DNA of 64,000 nt from Crocinitomicaceae bacterium. Lineage in GTDB: Bacteria; Bacteroidota; Bacteroidia; Flavobacteriales_D; Crocinitomicaceae. The position numbers were made by a program, and so were the translations under genes. Within the stretch, counting starts at the first letter, position 1, and each line of letters begins with the position of its first letter. Positions 1 to 64,000 of this stretch are shown here, piece by piece. The stretch is from NCBI GenBank assembly GCA_029249445.1, contig JAQWHI010000013.1:1-64000 (forward strand), in the 5' to 3' direction. Below the pieces are notes generated by a model. That model was given only the letters and a program-made list of their open reading frames with translations, was not told where the DNA came from and ran no database searches.

Positions 1-1
1 T

Positions 2-388
2 TGTGGTACGAATCAAGAAATTGCTGGAGAAACAGGACAGACGTATACACCATCTGTAACAGGACAGTATGCTGTTGTGATTACAAATGGAACATGTGTA
101 GATACATCTGAATGTACACTTGTTGATTTTACTGGAATTGACGAGATCGTGTCAAAGATGTTTAGAATTTATCCGAATCCAAACAACGGTCAATTTATTG
201 TTGATATTGATTCCGAGGAAGCATATGAAATTACAATCCACGATATTGCAGGAAAGGTAATTTACAGGAATGCATCTATTTCAAATGAGAAGAATGAAGT
301 TTCATTAGGAAAGCTTGAAGGTGGAACGTACTATGTTACAATTGAGAATGAGACATCAAAAGCGACCCGAAAAATGGTTGTAAACTAA
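2..388 (+). CDS. C-terminal end of a T9SS-secreted protein (5' part outside window)
   Basis: The reading frame is open from the first bases of the window, so only the C-terminal 128 residues are present and the true start lies upstream. The fragment begins with the tail of an Ig-like module (pattern GQYAVVITNGTCVDTSEC) and continues into a type IX secretion sorting domain: IYPNPNNGQF, then a GKVIY segment and a final KMVVN. The domain directs export across the outer membrane and is normally cleaved by the PorU sortase. The same Ig-like-plus-sorting arrangement ends the large protein at 19040-21343, suggesting related cargo. The function of the missing N-terminal part cannot be judged. Confidence 0.85.
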   Translation, partial: CGTNQEIAGETGQTYTPSVTGQYAVVITNGTCVDTSECTLVDFTGIDEIVSKMFRIYPNPNNGQFIVDIDSEEAYEITIHDIAGKVIYRNASISNEKNEVSLGKLEGGTYYVTIENETSKATRKMVVN

Positions 389-405
389 GAACAACTCAAT
401 TCAAA

Positions 406-444
406 TAGGCCTTCTTCATCTTGTATGAAGAGGGCTTATTTTTT
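406..444 (+). terminator. Rho-independent terminator after the T9SS cargo gene
   Basis: A 13-bp stem with two G-U pairs (AGGCCTTCTTCAT / ATGAAGAGGGCTT) and a CTTGT loop starts 18 nt after the stop codon and is followed by TATTTTTTAT. It sits between convergent genes; the T-run is better on the plus strand. Confidence 0.75.
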
Positions 445-459
445 ATATGTTGATTGTGC

Positions 460-1863
460 CTATATGTGCAGTGCTCTATCCTCTGTCGCAGCCAGTGCTG
501 CTTCCTTCACACCTTCCGAATACGTTGGGTGTGGGTGACAAATACGTGCAATGTCTTCCGCAGATGCGCGGTACTCCATAGCAACAACGGCTTCCATAAT
601 TAAGTCTGCTGCACGTGGTGCAATCATATGTACACCCAGCAACTCATCAGTTACTGAATCAGCGATAACTTTTATTGTTCCAAGGATGTCCATACTCGCG
701 CGAGCCCGACCCAACGCTTTAATTGGAAATTGTCCAATTTTTATTTCTTTTCCTGCTGCTTTTAATTCTTCTTCTGTTTTTCCAACAGAGGCAACCTCTG
801 GCCACGTATATACCACACCCGGGATTAGGTTGTAATCGATATGTGGTTTTTGTCCTGCGATTTGTTCAGCTACAAAAACGCCTTCTTCTTCAGCTTTGTG
901 CGCCAGCATTGCTCCGCGCACTACATCGCCGATTGCATAGATGTTTGGTGTATTTGTTTGGAGGTTCTGATTTACCTCAATTTGGCCTCGCTCATTAGTC
1001 TTTATTCCCGCATTCTCAAGTTCCAAACCAGCGGTAAACGGCTTTCTCCCGACCGCTACAAGACAATAGTCTGCTTCAAGCACAACTTCCTCATCTTTTT
1101 TATTTAATGCAGTTAGTTTTACTCCTTTCCCTGTGTTGGTTACGCTTTGAACTTTGTGTTGTAAGTGGAACTTAAATCCTTCTTTCTTTAAGACTTTTGC
1201 GAGCTCTTTTGACATTGTTCCATCCATTGTTGGGACAATCCTATTGGCAAACTCAACGACCTCAACTTTGGTTCCTAAACGACCAAATACAGATCCAAGC
1301 TCCAAACCGATTACACCACCGCCAATAACAAGTAGCTTTTTGGGGATTTCCCTCATGTTCAACGCTTCTGTTGAGGTAATTATTCTCTTTTTGTCAGGCT
1401 CCATGCCTGGGAAGAAGTTCGGCTTTGAACCGGTAGCAATAATTACATTTTTCGTTGAGATCGTGGTTTCACTTTTATCTTCAGCAACTACTTTTATGGT
1501 GTTCTTATCAACGAAAGAGCCCAGTCCGTGGTGGACATCGATATCGTTTTTATCCATTAAGAATTTCACTCCAGCACAAGTTTGTGATACTACATCATTT
1601 TTGCGTTTCACCATCTGTTCAATGTTTGCCTTTACTCCTGTTACATCAATTCCGTGTTGATCGAAATTGTGGGTTGCATTGTGAAAGTGCTCAGATGAGT
1701 CCAGAAGTGCTTTTGATGGAATGCATCCAACGTTCAAACATGTTCCTCCAAGTGTATTGTATTTTTCAATTAAGGCAGTTTTCATTCCTAATTGTGCGCA
1801 ACGAATTGCTGCAACATAGCCTCCGGGACCAGAACCAATGATTGTGATGTCGTACGTACTCAT
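460..1863 (-). CDS. lpdA: Dihydrolipoyl dehydrogenase
   Basis: E3 flavoenzyme of the pyruvate and 2-oxoglutarate dehydrogenase complexes and the glycine cleavage system; it reoxidises dihydrolipoamide with NAD+. At 467 residues it has the usual length. Visible are the FAD-binding GSGPGG at residues 10-15, the redox-active disulfide GGTCLNVGC (Cys42, Cys47), the NAD-binding GGGVIGLELG near residue 180, the second FAD motif NIYAIGDV, and the C-terminal active-site HPHPTYSE. It appears to be monocistronic, with the M43 protease gene upstream separated by a terminator. Lipoyl synthase, which makes the cofactor of its substrate proteins, lies 5 kb away on the same strand. Confidence 0.97.
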   Translation of the reverse strand: MSTYDITIIGSGPGGYVAAIRCAQLGMKTALIEKYNTLGGTCLNVGCIPSKALLDSSEHFHNATHNFDQHGIDVTGVKANIEQMVKRKNDVVSQTCAGVKFLMDKNDIDVHHGLGSFVDKNTIKVVAEDKSETTISTKNVIIATGSKPNFFPGMEPDKKRIITSTEALNMREIPKKLLVIGGGVIGLELGSVFGRLGTKVEVVEFANRIVPTMDGTMSKELAKVLKKEGFKFHLQHKVQSVTNTGKGVKLTALNKKDEEVVLEADYCLVAVGRKPFTAGLELENAGIKTNERGQIEVNQNLQTNTPNIYAIGDVVRGAMLAHKAEEEGVFVAEQIAGQKPHIDYNLIPGVVYTWPEVASVGKTEEELKAAGKEIKIGQFPIKALGRARASMDILGTIKVIADSVTDELLGVHMIAPRAADLIMEAVVAMEYRASAEDIARICHPHPTYSEGVKEAALAATEDRALHI

Positions 1864-1925
1864 GTTTTATTTTGTCTTTGGTACAAATGTATTATTTCTT
1901 GGCTTTTAAATAGCGATAAATAGCA

Positions 1926-1955
1926 CAAAAAAAGAGGCTGTCATTGACAACCTCT
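1926..1955 (-). terminator. Terminator of the first M43 protease gene
   Basis: Read on the minus strand, AGAGGTTGTC-AAT-GACAGCCTCT (one mismatch) is followed by seven T residues. It begins about 25 nt after the protease stop codon and separates this gene from lpdA. Confidence 0.75.
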
Positions 1956-1979
1956 CTCGAATGTTTCGAACCTTCTATC

Positions 1980-4187
1980 TTACATTACAACAACTTTCTG
2001 TGTTGTACTGTGATCTCCAGATTTTACTTCCAAGAAGTAGCAACCTGCAGATAGATTTGCTGTATTATCTAATGCTTTTGAAACTGTTGTATTCGTTGTT
2101 TCAATCAATTCTTGAGCAACTACTTTTCCTTGAGTGTCTCTCAAGATGAAATGTGTTGGTTCGTTTTGTGCCGTATAGTTCACATTGATTGCTTCTCCGT
2201 TTGTTGGGTTCGGGAACACAACAAGATTGAGGTCAATAATTGCTTGATCTGCTACACCCAAGATACCTGATACGATAATGTCATCGATATAGAGGTTACT
2301 CGACAAGTCAGAGGCAGTAAATTCAAATTTAATTCGCGTCAAACGATCTTGCGCAGTTGGCGAATAGGAAAATGATGCTTCTCTCCACATTGTATTTGTT
2401 GTTGGAGCAAAGTCCGCGTTACTAGCGTATCCTGCCGTTACTAGACTTTCACCTGTAATGGTACTTGACGCATTGAATCCTTCGACAGAAACCACTTTTG
2501 GTGTCCAAGATTCACCACAATTTCTTGAGGTATAAACTCTTAGTTTTTCGGTGATATCAGCCGTTACCGTTGCATTTGTTGCATATGCGAACTTGAATGT
2601 AACTGTAATTGCCGCAGTATTTCTTAAGTCGATTGATGGCATGATCAAGTTATCAATACTTCCGCCCAATCTGAAGTTGTAGAACCAATCTTCCGTGAAG
2701 TTGTCCGCATTCGAGATGTCTTTATAGGTATTTAACTTGAATGCTTTCGATCCGTTGTATCCATATCCATTTACAACGCTAAATTTTCCATGGTTGTCTT
2801 CTGGATTTTCTACGACGAAAAACCCTGTTCCGTTCCCCCATGTATTGACTGTTTCCATGTTGAATGTCGTTGGACCAACATTTTCTGGCCAATCTGGCGA
2901 AACATAAATGTAATTCACTTCATCTCTTGTGTCAGACCCAGCAGCGTTGGTAACAGTCAATTTAACACGTTTCCAACCTGGAGTATCCCATGTAACATTT
3001 GGATTTGAGGATGTTGAAGTTGCTGGTGTTCCTCCTTCAAATTCCCAGGCTCTTGATTCGATAACTGCATTCCAAGAAGCGTCTTTGAAAGAGACAGGAG
3101 AGCCTGTACAAACCGTTCTGTCCGGAGAATTAAAATCTGCAACCGGTGAACACAACGGAACAGTCAATGCGGTTTGTGGCATTGTTGCATTCATTACGCC
3201 AGTTTCCATCAGTGTGGTGTCTTGCCATAGAATATTTCGTTGCCCACTAATTCCTTCGAGTGTATTGTGTGTGAGTGCTTTTTGATCTTCAGTAAACATG
3301 GCGGCGCAACTTGAATAGTCCATCCAGTTTTGGACATTTGCCAATGTATCCAATCCAACCAAGCTTGTGTCACAGGTAGCTAAACCCAAGTTACAAACTG
3401 AGAAAGAACCTTGAGTTGGGGGTGTATCGACAATACCGTCATCTCCACACTCTCCTGCGGCTCCTGCAACGCTCACTCCACTGAATGGGTGTGCAAGTCC
3501 AAAATAATGGCCCGCCTCGTGGGTAAGTGTTTCTGTATTCACTGTTGTGTAATCTCTCAAAACGATTCCATCTGTCCAGAATCCAGACCCATCTGTTCCA
3601 CCCGGGAATGTCGCATATCCGAGAAGTGTTCCTTGCGTTGGACCTCCAGAATTTGGCTCGTTTACTACCCAAATATTCAAATAGTGCGAGCGGTCCCATT
3701 GGTTGATTTTTGAAACGGTCTCACCGATATATGTTTCGTGTGTTTGAATGTGTTCAATTCCGTTTGTACAGTTTCCAAATGGATCAATGGCAGCCAATCG
3801 AAATTCAATTTCCATATCAGCGACAATAGAATCAAACATTGGTATGATGTTCGAAAGCCCTGCGTTTGATGCGCTATAATCTTCGTTCAACTCTTCCATC
3901 AAGCTATAAATTGTTGCATCTGAAATATTTTCAGATCCATACATGTGAAGAATATGGAATACTACAGGAACGATATATTTGGTTGCTTTTTTCGCTTCTG
4001 CCTCAGCGACAGTTGCTATTGGACCCGTATGTATAGTTTGATTTTGCTCATATTCCGCTTTCAATTGAGGGAATTTTGTGTGCAATGCTTTCAAAGCTTC
4101 TTCTGTTCCACAAGGAATTTCTTGCTGCGAAATTCCGCTGAAGGCAAGAATGGAGAATGTTAATAGAGAGAATATTGTTCTTTTCAT
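1980..4187 (-). CDS. M43-family zinc metalloprotease, T9SS-secreted (copy 1)
   Basis: A 735-residue secreted protease of the pappalysin-like (M43) metzincins. Order of parts: signal peptide (MKRTIFSLLTFSILAFSGIS), short propeptide, catalytic domain with the zinc site HEAGHYFGLAH and a downstream Met-turn-like NWMDYSSC, a PKD domain (about residues 350-435, EFEGGTPAT and WDTPGWKRVKLTV), a jelly-roll-like region ending in YIDDIIV, and a T9SS sorting domain beginning near VVFPNPTNGEAINVN. It is probably exported to the cell surface or medium and degrades proteins; the substrate is unknown. It has the same architecture and long identical blocks as the neighbour at 4416-6644, so the pair is a tandem duplication. 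A terminator lies between the two, so each is probably transcribed separately. Confidence 0.92.
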   Translation of the reverse strand: MKRTIFSLLTFSILAFSGISQQEIPCGTEEALKALHTKFPQLKAEYEQNQTIHTGPIATVAEAEAKKATKYIVPVVFHILHMYGSENISDATIYSLMEELNEDYSASNAGLSNIIPMFDSIVADMEIEFRLAAIDPFGNCTNGIEHIQTHETYIGETVSKINQWDRSHYLNIWVVNEPNSGGPTQGTLLGYATFPGGTDGSGFWTDGIVLRDYTTVNTETLTHEAGHYFGLAHPFSGVSVAGAAGECGDDGIVDTPPTQGSFSVCNLGLATCDTSLVGLDTLANVQNWMDYSSCAAMFTEDQKALTHNTLEGISGQRNILWQDTTLMETGVMNATMPQTALTVPLCSPVADFNSPDRTVCTGSPVSFKDASWNAVIESRAWEFEGGTPATSTSSNPNVTWDTPGWKRVKLTVTNAAGSDTRDEVNYIYVSPDWPENVGPTTFNMETVNTWGNGTGFFVVENPEDNHGKFSVVNGYGYNGSKAFKLNTYKDISNADNFTEDWFYNFRLGGSIDNLIMPSIDLRNTAAITVTFKFAYATNATVTADITEKLRVYTSRNCGESWTPKVVSVEGFNASSTITGESLVTAGYASNADFAPTTNTMWREASFSYSPTAQDRLTRIKFEFTASDLSSNLYIDDIIVSGILGVADQAIIDLNLVVFPNPTNGEAINVNYTAQNEPTHFILRDTQGKVVAQELIETTNTTVSKALDNTANLSAGCYFLEVKSGDHSTTQKVVVM

Positions 4188-4361
4188 AATTACTTATTGT
4201 GTATTATAAAGTCAATTTTTTGCTGCGTGATTTTGAGTATACTAAGTTGCAACATCCAAATTTAATGAATATTAATTGAGTTTCCCGAAGTTTCCTGCTA
4301 AAACTTCTACTTTCCATTTCGGTCAATGGGTGAATCGTCAATGGTCGCTTTTAATAAAAAA

Positions 4362-4396
4362 GAAAAAGGCTGCATCAGAACTACTGATACAGCCTT
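4362..4396 (-). terminator. Terminator of the second M43 protease gene
   Basis: On the minus strand AAGGCTGTATCAG-TAGTT-CTGATGCAGCCTT (one mismatch in 13 bp) is followed by TTTCTTTTTTATT. It lies 20 nt after the stop codon of the protease gene at 4416. Confidence 0.75.
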
Positions 4397-4415
4397 TACT
4401 TTCTGTGTTCATTGC

Positions 4416-6644
4416 TTACAGAACGACAATTTTTTTAGTCGTTGCGTAGTCGCCAGTTTGTACTTTTAGTAAGTAACATCCAGCCGGCAAATTTTGTGTG
4501 TTATTGAGTTGCGTTGAAACTTCAGTATTTGTTGCAGTAATTACTTGACTTGCAATTAGTTTGCCGTTCATGTCTCGCAATACAAATTCAGTCGCTTCAT
4601 TTTGAGCTACATAGTTTATATTGATTGCTTCACCGCTTGAAGGATTTGGATAGATGTTCAATTGCAGATCTGAAATTTCCTGTGACTCAACACCCAATGC
4701 ACCATTAACAACAATATTGTCAATGTATAAGTTACTTGCAAAGTCGCTTGCTTCAAATTCGAATTTAAATCGTGTCAGTCGATCATTTGAACTGGATAAG
4801 TAGGTGAATGATCCTTCTCTCCACATTGAATTTGTTGTTGGTTTGAAATCAGCATTACTCGCAAACCCGGCAGTAACAATGGTATTTCCCGTGATTGAAG
4901 ATCCAGTGAGTGTTCCGTCTACGCTCAGAACGCGAGGTGACCATGAGGCGCCGCAGTCGTTCGAAACATAAACTTTCAGCTTTTCTTCGATATCACTTGA
5001 AACGGTCGCGTTAGTGGCGTAAGCAAATTTGAACGAAACCGTGATAGCTGATGTATTTCTCAAGTCAATTGAAGGTGTGATTAGCGCATCCTTGCTTGAT
5101 CCCAGTCGATTGTTATAAAAATAAGCATTTGTGAATGGGTCTGCTTCAGAATTGTCATAATATGTCTGCAATTTGAAGGCTTTGGAATTGTCATAACCTC
5201 CATCGTTTACGAGACCAAAATAGCCGTAGTTTTCTTCAGGATTTTGAACAATAAAGAAACCCGAACCGGAACCTCCTCCGTTCACCGTTTCCATGTCAAA
5301 CGATGTTGGACCTACATTGTCTGGCCAGTTTGGCGATACATACAAGTAGTGTGTTTCTTCTTTTGTGTCTGATCCCGCAGCGTTTGTTGCGGTTAATCTG
5401 ATTTTCTTCCATCCCGGTGTATCAAAAGAAACATTCACATTGGCAGAGGTTGCAGTTGCTGGTGTTCCTCCTTCGAATTCCCAAATGCGGCTTTCAACAA
5501 CGGCATTCCATGACTCATCAGAGAAGGTTACAGTAGCACCCGTGCACACGAGTTGTTTCGGTGAATGGAAATCTGCAATAGGCACACACAATGGAACAGT
5601 CAATGGATCATTGGGATCTTGTGGTGTAGCCAAGTTCATTACTCCCGTTTCCATAAGTGTTGTGTCTGTCCAAAGGTTGTTTCTTTGTCCTGCAATTCCC
5701 TGCAAGATGTTGTGCATTACTTCACATTGTCCGGGTGTAAAATGCCGGTCACAGTACGAGTAGTCCATGTAATTTTGAAGATCTTCAACCACTCCACCGT
5801 TTGAGGTATCGCAATCAATCCAACCTGAAGGGTAAACGAAGTTACAGTTGAGGTGTCCTTTTGTTTCTGGCGTATCATCAATTCCATCGTCGTTACAGAT
5901 TGTTGGACCATCATTAATTAAGTCAGAGTCCCCGAAAGTGTGCGCCAAGCCCAAGTAGTGTCCAATTTCATGCGTTAGAACTGATTCACTTCCCGGATTA
6001 GAGGTTCCGATCGAACCGACATAAGTGTGTCCTGAAAGAATACCATCTCTGAAGAACCCATTCCCGTCTGTACTAGCTGGGAATGTTGCATATGCTGCCG
6101 CACCCGGCACCCCGACAATATCAACTACCCAGATATTGAGGTATTGTGATCTGTTCCATTGATTGAGTTTTGAATACGTGTCACCCACACGAGTTTCGTG
6201 CGTGTAAATGCGATCAATTCCATTGGTACAATTCCCGAAAGGATCAATTGCAGCGAGTTTGAATGTAATGCGCGCGTTTCCGTTGAGGTCTGTAAATTCT
6301 GGAACCAAATCCACAGAGTCAGCGTCAGCAGCATTGAATTCTCGGTTAAACACAGCGACAGCATCATAGATTTGTGCGTCTGTAATGTTTTCATTACCGT
6401 ATTCGTGCAGCACGTGGAAAACAACAGGAATTACATACTCTTGAACAGATTTTCCGTTGTGAATTATCGTTTCTTTCGCGCTACTTTGAAGAAGTTGATA
6501 ATCTTCATAGTGTGCTTTTAATGCCGGATCAGAATCCAATATTTTTTTCAATACCGTGTAGGTTCTACATCCCGGTTCTTGATTCTGTGCAATGGCTGAC
6601 AATGCGATAAATAAAACAAAAAATGAAAGGACTAATTTTTTCAT
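4416..6644 (-). CDS. M43-family zinc metalloprotease, T9SS-secreted (copy 2)
   Basis: Paralogue of the preceding protease, 742 residues. It has a signal peptide ending near ALSAIAQ, the catalytic zinc motif HEIGHYLGLAH followed by a Met-turn-like NYMDYSYC, a PKD domain (EFEGGTPATATSANVNVSF region), the same jelly-roll-like module ending in YIDNIVV, and a sorting domain starting at LNIYPNPSSGEAININY. The two copies agree over most of the catalytic, PKD and C-terminal regions and differ mostly in the propeptide and surface loops. Between this gene and lipA are about 130 nt with no evident terminator. Substrate specificity cannot be read from the sequence. Confidence 0.92.
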   Translation of the reverse strand: MKKLVLSFFVLFIALSAIAQNQEPGCRTYTVLKKILDSDPALKAHYEDYQLLQSSAKETIIHNGKSVQEYVIPVVFHVLHEYGNENITDAQIYDAVAVFNREFNAADADSVDLVPEFTDLNGNARITFKLAAIDPFGNCTNGIDRIYTHETRVGDTYSKLNQWNRSQYLNIWVVDIVGVPGAAAYATFPASTDGNGFFRDGILSGHTYVGSIGTSNPGSESVLTHEIGHYLGLAHTFGDSDLINDGPTICNDDGIDDTPETKGHLNCNFVYPSGWIDCDTSNGGVVEDLQNYMDYSYCDRHFTPGQCEVMHNILQGIAGQRNNLWTDTTLMETGVMNLATPQDPNDPLTVPLCVPIADFHSPKQLVCTGATVTFSDESWNAVVESRIWEFEGGTPATATSANVNVSFDTPGWKKIRLTATNAAGSDTKEETHYLYVSPNWPDNVGPTSFDMETVNGGGSGSGFFIVQNPEENYGYFGLVNDGGYDNSKAFKLQTYYDNSEADPFTNAYFYNNRLGSSKDALITPSIDLRNTSAITVSFKFAYATNATVSSDIEEKLKVYVSNDCGASWSPRVLSVDGTLTGSSITGNTIVTAGFASNADFKPTTNSMWREGSFTYLSSSNDRLTRFKFEFEASDFASNLYIDNIVVNGALGVESQEISDLQLNIYPNPSSGEAININYVAQNEATEFVLRDMNGKLIASQVITATNTEVSTQLNNTQNLPAGCYLLKVQTGDYATTKKIVVL

Positions 6645-6772
6645 GGTTTCAAAAGTTTCGATTTCGAAAATACAAAATTCTTAGCACAGATTCTACTGTA
6701 CGAATCATAAAAGTAGTTGCGCAAATGTTAAAAAAAAGATACTCCTGAGGTGGAATTCGAATTGAAGTGAAT

Positions 6773-7645
6773 TTAGAAGAGGTGTTTTTCGGCGCGGTAC
6801 GATGAACGAACAAGGGGACCACTTTCAACATATTTAAAGCCCATTTTTAAACCGAGTTCTTTGTATTCAGCAAACCGCTCTGGTGTGATGAATTCATCAA
6901 TCGGGAGGTGCTTTGGAGTGGGTTGCAGGTATTGTCCAATGGTTAGGATGTCTACATCCACACTGCGCAAATCTTCCATTGACTCGATGACTTCTTGGTG
7001 TGTTTCGCCAAGTCCGAGCATAATTCCAGATTTTGTCTTCATACCTCCTTTTTTCAATCGAAACAAGAGTTCAAGGCTGCGGTCATATTTGGCCTGAATT
7101 CGTACTTCTTTTGTCAATCTTCTGACTGTTTCAAGGTTGTGACTCACAATTTCAGGAGCTACGTCGATTACAATTTGAAGGTTCTCCCATTTTCCTGCGA
7201 AATCGGGGATGAGTGTTTCAAGGGTTGTTCCCGGACTTTGTTTTCGGATGGCACGAACGGTTTGCGCCCAGATGTTTGCACCACCATCTTGTAGATCGTC
7301 GCGGTCCACTGAAGTAAGCACAGCATGCTTGATTTGCATGGTTTTGACACTGTGTGCAACTTTTCCTGGTTCGAATTCATCTACAGCATCTGGTCTCCCA
7401 GTTTTTACTGCACAAAAACCACACGAACGTGTGCAAATATTCCCGAGGATCATAAAGGTAGCAGTACCTTCACCCCAGCACTCGCCCATGTTGGGACAAC
7501 TTCCACTTTCACAGATGGTATGCAGCTTGTGTTCATCAACGAGGCCACGAACTTTTTTGTATTTTTCTCCCGTTGGAAGCTTTACACGAAGCCATTTTGG
7601 CTTTTTGATTCTCACCTTACCTTCTCCTTGGATAATTTCGCTCAT
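6773..7645 (-). CDS. lipA: Lipoyl synthase (radical SAM)
   Basis: Inserts two sulfur atoms into the octanoyl group on lipoyl domains, completing the cofactor of the 2-oxoacid dehydrogenases and GcvH. The 290-residue protein carries both iron-sulfur sites of the family: the auxiliary cluster motif [12 protein letters not shown] (C-x4-C-x5-C) near residue 45 and the radical SAM triad CTRSCGFC (C-x3-C-x2-C) near residue 71. The family C-terminal segment [18 protein letters not shown] is present, with the conserved RSSY serine that ligates the auxiliary cluster. The gene starts 110 nt from the divergent OsmC gene, so the two promoters share one intergenic space. Confidence 0.97.
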
Positions 7646-7690
7646 CTCAAAGTTTTTAAATGTCTTTGCAAATGCGCTTTAAATAAAAGC

Positions 7691-7698
7691 TACTTTTG
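7691..7698 (+). promoter_or_regulatory. Predicted -7 box for the OsmC-rlmB unit
   Basis: TACTTTTG matches the Bacteroidota -7 consensus TAnnTTTG, with a TTTG at 7665-7668 as a possible -33 element 22 nt upstream. The box lies 57 nt before the OsmC start codon. Confidence 0.5.
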
Positions 7699-7755
7699 CG
7701 CCATTGTTCAAGCTGAATTGAACACAAATACAAATGTACTCAAAACGAACTGAAC

Positions 7756-8160
7756 ATGGCAACATCCAAAGTTGAATATTTAGGTGATTTAAGAACGAAA
7801 TGTACACACCTTAAATCGGGCAAAGAAATTCTTACTGATGCTCCTGTTGACAACAACGGAAAAGGGGAGTCGTTTTCGCCAACTGATTTGGTTGCAACGG
7901 CTTATGTATCTTGTATGATAACCATTATTGGAATCTATTGCAATTCCAATAGAATCTCATTTGAGCAGGGTACTGCAGAGGTCACCAAGGAGATGGGGTC
8001 GAATCCAAGGCGCATTTCCAAAATCACGATTTACATGGATTTTTCTGATAACAAATGGGATGCAGCTACACAAGAGAAAATCATTCGAGCGGGTGAGGCT
8101 TGTCCGGTTGCAAAATCAGTTGATCCTTCAATGGAGCTTGAATTTAACTACAATTTCTAA
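7756..8160 (+). CDS. OsmC family protein
   Basis: A 134-residue member of the OsmC/Ohr superfamily, whose members reduce organic peroxides through two cysteines. The sequence shows the usual PTDLVATAYVSCMITI helix with its conserved cysteine, and a second cysteine in ACPVAKSVDPSM, so the catalytic pair is present. The pattern is of the YhfA-like OsmC subgroup rather than of Ohr. The gene is followed after 3 nt by rlmB, so they are cotranscribed, though no functional link is evident. The exact substrate is not known. Confidence 0.88.
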   Translation: MATSKVEYLGDLRTKCTHLKSGKEILTDAPVDNNGKGESFSPTDLVATAYVSCMITIIGIYCNSNRISFEQGTAEVTKEMGSNPRRISKITIYMDFSDNKWDAATQEKIIRAGEACPVAKSVDPSMELEFNYNF

Positions 8161-8163
8161 GGT

Positions 8164-8943
8164 ATGGAACGAAACAAACAGGACGGAAAGCGTTCTTACA
8201 GAGCTGTTAAGGACGATTTTATTTTCGGTGTTCGATCGGTGATTGAAGCGGTGAAGGCCAACCGCGCGCTCAATAAAGTCTTGATTCAAAAAGGGATGAA
8301 CAAAGACCTTTTCATGGAGTTGAAAGATGCTTTGGCAGGGGAGAGGCATCAACTGCAATTTGTGCCGATTGAGAAACTGGATAGCATTACAGATCAGAAC
8401 CACCAAGGAGTGATTGCGCTCGTTTCTCCGATTGAGTACGGCAATTTTGAAGCGATTGTGGAGGGCTTGATTGAAGAAGGAAAAAAACCTTTTCTATTGG
8501 TTTTGGATCGTATTACCGATGTGCGAAATTTTGGAGCTATTGCCCGAACTGCGGAATGTGAGGGGGTTGATGCAATATTGATTCCTTCAAAAGGGGCTGC
8601 ACAGGTGACTTCGGATGCCATCAAAACTTCAGCGGGGGCATTGAATAGAATTAAAGTATGCAAAACCGATAGTCTCAAAGACGCATTGTTTTACATTCAG
8701 CAGTGCGGTGTTCGTTTGGTTGCATGTACGGAGAAATCCTCTGTTCCACTATACGAAACCAACTTGAGGGGCTCCGTGGCAGTGATTATGGGCTCCGAGG
8801 AAAATGGCATTACGCAAGATTTAATTAATCTATCCGACATCAGTTGTCGTATTCCAATGCGCGGAGAGATTGCCTCCCTGAATGTTGGTGTGGCGGCAGG
8901 GATGGTCTTGTATGAAAAATTAAGACAAGAATTGTATTCATGA
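8164..8943 (+). CDS. rlmB: 23S rRNA (guanosine-2'-O-)-methyltransferase, TrmH/SpoU family
   Basis: SPOUT-fold 2'-O-ribose methyltransferase of the RlmB type, which modifies G2251 (E. coli numbering) in the 23S peptidyl-transferase centre. The N-terminal substrate-binding domain (about residues 15-95, IFGVRSVIEAV) is followed by the catalytic SPOUT domain. Motif 1 is seen as LDRITDVRNFGAIARTAE, motif 2 as VIMGSEENGI and motif 3 as IPMRGEIASLNVGVAAGMVL, which form the knotted SAM site. Length 259 is normal. The first 15 residues are basic and hydrophilic. Another 2'-O-methyltransferase of the family cannot be excluded from sequence alone. Confidence 0.93.
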   Translation: MERNKQDGKRSYRAVKDDFIFGVRSVIEAVKANRALNKVLIQKGMNKDLFMELKDALAGERHQLQFVPIEKLDSITDQNHQGVIALVSPIEYGNFEAIVEGLIEEGKKPFLLVLDRITDVRNFGAIARTAECEGVDAILIPSKGAAQVTSDAIKTSAGALNRIKVCKTDSLKDALFYIQQCGVRLVACTEKSSVPLYETNLRGSVAVIMGSEENGITQDLINLSDISCRIPMRGEIASLNVGVAAGMVLYEKLRQELYS

Positions 8944-8944
8944 A

Positions 8945-9006
8945 GGCACAACTTGTTGTTTTCAGTTGATTTCAGTCTGAACTGCGTTGTATCCAACAAG
9001 TCGCCA
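8945..9006. repeat. Inverted repeat between convergent genes
   Basis: ACTTGTTG at 8951-8958 and CAACAAGT at 8994-9001 are perfect inverted repeats, flanked by GGC and GCC, with a 35-nt interior. The element lies just after rlmB and before the end of the convergent outer-membrane protein gene. It may help terminate transcription, but a good T-run is lacking. Confidence 0.35.
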
Positions 9007-9020
9007 AGCGGGGATTGTTT

Positions 9021-9977
9021 TTATAACGAGCGATACCATTGTACCATTGGTACAGGTGTGACCCCATCATCAGTAATCACTCCACTAAAACCGAATTGAA
9101 ATGCTTTCCCTTCCGCTTGGTGCCACCTCACTCCTGGTATTATCAGCGAAAATCCTGGATTTCTAATTTCAATTGTAGTGGATACCGTTTGCAAACTACC
9201 TTGTCCGGTTGAGGGGTCAATAATCCATTCATCATCGTATATAGTTACGGTTTCTGTTTTGCCTGGAAGCAGAAAAAATGAATCAAATACCAAGCTTAAT
9301 TTTGTCGAAACCTTGACCATCCCAGCAATACTGGTAAGTGCCCGTCCATTGAGATCTCCGTCTTGCCAAATGGCTCCATAGCCCGCAGAAACTGCGAGGT
9401 TTTTAGATCTATTTCCAAAGGAAAGCGTACCAAATGGCAAGGCTCCTCCCCATTCGGGAGCTACCCAAGAACCGGTTCCCAGCAATCCTCCAACCGCAAA
9501 TTGTGTTTTCTCTCCGATTGTCCAACTTTTCTTTATTGTTCCTATTACTGGGGTTCCTAGCCATGATGTCATGACTCCCACCCCAAGATTTTTACCGAGT
9601 CCAAACTGAAAGTCTGGTCCAAACAAATTCCATTGGACATAGTGCTCACCTTTGACTATTGGTAGTCCGTTGGTTGTGATAAAGTACCGTGTGGCGAATT
9701 TGTCTTCCCCAATAAAATCTCCAATGCTGTTGAAATCAGAGGATTTCACTAGGACCATGTCTTTTATAATGTGTTGTGGAATGTAAATTTTTCTATTGTC
9801 AGAGGTTAAGATGTATAGTTCACGAGCGTCTTGGCTCATTATTTTTCCTATTAATTCGCCACCGTCGGTTTTAATAAATCGGTAGGTATTCGTATCTAGA
9901 ACCGCAGTGGTATCAGATTGTGAAACGCTCAGTTTTGCCAAGCATAGGAATGAGAGTAGGATAAAAAAAGATTTCAT
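9021..9977 (-). CDS. Hypothetical outer-membrane or secreted protein
   Basis: A 318-residue protein with a clear signal peptide (MKSFFILLSFLCLAKLSVSQ) and no sorting domain. The first 80 residues form a small domain (YRFIKTDGGELIGKIMSQ ... IYIPQHIIKDMVLV) resembling those that precede Bacteroidota beta-barrels. The rest alternates short hydrophobic strands with Gly, Asn and Asp turns (GLGKNLGVGVMTSWLG, FAVGGLLGTGSW, FGFSGVITDDG) and ends with an aromatic-containing QWYRSL, consistent with a barrel of about ten strands. No catalytic motif is visible and I do not recognise a named family. It appears to stand alone. Confidence 0.75.
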   Translation of the reverse strand: MKSFFILLSFLCLAKLSVSQSDTTAVLDTNTYRFIKTDGGELIGKIMSQDARELYILTSDNRKIYIPQHIIKDMVLVKSSDFNSIGDFIGEDKFATRYFITTNGLPIVKGEHYVQWNLFGPDFQFGLGKNLGVGVMTSWLGTPVIGTIKKSWTIGEKTQFAVGGLLGTGSWVAPEWGGALPFGTLSFGNRSKNLAVSAGYGAIWQDGDLNGRALTSIAGMVKVSTKLSLVFDSFFLLPGKTETVTIYDDEWIIDPSTGQGSLQTVSTTIEIRNPGFSLIIPGVRWHQAEGKAFQFGFSGVITDDGVTPVPMVQWYRSL

Positions 9978-10154
9978 AACAAACGGTTTTGTTAAAATTA
10001 CACATAAAAATTATACGGATGTATTGTTTGGATAAAAAAGTAGGTGAGGTGTGATTCCACTATTTTGTTTGGGTTTACAGCGGTTTGGCTAAAAAGCGCA
10101 GTCATCCCGAGGGCGCTATGATTGCATAGACAGGATTGCAAGGCTTTTTCTTCT

Positions 10155-10544
10155 TTATAAGTTAGCGTCAGTAATGACTAAAATGTATTCGTGATTTGCA
10201 ACTGTTCTTTGTTCATCAACATCAGAAGTCCAATTGGATAATAATTTATAATCTTTTGCCAATGTATCTCCTGAAGCATTTGTAATAAGTAGGTCATTCC
10301 CGAATATTGAAGTTGGTTCAAAAAAATCTGTTTGTTTCCCACGTTGACTCCAAACTGCAAGGTCTTTTTTTTCGTTCGGATGAATCGTTTTGTCTATGTC
10401 GTTTGAGGTAATAATGTTTGCGCCGTCAACTGAAATAACACTCGAAGATTGGTTGTCGATATAATAGTCAACAAAAGTTTCCTTTTCGCAAGAACTAAGA
10501 AAAAATAGGGCAGAGATTAGAATTGATACTTGTCTCATATTCAT
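10155..10544 (-). CDS. Small lipoprotein of unknown function
   Basis: A 129-residue protein with a lipoprotein signal: MNMRQVSILISALFFLSSC, where the cysteine follows a typical FLSS lipobox. The mature part starts EKETFVDYYIDN and seems to be a single small beta-sandwich-like domain (SSVISVDGANIITSND); no known motif is visible. It is bordered by unusually long untranslated stretches (177 nt and 343 nt), one holding a long inverted repeat, so it may be an acquired single-gene insertion. That is an inference from context only. Confidence 0.7.
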   Translation of the reverse strand: MNMRQVSILISALFFLSSCEKETFVDYYIDNQSSSVISVDGANIITSNDIDKTIHPNEKKDLAVWSQRGKQTDFFEPTSIFGNDLLITNASGDTLAKDYKLLSNWTSDVDEQRTVANHEYILVITDANL

Positions 10545-10887
10545 TTAAATTTTGATTTATTGTTTCAACGGTGAGTATATGAAAAGTTGCCGACTTCAAT
10601 GTTAAAAATTTTCAATTTTCGGCAAAGCTGAAACGAGCGACAAGACCTGAATTTACAACTACTTCGGCAATTTTTCATATACATTGTTACCAACCGTATT
10701 TCTTTGTTAATCTATCATTAAATATCGGATTTTTATTGTAAAGTAATTTGGGCACAAATGTGCACCTCTACATTTAAGATAGTGGATATTTGAATAGGTG
10801 GACCGCCCATTTATAGAGAAAATTTTGCTACTCTTGGATTCCTATTTGAGAGGTAATTGTCGCACGATTTGAAGAAAGAGGTAGGAT
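10545..10887. other. 343-nt gene-free stretch
   Basis: The stretch holds the long imperfect inverted repeat listed separately and, at about 10750-10763, a short GCACA-AA-TGTGC palindrome. I see no tRNA fold, no open frame with coding character and no clear terminator. Part of it must carry the promoter of the lipoprotein gene at 10155-10544. Confidence 0.6.
10575..10682. repeat. Long inverted repeat (19-bp arms, 70-nt interior)
   Basis: Arms GTATATGAAAAGTTGCCGA (10575-10593) and TCGGCAATTTTTCATATAC (10664-10682) pair over 19 bp with a single G-U/mismatch position. The interior contains a further TCGGCAA copy. The symmetry continues loosely outside the arms, with ACGGT on the left at 10568 and ACCAACCGT on the right. 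The structure resembles single-strand-folding recombination sites or non-autonomous repeat units, but no matching second copy was noticed in the window. Confidence 0.6.
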
Positions 10888-11595
10888 TTAAATAAGTGAC
10901 TGTCGTATCCACGGAATGAGATCTGGGATGCGGTCCAATGTGTGAATGTGCCATTCATGGATGCCGTCTCGGTAGCTGCGGTGCGGGTCAAATAAAATGG
11001 CAGGAATTCCAGCACGGGTGGCACCTACAATGTCTGTTTTGTAGTTGTCGCCGATCATCAAACTTTCACTTGCAACGGTTTTGGCGCGTTCCATGGCATG
11101 GTGAAAAATTTCAGGTGCCGGTTTGTTTTTTCCGATGTCTTCCGAACATACAATCACGTCAAAGTGATGCAAAATACCGCTGTTCTCAAGTTTGATGTGT
11201 TGAATCTCTTTGAACCCATTGGTAATGATGTGAAGTTCAAAATCCTTTTCGAGTTCGGTGAGTACTTCCTTTGTTCCAGGAAACAATTGAGTTTGATAGG
11301 GCGATGTTCCGACATACAATTCCGCTATTTCTTCTGCAAGAGCGCGGTCGTTGACCTGAAAACTTTTCAAAGTGTCGTCAAAGCGCTTTACACGCAATAC
11401 ATCCTTTGTTATTTTTCCTTGACCGTAACTGTTCCAGAGCTTGCCATTGATTTTTTTATACGTGGTATAAAACGATTGGAACGAGCGCATGCGCTCGTCC
11501 AAATTGAGTTGTGCATATATATGATCCAAGGCAATTTTCGAATTTGTTTCGAAATCCCAAAGCGTGTGATCTAAATCGAAGAACAGGTGTTTCAA
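10888..11595 (-). CDS. YjjG-type HAD nucleotidase
   Basis: HAD-superfamily hydrolase of 235 residues related to the YjjG noncanonical pyrimidine nucleotidases, which dephosphorylate unusual nucleoside monophosphates. Motif I is FFDLDHTLWD (DxDxT, the Asp nucleophile) at residue 5; motif II is IITNGFKEIQ; the motif III lysine lies in GKNKPAPEIF; motif IV is MIGDNYKTDIVGA. A helical cap lies between motifs I and II (about 20-90). It overlaps the upstream membrane-protein gene by 4 nt and is the last gene of an operon led by upp, so a role in pyrimidine nucleotide clean-up fits the context. Confidence 0.88.
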   Translation of the reverse strand: MKHLFFDLDHTLWDFETNSKIALDHIYAQLNLDERMRSFQSFYTTYKKINGKLWNSYGQGKITKDVLRVKRFDDTLKSFQVNDRALAEEIAELYVGTSPYQTQLFPGTKEVLTELEKDFELHIITNGFKEIQHIKLENSGILHHFDVIVCSEDIGKNKPAPEIFHHAMERAKTVASESLMIGDNYKTDIVGATRAGIPAILFDPHRSYRDGIHEWHIHTLDRIPDLIPWIRQSLI

Positions 11596-12050
11596 AATAA
11601 GTAAGTAATTGATGTAATAATTAGTCCATTAAAGAAAATGCCGACTACAATAAGCGGAAAGGTCATCGGGTTTTTTCCATAAAACTTCGCAGCGATGATG
11701 CTTCCTCCAGGGATGGATAAAAAGAGCGGCGCCCAAAATGAAATTCCGATAATCCCGATCGATTTTTTCATGCGCACAATGAGTTTGTTCATTCGGGTAA
11801 ACTTGCGTTTCGGCTCTATCGGAGTGCCCGACTCGATTCTTTTGGCCATTTTCTCATGGTTCTTTCGAACGGCCCGCTTCATGAAAAAGCTTGCAGAGAA
11901 GTAGAAAATAGAAGCGCTAAAAATGGCGCCCAAACAACAACTGATGTAAGTCTCCATAAAGGTGAGTTGCGCCACTTGCCCTCCCATTGGCGTAAACAGG
12001 AACTTTACCATTGAAAGTCCAAAAAATGTTGCGTAAATCCCCCACTTCAT
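11592..12050 (-). CDS. Small integral membrane protein of unknown function
   Basis: A 152-residue protein with about four hydrophobic segments: residues 3-20, an amphipathic one around 30-52 (CCLGAIFSASIFYFSASFF), one near 97-115 (IGIIGISFWAPLFLSIPGG) and one at the C-terminus (FPLIVVGIFFNGLIITSI). A strongly basic loop (KRAVRKNHEKMAKRIE ... KRKFTRMNKLIVRMKK) separates the second and third segments and is probably cytoplasmic. No family is recognised. It starts 2 nt after upp and overlaps the YjjG-like gene by 4 nt, so the three are cotranscribed. Confidence 0.78.
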   Translation of the reverse strand: MKWGIYATFFGLSMVKFLFTPMGGQVAQLTFMETYISCCLGAIFSASIFYFSASFFMKRAVRKNHEKMAKRIESGTPIEPKRKFTRMNKLIVRMKKSIGIIGISFWAPLFLSIPGGSIIAAKFYGKNPMTFPLIVVGIFFNGLIITSITYLF

Positions 12051-12052
12051 GA

Positions 12053-12700
12053 TTATACTTTTTCTCCATAAGCCAAATCTCCGGCGTCTCCTAAACCGGG
12101 AACGATGTATGATTCAGCAGTTAATTCTTCATCAATTGCACCAATGTAATAATCTGTGGAGTCTGGAAAAAATCGTTTGACATAATTTAACGCATCAGGA
12201 GTTGCAATCGCTACAACAACAATTACTTTTTTAGGAATTCCTTGTCGAAGCATCGCTTTGTAGACGAGTGCCATTGATGTCCCAGTAGCTAGCATGGGAT
12301 CGCTTAAAATTAATATTCGATTGTCCAATTTTGGAGCTGCGAGGTATTCAACGTGCACGTCGAAGTCTTCAATAGATGTGTGCTTGCGATAGGCGGAGAC
12401 AAATGCACTTTCGGCACGGTCAAAATAGTTCAGTAGTCCAAGGTGCATTCCCAATCCGGCCCGCAAGATGGTCGCAAGCACAGGCTGTTCTGAAAGGAGT
12501 TCTGTTTTTGAAATGCCCAATGGCGTTGTGGTCTCTTTGGGTGCATAAGGCATTTTTTTTGACAACTCGTAGGCCATGATTTCTGAAATACGTTCAAGAT
12601 TTCTCCGAAATCGCATTGGATCTTTTTGAATTTTTACGTCCCTTAACTCAGAGATAAATGTTGAAAATATGGAGTTTGTTTTCGATAAATCGTATATCAT
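12053..12700 (-). CDS. upp: Uracil phosphoribosyltransferase
   Basis: Salvages uracil with PRPP to give UMP. The 215-residue protein has the type I phosphoribosyltransferase PRPP loop as ILSDPMLATGTSMALVYKAM (about residues 130-150), with the preceding ILRAGLGMHLGLL segment and the C-terminal uracil-binding stretch YIVPGLGDAGDLAYGEKV. In other bacteria the loop usually reads LATGGS; here it is LATGTS. The gene heads a three-gene operon with a membrane protein and a YjjG-like nucleotidase, so two of the three products act on pyrimidine nucleotides. Confidence 0.95.
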   Translation of the reverse strand: MIYDLSKTNSIFSTFISELRDVKIQKDPMRFRRNLERISEIMAYELSKKMPYAPKETTTPLGISKTELLSEQPVLATILRAGLGMHLGLLNYFDRAESAFVSAYRKHTSIEDFDVHVEYLAAPKLDNRILILSDPMLATGTSMALVYKAMLRQGIPKKVIVVVAIATPDALNYVKRFFPDSTDYYIGAIDEELTAESYIVPGLGDAGDLAYGEKV

Positions 12701-12789
12701 GCCGTTGACTTTTATATAAAAGTAGCGGAATTATTCCATTTTAGAGAAATCTTTCATTCTTGGATGGAATAATTCATAAATCTTTCAGC

Positions 12790-12797
12790 TACATTTG
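12790..12797 (+). promoter_or_regulatory. -7 box almost touching a start codon (ABC exporter)
   Basis: TACATTTG matches TAnnTTTG exactly and ends 5 nt before the ATG at 12803. If used, transcription would begin at or within a base or two of the start codon, giving a leaderless mRNA. Confidence 0.5.
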
Positions 12798-12802
12798 TTC
12801 TA

Positions 12803-14572
12803 ATGGCGAAGAAAAACAAACTCAACATTGCCGTATTTAAGCGTTTACTTTCCTACTGGAGAACGTACAAAGGGCTGTTTTTTATAGCCGTCAGTTGTAC
12901 GCTATTGCTTGCGATAATTGGTCCATTTCGCCCGTGGTTGATTGGTGAGGTGGTTCAAAAATACATTGTCGAAACACAAAATGGGGAGGAACTTCTGACA
13001 TGGACGCTTGTTATTCTTGGAATATTATTGCTTGAAGGGGTGTTGCAATTTGTATCCAATTATTTTTCCAATCTTTTTGCGCAGTCCATTATTCGAGACA
13101 TTCGCCAGCAATTAATGGGGCATATATTGAAATTTCGAATTCGATATTTTGACAAAACACCAGTGGGCTCTTTGGTCACACGTTTGATTTCTGATTTGGA
13201 AGCAATAACAGATGTTTTTTCTTCCGGTATGATGGCCATTGTAGGTGACCTGCTCATGCTGGTATTTGTTATCTCAGGGATGTTTTTTGTTGATTGGCAA
13301 TTGGCATTGCTGACCTTGGTTCCAATTCCATTATTGATTATGGCAACACGCATATTTGCTCGTGTTGTTCGTGGGACACAAATGCAAGAAAGTGTGCAAG
13401 TAACGAAGCTCAACACATTTGTAAATGAACGTTTGACAGGAATTTCAGTTGTTCAATTGTTCGGCCGAGAGAAGATTGAAGCAGACCAGTTTGACGCAAT
13501 AAATAAGGACCACCGTCAAGCGCATGTCAATGCCGTATGGGCGTATTCCATCTTTTTTCCGATCGTTGAATTGCTAAGTTCCATGTCCATTGCGCTGCTT
13601 CTTGTTTGGGGAGCACTTCATGTGTCGGGAAGATCAAGTAGTGAAATTGAAAGCATGTACGGTACCATCTTCTCTTTTATTTTATGGATCTACATGTTGT
13701 ATCGACCGATTCGACAAATGGCAGATAAATTCAATATTCTTCAACGTGGAACCGTGCGTGCAGAACGTGTTTTTGAAATACTCGACCGTGAGGATGTAAT
13801 CCAAGACAGAGGAACGATTGATGATTGTGCCTTCGATCAAACCATCGTCATGAAGGAGTTGTACTTTGCCTACAACGGAGACGACTGGGTATTGAAGGAC
13901 ATTAATCTCGATATTGCATCAGGTCAGACAGTTGCTTTCGTTGGAGCAACTGGAGCCGGGAAAAGTTCAATTGTTAATTTGATTGGGCGGTTTTATGAGT
14001 TTCAAAAAGGAGAAATTCGTCTTGGAGACGTGGATCTCACAGAGATTGATTTGACCTATTTAAGGAAAAATGTAGCCATTGTGCTCCAAGATGTCTTTTT
14101 GTTTTCAGATTCAATTTTGAACAACATCACACTCAATGACCCCGACATTTCGAGGGCACAAGTAATTGAGGCTTCGAAAGCAGTGGGCGTGCACGAGTTC
14201 ATTATGTCCTTGCCGGGAAATTATGACTATCAGGTTGGAGAGCGAGGCGGTATTTTATCGGTTGGACAAAGACAGTTGCTTTCTTTCATCCGTGCCTACG
14301 TTTACAATCCGAAAATTTTGATTTTGGATGAAGCGACTTCGAGTGTTGACAGTGAGTCGGAAGCTTTGATTCAACGTGCAACGGAGCACCTCACAAAAGG
14401 GCGCACCTCGATTATTATTGCTCATCGACTTTCGACCATTCAAAAAGCGGACAAGATTGTTGTTTTGGAAAAGGGAGAATTAAAAGAACAAGGCAGTCAT
14501 TCCGAATTGCTGAAGCACAATGGGTACTACAAAACCCTTTATGAAATGCAATTTTCTGAATTGGAGAAGTAA
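12803..14572 (+). CDS. ABC exporter, fused membrane and ATPase domains
   Basis: A 589-residue half-transporter of the MsbA/LmrA type. The N-terminal domain (residues 1-320) has six predicted membrane helices, for example LFFIAVSCTLLLAIIGPF and LLMLVFVISGMFFV. The ATPase domain shows Walker A GATGAGKS near 385, the Q-loop VLQDVFLF, the signature LSVGQRQ (Val in place of the commoner Gly), Walker B ILILDEATS and the H-loop IIAHRLST. It should act as a homodimer exporting a lipid or hydrophobic compound; the substrate is unknown. It is followed after 11 nt by a substrate-binding-like gene and then hemH. Confidence 0.92.
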   Translation: MAKKNKLNIAVFKRLLSYWRTYKGLFFIAVSCTLLLAIIGPFRPWLIGEVVQKYIVETQNGEELLTWTLVILGILLLEGVLQFVSNYFSNLFAQSIIRDIRQQLMGHILKFRIRYFDKTPVGSLVTRLISDLEAITDVFSSGMMAIVGDLLMLVFVISGMFFVDWQLALLTLVPIPLLIMATRIFARVVRGTQMQESVQVTKLNTFVNERLTGISVVQLFGREKIEADQFDAINKDHRQAHVNAVWAYSIFFPIVELLSSMSIALLLVWGALHVSGRSSSEIESMYGTIFSFILWIYMLYRPIRQMADKFNILQRGTVRAERVFEILDREDVIQDRGTIDDCAFDQTIVMKELYFAYNGDDWVLKDINLDIASGQTVAFVGATGAGKSSIVNLIGRFYEFQKGEIRLGDVDLTEIDLTYLRKNVAIVLQDVFLFSDSILNNITLNDPDISRAQVIEASKAVGVHEFIMSLPGNYDYQVGERGGILSVGQRQLLSFIRAYVYNPKILILDEATSSVDSESEALIQRATEHLTKGRTSIIIAHRLSTIQKADKIVVLEKGELKEQGSHSELLKHNGYYKTLYEMQFSELEK

Positions 14573-14583
14573 AAAATAAACGT

Positions 14584-15438
14584 ATGTTGAGACTTAAAAT
14601 TGGTGGAGTTCCCGAACATTTCAACCTTCCGTGGAGGTTGGCCATTGAAGAAGGACGCTTTAGAAAAGAGGGCATACAGCTGCATTGGAGCGATATGGGA
14701 GGTGGAACCGGTCAAATGATTCGTGGTCTTGAAACAGGTTCAATCGACATCGCTGTATTGCTTACTGAAGGTGTCACTAAGGCGATTTTGCAGGGCTTGG
14801 ATGCTAAAATCATTCAGGTATATGTTACTACTCCGTTGCATTGGGGGGTTCACGTCCCGCACAACAGTTCGATAACTTCAGTCGATGAGTTGGAAGGGAA
14901 GACGTTTGCGATTTCACGTGAGGGCTCAGGTTCTCATTTGATGAGTTATGTTCAAGCAAATCAGCTAGGATGGGATCCCAATAATTTAAAATTTAATGTT
15001 GTTGGGGATATTTACGGTGGACTTTGGGCACTTGAGAACGATGAAGCCCAGGCCTTTCTTTGGGAAAAATATACAACGCATCCCTACACTGAACAGAAAA
15101 AATGCCGTTTTTTGGATACGGTTGTTACACCGTGGCCGTGTTTTGTTATTGCCGTTCGCAAGGAGGCATACGACAAGCATGCGGCGGAATTGAAAAAAAT
15201 GTGCTCAGTCGTAAATGACAAAGCCACAGCGCTGAAAAAGAACCCTGATATCATTGATCTAATTTGTTGGAGGTACAATTTGAGACATGGACAAGTCGAG
15301 AAGTGGTTGAATGAAACCGATTGGAATTATGAAGGCATTGAATACCCTTTGGCATTTTCAAAGACCATTTCTTACTTAATAACATTAAATTTGTTGTCGG
15401 AAGAAGAAGCCGACAAGTGGCGAGAAAAGCTATTTTAA
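14584..15438 (+). CDS. Signal-less type 2 periplasmic-binding-fold protein
   Basis: A 284-residue protein with the fold of NMT1/THI5/SsuA-like substrate-binding proteins: IGGVPEHFNLPWRLAIEEG, then GGGTGQMIRGLETGSIDIAV, DELEGKTFAISREGSGSHLM and ALENDEAQAFLWEKYTT mark the two lobes and the hinge. It starts directly with the first beta strand (MLRLKIGG) and has no signal peptide or lipobox, so it is probably cytoplasmic. It recalls the Ca3427-like group known from fungi and bacteria, whose ligand is uncertain. No matching permease is nearby; its gene is 1 nt from hemH and 11 nt after an exporter gene, so cotranscription is near certain. Confidence 0.82.
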   Translation: MLRLKIGGVPEHFNLPWRLAIEEGRFRKEGIQLHWSDMGGGTGQMIRGLETGSIDIAVLLTEGVTKAILQGLDAKIIQVYVTTPLHWGVHVPHNSSITSVDELEGKTFAISREGSGSHLMSYVQANQLGWDPNNLKFNVVGDIYGGLWALENDEAQAFLWEKYTTHPYTEQKKCRFLDTVVTPWPCFVIAVRKEAYDKHAAELKKMCSVVNDKATALKKNPDIIDLICWRYNLRHGQVEKWLNETDWNYEGIEYPLAFSKTISYLITLNLLSEEEADKWREKLF

Positions 15439-15439
15439 G

Positions 15440-16483
15440 ATGAAAAAAACTGCTGTTTTATTAGTTCAATTGGGCACTCCCGACAGTCCAAAAACCAAGG
15501 ATGTTAGAAGGTATTTGAGTGAATTTCTGAACGATCCTCGTGTGATTGATTTGCCTTGGTTGGGAAGAAAATTATTGGTCAACGGGATTATCGTGCCATT
15601 CAGGGCACCAAAATCGGCAAAGGTTTACAAAGAACTTTTTGACGTAAGTAATGGTCAATCTCCCCTGATCACGCACACCGAAAATGTTGTGGCCAAGCTT
15701 GAAAAACGGTTTGCAAATGCGCCTGTCGACATCCATTATGCAATGCGTTACCAAAACCCATCAATGTATGATGTTTTGGAGCAGATGCGTATGAAAAATT
15801 ACGATCACATTATTGTCATTCCACTGTTTCCGCAGTATGCAAGTGCAACAAATGGCTCTGCGATTGATTTGGCGATGAAAATCATTAGCAAGTGGTGGGT
15901 TACACCTAAAGTAACGATGGTCAATCAGTTTTGGGAAAATTCGGGATACATTGATTCTATTGTGGAGCGCGCAAAAGCGTTCGATTTGAACGAGTACGAT
16001 CACATTATGTTTTCTTACCATGGTTTGCCAGATCGACATGTCAATAAAGTGTATGAGGGATCCGACCTGTGTTCTGATCAACCGTGTGAGACGGAAATCA
16101 ACGATGCAAATAAATTTTGTTACAAAGCGACCTGCTATGCAACAACGCGATTGATTGTCGAAAAATTAGGAATCAAAGAGGGAGAATACACTGTATGTTT
16201 TCAATCCCGACTTGATAAAAAATGGCTCACGCCATTTGCGGATAAAGTGGTAGAGGAACAAGCGAAAAAAGGAGCGAAAAAAATCTTAGCATTTAGTCCC
16301 GCGTTTGTTGCAGATTGTCTTGAAACGGTGATCGAAATTGGCGACGAATACCAAGAACTTTTTGAAGAAAAGGGAGGGGAGAAAATCCAGCTTGTTCCAA
16401 GTTCAAATGACCACGATCGATTTGTCGATGGATTGGAAGAACTGGTGCGTAAAGAATTGGATGTCATTATTCTACCTTCTTAA
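15440..16483 (+). CDS. hemH: Ferrochelatase
   Basis: Inserts Fe2+ into protoporphyrin IX (or coproporphyrin) at the end of haem synthesis. The 347-residue protein begins with AVLLVQLGTPDSP, characteristic of the family, contains the porphyrin-site IHYAMRYQNPS and the active-site histidine in SYHGLPDRHV (about residue 193), and ends with the conserved metal-site segment AFSPAFVADCLETVIEIGDEY including the catalytic glutamate. Cysteines in DLCSDQPCETEI and FCYKATCY lie between them. It is the third gene of an operon with an ABC exporter and a substrate-binding-like protein. Confidence 0.96.
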   Translation: MKKTAVLLVQLGTPDSPKTKDVRRYLSEFLNDPRVIDLPWLGRKLLVNGIIVPFRAPKSAKVYKELFDVSNGQSPLITHTENVVAKLEKRFANAPVDIHYAMRYQNPSMYDVLEQMRMKNYDHIIVIPLFPQYASATNGSAIDLAMKIISKWWVTPKVTMVNQFWENSGYIDSIVERAKAFDLNEYDHIMFSYHGLPDRHVNKVYEGSDLCSDQPCETEINDANKFCYKATCYATTRLIVEKLGIKEGEYTVCFQSRLDKKWLTPFADKVVEEQAKKGAKKILAFSPAFVADCLETVIEIGDEYQELFEEKGGEKIQLVPSSNDHDRFVDGLEELVRKELDVIILPS

Positions 16484-16506
16484 TTCATAATTACAAAGGA
16501 ACTTCG

Positions 16507-16514
16507 TAACTTTG
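16507..16514 (+). promoter_or_regulatory. Predicted -7 box for ahcY
   Basis: TAACTTTG fits TAnnTTTG exactly and lies 32 nt before the ahcY start codon. No convincing -33 TTG is visible. Confidence 0.45.
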
Positions 16515-16546
16515 TGCCGCTTAATTAGAATTACACAATACAAAAT

Positions 16547-17857
16547 ATGAGTACAACAGAAAAATTAGCTTATAAAGTGAAAGACATCAGCTTGGCTGAA
16601 TGGGGTAGAAAAGAGATTAAAATTGCCGAGGCAGAGATGCCAGGATTAATGTCACTCCGAGAAGAGTATGCGGGTCAGAAACCTCTTTCAGGAGCGCGAA
16701 TTGCGGGATGTTTGCATATGACAATTCAAACTGCGGTTCTTATTGAAACGTTAGTGGATCTTGGAGCAGATGTGACATGGTCTTCTTGTAACATTTTCTC
16801 AACGCAAGATCACGCAGCAGCAGCAATTGCGGCGGCTGGTGTTCCAGTATATGCGTGGAAAGGCATGAATGAAGAAGAGTTTGATTGGTGTATTGAGCAA
16901 ACGTTGTTTGCGTTCAAAGACGGACAGCCATTGAACATGATTTTGGATGATGGTGGTGACCTAACAAACATGGTATTTGATCGTTACCCAGAATTGACAA
17001 AAGACATTAAAGGATTGTCTGAAGAGACAACAACTGGAGTACATAGATTGTACGAGCGAATGAAAAATGGAACTTTGGTAATGCCTGCAATCAACGTGAA
17101 CGATTCAGTTACCAAATCAAAGTTCGACAACAAATACGGATGTAAAGAGTCGCTTGTTGATGCGATTCGTCGTGCGACAGATACAATGATGGCAAGTAAA
17201 GTTGCTGTTGTTTGTGGATATGGAGATGTCGGAAAGGGTTCTGCAGCTTCTTTGCAAGGTGCAGGTGCTCGAGTTATCGTGACAGAGATTGATCCAATTT
17301 GTGCGCTTCAGGCATCAATGGACGGTTTTGAGGTTCGTAAATTGGAGTCAGTTGTTGGGAATGTCGATATCGTGGTTACCACAACGGGGAACAAAGACAT
17401 CGTGCAAGGACACCATTTCGAAGCAATGAGAGACAAAACAATCGTATGTAATATTGGTCACTTCGACAACGAAATTGATATGGCGTGGTTGAATGAGAAA
17501 TACGGTGCAACGAAAAATGAAATTAAGCCGCAAGTTGATATGTATACCATTAATGGAAATGACATTATCGTTTTGGCTGAAGGTCGTTTGGTTAATCTTG
17601 GATGTGCTACTGGTCATCCATCATTTGTAATGTCCAATTCATTTACGAATCAGACACTCGCGCAATTGGAGTTGTGGAGCAATTCATCTGCTTATGGCAA
17701 TGAAGTATATATGTTACCAAAACATTTGGATGAAAAGGTTGCGAAGCTTCACCTTGCAAAAGTAGGGGCAGAGTTGACAGATTTACGTCCAGATCAAGCT
17801 TCTTATATCGGAGTAGAAGTGAAAGGACCATATAAGCCTGAGCACTACCGATACTAA
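16547..17857 (+). CDS. ahcY: Adenosylhomocysteinase
   Basis: Hydrolyses S-adenosylhomocysteine to adenosine and homocysteine, relieving product inhibition of methyltransferases. The 436-residue sequence has the substrate domain ([32 protein letters not shown], then DDGGDLT), the NAD+-binding Rossmann motif [13 protein letters not shown] (about residue 220) and the C-terminal signature ending KPEHYRY, whose Lys and Tyr reach into the neighbouring subunit. Length is typical of the shorter bacterial form. It is followed by a terminator, so it is monocistronic. Confidence 0.98.
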
Positions 17858-17879
17858 AATCACACAAAAAATACAATTC

Positions 17880-17907
17880 AAGGGAGATCAAACGGTCTCC
17901 CTTTTTT
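17880..17907 (+). terminator. Terminator of ahcY
   Basis: AAGGGAGA / TCTCCCTT stem with an 8-nt loop followed by six T residues, about 22 nt after the ahcY stop codon. The promoter box of the next gene follows within 7 nt. Confidence 0.8.
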
Positions 17908-17913
17908 GTTTCG

Positions 17914-17921
17914 TATTTTTG
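17914..17921 (+). promoter_or_regulatory. -7 box next to a start codon (APH-fold kinase gene)
   Basis: TATTTTTG is a perfect TAnnTTTG box ending 4 nt before the ATG at 17926 and starting just after the ahcY terminator. The transcript would be leaderless or nearly so. Confidence 0.55.
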
Positions 17922-17925
17922 GGTC

Positions 17926-18912
17926 ATGCGTAAAGAAATCAAATCGTTGATTCTCGAAAAGACAGGTGCAGATCGCATCACTAGCGTCGAAATAGTTCAG
18001 GAACTCTGGAGTGGATTCGGAAAGCTTCAACGTATTTTTCTCGATGGAGCAGCGGTTGATTCAGTTGTTGTAAAAAATATCGAATTGAAAGGAGCACGGC
18101 AACACCCGAGGGGTTGGGATACTGCAAATTCATACAATAGAAAATTGAAATCCTATCGTGTAGAGCAAGAATGGTACGCTTCTTACTCGGACAGGTGCAA
18201 CGATAAATGTCGTGTACCGAAGTTGCTAGGACATTTATCCTCAGAGGATCGACAAATTATCTTGCTCGAAGATCTCGACGGTGCAGGGTTTGATCTTCGG
18301 ATCAATCAACCCAATATTGAAGAACTAAAGCAATGCTTGAGGTGGTTGTCGAATTTCCATGCACAATTCATGATGCAACCTGCTGAGGGGTTGTGGAGTC
18401 AGGGAACCTATTGGCACTTGAACACCCGTCCGGATGAATACAGAGCCATGCCCGATTCAAAGCTGAAGAGACAGGCGCTTAAAATAGATGAGACGCTGAA
18501 TTCTAGCACATACATTACATTCATTCATGGTGATGCTAAAGTTGCTAATTTCTGCTTTTCAGACACAGGTAGTGTTGCAGCAGTTGATTTTCAATATGTA
18601 GGAGTAGGCTGCGGGATAAAGGATGTGGCTTATTTGATCGGCAGTTGTTTGAGCGAGCACGATTGTTTTAGACTTGAGAATGAGTTGTTGTCGTTCTACT
18701 TCCAAGCACTTAAAGAAGCATTGGATGCGAAACATTCAATTGTTGAGTTTTGGGAGTTGGAAAAAGAATGGAGAAAACTTTACCCTTATGCTTGGGCTGA
18801 TTTTTCAAGGTTTTTAATTGGTTGGTCTCCCAAGCACCACAAATTGAATCAATACAGCAAGAAAATGGTTGAGAATGTATTGAACAATTTGAGCATTCTG
18901 AAGGGACGATGA
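17926..18912 (+). CDS. Aminoglycoside/choline-kinase-fold phosphotransferase
   Basis: A 328-residue protein with the APH/EcKL kinase fold. The catalytic loop reads FIHGDAKVANF (HxDxxxxN, about residues 199-208) and the metal-binding aspartate follows in AVDFQYVGVGCGIKDVAYLI, where DFQ replaces the usual DFG/DWE. The N-lobe lysine region is VVVKNIEL. The stretch with DFQ and CGIKDVAYLI resembles the ecdysteroid-kinase-like (DUF1679) group rather than the antibiotic resistance enzymes. The substrate is unknown. It is a single-gene unit between two terminators or promoters. Confidence 0.82.
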   Translation: MRKEIKSLILEKTGADRITSVEIVQELWSGFGKLQRIFLDGAAVDSVVVKNIELKGARQHPRGWDTANSYNRKLKSYRVEQEWYASYSDRCNDKCRVPKLLGHLSSEDRQIILLEDLDGAGFDLRINQPNIEELKQCLRWLSNFHAQFMMQPAEGLWSQGTYWHLNTRPDEYRAMPDSKLKRQALKIDETLNSSTYITFIHGDAKVANFCFSDTGSVAAVDFQYVGVGCGIKDVAYLIGSCLSEHDCFRLENELLSFYFQALKEALDAKHSIVEFWELEKEWRKLYPYAWADFSRFLIGWSPKHHKLNQYSKKMVENVLNNLSILKGR

Positions 18913-18998
18913 ACTCACATCTAGTCTGCTATTAATCAATGACTTTTAGTATTTAGGACTATAATTAAGCAAAGCACCATTTTTATACATATTTTTTG

Positions 18999-19006
18999 TA
19001 TTTTTG
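18999..19006 (+). promoter_or_regulatory. Predicted -7 box for the large T9SS protein gene
   Basis: TATTTTTG lies 33 nt before the ATG at 19040 in an AT-rich stretch. No clear -33 TTG is seen at the usual distance. Confidence 0.5.
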
Positions 19007-19039
19007 GCTCTGTTACTAATGTAAATTATAATTATTACT

Positions 19040-21343
19040 ATGAAAAAAATACTAACTCTATTACTACTTTTTTGTTCATCAATTTCGTTTGGACAAATTG
19101 AAGGAACTTGGCGATTGATTCAATCAGCCGGTGCGTTTGGTGTTGGCCCGGGTCAGGGGAACACTGGATGGTATTCGAATCAGTTATCAGATGTTACTGT
19201 CAGAGCATGCTTGTTTGATGATTCAATCACTTTTACTCCATCAGGAGAGATGATTCATCACATGGATGGTTCAACTTGGATAGAAGGATGGCAGGGTCTT
19301 CCAGATCAATGTGCTACTCCTGTTGCTCCGCATGATGGAAATCCAGCATCGCCTTACACGTATTCTTTTAATGCAGCTTCAGCTTCATTAACTGTGAATG
19401 GTTTGGGAGCGCATCTTGGCTTGGCTAAGGTGTTTAATGGAGGCGAGTTATCTTCACCTGCGAATGCTGTGTCTTCAATCACCTACATCGTGGCATTCTC
19501 TAACAATGACAACAACATGACTGTTGATATTGCTATCGGTGCTCCTGGTTGGTGGAGATTTGAATACGAAAGATTAAGTTTGCCGCCTTGTGCAACTCCT
19601 CCGACAGCAGTTTGTCAAGATGTAAGTGTATATCTTGATGCTACAGGAAACGCTACTTTGAATCCTTCAGACCTTGATGGTGGATCGATTGACAACTGTG
19701 GAAGTTCTGGATTGACGTTCTCAGCATCTCAAACAGCATTTACATGTGCAGACATACCTGTAGCAGGTGGTGGAGGTTCTCCAACGGATGCTTTAATTAT
19801 AACTGGTGTGATGGATGGTCCGCTTCCAGGGGGTAAACCAAAAGTTGTTGAGCTTTACGTTGCTTCTGACATCGCTGATTTGAGTTCTTACGGTGTCGGA
19901 TCTGCCAATAATGGTGGAGGAACTGACGGAGTCGAATTTACATTCCCTGCTGACGCAGCAAATGCTGGTGATTTTATTTACATCACAACTGATTCAGTAG
20001 CCTTCAATACATGGTTTGGTTTTTATCCAGATTACACAGAGACTTCTGCTTCTAACGTAAACGGAGATGATGCTATTGAGTTGTTCTACAATTCAGCCGT
20101 AATTGATGTACTTGGAGACATTAATGTTGATGGAACAGGGCAGCCTTGGGATCACCTCGATGGATGGGCATACAGAAATGACGGAACAGGACCTGATGGT
20201 TCTACCTTTGACCTGCCAAGCTGGAGTTTCTCAGGAACAAATGCGTTGGATGGTGAAACATCGAATGCTACAGCAGCAACGCCATTCCCAACGGGAAGTT
20301 ATACATATGTTGCTCCAGGACCAGGAACACCTGTAACATTAACAGTAACAGATGGAAACGGAAATACTGCTACATGTGTTGCTTCGGTAACAGCAGTAGA
20401 TACGATTGCGCCAACTGCATCAAATCCAAGCACATTAAATGTTCAATGTGTATCTGATGTTCCTGCACCAGCTGCTGGATGGGTAACTGATGAGGCTGAT
20501 AACTGTTCTTCGAATATTACGGTTACTTGGGTTTCTGATGTTTCTGATGGTTTGACATGTCCTGAAACAATTACACGTACGTTTAGTGTAGCGGATGAAT
20601 ATGGAAATGAGTCGTTTGTTGATCAATTGATCGTGATTTCGGATGTTGATGCACCTGTTGCGGACATCGCTTCATTACCAGAATTGACTGGAAACTGTGA
20701 TGTTACTCCAGCAACTGCGACAGCGACAGACAATTGTTCTGGTTCAGTAGATGGAACGGCAGATGTTGCATTCCCAATCACAGCATATGGAACAACTACT
20801 ATTACCTGGACGTTTGTTGATGACTGTGGAAATACTTCTACTCAAACGCAAGACGTTACACTTACAGAAATAGATGTTACAACATTCATGGCAAGTGACG
20901 GAGTTACAATGGTAGCGAACAACTACGTTCCTGGTTCAGGCGTAACTTACCAGTGGATTGATTGTATCACTGGAGATGCAGTCGCTGGAGCTACAAACTA
21001 CAACTTCACACCAACTTATGGAAGTGACTTTGCAGTTGTAATTACAGAGAACGGATGTTCAGATACTTCAGCATGTGTTAATTCAATTGTTGGAATTGAT
21101 GAATTGAACGCTGCTCAAGTTGTTCTTTATCCAAACCCAACTCAAGGCGTATTTAATGTTCAATTTGATGGACAAATTAACGCAATTGAAGTACTAGATA
21201 TGTTAGGGAAAACGATGGAATTGCCGATCGACTTGAACGAAGCTCAGGTTGATGCAACAACTCTTTCTCCTGGTAAGTACCTCGTACGATTGGTTGTTAA
21301 TGAAAACAACATCCTCGTAAAAGAGTTTGTGATTCAAAAGTAA
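19040..21343 (+). CDS. Modular T9SS-secreted protein
   Basis: A 767-residue secreted protein. It has a signal peptide ending at SISFGQ; an N-terminal domain (about residues 20-185, GTWRLIQSAGAFGVGPG to WWRFEYERL) of a lipocalin-like type often found at the front of marine Bacteroidota secreted proteins; a lamin-tail-like domain (about 250-430, ALIITGVMDGP, VVELYVASD, DDAIELFYN); two HYR-type Ig domains (LNVQCVSDVPAP ... and LPELTGNCDVTPATATATDN ...); an Ig-like segment ending ENGCSDTSACV; and a sorting domain starting VVLYPNPTQGVFNVQ. No catalytic residues are apparent; a binding or adhesive surface role is likely. Confidence 0.88.
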   Translation: MKKILTLLLLFCSSISFGQIEGTWRLIQSAGAFGVGPGQGNTGWYSNQLSDVTVRACLFDDSITFTPSGEMIHHMDGSTWIEGWQGLPDQCATPVAPHDGNPASPYTYSFNAASASLTVNGLGAHLGLAKVFNGGELSSPANAVSSITYIVAFSNNDNNMTVDIAIGAPGWWRFEYERLSLPPCATPPTAVCQDVSVYLDATGNATLNPSDLDGGSIDNCGSSGLTFSASQTAFTCADIPVAGGGGSPTDALIITGVMDGPLPGGKPKVVELYVASDIADLSSYGVGSANNGGGTDGVEFTFPADAANAGDFIYITTDSVAFNTWFGFYPDYTETSASNVNGDDAIELFYNSAVIDVLGDINVDGTGQPWDHLDGWAYRNDGTGPDGSTFDLPSWSFSGTNALDGETSNATAATPFPTGSYTYVAPGPGTPVTLTVTDGNGNTATCVASVTAVDTIAPTASNPSTLNVQCVSDVPAPAAGWVTDEADNCSSNITVTWVSDVSDGLTCPETITRTFSVADEYGNESFVDQLIVISDVDAPVADIASLPELTGNCDVTPATATATDNCSGSVDGTADVAFPITAYGTTTITWTFVDDCGNTSTQTQDVTLTEIDVTTFMASDGVTMVANNYVPGSGVTYQWIDCITGDAVAGATNYNFTPTYGSDFAVVITENGCSDTSACVNSIVGIDELNAAQVVLYPNPTQGVFNVQFDGQINAIEVLDMLGKTMELPIDLNEAQVDATTLSPGKYLVRLVVNENNILVKEFVIQK

Positions 21344-21366
21344 TTAATTGCACATACCATATAAAA

Positions 21367-21398
21367 AAGGAATCTCGAAGGAGGTTCCTTTTTTTTTG
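21367..21398 (+). terminator. Terminator of the large T9SS protein gene
   Basis: AAGGAATCTC-GAAG-GAGGTTCCTT (10 bp, one G-U) followed by at least eight T residues, 24 nt after the stop codon. Confidence 0.85.
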
Positions 21399-21440
21399 CC
21401 CATATCGCGCAGGAACTATTTTCCTAATTCATTTCTTTCG

Positions 21441-21448
21441 TATATTTA
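21441..21448 (+). promoter_or_regulatory. -7-like box next to a start codon (ion channel)
   Basis: TATATTTA differs from TAnnTTTG only in the last base and ends 6 nt before the ATG at 21455. Confidence 0.4.
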
Positions 21449-21454
21449 GACGTC

Positions 21455-22252
21455 ATGCGGAAAAAATTACACGAAATTATTTTTGGTACAACGACGAGAG
21501 AGGGAAAGCTCTTTGATTTAATTCTTCTTGTCCTCATCCTGCTATCAGTATTGATTGTAATGTTTGAAAGCGTGCCAACGTGGAGTCGGCAATACAAAAA
21601 CGAACTTTTTTATATTGAGTGGGGATTTACAATCGTATTTACGATTGAGTATTTATTGAGAATATGGATTTCTGACAGGCCGTTAAAGTATATTTTAAGC
21701 TGGTGGGGCATCATTGATTTTATTTCCATCGTACCAACTTTTTTAACTCCTTTTGTTTCTGGTTATACTTCCTTACGCGTGGTCAGGGCCTTGCGCTTGT
21801 TACGAATATTTAGGATTCTAAAATTACCGCGTTTCACATCTGAATCTCAAGCGCTTGCCCATTCGTTAAAGGCGAGTTACTATAAAATTATGGTGTTCAT
21901 GTTCTTTGTTGTCATGATGATGGTTTTAGCAGGAACACTAATGTATGTTATCGAAGGGGGAGAGAATGGTTTTGAAAGTATCCCGGCAAGTATTTATTGG
22001 GCTATTGTGACAACGACCACAGTCGGATACGGTGACATTACTCCTGGGACTGATCTTGGAAAGATACTTTCTTCTATGATGATGATACTTGGTTATGTGA
22101 TCATTGCAGTTCCGACTGGACTAATTTCTGTTGAGATGTCGAGATACAAAGCAGATGGGAAAGAAGACAACCTCTGCGCCAATTGTGGTAATGACAATCC
22201 TTTCGGATCTGTCTATTGCAACCAATGTGGCAGTGAGATGATCCAAGGTTAA
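21455..22252 (+). CDS. Voltage-gated-type potassium channel with C-terminal zinc ribbon
   Basis: A 265-residue six-helix channel subunit. Helices S1-S3 occupy about residues 20-100; an S4-like positively charged helix is LRVVRALRLLRIFRILKL (about 108-126); S5 is KIMVFMFFVVMMMVLAGTLMYV; the selectivity filter TTTTVGYGD (about residues 184-192) marks K+ selectivity; S6 follows as MMMILGYVIIAVPTGLI. The cytoplasmic tail is short and ends in a zinc ribbon, CANCGNDNPF-GSVYCNQCG (C-x2-C, C-x2-C). This tail may sense metal or redox state or help assembly; that is inference. The gene appears monocistronic. Confidence 0.92.
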   Translation: MRKKLHEIIFGTTTREGKLFDLILLVLILLSVLIVMFESVPTWSRQYKNELFYIEWGFTIVFTIEYLLRIWISDRPLKYILSWWGIIDFISIVPTFLTPFVSGYTSLRVVRALRLLRIFRILKLPRFTSESQALAHSLKASYYKIMVFMFFVVMMMVLAGTLMYVIEGGENGFESIPASIYWAIVTTTTVGYGDITPGTDLGKILSSMMMILGYVIIAVPTGLISVEMSRYKADGKEDNLCANCGNDNPFGSVYCNQCGSEMIQG

Positions 22253-22276
22253 TTTTCGAGATGATTTCAAAAAATA

Positions 22277-22310
22277 CCCCAATGCGAATAGTATTCACAT
22301 TGGGGCTTTT
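22277..22310 (+). terminator. Terminator of the K+ channel gene
   Basis: CCCCAATG-C-GAATA-G-TATTC-A-CATTGGGG hairpin followed by CTTTTTAT, 24 nt after the stop codon. The stem is interrupted by single unpaired bases but is long. Confidence 0.8.
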
Positions 22311-22355
22311 TATAGAGTCGCACATACTATCTGATCAATCAGGAAGTATGCAACG

Positions 22356-22384
22356 GAAAAAGGACTGACAAGAGCCAGTCCTTT
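22356..22384 (-). terminator. Terminator of groES-groL
   Basis: On the minus strand AAGGACTG-GCTCTTGT-CAGTCCTT is followed by TTTTCC. It lies about 35 nt after the groL stop codon and faces the convergent channel terminator. Confidence 0.75.
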
Positions 22385-22417
22385 ATGATCGTAATCGAAC
22401 GATTTCGAATGCTCTTT

Positions 22418-24076
<1,659 letters not shown>

Positions 24077-24129
24077 TTATGATGCGCTGCTCTACGTTCG
24101 AGCGCATTGATTGTTATTGTTTGTACTTG

Positions 24130-24405
24130 TTAGAAGATTCCGTATATATCGGCTTCCTTCATGATTAAATAGGTCGTTCCATCTAACTTGATTTCGGTTC
24201 CAGAATACTGTCCGTACAAGACTTGATCTCCTACTTTTACTGTCATTGGTTCGTCTACTTTTCCATTTCCAGCAGCGACAACCGTTCCTCTTAGCGGTTT
24301 TTCAGTAGCTGTATCTGGAATTATAATTCCGCTTGCCGTTGTTTTTTCAGCTGGAGCAGGTTCGATAAGAACTCGATCTGCGAGTGGCTTAAATGATATT
24401 GACAT
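24130..24405 (-). CDS. groES: Co-chaperonin GroES
   Basis: The 10-kDa lid of the GroEL chamber, 91 residues. The family pattern is present from the start ([29 protein letters not shown]), including the mobile loop around residues 17-32, followed by [10 protein letters not shown] and the final [12 protein letters not shown]. It is the first gene of the groES-groL operon. Upstream, 98-123 nt before its start, lies a strong hairpin that terminates the secG operon and also contains a TGTCA...TGACA palindrome. Confidence 0.98.
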
Positions 24406-24494
24406 ACTGTTTTGAATTAAATGTGTTTACGTTTGTGATTCAATACACGAAATCTGTGCCATTCAATAGAATCAGACAAAATGTAAGTTTTAGA

Positions 24495-24528
24495 TAAAAA
24501 AAATGTCAGTATGGTGACATACTGACAT
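24495..24528 (-). terminator. Terminator of the miaB-secG operon
   Basis: A perfect 11-bp hairpin, ATGTCAGTATG-GTGA loop-CATACTGACAT, is followed on the minus strand by eight T residues. It begins 22 nt after the secG stop codon and closes the operon before groES. Confidence 0.9.
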
Positions 24529-24550
24529 TGATCTATTTTCTTCTTCGCGC

Positions 24551-24868
24551 TTACGGAGTTGTTCCTTGCGTATTTTGATTTCCTTGATTTGCATCTTGAC
24601 CGTCCTGCTGACCTTGCTGTGGTTCTTCAGGAGCACTTAGCTCTGGCGATTTGGTCATCACTGTCAGTGCGATACTTCCTATGCCGACAATAATGGCGAG
24701 AGACCAAGTTGCTTTTTCAATAAAGTCGTTGGTTTTTTGAACTCCTCCAATTTGTTGCGCAGCACCGAAGTCTGAGCTTAATCCACCTCCTTTTGGGTTC
24801 TGTATGTAAACCACGAATACGAGTAGAACACTCGATAAAAGAATAATTGCTGTTATAATTCCGATCAT
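24551..24868 (-). CDS. secG: Preprotein translocase subunit SecG
   Basis: Small membrane partner of SecYE, 105 residues. Two membrane helices are visible (IITAIILLSSVLLVFVVYI at residues 3-22 and ATWSLAIIVGIGSIALTVM at about 54-72), separated by the family signature NPKGGGLSSDFGAAQQIGG. The C-terminal tail is rich in Gln, Asn and Gly (QQGQQDGQDANQGNQNTQ), a low-complexity extension also common in Bacteroidota SecG. Last gene of the operon from miaB; its start is directly next to the preceding stop codon. Confidence 0.95.
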   Translation of the reverse strand: MIGIITAIILLSSVLLVFVVYIQNPKGGGLSSDFGAAQQIGGVQKTNDFIEKATWSLAIIVGIGSIALTVMTKSPELSAPEEPQQGQQDGQDANQGNQNTQGTTP

Positions 24869-25774
24869 CTATTTTGTCTTAATTTTTTTCTCTAAATCTT
24901 CTATTAGGTTTGCAAAGAAAATCTTTTTTTCTGGAAATGCCAAGATTAATTGCTGATAAGCTGAAATTGCTTGAGGATAATTTCCTTGCATCACATGAAT
25001 TTTTGCCAATGTTTCGCTTACCGGGAGTTGGTTTTCTTCCAAACTTATCTTTGCTTTTTTGACAGGGGAGAAGAACTCTGTTTTGGGTTTTTGAACTTCG
25101 CCGAACAAGTCACTCGACGGATCAAATTCAGCAAAATCCTCAACAACTGCATTGATTGCTTTTTTATCTGAATTGTCGCGTACAGTATAGTTATTATTGG
25201 AATGCAACCATCCTACAAAACTGGATGGTTCTGTTTTTGCAATGACCTCCGAGGTAGCTGGTTTAAAAACAGTTGGTTGTTCGATTTTTTCTTCCTCTTC
25301 CTGTGTGAGTTCATCGAGGCGGTAATTTGCTGCGAGCGAATGATGAAGTATGGACTCCTCTAAAGGATCTTTTGGTTGCTCCTCCATTTGAAGAAACTCT
25401 TTTTTGCCGGCAACCGAGATTTCAGTATCTGAATCGACAAAAGTTTCTTTTTCTTCAAGGATCGAAATGTTTGTTGTGTCTTCGTTTTGTTTTGGTGGCA
25501 GTTCCGCTTCCTTTTGTAAGACTATCTCCTTTGCGTATGTATGATCCTGGATGAGGTGGTAGAGTTGCACGCGGTCGGGAATTCTATACGAGTGCTTGAT
25601 GAGTTCATCATCAAACTGCACGTTTCCAGATTTACTTAATCCTTTCAAGTACAAAATCGAGAAGATGTGTGTATACGGGTACTTTTCTGTCAGTTCATTT
25701 AATGAAGCCAAATCTTCCGTCATCAAGGCGCTGGGATCTTTGATCCAATTTGATATTTCCTCTGAACGTAACAT
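24869..25774 (-). CDS. TPR-like protein of the lptE-secG operon
   Basis: A 301-residue hydrophilic protein without a signal peptide. The first 85 residues form a helical domain (LASLNELTEKYPYTHIFSILYLKGL), the middle (about 90-250) is acidic, low-complexity and probably disordered, and the C-terminus has one helical hairpin like a TPR unit (LPVSETLAKIHVMQGNYPQAISAYQQLILAFPEK). It is common in this gene order in Bacteroidota but has no assigned role. It overlaps the lptE-like stop codon by 1 nt and abuts secG, so a link to envelope biogenesis is plausible but unproven. Confidence 0.78.
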   Translation of the reverse strand: MLRSEEISNWIKDPSALMTEDLASLNELTEKYPYTHIFSILYLKGLSKSGNVQFDDELIKHSYRIPDRVQLYHLIQDHTYAKEIVLQKEAELPPKQNEDTTNISILEEKETFVDSDTEISVAGKKEFLQMEEQPKDPLEESILHHSLAANYRLDELTQEEEEKIEQPTVFKPATSEVIAKTEPSSFVGWLHSNNNYTVRDNSDKKAINAVVEDFAEFDPSSDLFGEVQKPKTEFFSPVKKAKISLEENQLPVSETLAKIHVMQGNYPQAISAYQQLILAFPEKKIFFANLIEDLEKKIKTK

Positions 25775-26280
25775 TACCAGTTTGACATTAATTTATTGAT
25801 TACATCTTGAACGATCTGCGTGTTGATGTCAGTTAATAATTCTGATTCAACGGTTGCAATATCCGTAGATACATCGTAATCCACAAATCTAGAACTTGTT
25901 AATGCAATTTGTTCCTCCTCCGGTGCGGAGATAAAAATTTCGAAGCGGACCGTTATTGAAAGTCTATTTTTTGCTGCATTGTCGTCTTCTTGAAGTGCAA
26001 CAGGTGCAATTGTATAGTTTGAAATTGTTCCTTCAATGGTAATTTGTGCATTTTCACTGTCGCTATCAATGAGCAACCTCGTATTGTTTTGAATGCCATT
26101 TCGGATTGCCTCGGACAGTGTTGCTGAATAATTTAATGGGGCATTGGCCGCATTGTTCTCAAGTGAAGTTACATAGTAGGTTTTCCATTCCTCTGGCATA
26201 TTGCCATCGACAAAAGAAATTTTGGTCGGCCAACAACTGGTCAAAACGAATAAAACAAGTATGAAAAGTAATCCTCTCAT
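25774..26280 (-). CDS. lptE: LptE-like LPS assembly lipoprotein
   Basis: A 168-residue lipoprotein: signal MRGLLFILVLFVLTSC, with the cysteine at position 16. The mature part follows the LptE pattern of Bacteroidota: a hydrophobic strand, then AATLSEAIRNGIQNNTRLLI-like helix (here NYSATLSEAIRNGIQNNTRL) and ITIEGTISNYTIAPVAL strands, a second set of strands, then a long C-terminal helix TQIVQDVINKLMSNW. LptE plugs LptD and helps deliver LPS to the outer leaflet. It overlaps both neighbours by 1 nt (TGATG and TAATG junctions), indicating translational coupling. Confidence 0.85.
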   Translation of the reverse strand: MRGLLFILVLFVLTSCWPTKISFVDGNMPEEWKTYYVTSLENNAANAPLNYSATLSEAIRNGIQNNTRLLIDSDSENAQITIEGTISNYTIAPVALQEDDNAAKNRLSITVRFEIFISAPEEEQIALTSSRFVDYDVSTDIATVESELLTDINTQIVQDVINKLMSNW

Positions 26281-27530
26281 CAGTCAGTAAGATTGTATTC
26301 TTTGATTTTCCTGTACAATGTACGTTCACTTATTCCAAGTTCTTTGGCCGCATATTTTCGTTTGCCTTTGTGCTTGATCAACGCCTTTTTAATAAGCTCT
26401 TTTTCAGTATCTTCTAACGAAAGCGATTCTTCGACCTCCTCATGTGCTTCGAATGTTTCTTCTGCCGTTTTCTGGGTAGGATAAGCAAAAGTTGTCTCTT
26501 CCTTCTGTGCTGGAGGCAAAAAATGCGTCGACGGCTGCAATGAATCTGTGTGCACATCATCATACAGGCGATTGATCATTTTGGTCTGGTCGCTGCTGAG
26601 TGCTGTATCGCCTTCTTGTTTGTGAAGTTCAACAACAAGTTTTTTCAAATCCGTCAAGTCCTTTTTCATGTCGAACAGGAATTTATACATCAATTCGCGT
26701 TCATTGATACTTTCTTTTGAGTCACTAATTCGTGCAGGACTGTTGTTTCTCTCTGAGGGCAAGTAGCTTTGGAGAATGATTGTATCGATTTCTCGGGAGG
26801 TTTCTATTACCGAAATTTGTTCTACTGTATTTTTGAGTTGTCGGATATTGCCGGGCCATGAATAACTGTTCAGTTGTTGAATGGCATCGGGCGTTAATTT
26901 TATTCCGGGCATTCTATATTTATCTCCAAAGTCACTCGAAAATTTACGGAACAACAAGTGAATGTCCTCTTGTCGATTCCTCAGTGCAGGAAGTGAAATA
27001 GGAACTGTACTCAATCGGTAAAACAAATCTTCTCTGAATTTCCCATTCGCAATTGCAGATTGCATATTTTCATTGGTTGCAGCAACAACGCGTACATTTG
27101 TTTTAATTACTTTGGAGGAGCCGACACGAATGAATTCACCAGTTTCAAGAACACGCAATAGGCGTACTTGTGTTTGCATTGGTAATTCTGCTACTTCATC
27201 AAGGAAAATTGTCCCTCCGTCAGCAACCTCAAAATATCCTTTTCTACTGCCACTCGCTCCAGTAAAGGCCCCCTTTTCATGACCGAAAAGTTCGGAGTCA
27301 ATAGTTCCTTCAGGTATCGCTCCACAATTTACAGCAATATATTCTCCATGCTTTCTAGAACTCAACTGATGAATCACCTGTGGAATACTTTCTTTTCCTG
27401 TTCCACTTTCACCGGTTACAAGTACCGAAATGTCAGTTGGAGCAACTTGAATGGCAACTTCTAATGCACGGTTGAGTAGTGGAGCATTTCCAATAATTCC
27501 AAACCTTTGTTTTATTTGTTGTGCATCCAT
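26280..27530 (-). CDS. Sigma-54-dependent transcriptional activator without a sensor domain
   Basis: A 416-residue enhancer-binding protein. The AAA+ domain starts almost at the N-terminus: Walker A GESGTGKE (about residues 40-47), the sigma-54 contact loop GAFTGA (about 87-92), Walker B GGTIFLDEV, and the arginine-finger region FREDLFYRL. A linker of about 120 residues leads to a Fis-type HTH, KHKGKRKYAAKELGISERTLYRKIKEY. There is no N-terminal receiver, GAF or PAS domain, so activity must be controlled otherwise. It lies 5 nt after miaB and is coupled to the lptE-like gene. Confidence 0.93.
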   Translation of the reverse strand: MDAQQIKQRFGIIGNAPLLNRALEVAIQVAPTDISVLVTGESGTGKESIPQVIHQLSSRKHGEYIAVNCGAIPEGTIDSELFGHEKGAFTGASGSRKGYFEVADGGTIFLDEVAELPMQTQVRLLRVLETGEFIRVGSSKVIKTNVRVVAATNENMQSAIANGKFREDLFYRLSTVPISLPALRNRQEDIHLLFRKFSSDFGDKYRMPGIKLTPDAIQQLNSYSWPGNIRQLKNTVEQISVIETSREIDTIILQSYLPSERNNSPARISDSKESINERELMYKFLFDMKKDLTDLKKLVVELHKQEGDTALSSDQTKMINRLYDDVHTDSLQPSTHFLPPAQKEETTFAYPTQKTAEETFEAHEEVEESLSLEDTEKELIKKALIKHKGKRKYAAKELGISERTLYRKIKEYNLTD

Positions 27531-27535
27531 TTGTA

Positions 27536-29026
27536 TTATTTTGTAGGTTCTAAAACATCAACAACTTCTCCTTGGAGTGTTGCAGCTGTACATGTCTTAA
27601 TCTCGACCATCACATAGTCGCACTTGTCAAAATCTCCTTTAGGAAAAATAACGGTTGTATTGTGGTCGTTTCTCCCAGCCATATGCTCTTGGGAGCGTTT
27701 TGAAACCCCCTCAACTAACACCTTCTGAATTTTCCCAAGTTGTTTTTGATTGATTGCGAGTGAATTCTCTTGCTGTATATTGATGATTTCAGTCAGTCTT
27801 GTACCTTTTATTTTTTCAGGGACATTGTCATCAAATCGCCTTTCAGCAAGTGTTTTAGGCCGTTCGGAGTATTTGTACATATATGCAAAGTCCCATTTCA
27901 CAGCACGCATCATTGAAAGTGTGTCTTGATGCTCTTCCTCTGTTTCATCACAAAATCCAGAAATCAAATCTGTTGAAATAGAACAATTCGGTATGATACG
28001 CCGAATTGCATCAATTCTTTCGAGGTACCACTCCCTCGTATATCCTCGATTCATTCTCTTGAGAACATTTGTGTTACCAGATTGTACAGGTAAATGGATG
28101 TAATTGCAAATATTCTCATGTTTTGCAATAACTTTCAATACTTCATCGGTCATGTCTTTTGGGTGAGAAGTAGAAAACCGAATGCGCATGTCGGGAGAGA
28201 TGGCTGCAACCATTTCCATAAGTTGAGCAAAATTTGTAGTGGGCTGACTGTCGTCTTTAATTTCGCCTTTTGATGTCATGTTCCATCTGTAGGAGTCTAC
28301 ATTTTGTCCAAGAAGCGTAACTTCTCGATATCCCTTATTAAACAAATCGTTGCATTCGTTGAATATTGTCTGTGGGTCCCGCGATCGTTCTCTACCTCGT
28401 GTAAATGGGACAACGCAAAATGAGCACATGTTGTCGCACCCTCTAGTAATTGAAACGAAGCCTGAAACACCATTTTTATCAAGTCGTATTGGAGAGATAT
28501 CGGCGTAGGTTTCATCCCTTGACAACAAAACATTGACTGCCTTTTGTCCGCTTTCTACCTCTTCTATAAGGCCGGGTAGGTCTCTGTATGCATCAGGTCC
28601 TGCGACAAGGTCGACGAGTTTCTCTTCTTCCAATAAATTTTTCTTAAGACGTTCGGCCATACATCCAAGAATTCCAACAACCAATTCTGGCTGACGTTGT
28701 TTACGTTTCTTGAAATTGGTAAGGCGGTTACGAACTGTTGATTCTGCTTTTTCTCGTATCGAGCAAGTGTTAATTAAAACGACATCTGCTTCTTCAACAT
28801 CGCGTGTGGTTGTGTATCCGTTCTCACTCATTATAGAGGCAACGACCTCACTGTCTGAGAAATTCATGGCACAACCGTAACTTTCAACATATAATTTTTT
28901 TGAACCGTCGTTGTTGCCCTCAGCTATCTGACTATCAAGTGCTTCTCCGTTATATTGATTGGGATTTTTTTCAGAAGTAAGCTTCTTTTCTACTACTGAA
29001 TCTGTATGTAATCCTTTGTCTTTCAA
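27536..29026 (-). CDS. miaB: tRNA-2-methylthio-N6-dimethylallyladenosine synthase
   Basis: Radical SAM methylthiotransferase that modifies i6A37 in tRNAs. Of 496 residues, the first 45 are a polar extension; then follow the N-terminal cluster domain ([37 protein letters not shown], supplying three cysteines), the radical SAM motif [22 protein letters not shown] (C-x3-C-x2-C), and a C-terminal TRAM domain ([23 protein letters not shown]). This is the first gene of the operon ending in secG. Overlapping palindromes lie 148-170 nt upstream. Confidence 0.97.
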
Positions 29027-29173
29027 TTTTTTGTGTTTTTCTTGTCAATTGGCCTCGATTCGAACGTTCTGATTTCTAAGCTATTGAACAAATAAATGTT
29101 AGTGAACTGCAATTAGAACGACCAAAACCATTCCTTATACGCTGCAAAGATAAGAAAGTACATTGAGAAAAAC

Positions 29174-29219
29174 GACATTTTGTCAGTATATGACAATTAC
29201 CTGCATCATAAGTGCAGGT
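29174..29219. promoter_or_regulatory. Overlapping palindromes upstream of miaB
   Basis: GACATTTTGTC (29174-29184) overlaps TGTCAGTATATGACA (29181-29195), and an ACCTGCA-7nt-TGCAGGT hairpin follows at 29199-29219. They lie between the miaB start and the stop of the TPR-HTH gene. The 9-mer TGTCAGTAT followed by TGACA recurs at 24505-24520, upstream of groES. An operator is possible; no factor is known. Confidence 0.4.
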
Positions 29220-29275
29220 TAGGGGAAAGGGGTTTTTCAAACCAAAAAATAGCCTATTTATAAGTTGGATACGAT

Positions 29276-30889
29276 TTAACTTCTTGAGACTTTGTTCGAA
29301 ATTTTAATCGCTTTTAGTAGCAATGAGATTTTTTTGTATTTCGATTCTTTGATTTCAAAATATTCGTACATTCTTCGAAGTGATGATCCAATACCATCTG
29401 CACTAAGGAATGCTTTTTCGCCAATTTCCTTGTTGCTCAGAACCGGATTTTTCAGAAGTATATTGAGCACAGTCCAGTCAGTTTCATTCAAAGACCTATT
29501 TATACTTGTTTCTATACGTTGGCGGTTGAGTTCGAATTTGTTTGAATCAAAGACCAACTCATTGCCCTGGTTGCGCTTTAATTTTTTGACTTCCTCCAGC
29601 AGTTCTTCACGGCGTTTTCGATTCTTTTTTTCATTGCGTCTGTAATATGAAAATAGGGAAGTAATAATGATTAAACCGAGGGAAACAATACCAAATGTTT
29701 GTTTGAATTGATTGGTTTGAAGTTCTAATTTTTCTTTTTCACTTTTCAATTTGTTCTCATACATTCTGCGATCATAATCCATAAGGATCATCTCTCTCGC
29801 GACTGCAGCACTATTTTTCTCAATTTGAATACTATCTTGATACAGCATATGGAGTTCAAGCATTTCAATTGATCGATCCAATCTCTTTTGCTGCTTGTAG
29901 CATTTGTACAATAATTCGTAAAGATTATTTTTTGACTCCAATGATGTATTTTGTGACAGTCCCATAGCAATAGCTTCCGCTTTCTGAGTGGCCGATTTGA
30001 TATCGAATTCAAAAGTGACTTGTGCATCTAAAATTCGCGCTGCTTCGATGTCATTTTTATTTTTTAACTCATCGGTAAGTGTTAAATTTTTTTTTACATA
30101 ATTTTTTGCAATCTCGATCTGGTTCAATTTGAGATGCGTCTCAGCAAGTGATGCATAGCATCTTGACCTCGTCATTTTGTCGTCTTGTTGATTCAAAATT
30201 GCAAGCGCTTCGTTAAAAAAAGATTTTGCTTTTGAATAATTTTCTTGTTCAAGAAATAATCTTCCGATAAGTGTCTTATTACTTGCAATGTAGGTTTTCT
30301 TTGCGCCAATTTTCAATAAGATTTCGGATGCTTTAGAGAAATAGTCCAATGCCAAATTGTAATTGTCTACTGTTAAATTGACAGAACCCAAATTTGACAG
30401 CAATAAGGCAACTAAAAAATTTTTTTCCTGGACCTTGAAAATTTCAAGAGCTTTAGAATAGGAGCGTGTTGCTTCTAGATAGTTTTTTTGATCAAAAAAG
30501 ATATTTCCTAAGTTTCCAGTTATGGTTGCTTTTTTTAGTGGCATATTTTTTTGCTCTGCAATCGCTTCAGCCTCTAAATAAAGTTTTTTTGATTGTTCTA
30601 AATTGCCTTTGTCACGGTAAATATTTGCTTTAGCCACAAGGACACCACACAGTTGTCGCCATGCTTTTTTTTCTTTCGCCAATGCGTAGTAATAGTCCAA
30701 AGCCATTAAAGCAGAGTCGGGCTGCACCCGATTGTATAGATCAAAGTAGTTTTCTAATGCATTATATCGAACGGTGTCAATTGTGGATTCATCTTCCCAA
30801 ATTTGTCTTAAGGAATCAGCTTGATATTCTATATTTGCCCGCGATACTGAGAGCAATAGGAGAGCAATTAGGAGGGTGATGTATTTCAA
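29276..30889 (-). CDS. TPR-transmembrane-HTH regulatory protein
   Basis: A 537-residue protein with a signal-like N-terminus (MKYITLLIALLLLSVSRA), then about 330 residues of tetratricopeptide repeats (for example ATITGNLGNIFFDQKNYLEATRSYSKALEIF), a single membrane helix FGIVSLGLIIITSLFSYY at about 395-412, a short coiled coil (EKKNRKRREELLEEVKKL) and a C-terminal helix-turn-helix of LuxR/GerE-like shape (SLNETDWTVLNILLKNPVLSNKEIGEKAFLS). The topology puts the TPRs in the periplasm and the DNA-binding domain inside. Ligand and targets are unknown. It stands alone, about 350 nt from divergent topA. Confidence 0.85.
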   Translation of the reverse strand: MKYITLLIALLLLSVSRANIEYQADSLRQIWEDESTIDTVRYNALENYFDLYNRVQPDSALMALDYYYALAKEKKAWRQLCGVLVAKANIYRDKGNLEQSKKLYLEAEAIAEQKNMPLKKATITGNLGNIFFDQKNYLEATRSYSKALEIFKVQEKNFLVALLLSNLGSVNLTVDNYNLALDYFSKASEILLKIGAKKTYIASNKTLIGRLFLEQENYSKAKSFFNEALAILNQQDDKMTRSRCYASLAETHLKLNQIEIAKNYVKKNLTLTDELKNKNDIEAARILDAQVTFEFDIKSATQKAEAIAMGLSQNTSLESKNNLYELLYKCYKQQKRLDRSIEMLELHMLYQDSIQIEKNSAAVAREMILMDYDRRMYENKLKSEKEKLELQTNQFKQTFGIVSLGLIIITSLFSYYRRNEKKNRKRREELLEEVKKLKRNQGNELVFDSNKFELNRQRIETSINRSLNETDWTVLNILLKNPVLSNKEIGEKAFLSADGIGSSLRRMYEYFEIKESKYKKISLLLKAIKISNKVSRS

Positions 30890-31241
30890 GTATGTATGTT
30901 AAATTTTGGCTAAATATAAAATAAACTACACTATTTGAACACTCGGGTTAGATTTTATAATCTACAGCGCTTATTTCTGTGCGCATGATTGTCAAATTTA
31001 TGATTGAACCAACTTGATGTAATTCTGAGATATCATGGTTTTAAGAGCGAATTTCATAAAGCTTATAAACTGTAAATCCGAAAATTAATTTTGCTATTGC
31101 AGAACTGAAAAATTTGAACAGATTTAACAATTTGAAACAATTTGTTTGCTGTTTTCGTTGAATATTGAAATTAAATACTCTTACTTTGCAGTCCTTTTTG
31201 ACGAAAGAGTAGCATGTTCCATTAACTAAAACAATTTACCT
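30890..31241. other. 352-nt intergenic region between divergent genes
   Basis: An AT-rich stretch separates the TPR-HTH gene from topA. The topA promoter can be proposed near its right end (listed separately). The motif AATTTGAA/ACAATTTG recurs loosely around 31107-31145 (GAAAAATTTGAACAG, AACAATTTGAAAC, AATTTG). I see no RNA fold or small coding frame with support. Confidence 0.5.
31158..31188 (+). promoter_or_regulatory. Predicted topA promoter
   Basis: TTG at 31158-31160, a 20-nt spacer, and TTACTTTG at 31181-31188 match the Bacteroidota -33/-7 arrangement with one mismatch in the -7 box. The start codon follows 53 nt downstream. Confidence 0.5.
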
Positions 31242-33728
31242 ATGGCTAAGAACCTAGTAATAGTTGAGTCACCTGCAAAGGCAAAAACAATCGAAGGTTA
31301 TCTCGGTAAAGATTATAAAGTAAAGTCCAGTTTTGGGCACGTTCGTGATTTGGCTAAAAAAGGAACAGCAATTGATGTTGAGAACAATTTCACACCAAAA
31401 TATGAAGTGTCTCAGGATAAAAAACAAGTTGTTTCAGACCTCAAGAAGGAAGTGAAACTTGCTGAGGTGGTGTGGCTTGCGACTGATGAAGACCGCGAAG
31501 GGGAAGCAATTTCTTGGCACCTCTACGAAACACTTGATCTGGATAACAAAATTACAAAACGGATTACGTTCAATGAGATTACAAAGCCTGCAATTACAAA
31601 GGCAATCGAGTCCCCTCGTGAAATCAATAAAGAACTTGTAGACGCACAACAGGCGAGAAGAATCCTAGATCGTTTGGTTGGATTTGAATTGTCCCCTGTT
31701 TTGTGGCGTAAGGTGCGTCCGAGTTTATCTGCTGGACGTGTTCAATCTGTTGCTGTGCGATTGATTGTTGAAAAAGAGCGAGAAATTCAAAAACATGCGA
31801 TAGAAACTTTTTACAAGGTGTCCGCCATATTTTCTACCGAGAAAGGTAAAATTCGTGCAGATGTTTCGCGTCAAATAAAATCGGATCAGGATGTTCAAGA
31901 GTTGCTGCAAAATTGCTCAACTGGTAATTTCAAAGTTTCAGATGTTGTCATGAAGCCAGCAGTAAAAAAACCAGCTGCTCCATTTACAACTTCAACTCTT
32001 CAGCAAGAAGCTAGTATCAAGCTTGGTTTTTCCGTTTCGAGAACAATGACAGTTGCTCAACGTCTTTATGAGGCAGGAAGAATTACATACATGAGAACGG
32101 ATTCTGTAAACTTATCGGATACCGCAATCAAGGCAGCTGAGGCAGAGATTAAAAAAGCATATGGAGCGGAATTTTCCAATCCAAAGAAATACAAAACGAA
32201 AGATTCAGTTGCTCAAGAAGCACACGAGGCAATCCGACCGTCTGATTTTTCCAGACACAACATCCAGGGAGAGCGTGATGAAGAGCGCTTGTATGATTTG
32301 ATTTGGAAACGGGCGATAGGCTCGCAAATGTCAGACGCCAAGTTGGAACGTACAACAATCAAAATTGGTGCAGCGAACGTTTCAGAAACATTTCTGGCGA
32401 AAGGTGAGGTTATCAAGTTTGAAGGGTTCTTAAAAGTATATCTTGAAAGTAACCTAGATGAAGAGGATGTTGAGTTTGAATCCGGGTTGTTACCAGCAGT
32501 TGTCAAAGGTGATACTGTGCGAAGAGAAGAAATCAAAGCAACGCAGCGTTTCTCTAGACCACCTGCGAGGTATGTTGAGGCTTCCTTGGTGAAGAAGTTA
32601 GAAAGTCTCGGAATTGGCCGTCCATCGACATATGCACCGACAATTACGACCATCCAAAAAAGGGGGTATGTCGAAAAGCCAGAACGCGATGGTTTCGATA
32701 GAAAATATTCACAGTTTCTACTTGCAGGAGATTCAATTGAGAAGAGTCAGCTTTCTGAAGTTACCGGAAGAGAAAAAAACAAATTAGCACCAACCGATAT
32801 TGGAATCGTTGTGACCGACTTTTTGACGGAGCATTTTGAGCGAATTATGGATTACAACTTCACGGCGCGTGTGGAAGAAGAGTTTGATGAGATTGCCAAA
32901 GGATTGGTTGAATGGACAGAGATGATAAAGGATTTTTATTCTCCTTTTCATTCTTCAGTTGAGCACACATTAGAAAATTCGGAACGTGCAACAGGTGAAC
33001 GAGAGATTGGAACTCATCCAGAATCCAACAGGAGAATAATTGCCAGAATAGGTAAGTTCGGACCAGTAGTTCAAATAGGTGATGAGCAAGTGGACGGTGA
33101 AAAAGCGCAATTTGCTTCGTTAAGAATTGGGCAGTCAATCAATTCGATAACTTTGGAAGAAGCACTTGAATTGTTTGAGTTTCCAAAAAATATCGGTGTC
33201 TTTGAGGGTGAAGATATTGTTGTTGCAGTCGGGCGTTTTGGCCCATATGTGAAGTTTAAAGAGATGTTTGTTTCGATTCCAAAGGATGAAGAAATTGGAA
33301 GTGTTGATATTGTTCGTGCCATTGAGTTGATCAAGGAAAAACAAGCGGCAGATGCACCTGTTGATGAATACGAGGGACTTCCAGTTCAGAAGGGGACAGG
33401 CCGATTCGGTCCGTTTATCAAATGGAATGATATGTTCATCAACGTGAATCGAAAATATGATTTTGACAACCTTTCTCACAATGATATTGTTGAATTGATT
33501 GAGACGAAAAAGCAGAAAGAAATTGACAAGATGATTCACAATTGGGAAGACGAGGGAATCTCGGTTCAGAAAGCCCGCTGGGGAAGATTCAATATTGTGA
33601 AAGGTCGAACGAAAATCGAACTGCCAAAGACGTTTGATGTTGATGCATTGACATTGGAAAAAGTCAAGGAAATGCTTGACGCAAACAAACCGAAGAAGAA
33701 AGCAGTGAAGAAGAAAAAAAAGAAATAG
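31242..33728 (+). CDS. topA: DNA topoisomerase I
   Basis: Type IA topoisomerase that relaxes negative supercoils. In 828 residues: a TOPRIM domain (VIVESPAKAKTIEGYLG and the acidic triad in ATDEDREGEAISWH), the catalytic core with the active tyrosine in GRITYMRTDSVNLS (about residue 283), the conserved GIGRPSTYAP, and C-terminal repeats (RIGKFGPVVQIG, AVGRFGPYVKF, GTGRFGPFIKW) without cysteines, so the zinc ribbons of E. coli TopA are absent, as is usual for Bacteroidota. The protein ends in a strongly basic tail (NKPKKKAVKKKKKK) that likely binds DNA. Confidence 0.98.
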   Translation: MAKNLVIVESPAKAKTIEGYLGKDYKVKSSFGHVRDLAKKGTAIDVENNFTPKYEVSQDKKQVVSDLKKEVKLAEVVWLATDEDREGEAISWHLYETLDLDNKITKRITFNEITKPAITKAIESPREINKELVDAQQARRILDRLVGFELSPVLWRKVRPSLSAGRVQSVAVRLIVEKEREIQKHAIETFYKVSAIFSTEKGKIRADVSRQIKSDQDVQELLQNCSTGNFKVSDVVMKPAVKKPAAPFTTSTLQQEASIKLGFSVSRTMTVAQRLYEAGRITYMRTDSVNLSDTAIKAAEAEIKKAYGAEFSNPKKYKTKDSVAQEAHEAIRPSDFSRHNIQGERDEERLYDLIWKRAIGSQMSDAKLERTTIKIGAANVSETFLAKGEVIKFEGFLKVYLESNLDEEDVEFESGLLPAVVKGDTVRREEIKATQRFSRPPARYVEASLVKKLESLGIGRPSTYAPTITTIQKRGYVEKPERDGFDRKYSQFLLAGDSIEKSQLSEVTGREKNKLAPTDIGIVVTDFLTEHFERIMDYNFTARVEEEFDEIAKGLVEWTEMIKDFYSPFHSSVEHTLENSERATGEREIGTHPESNRRIIARIGKFGPVVQIGDEQVDGEKAQFASLRIGQSINSITLEEALELFEFPKNIGVFEGEDIVVAVGRFGPYVKFKEMFVSIPKDEEIGSVDIVRAIELIKEKQAADAPVDEYEGLPVQKGTGRFGPFIKWNDMFINVNRKYDFDNLSHNDIVELIETKKQKEIDKMIHNWEDEGISVQKARWGRFNIVKGRTKIELPKTFDVDALTLEKVKEMLDANKPKKKAVKKKKKK

Positions 33729-33886
33729 CTCTGGTGATACTATCTTGTTTTTCGGCTTCATGTTATGATTTATCTGTATCTCTGCAATCGCCACAGGCAG
33801 TGTCTCTATGCATCGATATCGAGTTTTCAACTATTTGACTTGTAAAGTTTAGTTCATGCTTTCATAGCTTACGTTCAATTTTCGTT

Positions 33887-33894
33887 TATTTTTG
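33887..33894 (+). promoter_or_regulatory. Predicted -7 box for the arginase-fold gene
   Basis: TATTTTTG lies 17 nt before the ATG at 33912, in the 180-nt gap after topA. Confidence 0.5.
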
Positions 33895-33911
33895 AACAAA
33901 GTCACGATTGA

Positions 33912-35069
33912 ATGAAGGATATATCAATATATTTCAAGCCTACTGTAATTTCAAGTTCAGATTGTAAGGGTGATTTGCGCAATTCGGCACTTGTTTATGA
34001 TGACGGAGGGTTTCCGGAAATTGAAAACAAGGGTGTTGCGCTTATTTATGTACCTGAGAATCGAAAAAGTCCGTATTCAAGTCTTGAGGGAAATGAGGAT
34101 TTTAGAAAACAATTTTATTCCTTCAATCGGGGTGATAATTGGGACTTTTCAATTTATGATCTGGGAACGATAGCACCTGGCGAGACGGTTGATGATACTT
34201 ATTTTGCGTTGTCGCAGGTTGTTTCCGAATTGGTCAAACGTGATGTTGTTCCGATGGTTATTGGTGGTAGTCAGGACTTACTGATGGCTTGCTACAAAGG
34301 ATTTGAGCATTTGGAGCGAATGATAAATATTTGTTCTGTGGACAGTTCCTTAGATGTTGGAAGTCCCGATTCCGAAATTTCTTCAGATGCATATGTGAGC
34401 CACCTCTTGATGCAAAGACCCTGTTTCTTATTTAATTACGCGAACATTGGAATGCAACGTCCATTGGTACAAGGTAAAGATATTCATCTTTTTGAGAATC
34501 TATATTTTGATATTTGTCGTTTGGGAACGTTCAATTCAGATTTCAGGTTGGCAGAGCCTTTGCTTCGTAATTCTGATTTGATCTCTGTAGATTTTAATAG
34601 TATTAAGAATTCGGAAACTGATCCTTCCAAATATTCCAATGTAAATGGTTTTAAGTCGGATCAGATTTGTCAAATCATGAAGTATGCGGGAATGAGTGAT
34701 AAAATGTCCTGTATATCTATTGCTGAAGTGCATCCTGATCAATCGGTCAGCGCTTCAAATCTATTAAGCCAAATGATTTGGTATTTTGTTGACGGACTGG
34801 CACAGAGAGTGGGTGATTTTCCTATTGAAAATAAAACGCGTTACAAAAAATTTCATGTTCATATTGATGACTTTGATGACGATCTCATTTTCTATAAAAG
34901 CCACAAGTCATCGCGCTGGTGGTTGGAGGTTTCTTATCCTGCAGCGGAAGGCAGTAAATATGAACGCCATCACCTTGTTCCCTGTAACCAAATTGATTAC
35001 GACAATGCTTTGAAAAATAAAATCCCCAATTTGTGGTGGAAAACACTTCAGAAGCTATCCCATTCCTAG
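33912..35069 (+). CDS. Arginase/formimidoylglutamase-fold protein with degenerate metal site
   Basis: A 385-residue member of the ureohydrolase superfamily. The three metal-binding blocks can be aligned but are changed: the GGxH block reads GGSQD (His to Gln, about residue 118), the DxHxD block reads VDSSLD (His to Ser, about 142) and the SxDxD block reads SVDFN (second Asp to Asn, about 224). Three of six Mn ligands are thus lost, so hydrolase activity is doubtful. The C-terminal 120 residues (HVHIDDFDDDLIFYKSHKSSRWWLEV) are outside the usual core. It lies between topA and T9SS genes; a non-catalytic role is an inference. Confidence 0.82.
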   Translation: MKDISIYFKPTVISSSDCKGDLRNSALVYDDGGFPEIENKGVALIYVPENRKSPYSSLEGNEDFRKQFYSFNRGDNWDFSIYDLGTIAPGETVDDTYFALSQVVSELVKRDVVPMVIGGSQDLLMACYKGFEHLERMINICSVDSSLDVGSPDSEISSDAYVSHLLMQRPCFLFNYANIGMQRPLVQGKDIHLFENLYFDICRLGTFNSDFRLAEPLLRNSDLISVDFNSIKNSETDPSKYSNVNGFKSDQICQIMKYAGMSDKMSCISIAEVHPDQSVSASNLLSQMIWYFVDGLAQRVGDFPIENKTRYKKFHVHIDDFDDDLIFYKSHKSSRWWLEVSYPAAEGSKYERHHLVPCNQIDYDNALKNKIPNLWWKTLQKLSHS

Positions 35070-35235
35070 GGCATTCATTGAAATATCTAACAGACAATAA
35101 CGATTGCCCACTATTTTTAACATTGATCTTCAAAAAGTTTACTATTACAATAAAAATAGTTATTTTAGTCGCTTGAATGATTCGGTGCGCCTCGTTCGTA
35201 AGGAAGTACTCAAGCGTTTAAAAACTATGTGATTT

Positions 35236-36228
35236 ATGAAAAAAAAGCTACTTTTATTGTCCCTATTTACCTGTTTGTTAGCGGGTAAGGTGCTTGCTCA
35301 GCAAGATAGAGCTATCACACATTTTATGTATGATAAAATGAGTATAAATCCAGGAATGACCGGAATTGGTATCAAAAATGCAATCTGTGCCTCCTCGATT
35401 TATAGAAATCAATGGGACAAAGTGAATGGAGCTCCAAACTCAGCGGTGTTGAATATTGAAGGAGATTTGAGTCAGTATGGTGTTCCTGGTGGAGTGGGTA
35501 TTTCTTTTTATCATGATGCGATTGCGTTCACTAGACAAAATACAGCTGTTATCAATTACGCGTACCACTTGCCGATGGGTACGGAAGGCTTTTTAGGCAT
35601 AGGATTGGGTATTGGTATAACCAATTTGGGATTGGACCCTACATGGATTCCACCTACGTCAGTACCGGATGCTTCGTTGCCTACGGCATTTAGTCAAACA
35701 AAATTGGATGCGAACTTTGGTTTGTACTTCAAATCAGACGATTATTACGTTGGGCTTTCATCCACACACCTTCCTGCGCCAGACTTTAATGATGACGAAA
35801 CAGCACCACCAGGAACAAGTTTGGTTGGATTAAGTTCTGCACGTCACTATTACATGATGGGTGGATATACCTATCGAAATATACGTCCGGGTGACGATAT
35901 TGAAGCAAACTTATTGGTGCGAAGTGATGTTGTGAAGACGTCGTTTGATCTCGGTGCACGCTATATGTGGCAAAATCAATTGTACGGAGGGCTTTCTTAC
36001 AGGCTTTCTGATGCGGTAGGTGTAATGCTTGGAGCGAATGTATTTCAGTTGATCAATGGCGGATCTCTTGCGGCAAGAACAAATTCGTTAACTGTTGGAT
36101 ACTCTTATGACGTTACAATTAATAAGTTGTCGAGTGTCTCAAGAGGCTCGCATGAAATGATGGTAAAGTATTGTTACTTCTTACCACCAATTCCAGTGAA
36201 GAAATCACACCATCCAAGATGGTTGTAG
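35236..36228 (+). CDS. PorP/SprF-family outer-membrane protein
   Basis: A 330-residue protein with signal peptide (cleavage near KVLAQQ) and the PorP/SprF pattern: DRAITHFMYDKMSINPGMTG, ICASSIYRNQWDKVNGAPNS, then YAYHLPMG, FGLYFKSDDYYVGLSSTHL, and GARYMWQNQLYGGLSYRLSD. These barrels anchor large T9SS substrates such as SprB or work with PorK/PorN in the outer membrane. It precedes gldK by about 117 nt, the usual position of porP in T9SS clusters, so a role with the core machine is likely. Confidence 0.92.
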   Translation: MKKKLLLLSLFTCLLAGKVLAQQDRAITHFMYDKMSINPGMTGIGIKNAICASSIYRNQWDKVNGAPNSAVLNIEGDLSQYGVPGGVGISFYHDAIAFTRQNTAVINYAYHLPMGTEGFLGIGLGIGITNLGLDPTWIPPTSVPDASLPTAFSQTKLDANFGLYFKSDDYYVGLSSTHLPAPDFNDDETAPPGTSLVGLSSARHYYMMGGYTYRNIRPGDDIEANLLVRSDVVKTSFDLGARYMWQNQLYGGLSYRLSDAVGVMLGANVFQLINGGSLAARTNSLTVGYSYDVTINKLSSVSRGSHEMMVKYCYFLPPIPVKKSHHPRWL

Positions 36229-36345
36229 GAAAAAATATTTTAATTAATTGTAACCATTTCGGTGAATAGTCCGTTATATCGAAGATACCAAGATCCTGTA
36301 ATTTGTTAATTTTTGAGATATCCGGAAGATTTAAAAAAAGGTAGA

Positions 36346-37911
36346 ATGAAAAAACTTTTGTTATTTAGTTTAGTTGCAACGTTTGTAGCATCGTGCGTAA
36401 CTAGGTCAGGGCACTTAACTGGTACTCAGGGTAGACCAATTTACTATCCAGATTTGCCATTGGGCATGGTTTATATTCCAAATGGGAGCTTTACCATGGG
36501 TGAGAACGATGGAGATATGCCATTTCTTCACCAAAGTAGGGCAAAGACTGCTTCAGTCCAAGCGTTCTATATGGACCAAACTGAAATTTCCAACAATGAA
36601 TACCGTCAATTCGTTGATTGGGTGCGAGATTCAATTGCGCGTAACCTAATATATGAAGGAATCGAAGAGGATGCAGACGCAAGTCGTTGGATCAACTACA
36701 AAGATTATTACTTCAGTGAAGGAGATGGAGAATATGTTGATTATGAGGAGTCAGACCGAGACATCAACAGAGACATCTTTAGCTTGAATTGGGACAGAAC
36801 ACTTTCTTTTGAAGATCCAGAGCTCGTTCCGTTATTAGCTGAGATGTACTATCCAGAACAAGAACGCTTCTACAAAAGAAAAGAAATTGATACCCGAAAG
36901 CTCATCTTCTCCTATTATTGGATTGATTATGTTGAGGCCGCGAAAAGAGGACGGATAAATATCTCTCCAAATGCTTTTACGAACGACGGTATAAAGGTTG
37001 TCGATGGACATAGAGAATTAGAATCACAACCGCATCCATTTACAGGAGAGCCGCAGGGTCAAGATCTAAACTTGTCGCAAGGGATTTCAGGAGAAGGAGG
37101 AATTAACAAAAAAGGTCAAAGTAATGCCATTCGTGGGCACAAAAACCGCCAACGTTTCATTATTGACGAGAAAATTAACGTTTACCCTGATACACTTTGT
37201 TGGGTGAGAGATTTTACTTACTCGTTCCACGATCCGATGACTGCGATGTATTTTTGGCATCCAGCATACGACAATTACCCTGTTGTTGGTGTGACTTGGA
37301 CACAAGCCAAAGCCTTCTCTGTATGGAGAACACAGCTATTGAACAACTGGTTGGTTGCGATGGGGGACATTTTTGTAAATGATTTCCGTCTGCCGAATGA
37401 AGCAGAATGGGAACGCGCTTCACGTGGTGATTTAGAACTTTCACAATACCCATGGGGTGGTCCTTACATTAGAAACGAGGCAGGATGTTTCTTAGGAAAC
37501 TTTAAACCAATGCGTGGAAGATATTCTGATGACGGTGGTTACCATACAGTTAAAGTGTATTCTTACAATCCAAACGGTTTTGGTTTGTATTGTATGGCAG
37601 GAAATGTTGCCGAGTGGTGTGAAACAGCCTATGATGAGTCGATGTACGAGTTTTCACATGACCTAAATCCAGATTACAGATACAATGCAATGGATTGGGA
37701 TCCGCCATCAATGAAGCGTAAAGTTCTGCGTGGGGGTTCATGGAAAGACATTGGATATTACTTGAGAAATGCAACACGTTCGTACGAATACCAAGACACA
37801 GCAAAGTCGTATATTGGTTATCGAAATGTGATGACTCACCTTGGACGTGGAGGACGTGACTTCACCAAAGAGGGAGGGGAAGAAATTCGAAGTGATATTC
37901 AACTTCGATAA
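36346..37911 (+). CDS. gldK: Gliding motility/T9SS lipoprotein GldK
   Basis: Outer-membrane lipoprotein that forms, with GldN, the ring of the T9SS (PorK equivalent). I choose the ATG at 36346 rather than an upstream in-frame TTG at 36313 because it begins the lipoprotein signal MKKLLLFSLVATFVASC. The 521-residue protein carries a formylglycine-generating-enzyme-like fold: GMVYIPNGSFTMGENDGD, FYMDQTEISNNEYRQFVDW, DFRLPNEAEWERASRGD, MAGNVAEWCETAYDE, and LRGGSWKD. The catalytic cysteines of the true enzymes are not expected in GldK. First gene of gldKLMN. Confidence 0.97.
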   Translation: MKKLLLFSLVATFVASCVTRSGHLTGTQGRPIYYPDLPLGMVYIPNGSFTMGENDGDMPFLHQSRAKTASVQAFYMDQTEISNNEYRQFVDWVRDSIARNLIYEGIEEDADASRWINYKDYYFSEGDGEYVDYEESDRDINRDIFSLNWDRTLSFEDPELVPLLAEMYYPEQERFYKRKEIDTRKLIFSYYWIDYVEAAKRGRINISPNAFTNDGIKVVDGHRELESQPHPFTGEPQGQDLNLSQGISGEGGINKKGQSNAIRGHKNRQRFIIDEKINVYPDTLCWVRDFTYSFHDPMTAMYFWHPAYDNYPVVGVTWTQAKAFSVWRTQLLNNWLVAMGDIFVNDFRLPNEAEWERASRGDLELSQYPWGGPYIRNEAGCFLGNFKPMRGRYSDDGGYHTVKVYSYNPNGFGLYCMAGNVAEWCETAYDESMYEFSHDLNPDYRYNAMDWDPPSMKRKVLRGGSWKDIGYYLRNATRSYEYQDTAKSYIGYRNVMTHLGRGGRDFTKEGGEEIRSDIQLR

Positions 37912-37968
37912 AGTTTAAAAGTAATAGTAGTTAGTAGCAAATTTAAAACTAAAAAATCAAAGAAAGTT

Positions 37969-38769
37969 ATGAAACCAGGAAGTAAAGGATGGAAAAAGTT
38001 CATGTCAAAATTATATGGATGGGGAGCTGCAGTAGTAATTATTGGTGCACTGTTTAAAATTGAACATTTCCCAGGAGCCAGTTACATGCTTATCGCCGGA
38101 TTGAGTGTAGAGGCATTCATCTTTTTTATGTCGGCATTTGAGCCAATTCATGAAGATCCGAACTGGGAATTGGTATATCCAGAATTGGCATTAGGCCATT
38201 CAGATGAATTGGACCACGACAACTTACCTGCTGGTAGAGGAAATGGTATTTCTGATCAATTTGATAAAATGCTTGAAGAAGCGAAAATTGATGGTGAATT
38301 GTTAGAGCGGTTAGGTGATGGTATGCGTACACTAGGAGATAACGCAGCGCAGCTAAAAGGCGTTACAACGGCCGCAGCGGCAACAGACTCATACGTAGAC
38401 AGTCTTCAAGAGGCCTCGAACAAAGTATCATCTTTGTCTGATGCATACGAAAGAGCAGCGGTAACAATATCAGGAATGACCTCTGCACAAGCAGAAGGCG
38501 ATTCTGTTGGTGAGCAAATGCAGAAGGTTTCTAAAAATCTTTCAGCACTGAACAATGTTTATGAACTTCAATTGAAAGGTTCTTCTGCGCATTTAGAAGC
38601 AACAGAGAAATTCCAGGCACAAGTTACAGATATGATGAAAAATCTTTCTGATTCAGCTGAGAATACTCGATTATACAAAGAGAATATGTCGTTAATGTCT
38701 AAGAATCTTTCAGATCTCAACGCGGTATATGGAAATATGTTGAAAGCCATGACAATTACTAAAGGGTAG
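37969..38769 (+). CDS. gldL: T9SS motor protein GldL
   Basis: Inner-membrane stator-like subunit that uses the proton gradient to drive secretion and gliding. Two membrane helices occupy about residues 17-33 and 38-58 (AAVVIIGALFKIEHFPGA and LIAGLSVEAFIFFMSAF). Glu48 in the second helix corresponds in position to the glutamate described as proton-carrying in other GldL proteins. The remaining 200 residues are cytoplasmic and helical, with heptad-like segments (SKNLSALNNVYELQL, SDLNAVYGNMLKAMT) that repeat a NLS-LN-VY pattern. Second gene of the cluster, 57 nt after gldK. Confidence 0.97.
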   Translation: MKPGSKGWKKFMSKLYGWGAAVVIIGALFKIEHFPGASYMLIAGLSVEAFIFFMSAFEPIHEDPNWELVYPELALGHSDELDHDNLPAGRGNGISDQFDKMLEEAKIDGELLERLGDGMRTLGDNAAQLKGVTTAAAATDSYVDSLQEASNKVSSLSDAYERAAVTISGMTSAQAEGDSVGEQMQKVSKNLSALNNVYELQLKGSSAHLEATEKFQAQVTDMMKNLSDSAENTRLYKENMSLMSKNLSDLNAVYGNMLKAMTITKG

Positions 38770-38819
38770 CGAAGTAATTGCTTTAAATGAATTGTAAAAC
38801 CAATAATATTTAATTAATC

Positions 38820-40580
38820 ATGGCAGGAGGAAAAGAAACACCGAGGCAGAAGATGATCGGGATGATGTACCTAGTACTGACCGCACTTCTGGCACTTAAC
38901 GTATCAAAATCAATTCTTGATGCATTCGTTGCAATCGAGGAAAACATGCAAAAAGCGAACTTAACAGAGCTTTTTAGAGGTGATGAGAAACGTGGAGAAC
39001 TTGCTGAAACCGCAAGTGATAAATCAAACCCACAACGTGCGATCAAAGCGCAAATGTTGTTGGATCAAGTCGTAGAAGACATTGATAAAATGACAGCAGA
39101 TCGAATCAAATTGATTGATGATATCAAATTTGAAGTTCTTGAAGCTTGTGGTGAAGACATGAAAAAAGTGGGCAAGGATGAAGCAATTGTCGTTCAAAAA
39201 TACGATGACAAGCTCAATCCATTAAAGCCGACACGAATGAATCTTGAGTTCGTTTCAGGGAAGGACAAGTACGACGACCCAATGCGTATCTTGCTCGGTG
39301 AAGCGACAAACATCAAAGCACCAGCGGGTCGAGGTATGGACTTGTGGAAATCGTTGAACGATTTTAGAAAAGAGATTACAGAAAAAATCGCAGCAACTCA
39401 GATACTTACTGGAGATGACAACAAGCCGAAATTCGATAGTAAGTATTTCTTCAAGGCAACAGAGATTAATGAATTCGATGGTCAGTCTGGTTTGAATAAG
39501 AAGATTCTTGAAGCTGTAGAGAAGTCAAACGTGCATCCCGACGATAGAGACGCAATCATTGAAATCTATAGAGGATTAACAAAAGAAGAGTTTTCTGAAG
39601 TGCATGGTGAAGCCGGAATTCACTGGATAGGAAAAACATTTGATCACTCTCCATCTGTAGCGGCAATAGCCTCTCTAACATCTTTACAAAAAGATATTTT
39701 GGCTGCACGAGCGCAAGCGCTCACAATTGTTCGTTCAAGAGTAGGTGGTGGAGAATATTCGTTTAATAAAATCATTCCTTTGGCGTACGGTCCTGAAGTC
39801 GCAAATCGCAACGAAGAATTCACGATTGAGGTTTTAATGGCTGCTTACGATAGCGATAAGCAACCAGAGGTAACCTACAACGGCGAAAATGTTCAAGAAA
39901 TTAAAGACGGTAAAGGGTACGTTACATTGAAGGCCTCAGGCAAAAAAATGGAATTGACCGGTACGGTTTCAATCCGAAACAAGTCTGGTATTAAGAAAAC
40001 ACTGCCATGGACAAAAACAGTAACCGTAATGGAACCAACAGGATCCATTGAACTTACTGAATTAAATGTTCTGTATAGAGGTTACCCAAACAAAGTAGAG
40101 GCAACAGCTTCTGGTTACCCGGGATCTAAATTAACGGGCTCGAATGCAACGATATCGAAATCAGGACAAGGATACATTGTGAGTCCAGGAAGAGGAAGAA
40201 AAGCTTTTTTAACAGTATCAGGAATAGATGCAGATGGGAAAGCAGTTGTATTGAAGAAGACAGAGTATAGAGTAGAGTCGATGCCGGATCCACAACTTTT
40301 TTGGGGAGGTAAGAAATCGGGTGAGAAAGCAAACAAAAATTCGAGTTTGTTGCAGGCAAAATATGGTCCGGGGATTCCATTGAAAGCAGAATTTTCAATC
40401 CTAAGCTGGTCGTTCCAATCGGCTACAGCGAACCGTCCGAAAAAAGGAACGGGAGGAAATATCGGTGGAGTTAGCACAATTATTCGTGCCACGAGACCAG
40501 GAAATCAAGTTGGATTCGTTTGTACTGTGAAAGGTCCTGACGGAAAAACGAGAAAAATTGGAGGTACTTGGTCGATTTAA
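38820..40580 (+). CDS. gldM: T9SS motor protein GldM
   Basis: Partner of GldL that crosses the inner membrane once and spans the periplasm to the GldK/GldN ring. Of 586 residues, the first 9 contain Arg9, in the position of the arginine thought to face the GldL glutamate; the membrane helix is MIGMMYLVLTALLALNVS (about 12-29). The periplasmic part begins with helical domain D1 (LDAFVAIEENMQKANL) and continues into beta-domains (VLMAAYDSDKQPEVTYNG, VTVMEPTGSIELTELNVLYRG), ending with GTGGNIGGVSTIIRATRPG. It follows gldL by about 50 nt. Confidence 0.97.
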   Translation: MAGGKETPRQKMIGMMYLVLTALLALNVSKSILDAFVAIEENMQKANLTELFRGDEKRGELAETASDKSNPQRAIKAQMLLDQVVEDIDKMTADRIKLIDDIKFEVLEACGEDMKKVGKDEAIVVQKYDDKLNPLKPTRMNLEFVSGKDKYDDPMRILLGEATNIKAPAGRGMDLWKSLNDFRKEITEKIAATQILTGDDNKPKFDSKYFFKATEINEFDGQSGLNKKILEAVEKSNVHPDDRDAIIEIYRGLTKEEFSEVHGEAGIHWIGKTFDHSPSVAAIASLTSLQKDILAARAQALTIVRSRVGGGEYSFNKIIPLAYGPEVANRNEEFTIEVLMAAYDSDKQPEVTYNGENVQEIKDGKGYVTLKASGKKMELTGTVSIRNKSGIKKTLPWTKTVTVMEPTGSIELTELNVLYRGYPNKVEATASGYPGSKLTGSNATISKSGQGYIVSPGRGRKAFLTVSGIDADGKAVVLKKTEYRVESMPDPQLFWGGKKSGEKANKNSSLLQAKYGPGIPLKAEFSILSWSFQSATANRPKKGTGGNIGGVSTIIRATRPGNQVGFVCTVKGPDGKTRKIGGTWSI

Positions 40581-40634
40581 TTAATAATTGAACCGTATTT
40601 ATTGATTGTTGAATACCCTTTTAAAACGAATGAT

Positions 40635-41678
40635 ATGAAAAATGTATTGTTAGGCGCTTTGTTAATCATGAGTAGTGCTGTTATGGCGCAAAATGAGGAA
40701 CTGAATGGTCCTGTCAATGTACCTTCTGAAGGTATTATTGATGGAGTCTATATCAAAGAGCATGTTCCTACCAAGCGAATGATTCCTTACGAACATGTGC
40801 GTGAAGCAGATGTGATTTGGAGTACGAGAGTTTGGAGGTCGATAGACTTGCGTGAAAAATTGAATCACCCACTTTATTATCCATTAGATGATATCGTTGC
40901 AAGTTATGATACAGTTCCTGAAGTTTGGGTGAAAAATGAATCAAGATGGAGCCTTTGGACAGTTATTCGTCAGCACGTTATGAATGGTGACCTGACAATT
41001 TTCTCTCCATTCGACCCTGTTTTAGATGGAACTGGAAGAGGTTTGGACGGTGATCAATTCAAATACCCTATCAAGCCTGCACCAGGAATGAACTATCAAA
41101 CTGATCCTGAATTCAAAGAAACAATGAAGTTTTATTTGGGTAGAGTTGGACCCGAATCCACGGACTGTTTGATTGATGAAGATCCAAATTCAGATATGTT
41201 TGGGGAGTGTCTTGAGCGTGAATTGCCAGACGGAACAATCGAAATTGTTTATCCTGATCCTGAATGGTTTCCTTACAAATCTGAAGATATTGTTCAGTAC
41301 CGTTTGAAAGAAGAATGGTTCATTGATAAAGAGCGCTCTGTTCTTGATGTTAGAATTATTGGAATTGCTCCTGTGGTGAAGAAAATAGATCCAAATTCAA
41401 ATCAAATAAAAGGGTACACTGAAGCTTTTTGGTTGTATTTCCCACATTGTAGATTTGTGTTTAACAACTATTTCGTTTACAACGATAAAAACGATGCACA
41501 ATGGATGAGTTTTGATGATTTGTTTTGGAAGCGCAAATTTAACGCGGTGGCCTACAAGAAAAGTAATAATTATGATCGAAACATCGAAACTTACCGTTCA
41601 GGTGTAGATGCTTTGTATGAAGCTGAGAAAATCAATAATGATATTCGCAATATTGAACACGACGTTTGGTCATTCTAA
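40635..41678 (+). CDS. gldN: Gliding motility/T9SS protein GldN
   Basis: Periplasmic ring component paired with GldK (PorN equivalent). The start chosen is the ATG at 40635, since it opens the signal peptide MKNVLLGALLIMSSAVMAQ; an in-frame TTG 33 nt earlier gives a non-signal extension. The mature sequence (347 residues in total) shows the family hallmarks VWRSIDLREKLNHPLYYP, a WSLWTVIRQHVMNGDLTIFSP segment, RLKEEWFIDKERSVLDVRIIGIAPV, and ARFVFNNYFVYNDKNDA-like strand (here CRFVFNNYFVYNDKND). Last gene of gldKLMN, closed by a strong terminator. Confidence 0.97.
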   Translation: MKNVLLGALLIMSSAVMAQNEELNGPVNVPSEGIIDGVYIKEHVPTKRMIPYEHVREADVIWSTRVWRSIDLREKLNHPLYYPLDDIVASYDTVPEVWVKNESRWSLWTVIRQHVMNGDLTIFSPFDPVLDGTGRGLDGDQFKYPIKPAPGMNYQTDPEFKETMKFYLGRVGPESTDCLIDEDPNSDMFGECLERELPDGTIEIVYPDPEWFPYKSEDIVQYRLKEEWFIDKERSVLDVRIIGIAPVVKKIDPNSNQIKGYTEAFWLYFPHCRFVFNNYFVYNDKNDAQWMSFDDLFWKRKFNAVAYKKSNNYDRNIETYRSGVDALYEAEKINNDIRNIEHDVWSF

Positions 41679-41695
41679 CACTATAAGTATTCGAA

Positions 41696-41728
41696 AGTCC
41701 CCTATTGCTTACAATAGGGGACTTTTTT
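41696..41728 (+). terminator. Terminator of the gldKLMN operon
   Basis: A perfect 12-bp hairpin AGTCCCCTATTG-CTTA-CAATAGGGGACT followed by TTTTTG, 18 nt after gldN. Confidence 0.92.
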
Positions 41729-41809
41729 GTTTTGACCATTAGCCGTTATATATAGATTCAATCGCTGAAGAAAGCCAATCACTTTTATCAGTGTAGCTTT
41801 TATTAACCC

Positions 41810-41817
41810 TATCTTTG
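41810..41817 (+). promoter_or_regulatory. -7 box next to a start codon (ABC-F gene)
   Basis: TATCTTTG, an exact TAnnTTTG, ends 4 nt before the ATG at 41822. The predicted transcript would have almost no leader. Confidence 0.55.
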
Positions 41818-41821
41818 TCCA

Positions 41822-43756
41822 ATGATTAATTTAGAGCAAGTCGGTGTTCATTTACCCCAAGGATATCTCTTTAAAGAGATTAGTCTGCAAATTAACGATG
41901 GAGACAAAATTGGTCTCGTTGGTAAAAACGGTGTAGGTAAATCGACCATGCTTAAACTAATCTCAGGACACAGTTCACCTTCCGAGGGGCGAATTCATAA
42001 GCCAAAGGATTGCACTATTGGTTATTTAACCCAAGACATAAAAATTGATACGAAGCAATCCGTATTCGATTATTTGTTGAAGTCCAACGTAACCTTGACA
42101 AACTTGAATTCTCGCATTGATCAAATCAATCAAGCCCTTGTGGAGCGTACAGATTATGAGTCTTCGGAATATCTTGTAATGCTTGATGAATTGAATGAAT
42201 TAAATCATGAGTTTTCACTTAATGAAGGGTTTTTATGGGAAGAGAAGATTACTTCGACCCTTTTGGGCCTTGGTTTTTCTGATCTTGAACTCCATCGTAG
42301 TTTGGATACATTTTCTGGTGGTTGGAAAATGCGGGCAGAATTGGCAAAAATATTGGTCAACAGCCCAGATGTAATTTTGCTTGATGAGCCTACAAACCAT
42401 CTCGATATTTTATCAATTGCATGGCTTGAAAACTATTTGAAAAATTATCCCGGTGGTGTTATTGTGATCAGTCACGATCGTCTTTTCTTAGACAATGTTA
42501 CCAAACGAACTCTTGAGATTTCAAAAGGAGGTATATTGGATTTTGCATATGCTTACTCAAAGTACAAAGCACTGCGTGCTGAAGAAATTGAGCGCATGGG
42601 GCATGCGAAGAAACAGCAAGATAAAGAAATTAAACATACTGAAGAGCTCATTAATAAATTCCGTGCGAAGAAAAACAAAGCTGCATTTGCTCAATCTCTG
42701 ATTAAGAAGCTTGAAAAAACGGAACGAATTCAATTGGAGGATGATTCAATCGCCAATATGAAAATACGTTTTCCTTTAAGTATTCAGCCCGGGAAATGGG
42801 TCTTAGAAATGGAGGATATGGGCAAAACGTTTGGGAAAAAAAAGTTATTTGATGGCGTAAACCTAACGGTTGGTAAAGGCGAGAAAATTGCGCTTCTCGG
42901 TGCTAACGGTACAGGGAAGTCAACTTTGCTCAAGCGCATTATGGGTGATCTAGATGGTCAAGGCACCGTAACCTATGGGCACAATGTTAACATCATGTAT
43001 TTTGCACAAGATCAGGCAGCGTCTTTAGACAATACGCTTACGGTTCTTGAGACGGTTGACCAAACAGCGAAAGGTGAGATTCGTAAAAATCTACGAGGTG
43101 TTCTAGGTGCATTTTTATTTCAGGGTGAAGATGTGGATAAGAGGGTTTCTGTGTTGTCGGGTGGGGAGCGTACACGATTAGCACTGTGCCAGCTACTTTT
43201 GAGTCCGTCCAACTTTCTTATTCTTGATGAGCCAACGAATCATCTTGACATTCAGAGTAAAGAAGTTTTAAAGCAAGCATTAAAAAGTTATGAGGGTACC
43301 TTTATAGTAGTTTCTCATGACAGGGAATTTCTGGATGGTTTGACCAATCGCATCTGGGAAATTGAGAATCAAGAATTGAGGATTCAACATTTTGGTGTAA
43401 AAGAGTTTTTAAAGCGAAAGGCGGAGTTCTCTACGAATAAAAAAACACCTATTGCTGAAAAGAGAGTTCACGCTCTGGAAGCAAATAGTTCCGATACGAA
43501 GCGCACATATGAAGAGGAAAAAGAGCGAAAGCGGTTGAAGAACAAGTTGAACAATCAATTGAATAAGTCTGAAAAGAAGATTGATGAACTCGAGAGAGAG
43601 ATAAAAAAACAAGACCTTGTGATTGCCGAATTGGATTATTCAGATAAGGAATTGGCTGATAAAGTTGTAAGTGCTTATAAAGAGTTAAAGCTCAATTTAG
43701 ACCAACAGATGCAGCTGTGGGAAGAGGCGTCGGAAGGATTAATCGAATTAGAATAA
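41822..43756 (+). CDS. ABC-F family ATPase (ribosome-associated type)
   Basis: A 644-residue protein with two ABC ATPase domains and no membrane part. The first has Walker A GLVGKNGVGKS, signature LDTFSGGWKMR and ILLDEPTNHLDI; the second has LLGANGTGKSTLL, signature VSVLSGGERTRLAL and ILDEPTNHLDI. Between them lies the basic linker (P-site tRNA interaction motif) with HAKKQQDKEIKHTEELINKF. A C-terminal coiled coil (about 540-644, EEEKERKRLKNKLNNQLNKS) resembles that of Uup. Such proteins act on ribosomes stalled or starting translation; no resistance role is indicated. Confidence 0.92.
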   Translation: MINLEQVGVHLPQGYLFKEISLQINDGDKIGLVGKNGVGKSTMLKLISGHSSPSEGRIHKPKDCTIGYLTQDIKIDTKQSVFDYLLKSNVTLTNLNSRIDQINQALVERTDYESSEYLVMLDELNELNHEFSLNEGFLWEEKITSTLLGLGFSDLELHRSLDTFSGGWKMRAELAKILVNSPDVILLDEPTNHLDILSIAWLENYLKNYPGGVIVISHDRLFLDNVTKRTLEISKGGILDFAYAYSKYKALRAEEIERMGHAKKQQDKEIKHTEELINKFRAKKNKAAFAQSLIKKLEKTERIQLEDDSIANMKIRFPLSIQPGKWVLEMEDMGKTFGKKKLFDGVNLTVGKGEKIALLGANGTGKSTLLKRIMGDLDGQGTVTYGHNVNIMYFAQDQAASLDNTLTVLETVDQTAKGEIRKNLRGVLGAFLFQGEDVDKRVSVLSGGERTRLALCQLLLSPSNFLILDEPTNHLDIQSKEVLKQALKSYEGTFIVVSHDREFLDGLTNRIWEIENQELRIQHFGVKEFLKRKAEFSTNKKTPIAEKRVHALEANSSDTKRTYEEEKERKRLKNKLNNQLNKSEKKIDELEREIKKQDLVIAELDYSDKELADKVVSAYKELKLNLDQQMQLWEEASEGLIELE

Positions 43757-43871
43757 TCAGTTCCTTTATAGTTTACAATTCTGTAATCGGCGCTTTTCTC
43801 CTCGAAATCGAAATAAAAGCACCTAAAAATCGTTCTAAGTTAATATCTTAGTACACGACAACGTTATTATT

Positions 43872-44297
43872 ATGAAAGTCCGATTTATTGTTCTATTACT
43901 TTTCGGAATTTTTGGTGCTGCCTGCACGTCCAATAAAAATCATCCGGTTCCGAGCGTGCCATTTGATATTGCAATTGATATCTCCTTGCCTGCCTATGAT
44001 GATTTAATCGGCGTCAGCGGTTTTGCATTTGTAAATGGCGGATCCAGAGGGATTATTGTTTATCGGCGAGGTATCGATGATTTTGTTGCATTTGACCGTC
44101 ATTCGCCTGCAGACCCTGCTGGGAATTGTGCCAATCCGTTAACACCGAATTCTGATAATTTTTTGCTGCTCGATGATATATGCAATGATGCACAGTTTTC
44201 ACTTTATGATGGGTCGCCCATTTCTGATTCTGAATTTGGTTTGAGACAGTACCAAGTGGCTTGGGATGGCAATACAGCGATTCGAATATTCAATTAA
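43872..44297 (+). CDS. Rieske-fold-like lipoprotein lacking cluster ligands
   Basis: A 141-residue lipoprotein (signal MKVRFIVLLLFGIFGAAC). The mature sequence follows the pattern of a Bacteroidota group related to Rieske domains: VPFDIAIDISLPAYDDL, GFAFVNGGSRGIIVYRRG, DFVAFDRHSPADPAGNC, and FSLYDGSPISDSEFGLRQYQVAWDG. The two C-x-H/C-x2-H ligand pairs of a 2Fe-2S Rieske centre are missing: only two cysteines and one histidine remain in this region. It probably does not hold a Rieske cluster. Its role is unknown; it lies 55 nt before a ferredoxin gene that has its own predicted promoter. Confidence 0.72.
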   Translation: MKVRFIVLLLFGIFGAACTSNKNHPVPSVPFDIAIDISLPAYDDLIGVSGFAFVNGGSRGIIVYRRGIDDFVAFDRHSPADPAGNCANPLTPNSDNFLLLDDICNDAQFSLYDGSPISDSEFGLRQYQVAWDGNTAIRIFN

Positions 44298-44329
44298 TCG
44301 ACCCCGAGGTTTGTAGAAAAAACATTCAT

Positions 44330-44337
44330 TATTTTTG
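44330..44337 (+). promoter_or_regulatory. Predicted -7 box for the ferredoxin gene
   Basis: TATTTTTG lies 15 nt before the ATG at 44353; TTTG at 44310-44313 is a possible -33 element with a rather short 16-nt gap. Confidence 0.5.
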
Positions 44338-44352
44338 CTGAAAAACACGAAG

Positions 44353-44670
44353 ATGGACGAAATCAAAGTAACTATTATAGACAGATTAGGTGATCGACAT
44401 GAACTGATGGCCCCTACTGATATGAATATGAATATAATGGAAGTGTGCAAGGCATATGAGCTTCCAGTATTAGGAGAGTGCGGAGGAATGGCTATGTGCG
44501 CTACTTGTCAATGCTATCTCGAATCAGATACGCCACTTCCGGAGCAAAGCGATGATGAATTGGACATGTTGGATCAAGCATTTCATGTAGAAGACAACAG
44601 TCGATTGGGTTGCCAAATTCATATAAATGAGGACATTGACGGAATTGTACTTCGTTTGGCTCCAGAATAA
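44353..44670 (+). CDS. Adrenodoxin-type 2Fe-2S ferredoxin
   Basis: Small electron carrier of 105 residues when begun at the ATG at 44353; an in-frame TTG at 44335 overlaps the promoter box and was rejected. The cluster ligands follow the adrenodoxin/ISC pattern: GECGGMAMCATCQCYL (C-x5-C-x2-C) around residues 38-46 and the distal cysteine in RLGCQIHINED near 89. The acidic segment ESDTPLPEQSDDELDMLDQA between them is typical of the mitochondrial/proteobacterial type. It may serve Fe-S assembly or cytochrome P450-like partners; no partner gene is adjacent. It converges on nadE with an 11-nt gap. Confidence 0.93.
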   Translation: MDEIKVTIIDRLGDRHELMAPTDMNMNIMEVCKAYELPVLGECGGMAMCATCQCYLESDTPLPEQSDDELDMLDQAFHVEDNSRLGCQIHINEDIDGIVLRLAPE

Positions 44671-44680
44671 CCCTTGTATT

Positions 44681-45454
44681 TTATTTTAGCTCCAATGGAA
44701 TGGTACATACCGGGATTGGAACCATCTTATGGTTGTTGGTACGGTTAAATTTCGTGAAGATTTCAAAAACTTCTTTTTGTCGTCCACTTAGTTCGCTCGC
44801 TTCGCCTTTAAATTCCATTGCCCACTCAAGTTCTGGATAACTTGCGCCAATTTGATCCTCATCATTGCGTCCATCTCCCCAGAGACCATCGGTTGGTTTT
44901 GCTGAAATTATTTCTTGTATCACATTAATTTCTTTTGCCAGTTGCCAAACTTCAGTTTTTGATAAATCGGCAATTGGACTCAAATCAACTCCACCGTCAC
45001 CATATTTTGTAAAGAATCCAATACCAAAATCCTCAACTTTATTTCCTGTTCCTGCCACCAAACACCCATTTGCCTGAGCAATCGCATAAAGTGTGGTCAT
45101 TCGTATCCTTGCCCGAGAATTGGCTAATGAAAGGTGTTGTTCTCTCGCATTGAATGGCATTTTTGACTCAAAATCTTCGAATGTTGATGTAAGTTCTATA
45201 TCGAAAGATTCGACATTGGTAAAGCGCTGTTTTAAATCTTGGATGTGGTGCATCGCACGATTATATTCTTCTTTGGATTGTCTGATGGGCATACTTACGA
45301 GATATACACGTTTTCCTGTCAGCGCACATAGCGTAGAACTCACTGCTGAGTCAACTCCTCCAGAGATCCCAATAACAAAGCCGGATGCATTGGCCTTCTC
45401 ACAATAGTCGTGAAGCCAGTTCGAAATGTAAGATGATACTTCTTTTGTTTTCAA
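44681..45454 (-). CDS. nadE: NAD+ synthetase (ammonia-dependent type)
   Basis: Amidates deamido-NAD+ to NAD+. The 257-residue enzyme contains only the synthetase domain, without the glutaminase domain of the larger form, so it should use ammonia. The P-loop of the N-type ATP pyrophosphatases is GISGGVDSAVSS at about residue 28-39; other family segments are GTGNKVEDFGIGFFTKYGDGG (deamido-NAD binding) and SPIADLSKTEVWQLAKEI. It is adjacent to an outer-membrane protein gene and gldB-gldC, an order I recall from other Flavobacteriales. Confidence 0.95.
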   Translation of the reverse strand: MKTKEVSSYISNWLHDYCEKANASGFVIGISGGVDSAVSSTLCALTGKRVYLVSMPIRQSKEEYNRAMHHIQDLKQRFTNVESFDIELTSTFEDFESKMPFNAREQHLSLANSRARIRMTTLYAIAQANGCLVAGTGNKVEDFGIGFFTKYGDGGVDLSPIADLSKTEVWQLAKEINVIQEIISAKPTDGLWGDGRNDEDQIGASYPELEWAMEFKGEASELSGRQKEVFEIFTKFNRTNNHKMVPIPVCTIPLELK

Positions 45455-45463
45455 AATATGTAA

Positions 45464-46300
45464 TTAGAAAAGGATTGATAATTTGAACCGCAATTGATTG
45501 TACATGGCTTGATTGGAGAAGTAGGTAGCTTCATCTCCTGCATCATTGGTATAGTACAAGGTATTCTTTGAGTCACTTTTTTCCGTATTCCTATTGTAGA
45601 ACAATTCCGTGAAACCAAAATAGAAACCGATTTCTGCCATTAGCGTAGTGGTTCCGGTAAAGTTCCATTCTGTGCCTCCAGCAAATCCTGCGAGTGATTT
45701 AATAAACCACATCTCGTTTTTTGGTTTCATGTTTTCCATAGATCGATTGACCTTTAGTCCATCATCTGCAACCGGATTGCTTGTTGAGGACGGAAATTCA
45801 TAGCCCGTATCCTCTGTTTTATTTGAAGCAAGGAAGCTTGTGCGCAGCCCAAACTTTCCAAAGTAACGCAAATATCCAATGTATTTTGTTCTGAAAATCA
45901 TCATTGTTGGAATTGTTAAGAAAACAGGCTTTTGTTTTCTTGTTTCCAAAAGGTAAATTTTATCGTTTGCTGATGCGGCAGCCGATTCTTTGCTAAGTAC
46001 ATTCTGATCATTAAAATTATAATAGACGGGCTCATTGGAAGTTTTGAATTGTAGCGTCGTAAAGTCAATTTCTAAACCCGTATTGAATCCAATAGTTTCA
46101 GTTATTGGAAAATTAATATTAGCACCGATTGACAAATCGATTCCCAATCCATCGTTTTCAAGTTTATTGGTTCCCATTTCTACCATACCAGCTCCTAATT
46201 CTGCAATCAAGCCAGCTTGAATTCTCTTTCCCACGGCTTCCTGAGCATGCGAAAGGGTGATAATTAAACCAAACAATAGGTTAAGAAGGATATGTTTCAT
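45464..46300 (-). CDS. Outer-membrane beta-barrel protein
   Basis: I begin this gene at 46300, where MKHILLNLLFGLIITLSHAQ forms a good signal peptide; an upstream in-frame extension would overlap the divergent gldB gene and lacks coding character. The 278-residue protein then shows amphipathic strands with the usual porin-like texture: AGLIAELGAGMVEMG, LSIGANINFPITETIGFNTG, VFLTIPTMMIF, FGLRTSFLASN, MAEIGFYFGFTELFYN, and a last strand LRFKLSILF ending in phenylalanine as barrels do. Specific function unknown. It is on the same strand as nadE with a 9-nt gap, so probably cotranscribed. Confidence 0.82.
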   Translation of the reverse strand: MKHILLNLLFGLIITLSHAQEAVGKRIQAGLIAELGAGMVEMGTNKLENDGLGIDLSIGANINFPITETIGFNTGLEIDFTTLQFKTSNEPVYYNFNDQNVLSKESAAASANDKIYLLETRKQKPVFLTIPTMMIFRTKYIGYLRYFGKFGLRTSFLASNKTEDTGYEFPSSTSNPVADDGLKVNRSMENMKPKNEMWFIKSLAGFAGGTEWNFTGTTTLMAEIGFYFGFTELFYNRNTEKSDSKNTLYYTNDAGDEATYFSNQAMYNQLRFKLSILF

Positions 46301-46348
46301 GAGGTACATTTTAAACTTATCTGTACGAGTTATGTAACTCGTTTTGCG

Positions 46349-46356
46349 TACTTTTG
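46349..46356 (+). promoter_or_regulatory. Predicted -7 box for gldB-gldC
   Basis: TACTTTTG is a perfect TAnnTTTG box 23 nt before the gldB ATG, in the 79-nt gap to the divergent barrel gene. Confidence 0.5.
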
Positions 46357-46379
46357 ACTTACGAAAATAGTTAATAATA

Positions 46380-47396
46380 ATGATTCTAAAAAGCCTTTTT
46401 AGTCTTCTGTTCGCGTGCTTTTTGATTGCTGGTTGCTCTTCAAACCCGCTCGATGTAGACACTTCACATGTAAATGTACAGATCACGTTTCATAATGCGT
46501 ATTCTGAATTGAATACATCAAGTTCAGCAAGCTTATTGGATGTACATCGTCGTTACAAGGCCGATATTCCGGATTTGTATGATTATTTTCTCGGTTCTTG
46601 TATTGGTTTTCGTCAAGACCCGGACGATACTACTTTTTTAGCTACGATGCAGCGATTTCAAGCGGATTCTGTTATGGGACTTTTTCAAGAAGAAATAAGT
46701 CGAAATTTTACAGATTGTGAGAAAATTCAACACAATTTGATTGATGGATTTAAACACTTGAAGTATCATTTGCCAGACGGCAAGCAACCAGAAGATATTG
46801 TATTTATGAATTCCACGTTGAAGTCGAGTGTTTTTTGCACTGAGCGCGAGATTGGAATCGGTTTAGAACGTTATTTAGGACCTCAAAATAGTTTGATTCG
46901 GCAGCTTGATGGTAGATTTTGGTATCGTTGGGTAAAAGAAGGTATGAAACGCGAGTACCTTGAACGAGACGTACTTTCAGGATGGATTGAGACACATATT
47001 GTCGAAGAGCCGAAAGGTAATCTTGCAGAAAAGATAGTACAATGGGGTAAAATTTTATATTTGACCAAAGCGGCTTTTCCAGATATGGAGGACCATTTAA
47101 TTCTCAGATATTCTTTTGAAGGATGGGAATGGGCATTAAAAAATGAACGTATGTTTTGGGAGTATTTGGTGTCTCAAAAGTTCCTTTTTGACACGAATGA
47201 TTTGAATGTGATGAATATGATTAATCCGGGACCAACTACATCTGGTTTACCTGAAAAAGCGGCTCCAGATCGTATGGGACAGTTTATTGGATATCGAATG
47301 GTTAAGAATTATGTAGAGGAAAGTCAACTTGACTTGAATGTGTTGGTTGAGGTGCCGTATAATGATATTTTACAGAGTTACGAAATAGAAGAATAA
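46380..47396 (+). CDS. gldB: Gliding motility lipoprotein GldB
   Basis: A 338-residue lipoprotein required for gliding in Flavobacterium. Lipoprotein signal: MILKSLFSLLFACFLIAGC. The mature part has the family segments IPDLYDYFLGSCIGF, ISRNFTDCEKIQHNLIDGFKHLKYHLPDG, FCTEREIGIGLERYLG, YRWVKEGMKREYLERDVLSGWI, and the C-terminal GPGPTTSGLPEKAAPDRMGQ-like stretch (here PGPTTSGLPEKAAPDRMGQF). It has been compared with peptidase-like folds, but its biochemical role is not settled. GldC starts 3 nt downstream. Confidence 0.95.
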   Translation: MILKSLFSLLFACFLIAGCSSNPLDVDTSHVNVQITFHNAYSELNTSSSASLLDVHRRYKADIPDLYDYFLGSCIGFRQDPDDTTFLATMQRFQADSVMGLFQEEISRNFTDCEKIQHNLIDGFKHLKYHLPDGKQPEDIVFMNSTLKSSVFCTEREIGIGLERYLGPQNSLIRQLDGRFWYRWVKEGMKREYLERDVLSGWIETHIVEEPKGNLAEKIVQWGKILYLTKAAFPDMEDHLILRYSFEGWEWALKNERMFWEYLVSQKFLFDTNDLNVMNMINPGPTTSGLPEKAAPDRMGQFIGYRMVKNYVEESQLDLNVLVEVPYNDILQSYEIEE

Positions 47397-47399
47397 ATA

Positions 47400-47750
47400 A
47401 TGGAAGAGGATAAAGTAAAGAAGACATCAACGGTCTCAATAGATGTAGGCGTTAATGAGAATAATGTTCCGGTAAGAATGAAGTGGACGGCACCAGATGG
47501 CTCGATCAAGGATGCTCCAACAAAGGCAATGCTACTCTCATTATGGGATCCAACAGAAAACAATACAATGAAAATCGATCTTTGGACCAAAGACATGTCA
47601 GTTGAGGAGATGAAGCAATTTTTTCACCAAACGCTCTTGACGTTATCTGATACGTTTGAGCGTGCTACAGGTGAGAACGCAATTTGTGAAGATTTGCGTG
47701 ATTACTGTTACCATTTTGCGGACAAGATGCAAATCATGCCCGAGAAATAG
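47400..47750 (+). CDS. gldC: Gliding motility protein GldC
   Basis: A 116-residue soluble protein without a signal peptide. The family pattern is clear: STVSIDVGVNENNVPVRMKW, APDGSIKDAPTKAMLLSLWD, LRIDLWTKDMSVEEMKQFF-like (here MKIDLWTKDMSVEEMKQFF), ending HFADKMQIMPEK. GldC stimulates gliding in Flavobacterium johnsoniae but is not strictly needed; its mechanism is unknown. It is translated with gldB from one mRNA. Confidence 0.95.
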   Translation: MEEDKVKKTSTVSIDVGVNENNVPVRMKWTAPDGSIKDAPTKAMLLSLWDPTENNTMKIDLWTKDMSVEEMKQFFHQTLLTLSDTFERATGENAICEDLRDYCYHFADKMQIMPEK

Positions 47751-47816
47751 CTCGAATTAGCGAATCGCTTTTGAATATAAACACATAGAGATTCGAATCA
47801 AATTAAAAAAAATACA

Positions 47817-48605
47817 ATGGTATCTGGCAACTTAGCAAAAATGCATGTTTCTTTTGGTGATGAAATCCAGTACCGTTTGAGTTTGTCAGAAGATTTAGAC
47901 ATGAACAGTTTAATTGGTAAAGAAATTCATCTCGAATGGACTGGCGTGATTAATTGTACCAAATGTAAAAAGAAAACGAAGTCGTCTTTTGGACAGGGAT
48001 TTTGTTATTCGTGTTTTATTGCTGCTCCAGAAGCTGCTGAGTGTATTCTTCGTCCTGAACTCTGTCGCGCTCATCTTGGAGAGGGGCGTGACCCTGAATG
48101 GGAACAAAAACATCACAATACACCACATATCGTTTATTTGGCGGCTTCGAGTGCAGTGAAAGTTGGAATTACACGTCAGAATCAAATTCCAACACGATGG
48201 ATTGATCAGGGCGCGTCGGAAGCAATTATTTTGGCTGAGGTACCAAATAGGTACGAGGCTGGAAAAATAGAAGTAGCGCTCAAGGAGTTTTTTACAGATA
48301 AAACACATTGGCAAAAGATGCTGAAGAATGAAATTGATAAATCCATTGACCTTGAAGATGAAAAATGGTCTTTAGAGGAGAAGCTTCCAAGCGACATTCT
48401 CAATTATTTTTCAGAAAATGATGTGATTTGGAAATTGAATTATCCAGTCGACCAATTTCCCAAGAAGGTAAAAAGTTTATCATTTGATAAAACTCCAATA
48501 ATAGTTGGAACTCTAGTGGGGATTAAGGGACAATATCTAATTTTTGACAATGATTGTGTGCTTAATATACGCAAGCACACAGGATATTTTGTAAATATTC
48601 ATTAG
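47817..48605 (+). CDS. DUF2797-like protein with N-terminal zinc site
   Basis: A 262-residue cytoplasmic protein. Near the N-terminus four cysteines (CTKCKKKTKSSFGQGFCYSC) form a probable zinc knuckle, with further cysteines in AECILRPELCRAH. The centre has IVYLAASSAVKVGITRQNQI and PTRWIDQGASEAIIL, a spacing reminiscent of GIY-YIG nucleases (Y...K-V-G-I-T...R-W), followed by a long helix. The family has no established function to my knowledge. It lies 66 nt after gldC and 53 nt before trmB on the same strand; the position suggests nucleic-acid handling rather than gliding, but this is inference. Confidence 0.8.
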   Translation: MVSGNLAKMHVSFGDEIQYRLSLSEDLDMNSLIGKEIHLEWTGVINCTKCKKKTKSSFGQGFCYSCFIAAPEAAECILRPELCRAHLGEGRDPEWEQKHHNTPHIVYLAASSAVKVGITRQNQIPTRWIDQGASEAIILAEVPNRYEAGKIEVALKEFFTDKTHWQKMLKNEIDKSIDLEDEKWSLEEKLPSDILNYFSENDVIWKLNYPVDQFPKKVKSLSFDKTPIIVGTLVGIKGQYLIFDNDCVLNIRKHTGYFVNIH

Positions 48606-48658
48606 TGCAATTGAAGTTGTAAAATTGAATTTGATTCATTTGAACGAAATAAAAAAGG

Positions 48659-49336
48659 ATGGGGAAAGATAAATTGAGAAGATTCGCTGCGGTAAAAGAA
48701 TTTGATAATTTTTTCGAGCCTGCACTTAAAGAGGATTTCCCGCTTAAAGGAAACTGGAAAAGAGATCACTTTAAAAATGACAATCCGATTGTTCTTGAGT
48801 TGGGCTGTGGTAAAGGAGAATACTCAATAGGATTAGGGAAACACTTCAAGAATAAAAATTTTATAGGAGTTGATATCAAAGGCGCGAGAATGTTTATTGG
48901 TGCGGAAGAGGCAGTCAACAATAAGATGTCAAATGTAGCATTCTTGAGAACTCGAATCGATTTTATTACCGATTATTTTGATAGCGGTGAAGTTGATGAG
49001 ATTTGGTTGACTTTTTCAGACCCTCAGCCAAAAAAACCACGAAAAAGGCTCAGTTCACCATTATTCATAGAACGCTACAAGAAAATATTGAAGCCGGGTG
49101 GGATTGTTCACATGAAGACAGATAGTGATTTGTTGTTTGAATATACAGAACAACAAATTGAGGAAGAGGGGTATAATTGCCTTGAGCTAACTTGGGATTT
49201 ATATGGAGAACTTCCAGAGAATATAGACCAAGTAACACGTGACATTTTTCACATCAAAACGCACTATGAGAAATTGTTTACAGCGCAAGGTGCAACAATT
49301 AAATACTGTAAATTTAAGATTCACGGAGCACAATAG
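48659..49336 (+). CDS. trmB: tRNA (guanine-N7-)-methyltransferase
   Basis: SAM-dependent enzyme that methylates G46 in the tRNA variable loop. The 225-residue protein has the class I methyltransferase signature VLELGCGKGEYSIGLG (about residues 42-57), NFIGVDIKGARMFIGAEEA, and the TrmB-specific LTFSDPQPKKPRKRLSSPLFIERY (the substrate-binding DPxPKxxHxxxR block in a Bacteroidota variant) followed by LKPGGIVHMKTDSD. The basic N-terminal region probably binds tRNA. Confidence 0.96.
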   Translation: MGKDKLRRFAAVKEFDNFFEPALKEDFPLKGNWKRDHFKNDNPIVLELGCGKGEYSIGLGKHFKNKNFIGVDIKGARMFIGAEEAVNNKMSNVAFLRTRIDFITDYFDSGEVDEIWLTFSDPQPKKPRKRLSSPLFIERYKKILKPGGIVHMKTDSDLLFEYTEQQIEEEGYNCLELTWDLYGELPENIDQVTRDIFHIKTHYEKLFTAQGATIKYCKFKIHGAQ

Positions 49337-49389
49337 AACCCATACTGAGCGCGTTTCATATTCGTTTTCTTCGATTCAAAGTTCTGGTA

Positions 49390-50616
49390 TTATGCGACTC
49401 GTAGTTTTGCCATTTTGGACTTTTGGAACTGCGCTTTAGCGTATTCTGATGTCACCCGGAATTCTGTTTCATTTTTTGAAGGTAAGTCATACATTGCCTC
49501 GTTCAGAATAGCTTCACAAATTGACCGTAAACCTCTTGCTCCTAATTCAAATTCAATTGCTTTGCTTACGATAAAATCAAGAACATCCTTATCAAACTTT
49601 AGAGTAATACCGTCAATCTCAAACAATCGCGTATATTGCTTGATCAGCGCATTTTTGGGTTCAGTTATGATTCGCTTTAAGCTCGCCGCACTCAGAGGTT
49701 CTAAATAGGTCAATACAGGAAACCTTCCGATCAATTCTGGAATTAAACCAAACGATTTAATATCTGTCGGATTTACATATTTTAAGAGTGAATCTTGTTC
49801 TATTTGTTCTTCCTCTATAGAAGAGAAACCAATTGTCTGACGGTTGACTCTATTTGCGATGATTTTCTCGATTCCATCAAACGCACCACCACAAACGAAT
49901 AAGATATTTTTGGTGTCGATTTGAATCAATTTTTGTTCAGGATGCTTTCTTCCTCCTTGAGGTGGGACATTTACAATTGAACCTTCAAGTAGTTTTAATA
50001 GGGCCTGCTGTACACCTTCACCGGAGACATCTCTTGTGATGGATGGATTATCGCTTTTGCGCGCAATTTTATCAATTTCATCCACAAAAACGATTCCTTG
50101 CTGAGCCGCGTCTACGTTATAATCTGCAGATTGTAGAAGACGCGATAGAATGCTCTCAACATCTTCACCAACATATCCTGCCTCCGTTAGCACTGTAGCA
50201 TCTGCAATGCAAAAAGGCACATTTAACATTTTGGCAATCGTCTTGGCTAAAAGTGTTTTTCCTGTTCCTGTGCGTCCAACCAAAACAACATTTGATTTTT
50301 CAATCTCAACTTCATCTTTCCATTCGGGCTGATTTAATCTCTTGTAATGGTTATAAACAGCAACTGACAATACTTTTTTGGCATCATCCTGACCGATTAC
50401 ATATTCATCAAGCTTTTCTTTGATTTCTAAAGGTTTCAGAACATTAACGATGCGTTCGCTTTTTGTTTCTGTACTGCTGAGGTCTTCTTCTTTCACAATC
50501 GTGTGGGCCTGTGAAACACAACTTTCACAAATGTGTCCAGTTACTCCTGCGATCAACATACCTACTTCCGCTCGTGGTCTTCCACAGAACGAACAACCTG
50601 ATTCTTTCTTAGACAT
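49390..50616 (-). CDS. clpX: ATP-dependent protease ATP-binding subunit ClpX
   Basis: AAA+ unfoldase that feeds substrates to ClpP. In 408 residues: an N-terminal zinc-binding domain ([12 protein letters not shown]...ICESC, two C-x2-C pairs), Walker [18 protein letters not shown] (about 118), the sensor-rich stretch [18 protein letters not shown], and the ClpP-docking loop NRQTIGFSS containing the IGF tripeptide. The Walker A Gly-Arg-Thr-Gly-Thr differs from the commoner GPTGSGKT by a lineage-type change. It follows clpP by 73 nt, the common clpP-clpX order. Confidence 0.97.
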
Positions 50617-50689
50617 AATAATTTCGTCAAAAGGGCTCCCATTCTTTTAAGGAGAAGGGGAACATCGTTTTTTTTATTGCAAAGATACT

Positions 50690-51358
50690 TTATTTGGGGT
50701 TTCGAAGCAATACTTCATCCACCATCCCATATTCTTTTGCCTCTCCAGAAGTCATCCAATAGTCTCTATCTGAATCTTCCCAAACTTTCTTATAATCTTG
50801 TTTGGAATGTGTCGCAATGATATCATAAAGTTCTTTTTTCAACTTTTGAATTTCTCGTGCGGTGATTTCAATATCCGATGCTTGGCCTTGAGCTCCTCCT
50901 AGCGGCTGGTGAATCATTACTCTAGAATGTTTCAATGCAGATCTTTTTCCTTCTGCTCCAGCACACAGTAATACAGCACCCATTGAAGCTGCCATACCCG
51001 TGCATATCGTCGCAACATCTGGATTAATATATTGCATTGTATCATAAATGCCAAGCCCGGCATAAACAGATCCTCCTGGCGAGTTCAGATAAATCTGAAT
51101 GTCTTTTTTAGGATCTACTGACTCTAAAAATAACAGTTGAGCATTGATAATATTTGCAACTTGGTCATTTATCCCTGTACCCAGAAAGATAATTCTATCC
51201 ATCATAAGGCGCGAGAAAACATCCATTTGTGTCATATTCAATTGACGCTCTTCAATGATGTATGGCGTTACAGATGAATCAATGTAATGATCCACATGCA
51301 TGCTGCTAATGCCCATGTGTTTTGTTGCGTATTTTTTAAATTCGTTTCCGTCGAACAT
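50690..51358 (-). CDS. clpP: ATP-dependent Clp protease proteolytic subunit
   Basis: Serine protease that forms the barrel of ClpXP. The 222-residue sequence includes DRIIFLGTGINDQVAN, the catalytic serine in GMAASMGAVLL, the catalytic histidine in HSRVMIHQPLGGAQG and the aspartate in DRDYWMTSGEAKEYGMVDEVL, completing the triad. An N-terminal extension of about 40 residues (NEFKKYATKHMGISSMHVDHYI) precedes the core and may be processed. Upstream is a divergent glycosyltransferase gene; trigger factor is not adjacent. Confidence 0.97.
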   Translation of the reverse strand: MFDGNEFKKYATKHMGISSMHVDHYIDSSVTPYIIEERQLNMTQMDVFSRLMMDRIIFLGTGINDQVANIINAQLLFLESVDPKKDIQIYLNSPGGSVYAGLGIYDTMQYINPDVATICTGMAASMGAVLLCAGAEGKRSALKHSRVMIHQPLGGAQGQASDIEITAREIQKLKKELYDIIATHSKQDYKKVWEDSDRDYWMTSGEAKEYGMVDEVLLRNPK

Positions 51359-51498
51359 ATGTAGTTTGTTTATTAGATCAAATTGTTTACCGTATGAAAC
51401 ATACGTTATCTAACGCTAAAACTAAAAACAATGTTGGGATTGACAACCAATTTAATTCCAAAAAAAACGTTAATTCTAAATACCACTGATGTAGTTTG

Positions 51499-51506
51499 TA
51501 TATTTG
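51499..51506 (+). promoter_or_regulatory. -7 box next to a start codon (glycosyltransferase gene)
   Basis: TATATTTG ends 6 nt before the ATG at 51513 (an in-frame TTG at 51504 overlaps the box and is unlikely to be the start). Confidence 0.5.
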
Positions 51507-51512
51507 AACGAA

Positions 51513-52427
51513 ATGCTACCTTCAGAGATTCAAAATAAACGTGTTTTAATTTCGCCGCTGAACTGGGGTATGGGTCATGTTTCCCGCTGCATTGGTTTGG
51601 TCAATCAATTGATCTCTCAGGAGAATTCAATTTACATTGCTTGTGATGAAGAGCAACAGCAAATTTTTGAATGCTATTTTTACAATTTAACTTTTATTCG
51701 TCATACAGGATATCCCTTTCGTTTCAGTGGAAAGGGGAATTTTACATGGGATTTATTTGTGCGCTATTTTGCACTTACAACCCGAATGAAAAAAGAAAGA
51801 GATGAGGTCTCTAGCTATGTTCTTGAGCATTCAATCGATATTGTTCTCTCGGATCACCGCTATGGGTTTCGTTGCAAATTAATACCTTCTGTTTTTATCA
51901 CACATCAATTTAATTTACCAACTCGATGGTACGAATTTATGGCATTGTGGTGGCACCGCAGATTGATTCAATCGTTTCGAACCATTTGGGTAATGGATAC
52001 TGATCGTTTTCAATTTGCGGGTGATTTGAGTCGTGGAAAAAGTAGTGATAATGTAAAGTACATTGGTCCATATTCCAGATTTATGCTTTATGACGTGCCT
52101 AAAGAAAAAATTGGAGGTACGGTTTTAATTGTGAGTGGACCATCAATATACGCGCAACAGTTGCTAGATTCTTTTCTCAATAAAAACGAGCAAGAAGATG
52201 TAATTATCGTCGCGGATAAGAGGCTAAATATCCCAAAGGAATTGCTACTAGAGGACCGGGATTGGAGGATTCAAGATCAGGCAATATTAAGAGCCCAAAA
52301 GGTGATTTCCCGCTCAGGATATTCAACGATTATGGATCTCCATTTCTTGAAATGTGACGCAGAACTTTATGCTACAAAAGGACAAAGGGAACAAGAGTAT
52401 CTGTTACTACTTCACGCATTAAGGTAA
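51513..52427 (+). CDS. MurG-like (GT-B fold) glycosyltransferase
   Basis: A 304-residue protein with a glycosyltransferase family 28-like plan. It opens with RVLISPLNWGMGHVSRCIGLVNQL, the sugar-acceptor glycine loop; a second lobe shows TVLIVSGPSIYAQQLLDSFL and ends with AQKVISRSGYSTIMDLHFLKCDAELYATKGQREQEYL, which matches the nucleotide-sugar binding block of the fold, RSGYSTIMDL being the counterpart of the MurG RSGASTIAEL region. The acceptor is unknown. Monocistronic, ending in a hairpin shared with the convergent gene. Confidence 0.85.
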   Translation: MLPSEIQNKRVLISPLNWGMGHVSRCIGLVNQLISQENSIYIACDEEQQQIFECYFYNLTFIRHTGYPFRFSGKGNFTWDLFVRYFALTTRMKKERDEVSSYVLEHSIDIVLSDHRYGFRCKLIPSVFITHQFNLPTRWYEFMALWWHRRLIQSFRTIWVMDTDRFQFAGDLSRGKSSDNVKYIGPYSRFMLYDVPKEKIGGTVLIVSGPSIYAQQLLDSFLNKNEQEDVIIVADKRLNIPKELLLEDRDWRIQDQAILRAQKVISRSGYSTIMDLHFLKCDAELYATKGQREQEYLLLLHALR

Positions 52428-52435
52428 ACAATTAT

Positions 52436-52469
52436 GGAAAAAAAAGCCCCAGCAAATGCTGAGGCTTTT
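52436..52469 (-). terminator. Bidirectional terminator hairpin
   Basis: AAAAGCC-C-CAGCA-AA-TGCTG-A-GGCTTTT has one mismatch. On the minus strand it is followed by eight T residues (end of the OmpA-TPR gene); on the plus strand the T-run is TTTTG after the glycosyltransferase gene. Confidence 0.8.
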
Positions 52470-52484
52470 GAAATTGAATTTCAT

Positions 52485-54188
52485 TTATTTAACAACAGAA
52501 GTAAATGCTGGATCATTCATCCATTTGATGAATTCTCTATCATTTGCCGCTTTTGCTTTGTAAGCTCCGTCTGCTTTGATTGCGCTTTTTAAGTTGCTCA
52601 ATACTCCATCTGCTTTTCCTTGACGGGCAGCTGCGACAGCTTTGAAATAGTATCCCTGTGCCGTTGATGCATCTACTGAGCCGTTCACCGTCTCAACTGA
52701 ACCAGTCGTGTTGCCGTTTAGAAGGTGTGCCAAAGCAAGGTTAAAAGAAGCGTCTGCCCCCAAGTGAGTAATCGCATTGGCGTATTCTCCATTTTGAATG
52801 TCAAGGATGCCTTTGTTGTAATCAACTTCTGTTCCTGCACCACCAGACTGATTTAGAAGATCCATTGCTTTTGTTCGATCTCCTTCAAGTCCAGCAATTG
52901 CTCCAAGATTATTTTTAGAAATTACATTGTCCTTGGTACTGTTTGCTTTCTCGAATTTTGCTTTTGCTTCAGAAACTTTGTTCAACATGTACAACACTGC
53001 ACCGACGTTGTTTGAAGTTCTGTAGTCATTTGGATATCTTTCTTCAGCGATACGGTACACGCGAAGCTTTTCATTTAAGTCATCGTACAATGTTGCACAG
53101 AAAAGTAGTTCCTCCAAATTCAATGTGTCAGAGTTAGAGACTGAATTTGCCTTGAGCTCTTCATCTGAAAATCCTGTTAAATCGTAATTGATATTGATCT
53201 CAGTACGACGCAATTTCGGGAAAATGTTTCTGTCAAGGTAGGTAAAAGATTTACCAAGATCTCTCATTTTTTGTTCTCTTGCTGCTGGATTTTTCTCCGT
53301 CTCGAGGATACGCAAAACGAGTTGCTTGTCGCTTTCATCCATTTCTGTATCTGCTTGAAGTTCTCTTTTGAATCCTGGGAAATCTTCACCGCTTCCAGAC
53401 GCATTGTAAGTACTTTCCTCAGAAGCTTGTTCGTGCCCAGCTTTTTTAGCAACTTTCATTGCAGATTTTATTGCTGAAGCAGCACGGTCGTCAGATAACC
53501 CTTCGTTTTTATCGACTTCTCCTTCTGGCGATGCGTATCCAACAACGTTGATGCCAGTAACGGCAACTCTTGGATTCGTCTGTGCGTCTGCCATGAAGGC
53601 TTCCATTGTGCTTACATCGTCATCCTTTAATTCAGAATATTTTACAACATCACGACCTTTATCGAAGTTGATAACTGTCAACAAATTTTCTTGTGTTACT
53701 CTTCTAAATTCGTCTTTTGCAAGAACAACCTTGAAGTCTTTGTTTACTAGGTAAGGAGTAATTATTGTAGCATCTGCAATTTTCGTTGCCTCAATTTCCC
53801 CTTTTTCTTTCTCACCCTTGAAAATCTTTCCAGTGATCATGAGATCTGCTGTCTCCATATCAGGAGTATATGGCACAACATCTTCGTATGTGACCTTTCC
53901 CCCTGCTTTGTATAGAATCGCTTCACCGTTTCCTGTTGCTTTTTCACCTTGCACTCTGATTGATTTTAGAGCAGTATTCCCGAGCATTGGAGTAATTTCA
54001 GCTGCGGCTTTCTTTTTAATGCCTTTTTCTGGGAACGTTATTTCCACAGATACCCGAACTGCATCTCCATGCATTTCAAGAGGGTCTGGAGTAGCTTTGT
54101 ACTCAACGTCTTTTAAAAGTTGACATCCTGTTGCCATGCTTCCAACGATTGCTAAAAAAGCAAAGACTTTGATGGTTTGTTTTTTCAT
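52485..54188 (-). CDS. Lipoprotein with OmpA-like and TPR domains
   Basis: A 567-residue lipoprotein: signal MKKQTIKVFAFLAIVGSMATGC. Residues about 30-160 are beta-rich (RVSVEITFPEKGIKKKAAAE, GGKVTYEDVVPYTPDM). An OmpA/MotB-like peptidoglycan-binding-type domain follows (VINFDKGRDVVKYSELKDDD, VTGINVVGYASPEGEVDKNEGLSDDRAASA, and a last strand RRTEININYDL), interrupted by an insertion of about 60 residues. The C-terminal 180 residues are TPR-like (NDYRTSNNVGAVLYMLNKVSEAKAKFEKA). The combination resembles periplasmic scaffold proteins of Bacteroidota; the precise role is unknown. Confidence 0.85.
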   Translation of the reverse strand: MKKQTIKVFAFLAIVGSMATGCQLLKDVEYKATPDPLEMHGDAVRVSVEITFPEKGIKKKAAAEITPMLGNTALKSIRVQGEKATGNGEAILYKAGGKVTYEDVVPYTPDMETADLMITGKIFKGEKEKGEIEATKIADATIITPYLVNKDFKVVLAKDEFRRVTQENLLTVINFDKGRDVVKYSELKDDDVSTMEAFMADAQTNPRVAVTGINVVGYASPEGEVDKNEGLSDDRAASAIKSAMKVAKKAGHEQASEESTYNASGSGEDFPGFKRELQADTEMDESDKQLVLRILETEKNPAAREQKMRDLGKSFTYLDRNIFPKLRRTEININYDLTGFSDEELKANSVSNSDTLNLEELLFCATLYDDLNEKLRVYRIAEERYPNDYRTSNNVGAVLYMLNKVSEAKAKFEKANSTKDNVISKNNLGAIAGLEGDRTKAMDLLNQSGGAGTEVDYNKGILDIQNGEYANAITHLGADASFNLALAHLLNGNTTGSVETVNGSVDASTAQGYYFKAVAAARQGKADGVLSNLKSAIKADGAYKAKAANDREFIKWMNDPAFTSVVK

Positions 54189-54270
54189 GTTAAATCTAAA
54201 ATTCTTATTTCAACTGCAATAATAACAAATATTTTCCTAACAGTAGCCCGCAAACACTCTTATTCAGGAA

Positions 54271-54774
54271 CTAAATTGATTCTTTGTAGGGTCGAATAAT
54301 TGAGGTGTCACTGCATTCTTTTTTAATTGCAGTTAAAGACTTTTGATTTTCGGGATCTTTAAACTTCTTGAGAATGTCATTTAATGGGACGAGTACAAAT
54401 AGTCTTTCTTTATATCGGGGGTGAGGAAGAACAAGTTCTTTTGTTTTAATTATCTTCTTTCCATACAATATGATGTCGAGGTCAATAACTCGTGAAACGT
54501 AGGTTCCATCTATCGATTTGGATGTTCGTCCCATTTCTATTTCGATCAGTTGTAAGGCATTTAACAAGGATCTAGGATCCAATTCAGTTTGAACTGAAAT
54601 GCACATATTTAGAAAGTCATCTTCAGATTCAAATCCAAGTGCAGGCGTTTCGTAGATCTTAGAAAGGGTTATAATTTTCCCACATTTCTCTTGAATTAGG
54701 CGCAATGCCAAACGAAAATTATCAAGTCTATTGCCTAAATTAGTGCCTAAAGAGAGGTGTGTCAGTGTTCCCAT
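54271..54774 (-). CDS. folK: 2-amino-4-hydroxy-6-hydroxymethyldihydropteridine pyrophosphokinase
   Basis: Transfers pyrophosphate from ATP to the pterin precursor in folate synthesis. The 167-residue enzyme has the N-terminal LSLGTNLGNRLDNFRLAL, the pterin-site YETPALGFESEDDFLNM, the metal-binding VIDLDIILYGKK (DxD), and the signature HPRYKERLFVLVPLNDI. The start codon lies 13 nt inside gldD, so translation is coupled; it is the last gene of the mutY-ssb-gldE-gldD-folK run. Confidence 0.95.
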   Translation of the reverse strand: MGTLTHLSLGTNLGNRLDNFRLALRLIQEKCGKIITLSKIYETPALGFESEDDFLNMCISVQTELDPRSLLNALQLIEIEMGRTSKSIDGTYVSRVIDLDIILYGKKIIKTKELVLPHPRYKERLFVLVPLNDILKKFKDPENQKSLTAIKKECSDTSIIRPYKESI

Positions 54775-55331
54775 TTAAATGTTTCAAGCAATTGTTCGAG
54801 GTCTTTTTTAAGGTAGTTCAATGATGGTTTAATTGAATCGTAATTCGGACTCGAATTGAACAATACTTCGCCATAAACAAATCTTTCGGTGCTGTCTGTT
54901 AGGTAGAATTGAAAGGGTGTCGCTACATCTCCGTCAAGTTGGAAAAGTGCTCCAAAAACCCGTTCACTGAAACGCAATATACGATTGTCAGTTATTTCAA
55001 GTGCTTTTCCTTTGTGTCGATCAATTTCATCATTTGCATTGTTTACATAAAAAGAAAGTGGTTGCGTCATGTCCCAGTATCGAAAGTATACGGTTCCGTT
55101 GAGTGCACCCAATTGAATGCGTCTATGGCATAGGTTTTCATCGGTAGTTGGTGCTTTTTCAACCGTGTAAATCGTAGGGAGATCAAAACTGTAACCACAA
55201 GAATCTACATATGATTCATATTGGTGTCCTGGCAGTTCTAACTTCAGATAGGTAGGTGGTTTTGGAATGAAGTGTTCTTCACCACAGGCCAAAAGTAGAA
55301 GCGCTAAAAGTGCAAAAATTGTTTTTTTCAT
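54762..55331 (-). CDS. gldD: Gliding motility lipoprotein GldD
   Basis: A 189-residue lipoprotein (signal MKKTIFALLALLLLAC, cysteine 16) required for gliding and T9SS function. The family pattern is PKPPTYLKLELPGHQY, YSFDLPTIYTVEKAP, RIQLGALNGTVYFRYWDM, and FVYGEVLFNSSPNYDSIKPSLNYLKKDL. Its biochemical activity is unknown. It is 6 nt after gldE. Confidence 0.95.
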   Translation of the reverse strand: MKKTIFALLALLLLACGEEHFIPKPPTYLKLELPGHQYESYVDSCGYSFDLPTIYTVEKAPTTDENLCHRRIQLGALNGTVYFRYWDMTQPLSFYVNNANDEIDRHKGKALEITDNRILRFSERVFGALFQLDGDVATPFQFYLTDSTERFVYGEVLFNSSPNYDSIKPSLNYLKKDLEQLLETFKWEH

Positions 55332-55337
55332 GTCCTT

Positions 55338-56678
55338 TTATACTTTCCCTAGTTTTATTGCTTTGATCATTTTTATTCGTTTTTTATCACTCGATTCTAC
55401 AACGAGTTTGATTGAACCTACAGTAATAAATTCATTGTTCTTGAGTATTTTTCCTGCGATTTCGACGACCAATCCGCCGATTGTATCGGCTACTTGCGTG
55501 TCAAATTCCAATTCATCTTCTGCTACATCCATTACCTTTAAGAAATCGACCAATGCTGTTTTTCCTTCAAAAAGATAAGTTGTTTCGTTAATTTTTGTGT
55601 AAACAATTTCATCGTCATCAAATTCATCGGTTATATCACCAACTATTTCTTCTAGAACATCTTCTAGCGTCACAATACCACTTGTTCCGCCATATTCATC
55701 CACTACCATCGCGATATGAACCTTTTTCTCTTGAAAGTCTTTGAGTAGATCATCAATTTTTCTATTCTCAGTAACGAAAAAGGGTTGTCTTACAAGAATT
55801 TGCCAATTCACATCTTCTTTCGAGTTCAAATGAGGAAGTAAATCTTTAATGAATAGAATACCAATAACTTTGTCGAAGCTATCTTCATATACTGGTATTC
55901 GGGAGTGACCACATTTTAATATTTCTGCAAGAACAGCGGGGAAGGCGTCATTAATCTCAATCGCATGAACATCCATTCTGGATTTCATGATTTGTCGAAC
56001 CTCAGTGCTTCCAAATTTTACAATACCTTCTAATATTTTATGTTCTTCGTCGGAGGTGTCATTTTCTTTTGTCAAGGCAAGCGCTTGTTCGAGTTCATCG
56101 GTGGACAAGTTCACTTTTCCTTTTTTTGCTCTTCTTTGAATGAATCCTGTTCCTACTACAAGTCCGGATCTAATCCAAGAGATGGGAGGGGTTCGATTCA
56201 GATAATAGAGTGGTTTCCCCATAAATTTTGAAAAGATCAAAGCGCGCTTGGTTGCGTAGATTTTTGGTACAACCTCGCCAAGTAAAAGAAGAACGAGTGT
56301 AATGGTAGTGAATTCAATTAAAAACTGCGCAGCTCCACCTATGCTACTGCCTTCAAATGCGTCATGCATTATGGCGCTAGAGAGAATAACAATTCCAACG
56401 TTTACAAAGTTATTTGTAATTAGTATTGTTGCCAAAAGGTCTTTTGGTTTGTCCAGAAGCTCGTTAACTTGTTTGTTTTTTTTTGAGTTATCGGTCTTCA
56501 GTTCTTCCTTATCCTTTGGGCTTAAAGAGAAGAATGCTGCTTCGGATCCAGAGATTAAAGCTGATACAATGATTAGACACAATAAGATAAGCAATGAAGT
56601 AACTCCACTCGGAGTGGCAATGCTTGCATACGCGATGTCTTCAAAAGGAATTGGAACAATGGGGTCTTCTAAACTCAT
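55338..56678 (-). CDS. gldE: Gliding motility-associated protein GldE (CNNM/CorC-like)
   Basis: A 446-residue membrane protein. The N-terminal DUF21 domain (about residues 20-190) has three to four helices, including LLILLCLIIVSALISGSEAAFFSLS with the family GSEAAFFS motif, followed by two CBS domains (IMKSRMDVHAIEINDAFPAV, VHIAMVVDEYGGTSGIVTLEDVLEEIVGDI) and a C-terminal CorC/HlyC domain (FDTQVADTIGGLVVEIAGKI). Related proteins transport Mg2+ or Co2+; in Bacteroidota GldE works with GldD. It is 9 nt after ssb. Confidence 0.95.
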   Translation of the reverse strand: MSLEDPIVPIPFEDIAYASIATPSGVTSLLILLCLIIVSALISGSEAAFFSLSPKDKEELKTDNSKKNKQVNELLDKPKDLLATILITNNFVNVGIVILSSAIMHDAFEGSSIGGAAQFLIEFTTITLVLLLLGEVVPKIYATKRALIFSKFMGKPLYYLNRTPPISWIRSGLVVGTGFIQRRAKKGKVNLSTDELEQALALTKENDTSDEEHKILEGIVKFGSTEVRQIMKSRMDVHAIEINDAFPAVLAEILKCGHSRIPVYEDSFDKVIGILFIKDLLPHLNSKEDVNWQILVRQPFFVTENRKIDDLLKDFQEKKVHIAMVVDEYGGTSGIVTLEDVLEEIVGDITDEFDDDEIVYTKINETTYLFEGKTALVDFLKVMDVAEDELEFDTQVADTIGGLVVEIAGKILKNNEFITVGSIKLVVESSDKKRIKMIKAIKLGKV

Positions 56679-56687
56679 TCAATCAAA

Positions 56688-57137
56688 TTAGAATGGTAAA
56701 TCATCTTTATCTTTTTGGATAATCGCATCAACTTTCGATGGTGCATCAGGTGTGCCTGCCGATTCGTATGGATTTTGAGGTGCTGGATTCGCAGCTGAAT
56801 CCGGACGTGTAAGCATAGTCATTTCGTCTGCCACAACCTCAGTTGTATAGCGCGTGTTGCCCTCTTTATCTTGCCAAGATCTTGTGCGTAATTTCCCTTC
56901 GACATATACTTTGTGTCCTTTTTTGACATATTTTTCAACAACTTCTGCGAGTCCTCTCCAGACAACAATGTTGTGCCAGTCTGTGTTCTCGACTTTTTGG
57001 CCCGTATTCCGGTCGGTGTAAGTTTCTGATGTTGCGATAGAGAAATTTGCAACGACTGCACCATTTTCTAGGTGGCGCACTTCAGGATCTTTTCCTAGGT
57101 TTCCGATCAAGATTACTTTATTAACGCTTCCTGCCAT
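56688..57137 (-). CDS. ssb: Single-stranded DNA-binding protein
   Basis: A 149-residue SSB: OB-fold from [34 protein letters not shown] to [22 protein letters not shown] (residues 5-108), a short Pro/Ala/Asn-rich linker, and the acidic partner-binding tip DKDDLPF. It follows mutY by about 50 nt on the minus strand and precedes gldE. Confidence 0.97.
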
Positions 57138-57187
57138 AACTAATTGTAGAATTTGTATTGTTTAAAAGTACGAAATTTTGAGTAAAA

Positions 57188-58201
57188 TTATGAATTCTCT
57201 TCGAGGTATCTATCTATGATTCTTGGTAGTGGGTAGTCTTGGATATTTTCTCTATTTATTTTTATCCATTTCTTATTTATTTCTTTCGGGAAACCTTCAA
57301 TATGGTGAAATATAGCATGTATTGTCTGGTGACTCAATTTATGAATGACTTCTTTTGATTCCGTCGTTTGATTCTGCCAAATGAATTGTTCTTTCTCTGA
57401 ATCGTTTGTTTCAGTTTCAATAAGTGGAAATTGATACATATTTTGCCAGATACCAGATGTAGTTCTTTTTTCGATGAAGGTGTAATTGTCTTCATTGTAG
57501 AGTAGGAAATGGAAGAAGCGATCGGTTACTTTTGTCTTTTTCGACTTGATTGGCCGAATGTTAATCGTATTATTTTCAAGTGCGAGACAATGATCGGCGA
57601 CTGGGCATTCCAAGCAGATTGGCTGCTTTGGACGGCAAATAAGCGATCCAATTTCCATCATGGCTTGATTGTGTGTAGAGGGATTAGATTCAGAGATCAG
57701 TTCATCTGCTATTTCCTGAAATTCTTTTTGACCAAGTGCTGTATCTATTGGAGTCCTTATATCAAAAAGTCTACTCAGGAATCGATATACATTTCCATCA
57801 ACGACTGCCTTTCTCTCATTGAAAGCAAAAGAACTAATTGCAGATGCAGTGTAAGTTCCGACACCCTTCAGTTTAATAATTTCATCGAAGGATGAAGGAA
57901 AGTTGCCGCTTAGCTCATCACGGACGTATTTTGCTGAAGAATGAAGGTTTCGAGCTCTGCTGTAATAACCTAATCCTTGCCAGTCGTTGAGTATTTGCTC
58001 TTCATCTGCATTGGCTAAGTCATTAATCGTTGGGTAGTTTTTGATGAATTTCAGATAATATTTGGTTCCTTGCTCAATGCGAGTTTGTTGCAAAATGATT
58101 TCTGAGAGCCAGATAAAGTAAGGATTTTTCGTTTCTCTCCAGGGCAAATTTCTTGCGTTTTGTTCGTACCAATGTGCGATTCGAAGATAAAAATTGGTCA
58201 T
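57188..58201 (-). CDS. mutY: Adenine DNA glycosylase
   Basis: Removes adenine opposite 8-oxoguanine. The 337-residue enzyme has SEIILQQTRIEQGTKYY (catalytic Glu within the LQQT block), the helix-hairpin-helix LKGVGTYTASAISSFAF, a catalytic aspartate in VVDGNVYRFLSRLF, and a 4Fe-4S loop C-x6-C-x2-C-x5-C (CRPKQPICLECPVADHC). The C-terminal NUDIX-like domain that recognises 8-oxoG follows (FHFLLYNEDNYTFIEKR). It heads the mutY-ssb-gldE-gldD-folK operon and diverges from the HU gene. Confidence 0.96.
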   Translation of the reverse strand: MTNFYLRIAHWYEQNARNLPWRETKNPYFIWLSEIILQQTRIEQGTKYYLKFIKNYPTINDLANADEEQILNDWQGLGYYSRARNLHSSAKYVRDELSGNFPSSFDEIIKLKGVGTYTASAISSFAFNERKAVVDGNVYRFLSRLFDIRTPIDTALGQKEFQEIADELISESNPSTHNQAMMEIGSLICRPKQPICLECPVADHCLALENNTINIRPIKSKKTKVTDRFFHFLLYNEDNYTFIEKRTTSGIWQNMYQFPLIETETNDSEKEQFIWQNQTTESKEVIHKLSHQTIHAIFHHIEGFPKEINKKWIKINRENIQDYPLPRIIDRYLEENS

Positions 58202-58260
58202 TTGAAAAAAAAAACAAAAAAATTAAGGCGTAAAAATAAGTAATAAATGAAAGAGAACTT

Positions 58261-58268
58261 TATTTTTG
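58261..58268 (+). promoter_or_regulatory. Predicted -7 box for the HU gene
   Basis: TATTTTTG, followed by GCGCC, lies 39 nt before the HU ATG at 58308. Confidence 0.5.
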
Positions 58269-58307
58269 CGCCAAAACTAGAATTAATCACCGAAAAATCA
58301 AATAGAT

Positions 58308-58598
58308 ATGACAAAAGCCGATATCGTGGCAGGGATCGCTGAAGAGACAGGATTAGAAAGAGTAGAAGCGTTAAGAGCTGTAGAAGCGTTTATGAATTCT
58401 GTAAAGTCTTCGTTAGCAAATGGACAAAATGTTTACTTAAGAGGCTTTGGAAGCTTCGTTGTTAAAGAAAGAGCAGAAAAAACAGGAAGAAATATTTCAA
58501 AAAACACTGCTATAATCATACCGGCTCACAACATTCCGTCCTTCAAACCAGCGAAGACATTTGTTGAGGATGTGAAGTCTAATGTCAAGGTGAAATAG
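58308..58598 (+). CDS. HU/IHF-family DNA-binding protein
   Basis: A 96-residue histone-like protein: TKADIVAGIAEETGLERVEALRAVEAFMNS forms the dimerisation helices, NVYLRGFGSFVVKERAEKTGRNIS the beta-arm base, and the arm tip reads with Ile-Pro-Ala (IIPAHNIPSFKPAKTF), the proline that intercalates DNA. It is one of several HU paralogues usual in Bacteroidota. It diverges from mutY and precedes the 30-codon gene and rng, an order I recall as common in the group. Confidence 0.95.
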   Translation: MTKADIVAGIAEETGLERVEALRAVEAFMNSVKSSLANGQNVYLRGFGSFVVKERAEKTGRNISKNTAIIIPAHNIPSFKPAKTFVEDVKSNVKVK

Positions 58599-58640
58599 TA
58601 AGGAACTGACTATTGGGTTTAATAATCCAATTGATTTTAC

Positions 58641-58648
58641 TATTTTTG
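58641..58648 (+). promoter_or_regulatory. Predicted -7 box for the 30-codon basic gene
   Basis: TATTTTTG followed by GCGC lies 83 nt before the ATG at 58732, in the gap after the HU gene. The same TATTTTTGCGC string occurs in front of the HU gene. It gives the small gene its own transcription start. Confidence 0.55.
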
Positions 58649-58650
58649 CG

Positions 58651-58687
58651 CTCTGGGGTGAGTGATTGGAATCCCTCCCACCCTGAG
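58651..58687 (+). promoter_or_regulatory. Possible leader hairpin before the 30-codon gene
   Basis: CTCTGGGGTG at 58651-58660 can pair with CACCCTGAG at 58679-58687 (one mismatch and one bulge), placing a GC-rich stem at the very 5' end of the predicted mRNA. No known riboswitch or ribosomal-protein leader fold is recognised. Confidence 0.35.
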
Positions 58688-58731
58688 AAATAAAGATTAG
58701 AAAAGAAGTTTAACAAGTAATATAAAGTATT

Positions 58732-58824
58732 ATGCCAAGTGGTAAAAAAAGAAAAAGACACAAGATGTCAACGCACAAGCGTAAAAAAAGACTTAGAAAA
58801 AATCGTCACAAGAAGAAAAAATAA
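58732..58824 (+). CDS. 30-residue mS38/bS22-like (AURKAIP1/COX24-type) ribosomal protein
   Basis: An extremely basic peptide of 30 codons: it starts MPSGKKRKRHKMSTHKRKKR and the last ten residues are LRKNRHKKKK, so about two thirds are Lys, Arg or His. The core KRKRHKM-x4-RKKRLRKNR matches the C-terminal COX24/AURKAIP1 motif shared by mitochondrial mS38 and mycobacterial bS22, which bind the small ribosomal subunit near helix 44. It has a predicted promoter, a leader hairpin and a perfect terminator of its own, lying between the HU gene and rng. It is too short for most gene finders. Identity rests on motif likeness. Confidence 0.8.
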   Translation: MPSGKKRKRHKMSTHKRKKRLRKNRHKKKK

Positions 58825-58847
58825 TTTTCTCTTGAACCTTTTTAAAG

Positions 58848-58877
58848 CTTAGTAGGTAAGGTACCTACTAAGTTTTT
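58848..58877 (+). terminator. Terminator of the 30-codon gene
   Basis: Perfect 11-bp hairpin CTTAGTAGGTA-AGG-TACCTACTAAG followed by TTTTTC, 23 nt after the small gene and 26 nt before the rng start codon. Confidence 0.92.
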
Positions 58878-58903
58878 CTATTTATTAACATAATAAGGCT
58901 TTC

Positions 58904-60454
58904 GTGAGTTTAGAATTAATAGTCGATTCCCGAAAAGAAGGAATCAGTATTGCCTTACTCAATGACGGAAAGCTTATAGAGCTGCATAAAGAACAAGATG
59001 GAATTAACGAATTTGCTGTTGGAGATATATACCTCGGTAAAGTAAGAAAAGTTGTTCCAAGTCTTAATGCATCTTTTGTGGATGTAGGGTATGAAAAAGA
59101 TGCCTTTTTGCATTATCTGGATTTAGGTCCTCAATTCAATTCACTCAATAAGTTTTCACGAAATACATTGCGTGGCAAGCAAAACGTAGCCGATCTTCTG
59201 TACTTCAAAGGCGAGAAGGATATTCCAAAAGATGGAAAGATTAAGGACGTCGTTTCATCATCCGCTCCAATTTTAGTACAGGTAGCCAAAGAACCAATTT
59301 CGTCCAAAGGACCGAGATTGTGTGCTGAGATTACATTAGCTGGGCGGTACCTTGTTTTAGTGCCTTTTTCCAACAAAGTTTCGATCTCTCAAAAGATCAA
59401 AAATAACGAGGAAAGAAGTAGATTAAAAGAGGTAATGAATAGTATTAAACCAAAAAACTTTGGTGTTATTATTCGAACCGTAGCCGAAGGAAAGAAGATC
59501 GAACTGCTGGATCAAGATTTGAAGAATCTGGTCGGTAAGTGGAAAAAAATGCATGAGAATCTCAAGGGTGCGAAACCACCTTTTCGAGTACTTGGAGAGA
59601 TTGATAAAACATCCTCAATCTTAAGAGATTTGTTAAACGCTGAGTTCACTAATATTCATGTGAACGATGCAGAACTAGCTGAGAATCTCAAGGAATATGT
59701 TTCCGGCATAGCGCCGGGTAGAGAGAAGATTGTTCGTCAGTACGACGGCAAGTTGGAAGTCTTTGAGAAGTTCGGAGTGAACAAACAAATTAAGTCGCTG
59801 TTTGGTAAAAAGGTCCCACTACCAAGTGGAGGCTATTTGATTATCGAACACACTGAAGCTATGCACGTCGTTGATGTGAATAGCGGCAATCGTAAAGGCG
59901 CTGATGGACAGGAGAGTAACGCGTTGGCCACGAATATTGAGGCTGCTGAAGAAATCGCGCGCGTGCTCCAGCTTCGCGACATGGGAGGAATTGTTTGTAT
60001 TGACTTCATCGATATGCATGATAGAGCAAACAATAAAGCTTTACATGATGTCCTCAAAAAAGCAATGTCCAATGATCGTGCGAAGCACAACATCTTGCCT
60101 CCTTCAAAATTTGGAGTTGTTGAAATTACCCGACAACGTGTTCGGCCTGAAACAGATATTAATACATCTGAGAAATGCCCAACTTGTAATGGGACCGGAG
60201 AGGTTCAAGCGTCGATTCTTTTTGCAGAAGAGATCATGAACAATTTGGAGTATTTGGTGACTCAAAGAAACGAAAAAGACATTTCACTTTTGGTACACCC
60301 ATACTTGGAGTCTTTCTTCAAAAAGGGATTGTTCTCACATCAAATGAAATGGTTCTTTAAATACAAAAAATGGATATCTGTTCGAGGAAACTCGGCAAAT
60401 CATTTGTTGCAATATTCATTTGTCAATAAAAACAAAGAGGAAATTACGCTCTGA
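58904..60454 (+). CDS. rng: Ribonuclease E/G
   Basis: Endoribonuclease of the RNase E/G family, 516 residues, processing rRNA and mRNA. The start is GTG at 58904 (first residues MSLELIVDSRKEGISIALL). An S1 domain follows (VGDIYLGKVRKVVPSLNASFVDVGYEKDAFLHY), then the catalytic domain with the metal site MHVVDVNSGNRKG and IDFIDMHDRANNK, the zinc-link CPTCNGTG (two cysteines), and a small C-terminal domain. There is no long scaffold tail, so it is of RNase G length. recX overlaps by 1 nt. Confidence 0.96.
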   Translation: MSLELIVDSRKEGISIALLNDGKLIELHKEQDGINEFAVGDIYLGKVRKVVPSLNASFVDVGYEKDAFLHYLDLGPQFNSLNKFSRNTLRGKQNVADLLYFKGEKDIPKDGKIKDVVSSSAPILVQVAKEPISSKGPRLCAEITLAGRYLVLVPFSNKVSISQKIKNNEERSRLKEVMNSIKPKNFGVIIRTVAEGKKIELLDQDLKNLVGKWKKMHENLKGAKPPFRVLGEIDKTSSILRDLLNAEFTNIHVNDAELAENLKEYVSGIAPGREKIVRQYDGKLEVFEKFGVNKQIKSLFGKKVPLPSGGYLIIEHTEAMHVVDVNSGNRKGADGQESNALATNIEAAEEIARVLQLRDMGGIVCIDFIDMHDRANNKALHDVLKKAMSNDRAKHNILPPSKFGVVEITRQRVRPETDINTSEKCPTCNGTGEVQASILFAEEIMNNLEYLVTQRNEKDISLLVHPYLESFFKKGLFSHQMKWFFKYKKWISVRGNSANHLLQYSFVNKNKEEITL

Positions 60455-60942
60455 TGTCTTTAGGGCGTAAATACTCATTCTTAGAAGCAAAAACGAAGCT
60501 TGAGGCTCTTTGCGCTTATCAGGAGCGTTGTTCTTCAGAGTTGCAAAAAAAACTTGTCCAGTGGCGGTTCAATCAAGAAGATATGGACCGTCTTTTGGCA
60601 CATCTGATTTCGGATGACTTTCTGAACGAGGAACGGTTTGCTCTGGCTTTCGTTTCGGGTAAAGTGAATATTAAAAAGTGGGGTAGAATTAAAATCCGTC
60701 AACAACTCAAGTTAAAGCATATTTCGAAATATTCAATCGAAAAAGGCATTGCATCTATTGACGAGGCTACCTACATGAATCACCTCTTGAGTCTTGCTCT
60801 TCGTAAATTTGAGCAGTTACGTCAAGACGAAAATTCTTATGAAAAGAAGGTTAAGATTTATCGGTTTTTAAGTTCAAAGGGATATGAAATTGAGCTTATT
60901 CGTTCTGCCGTTGATGAAATTTTTGAAAAGGATTCAAAATAA
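60454..60942 (+). CDS. recX: RecX family regulatory protein
   Basis: A 162-residue helical protein of the RecX type, which modulates RecA filaments. Three helical repeats are visible: FLEAKTKLEALCAYQERCSS with LQKKLVQWRFNQEDMDRLLAHLISDDFLNEERFALAF, then KWGRIKIRQQLKLKHISKYSIEKGI, and KKVKIYRFLSSKGYEIELIRSAVDEIF. The ATG shares its A with the rng stop codon (TGATG-type junction), so it is translationally coupled to RNase G rather than to recA. Confidence 0.88.
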   Translation: MSLGRKYSFLEAKTKLEALCAYQERCSSELQKKLVQWRFNQEDMDRLLAHLISDDFLNEERFALAFVSGKVNIKKWGRIKIRQQLKLKHISKYSIEKGIASIDEATYMNHLLSLALRKFEQLRQDENSYEKKVKIYRFLSSKGYEIELIRSAVDEIFEKDSK

Positions 60943-60989
60943 TCTGTTCGGTCAATACAAGTTACTTCCAAATTTGTTCATTTATTTAA

Positions 60990-62351
60990 CTATCCAACAA
61001 TTAGTTTCTTTTGAATAGCGATCTGTCTTCCAAGATAGTTCACATAGCTAATTCTCACAACATAGACACCCGAAGCAACATCAAGTTGTATCGTTTCATA
61101 TGATTGCCCATTAATTGTTTGGTGCTTGAGGCGTTGTCCCATAGTATTGTAAATTGTAACTTCGAGATTTTCAAATTTTTCTATGTTGAATTTTACTGTT
61201 ATATAATCGTTAGTTGAAATGGGGTTGGGATAAATGTCCACATCATTTGTGGATATTACATCAAAAATTGTCTCGTTAAAATCGAGTAAGTATAGTCCAG
61301 TATGACGATCTGACACCAAAAGATGCCCTGATGGAAAATCGGCGAAAATCCCCCAGGCTCCTTGCATTTTAAAAAGTGGTTCGTACGTGGGGTAAGTATC
61401 ATAGTATGCAACTTCTGAAGGTATTGGGCTTCTTAAGTCGAATATTCTTAGCCCCTCATTGAAGTAGGCAACGTATGCGAAGTTATTCGAGATTACAATA
61501 TTGTGCGCGATGCTTCCATCTTCATAATTTGTACCAAATCTTTTTTCAATTGTCAGTTCATGCGATGCGTCTACGGAACATAACTTCAGCTGTTTTCCAG
61601 TTGTTTCGTCGCCAAATACATATTTGGTGCCATCTGGACTCAGCCAGCCTTGGTGATTGTACCCTTGATCTTGATACAAATTTAAATTTTGTAGAAAAAT
61701 AGGTGCGGAGGGTGTGGAGAAATCATAAACTCGAATGCCATCTAATCCACAGTTTAAATAGGCAATATTGTCTCTAACATAGGCATCGTGTACTTCGGGA
61801 ATATCTGCCGGACCCTCATATATGATAGTCGGATTTTCAGGATCATTGAGTGAATATACAATCATCGAGCTCACAACACCAGTATGAGATGTTACAGTAC
61901 AGGCATACATCAAATCATTTGCTTCGTCAATGTATAGGTTGTGTACCCGTTTAATTAGCGTGTCATTACTTACAAGATATAAAGAATCTGGAAGGTAGCT
62001 GAGATCAATAATTTGCAGACTACTTTGTCCTTCATCGCATACCACATAAGCGTAATTTTTATATGTTTTGATATCGCGATGCACGACCATGGTCGAAACA
62101 AAATGTCCCGTAATTGAATCGATAGCAATGAACTCTTCATTTTCTGAAATTGCAAAAACATGTATTCCTTCTGTTGAACCAGCGATCGCATATTCTGTAC
62201 CATTCAATGTATACCCCCAACAGTCGTTGTATCGAACATTAGTCGAATTGGAAAGTAGTGAGTTGTCTGACCAATGATCGAGTAAATGCACATTGTATGA
62301 TTCTTGGCCGAAAACGAGCAATGGAAACAACATAAAAACCAGTCTGATCAT
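60990..62351 (-). CDS. LVIVD-repeat beta-propeller protein, T9SS-secreted
   Basis: A 453-residue secreted protein of the choice-of-anchor B/LVIVD type. The signal peptide is MIRLVFMLFPLLVFG. Repeats of the propeller recur about every 45-50 residues, for example YAIAGSTEGIHVFAISENEE, YAYVVCDEGQSSLQIIDLSY, IAYLNCGLDGIRVYDFSTPS and FAYVAYFNEGLRIFDLRSPI. A sorting domain ends the protein (VDIYPNPISTNDYITV ... KKLIVG). A surface-exposed binding protein is likely; no catalytic residues are evident. It is monocistronic. Confidence 0.88.
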   Translation of the reverse strand: MIRLVFMLFPLLVFGQESYNVHLLDHWSDNSLLSNSTNVRYNDCWGYTLNGTEYAIAGSTEGIHVFAISENEEFIAIDSITGHFVSTMVVHRDIKTYKNYAYVVCDEGQSSLQIIDLSYLPDSLYLVSNDTLIKRVHNLYIDEANDLMYACTVTSHTGVVSSMIVYSLNDPENPTIIYEGPADIPEVHDAYVRDNIAYLNCGLDGIRVYDFSTPSAPIFLQNLNLYQDQGYNHQGWLSPDGTKYVFGDETTGKQLKLCSVDASHELTIEKRFGTNYEDGSIAHNIVISNNFAYVAYFNEGLRIFDLRSPIPSEVAYYDTYPTYEPLFKMQGAWGIFADFPSGHLLVSDRHTGLYLLDFNETIFDVISTNDVDIYPNPISTNDYITVKFNIEKFENLEVTIYNTMGQRLKHQTINGQSYETIQLDVASGVYVVRISYVNYLGRQIAIQKKLIVG

Positions 62352-62462
62352 ACGAATAAAAAAAAATAGTACGCTAAAGATAAAAGAATGCTATCAATCG
62401 TTCGAGATTCATTTGCGATTGCTTAGATTTAACTATTTTAGCGTTCATCTAAATTAGTAAAA

Positions 62463-63176
62463 GTGTCAGATTCAGTAATAATTATTCCTACATTTAATGA
62501 GCTCGACAACGTTGAGCGCATGACTCGTAAGGTAATGTTGCTTGATAAAGAATTTGATATTTTATTTGTTGATGATTCGTCTCCCGATGGAACGGCAGAA
62601 AAGATAAAAGAGTTGCAAAAGGAATTCCCAAATCGAATATATTTAGAAGAGCGTCAAGGAAAGCTAGGTTTAGGGACAGCATATATTCATGGATTTCGTT
62701 GGTCTGTAGCTAAGAATTATGAATATATTTTTGAAATGGATTGTGATTTCTCTCACAATCCGGACGACTTAATTCACTTATATTTAGCCTGTGCTGAGGG
62801 CGGTGCCGATTTGAGTATTGGCTCGCGTTATTGTAAAGGTGGAAAGGTAAAGAATTGGCCAGTCAAGCGCATTTTGATGTCGTATTTTGCCAGTGTTTAT
62901 GTGCGTATGATTTTATGGATCGGTATAAAAGATACGACTGCAGGTTTTAAGTGCTACAAACGGTCAGTGTTGCAAAAGATCAATTTAGATGGTGTAACCT
63001 TCAAAGGCTATGCCTTTCAAGTATGCATGAAATATGCTGCGATTCGTCACGGGTTTAAAGTAACTGAGGTTCCGATAACATTTATCGATAGAGAGTTTGG
63101 AGAATCAAAAATGAGTACAGGAATATTTAAAGAAGCGTTTTTTGGTGTTTGGAAAATGCGAAGTATGGATTTATGA
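62463..63176 (+). CDS. Polyprenol-phosphate mannosyltransferase-like glycosyltransferase (GT2)
   Basis: A 237-residue GT-A glycosyltransferase starting at GTG (MSDSVIIIPTFNELDNVERM). The nucleotide-sugar site is ILFVDDSSPDGTAEKI, the metal-binding motif is MDCDFSHNPDDL (DxD-like), and the acceptor region is SIGSRYCKGGKVKNWPVKRILMS with FKCYKRSVL. It lacks the C-terminal membrane domain of larger enzymes and matches the DPM1/Ppm1 catalytic core that makes polyprenyl-phosphate mannose. It overlaps the dihydroorotase start by 4 nt (ATGA). Confidence 0.92.
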   Translation: MSDSVIIIPTFNELDNVERMTRKVMLLDKEFDILFVDDSSPDGTAEKIKELQKEFPNRIYLEERQGKLGLGTAYIHGFRWSVAKNYEYIFEMDCDFSHNPDDLIHLYLACAEGGADLSIGSRYCKGGKVKNWPVKRILMSYFASVYVRMILWIGIKDTTAGFKCYKRSVLQKINLDGVTFKGYAFQVCMKYAAIRHGFKVTEVPITFIDREFGESKMSTGIFKEAFFGVWKMRSMDL

Positions 63177-64000
63177 AATCAATTGTATTACGAGGTGGTA
63201 TTATTGTCAATGAGGCGCGTAGGTTAGAAGCAGATCTCTTGATTAAAAATGGTAGAATAGAAAAAATTGCACCTTCAATAGTGGTTGATGAAAATTGTGA
63301 AGAGGTTCATTTGAATGGGAAATTGATTCTCCCAGGTTGTATAGATGATCAGGTTCACTTCCGCGAGCCGGGGTTAACCCACAAAGGAAATATCCGAACA
63401 GAGTCAAGAGCTGCGGTCGCTGGTGGGATAACCTCATACATGGAGCAGCCAAATACTAAGCCTGCTGCAATCACCATTGAAGAATTAGAAAAGAAATATC
63501 AGAGTGCGAGTCAACACTCTATTGCGAACTACAGTTTTAATATGGGGGCAACCAATGACAACCTAGAAGAACTGAAAAAGGTAAGTAAAATAGATGTTGC
63601 TGGCATTAAAATTTTTATGGGTTCTTCGACAGGTAATATGTTGGTTGATGCACAAAATACTCTTGAAGAGATTTTTCAATTGGACCATCAGCTCATTACA
63701 CATTGCGAGGATGAAAATATAATCAAATCAAATCTTGAAAAAGCAAAGGCAGAATTTGGTGAAAATATCCCAATTCGAATGCATCCAGTAATTCGAAGTG
63801 AACGAGCTTGTTATTTGAGTTCCTCTTCTGCTGTAGAATTGGCCAAAAAACATGGAAGTAGATTGCATGTTTTTCATATTAGCACGGCAAAAGAAACAGA
63901 ATTGTTTTCGAATAAACTCCCGCTCTCCGAAAAGAAGATTACTGCTGAGGTGTGTGTACATCATCTGTGGTTTGATGACAGTCAATATGATACGAAGGGC
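63173..64000 (+). CDS. pyrC: Dihydroorotase, 3' end outside the window
   Basis: The frame starts ATG at 63173 and is still open at the last base, giving 276 residues. It is a class I dihydroorotase (third step of pyrimidine synthesis): after a small beta domain (IVLRGGIIVNEARRLEADLL) comes the metal loop LPGCIDDQVHFREPGLTHKG, then AVAGGITSYMEQPNT, the lysine that is usually carbamylated or its counterpart in IKIFMGSSTGNML, a metal His in LITHCEDE, and LHVFHISTAKE. The first His of the HxH pair is Gln (DDQVHF). I recall this change in other Bacteroidota dihydroorotases. Confidence 0.95.
   Translation, partial: MKSIVLRGGIIVNEARRLEADLLIKNGRIEKIAPSIVVDENCEEVHLNGKLILPGCIDDQVHFREPGLTHKGNIRTESRAAVAGGITSYMEQPNTKPAAITIEELEKKYQSASQHSIANYSFNMGATNDNLEELKKVSKIDVAGIKIFMGSSTGNMLVDAQNTLEEIFQLDHQLITHCEDENIIKSNLEKAKAEFGENIPIRMHPVIRSERACYLSSSSAVELAKKHGSRLHVFHISTAKETELFSNKLPLSEKKITAEVCVHHLWFDDSQYDTKG

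Follow-up and report, generated by a model that had tools for sequence, protein, structure and literature searches.

The closest described counterparts of the gene considered here are the ribosomal proteins called bS22, a name that can mislead, since Escherichia coli Sra, formerly S22 (rpsV), shares the old name only and is not known to be the same protein. In Borrelia burgdorferi, where bS22 had been missing from the annotation, passages of PMC10618245 place the protein in a small-subunit pocket formed by 16S rRNA helices h2, h27, h44 and h45, with a contact to 23S rRNA helix H68, and treat the Flavobacterium johnsoniae protein as a closer relative of Borrelia bS22 and mS38 and eL41 as analogues. 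For C. acnes, passages of PMC10085706 describe bS22 in the same pocket, give its contact with H67 as an extra subunit bridge, and report that the free peptide inhibits the growth of E. coli and staphylococci as well as cell-free translation.

In the window, by which we mean the whole 64,000-nucleotide stretch that was analyzed, a frame of 30 codons had been predicted between the genes for HU and rng, with about two thirds of its residues Lys, Arg or His. The frame, its coordinates and its 30-residue translation, MPSGKKRKRHKMSTHKRKKRLRKNRHKKKK, are all borne out (Table 1), as are the two neighbors, which were identified by domain scans; a RecX gene follows next after rng. The peptide contains 12 K, 6 R and 3 H (21/30 residues, 70% basic), in keeping with the size and composition of bS22-type proteins (approximately 30 residues, roughly 60–70% basic).

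Table 1. Positions of the features at the bS22 locus in the window
Feature	Position	Strand	Basis
HU-family DNA-binding protein, upstream neighbor	58308..58598	+	PF00216, 2e-28; conserved neighbor
TAnnTTTG (−7) box TATTTTTG, presumed bS22 promoter	58641..58648	+	83 nt between box and ATG
Hairpin at presumed bS22 transcript start (CTC.GGGGTG / CACCC.GAG), without T-tract	58651..58687	+	folds; relatives
bS22 gene, 30 codons and TAA	58732..58824	+	ORF, translation, PDB matches, conservation, pN/pS
Intrinsic-terminator-like site, bS22/rng interval	58848..58877	+	11-bp perfect stem, 3-nt loop, T5; also in consensus scan
rng, ribonuclease E/G family	58904..60454	+	PF10150, 1e-96; starts 26 nt past T5 tract

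When MPSGKKRKRHKMSTHKRKKRLRKNRHKKKK was searched against all PDB chains, three sequences were matched: 9I5V chain 10, named 'AURKAIP1/COX24 domain-containing protein' (E 3.8e-10), 7JIL chain 5, with the listed names 30S ribosomal protein S22 and 50S ribosomal protein L38 (E 1e-9), and 8FMW chain V, 30S ribosomal protein bS22 (E 4.8e-6, residues 1–28 of 28). We take 7JIL chain 5 to be the F. johnsoniae protein, which fits the published papers; the F. johnsoniae bS22 in PDB 7JIL is reportedly that of Jha et al. in 2021. The peptide is of low complexity, with a HMMER bias correction of 16.5 bits beside a score of 40.9 in the PDB search. A profile built from eight bS22 sequences returned E values of 8.2e-16 (9I5V), 8e-16 (7JIL) and 3.4e-9 (8FMW), only the last of which is independent because two of the eight sequences are the 9I5V and 7JIL chains themselves, and it found nothing beyond those three chains up to E 10. 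The peptide is thus similar over its full length to a chain modeled as bS22 in a solved ribosome. The COX24_C profile (PF08213), whose motif the peptide had been said to resemble, scored 12.3 bits (E 0.16) on MPSGKKRKRHKMSTHKRKKRLRKNRHKKKK, under the gathering cut-off of 23, and a search for the PF08213 family retrieved it in none of six genomes; an NCBIfam scan of the peptide likewise returned no family. The mS38/bS22-like identity of the original prediction therefore stands as bS22, through the full-length matches to solved chains, and falls short of the COX24_C profile, so that the tie to mS38 and mycobacterial bS22 is one of published structures and not of the MPSGKKRKRHKMSTHKRKKRLRKNRHKKKK sequence. 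Because those full-length matches are to ribosomal chains, the gene encodes an already known ribosomal protein and is not new. The remark that genes this short are usually missed holds only in part, as the 9I5V chain carries an annotation-style name.

A frame of 30 codons is by itself at chance level, as 65 ORFs of at least 25 amino acids overlap the surrounding 6 kb; it is conservation that lifts the bS22 frame above chance. With the window's own genome counted each time, the frame was found in 58 of 60 genomes among relatives, in 117 of 120 family genomes and in 290 of 296 sampled phylum genomes that had passed a completeness filter of 95%. The two misses among relatives are G003 (79% complete, 800 contigs) and G025 (93% complete, 570 contigs), and a second match occurred in three genomes of the phylum set and one of the family set. 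The protein is conserved, at about one copy per genome, and under purifying selection. By both protein and profile search, six of the 296 near-complete phylum genomes have no recognizable bS22 (G204, G252 and G256, of one genus; G284, G331 and G340, part of another), one of them giving a chance-level match only (E 1.28). It follows that bS22 is not indispensable across the whole phylum, and these few genomes are useful for asking what it does.

A first set of 30 loci showed no nonsynonymous differences at all, a biased result, as the best protein matches had come first, which is superseded by the following count. Loci from named genomes were fetched with rng rather than the bS22 peptide as the query, and the best 80 of 584 were taken; the frame is present in 71 of the 76 of these with at least 400 nt upstream of rng (the five lacking it are L225, L229, L230, L231 and L232), lying 45–170 nt before rng in 68 of the 71. 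Across these 71 loci, again from the best 80 of 584, mean pS was 0.77 and mean pN 0.036 (pN/pS 0.047), while the other two forward frames contain stops in 45/71 and 71/71. Two of the checks proposed with the original prediction, conservation of the frame in other Bacteroidota and changes biased to synonymous sites, came out in its favor. The same counts bear on whether the ORF is spurious and lies within an RNA of the HU–rng interval that is conserved yet untranslated, its similarity being an effect of composition. ORFs of such length are indeed frequent, and A-rich sequence favors Lys codons, yet differences fall at synonymous sites (pS 0.77 versus pN 0.036), the non-basic residues P2, G4, T14 and N24 are invariant in an alignment of eight bS22 sequences, and matching chains exist in solved ribosomes. 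We consider a spurious ORF barely conceivable, and the pN/pS values together with the matches to solved ribosomal chains refute it: the bS22 ORF is a real gene.

A different role for a genuine peptide, as a short basic antimicrobial or nucleic-acid-coating peptide acting mainly outside the ribosome, is suggested by its 70% basic composition and by the inhibitory effects ascribed to free C. acnes bS22 in passages of PMC10085706 (on E. coli, staphylococci and cell-free translation). Set against this, no hydrophobic stretch fit for an export signal is visible on inspection of MPSGKKRKRHKMSTHKRKKRLRKNRHKKKK, the peptide is nearly invariant across the whole phylum, its orthologues are chains of solved ribosomes, and its gene neighbors encode HU and an RNase of the E/G family; we regard such a role as highly improbable. 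We hold it nearly certain, as judged from sequence comparison, that the ORF encodes the Bacteroidota small-subunit protein bS22, which is probably transcribed as a unit of its own. By analogy with the Borrelia structure, as PMC10618245 describes it, a helical, 70% basic bS22 would be built into the 30S subunit in the 16S rRNA pocket of h2, h27, h44 and h45; extending the analogy to the extracts of PMC10085706, it may reach 23S rRNA (H67/H68) at the subunit interface and so strengthen the inter-subunit joint. We infer that bS22 is present in the ribosome of the source organism.

The gene order around bS22 was compared at loci of the genus, the order and the wider phylum. At the 31 genus loci (from 34 genomes) the HU match ends 125–176 nt before bS22, and rng, found in 30 of them, starts 160–191 nt after the bS22 start. 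The order's other families contributed 19 loci: HU is 487–605 nt upstream in 12 of them, at most 126 nt upstream in six, and was not found in one. Six loci without a close HU gene, drawn from the family, the order and the wider phylum, were read, and in each an ORF ends 2–37 nt before bS22; the two of these ORFs that were scanned encode TPR proteins. Of 28 loci of the wider phylum, 27 have an HU-family match no more than 1.5 kb upstream and nine have rng downstream. The ancestral order was likely HU-TPR-bS22-rng; most of the family would have lost the TPR gene, bS22 then being provided with its own promoter. The conserved HU-(TPR)-bS22-rng order ties bS22 to an RNase of the E/G family. Two further observations were made at these loci. 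The TGA stop of rng shares one base with the ATG start of recX (window 60452–60456), which suggests translational coupling of the two genes. At the end of contig L002 the last bS22 codons seem to have given way to a sequencing-adapter-like stretch, presumably of Nextera type, an assembly artefact.

Turning to transcription, the box TATTTTTG lies where the original prediction had placed it, and a TAnnTTTG box is present no more than 130 nt upstream of bS22 in all 31 genus loci read (one of these requires accepting TTCG in place of TTTG); a promoter box of its own also precedes bS22 in most of the Crocinitomicaceae-like family. The same promoter core, TATTTTTGCGC, precedes both HU (58261–58271) and bS22 (58641–58651). 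According to start-site mapping in flavobacteria, the box occupies −12 to −5 (extracts of PMC9723704), and by that rule transcription of bS22 would start near 58653. The perfect 11-bp terminator also proved as described, with arms CTTAGTAGGTA and TACCTACTAAG at 58848–58858 and 58862–58872, TTTTT behind them and a distance of 23 nt from the stop codon, and terminator-like repeats were seen by eye downstream of bS22 in most genus loci. The claim of an own promoter and terminator is therefore supported, in terms of sequence, by the box at 31/31 loci and by the repeats at most of them. No TAnnTTTG box occurs in the window from the bS22 stop to the rng start, so rng may depend on read-through. Probably, then, bS22 is a separate one-gene unit with a sigma-A type promoter of its own in the HU–rng interval and an intrinsic terminator at its end, an arrangement that would keep an abundant ribosomal mRNA apart from the downstream RNase gene. 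Use of the promoter, the strength of the terminator and rng expression through read-through are predicted features of this unit.

The leader between box and start codon is the only part of the locus that may be new, and it is partly represented in the window. Folded alone, the window leader is no better than its shuffles (z −0.59, not significant by itself), its hairpin lacks the U-tract, and the covariance model R1, built from leaders of relatives as detailed below, finds nothing in the genome that the window comes from; the leader claim consequently rests on relatives. Rfam returned nothing in the bS22 leader in window 58200–59000 (E up to 1) and nothing at the gathering cut-off in the bS22 loci of six relatives. 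No paper on a bS22 leader, attenuation or terminator appeared among the titles listed by a search of open literature, which does not show that none exists.

At 22 of the 31 genus loci the leader matches a common model, namely TAnnTTTG, then CACTC or a near form, a variable stem-loop, GRGTG or a near form, and a T-tract. An initial alignment of 26 leaders had too many gaps to be usable, and the statistics were drawn from the 22 leaders with a T-tract (20 from the genus, and L033 and L068 from other genera of the family; 21 distinct). In this set 95.5% of cells pair, compared with 39–59% in slid controls; 28 cells are changed on both sides against a shuffled mean of 9.7, and the covariation score is 0.41 against 0.22, with none of 500 shuffles as high for either measure. 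Two of the five measures were not outstanding, these being the number of pairs changed on both sides (175/500 shuffles as high) and of further pair types (61/500). The kinship of the rows stays in the shuffled controls and is not removed from these values. In L018 (1645–1685, minus strand) and 21 further leaders, the promoter box runs into a covarying hairpin and T-tract before bS22.

Model R1 was built from the 22 T-tract leaders, leaving out those without a T-tract, and in 34 genus genomes it found 22 sites at E < 1e-4, all 22 directly before bS22, from 150 scored candidates out of approximately 1300–3500 first-look candidates per genome. As the matches at bS22 arise partly by construction, the sole informative part of this result is that no strong sites appeared elsewhere. 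At nine bS22 leaders of the 31 readable genus loci, the window's among them, R1 has no match. A strict pattern gave one match each in 8/34 genomes, all at bS22, and none in the reversed control. Twelve weaker R1 matches were also read. Four have an exact TAnnTTTG box: L118 at tRNA-tuf, L121 and L122 at rpsA, and L120 at an M24 peptidase ORF, with a poor hairpin. The other eight are terminator-like by eye and lie near or behind other genes, with a near-miss box in L115 and L119. Among the twelve, those that combine the exact box with CACTC stand before rpsA in G021 (S1 domains by scan) and G023 (by similarity), and before a tRNA cluster in G012, where an S30AE-family gene lies upstream and an EF-Tu gene follows. 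Of 30 rpsA loci fetched, 12 were read (in the other 18 the start was not recognized), and ten of these leaders begin with a hairpin, usually without a T-tract: three of the ten loci with box and start-site stem have a run of at least four T in the next ten bases. Several rpsA leaders share a further stretch, GTCGC...GCGAC. At the three rpsA loci scanned with Rfam there was no leader match, only tRNAs, in L118.

In the prevailing genus type, the CACTC just past the TAnnTTTG box would also serve as the outer 5′ arm of the covarying hairpin with its U-tract. If the box lies at −12 to −5, as in the extracts of PMC9723704, transcription of bS22 should begin past CACT and leave out the outer arm, which suggests a promoter-nested terminator acting on HU transcripts: a polymerase arriving from HU would make the whole hairpin and stop, and one starting at the bS22 promoter, without the outer arm, would escape. 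We put forward tentatively, as a rather unlikely reading, that in the Crocinitomicaceae-like family the bS22 promoter and an intrinsic terminator are nested in this manner and insulate bS22 from HU, with related hairpins before rpsA and tRNA-tuf in some genomes. The start-site hairpin of the relatives has about an even chance of being instead an ordinary attenuator in bS22 mRNA or a protective 5′ stem-loop, against which stands the position of CACT before the expected start in the prevailing type, as full terminator formation would then be beyond the bS22 mRNA. Across the rest of the family, where 17 of 19 fetched loci were read (L096 and L104 were left out), 11 have the box-CACTC form and six a terminator-like hairpin of another kind, with arms identical or close to AAACTTCCTG/CAGGAAGTTTTT; it lies 26–28 nt behind the box, where a transcript from the bS22 promoter would contain all of it, as expected of an attenuator or stem-loop. 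This second hairpin type stands between HU and bS22 in L091, L095, L098, L106, L108 and L109 (CAGGGAG in L108). An attenuator or stem-loop is further favored by the missing T-tract of the window hairpin, by the T runs at three of ten rpsA start-site stems, and by start-site preference: B. thetaiotaomicron starts are mostly purines (A 45%, G 41%; extracts of PMC7366714) and the rule applied here gives C, which means that transcription may really begin at another point within the arm or ahead of it. A nested terminator, if true, would shield a ribosomal-protein gene from its neighbor, and the start-site hairpin of close relatives poses a testable question, namely how insulation or attenuation acts on the transcription of a single ribosomal-protein gene in this phylum.

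Overall, nearly every sampled Bacteroidota genome carries this ribosomal protein gene of 30 codons, which automatic annotation can easily lose, and it can be set beside its described counterparts. Actinobacterial bS22 (M. smegmatis, C. acnes), mS38/AURKAIP1/COX24 and eL41 are reported in the same small-subunit pocket (passages of PMC10085706 and PMC10618245), but differ in that the window peptide has no PDB sequence match to them at E up to 10. Borrelia burgdorferi bS22 (8FMW; PMC10618245) is highly basic and aligns over residues 1–28, whereas it comes from another phylum, carries more substitutions and has a GUG start. The AURKAIP1/COX24 domain-containing protein of 9I5V/9I5X also has 30 residues, of which 27/30 are identical, the differences lying at N3, A13 and K22. 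The bS22 of F. johnsoniae (7JIL), from the same phylum, aligns over its full length of 30 residues with 26/30 identical, and differs from the window protein by substitutions at positions 12, 13, 21 and 23 only.
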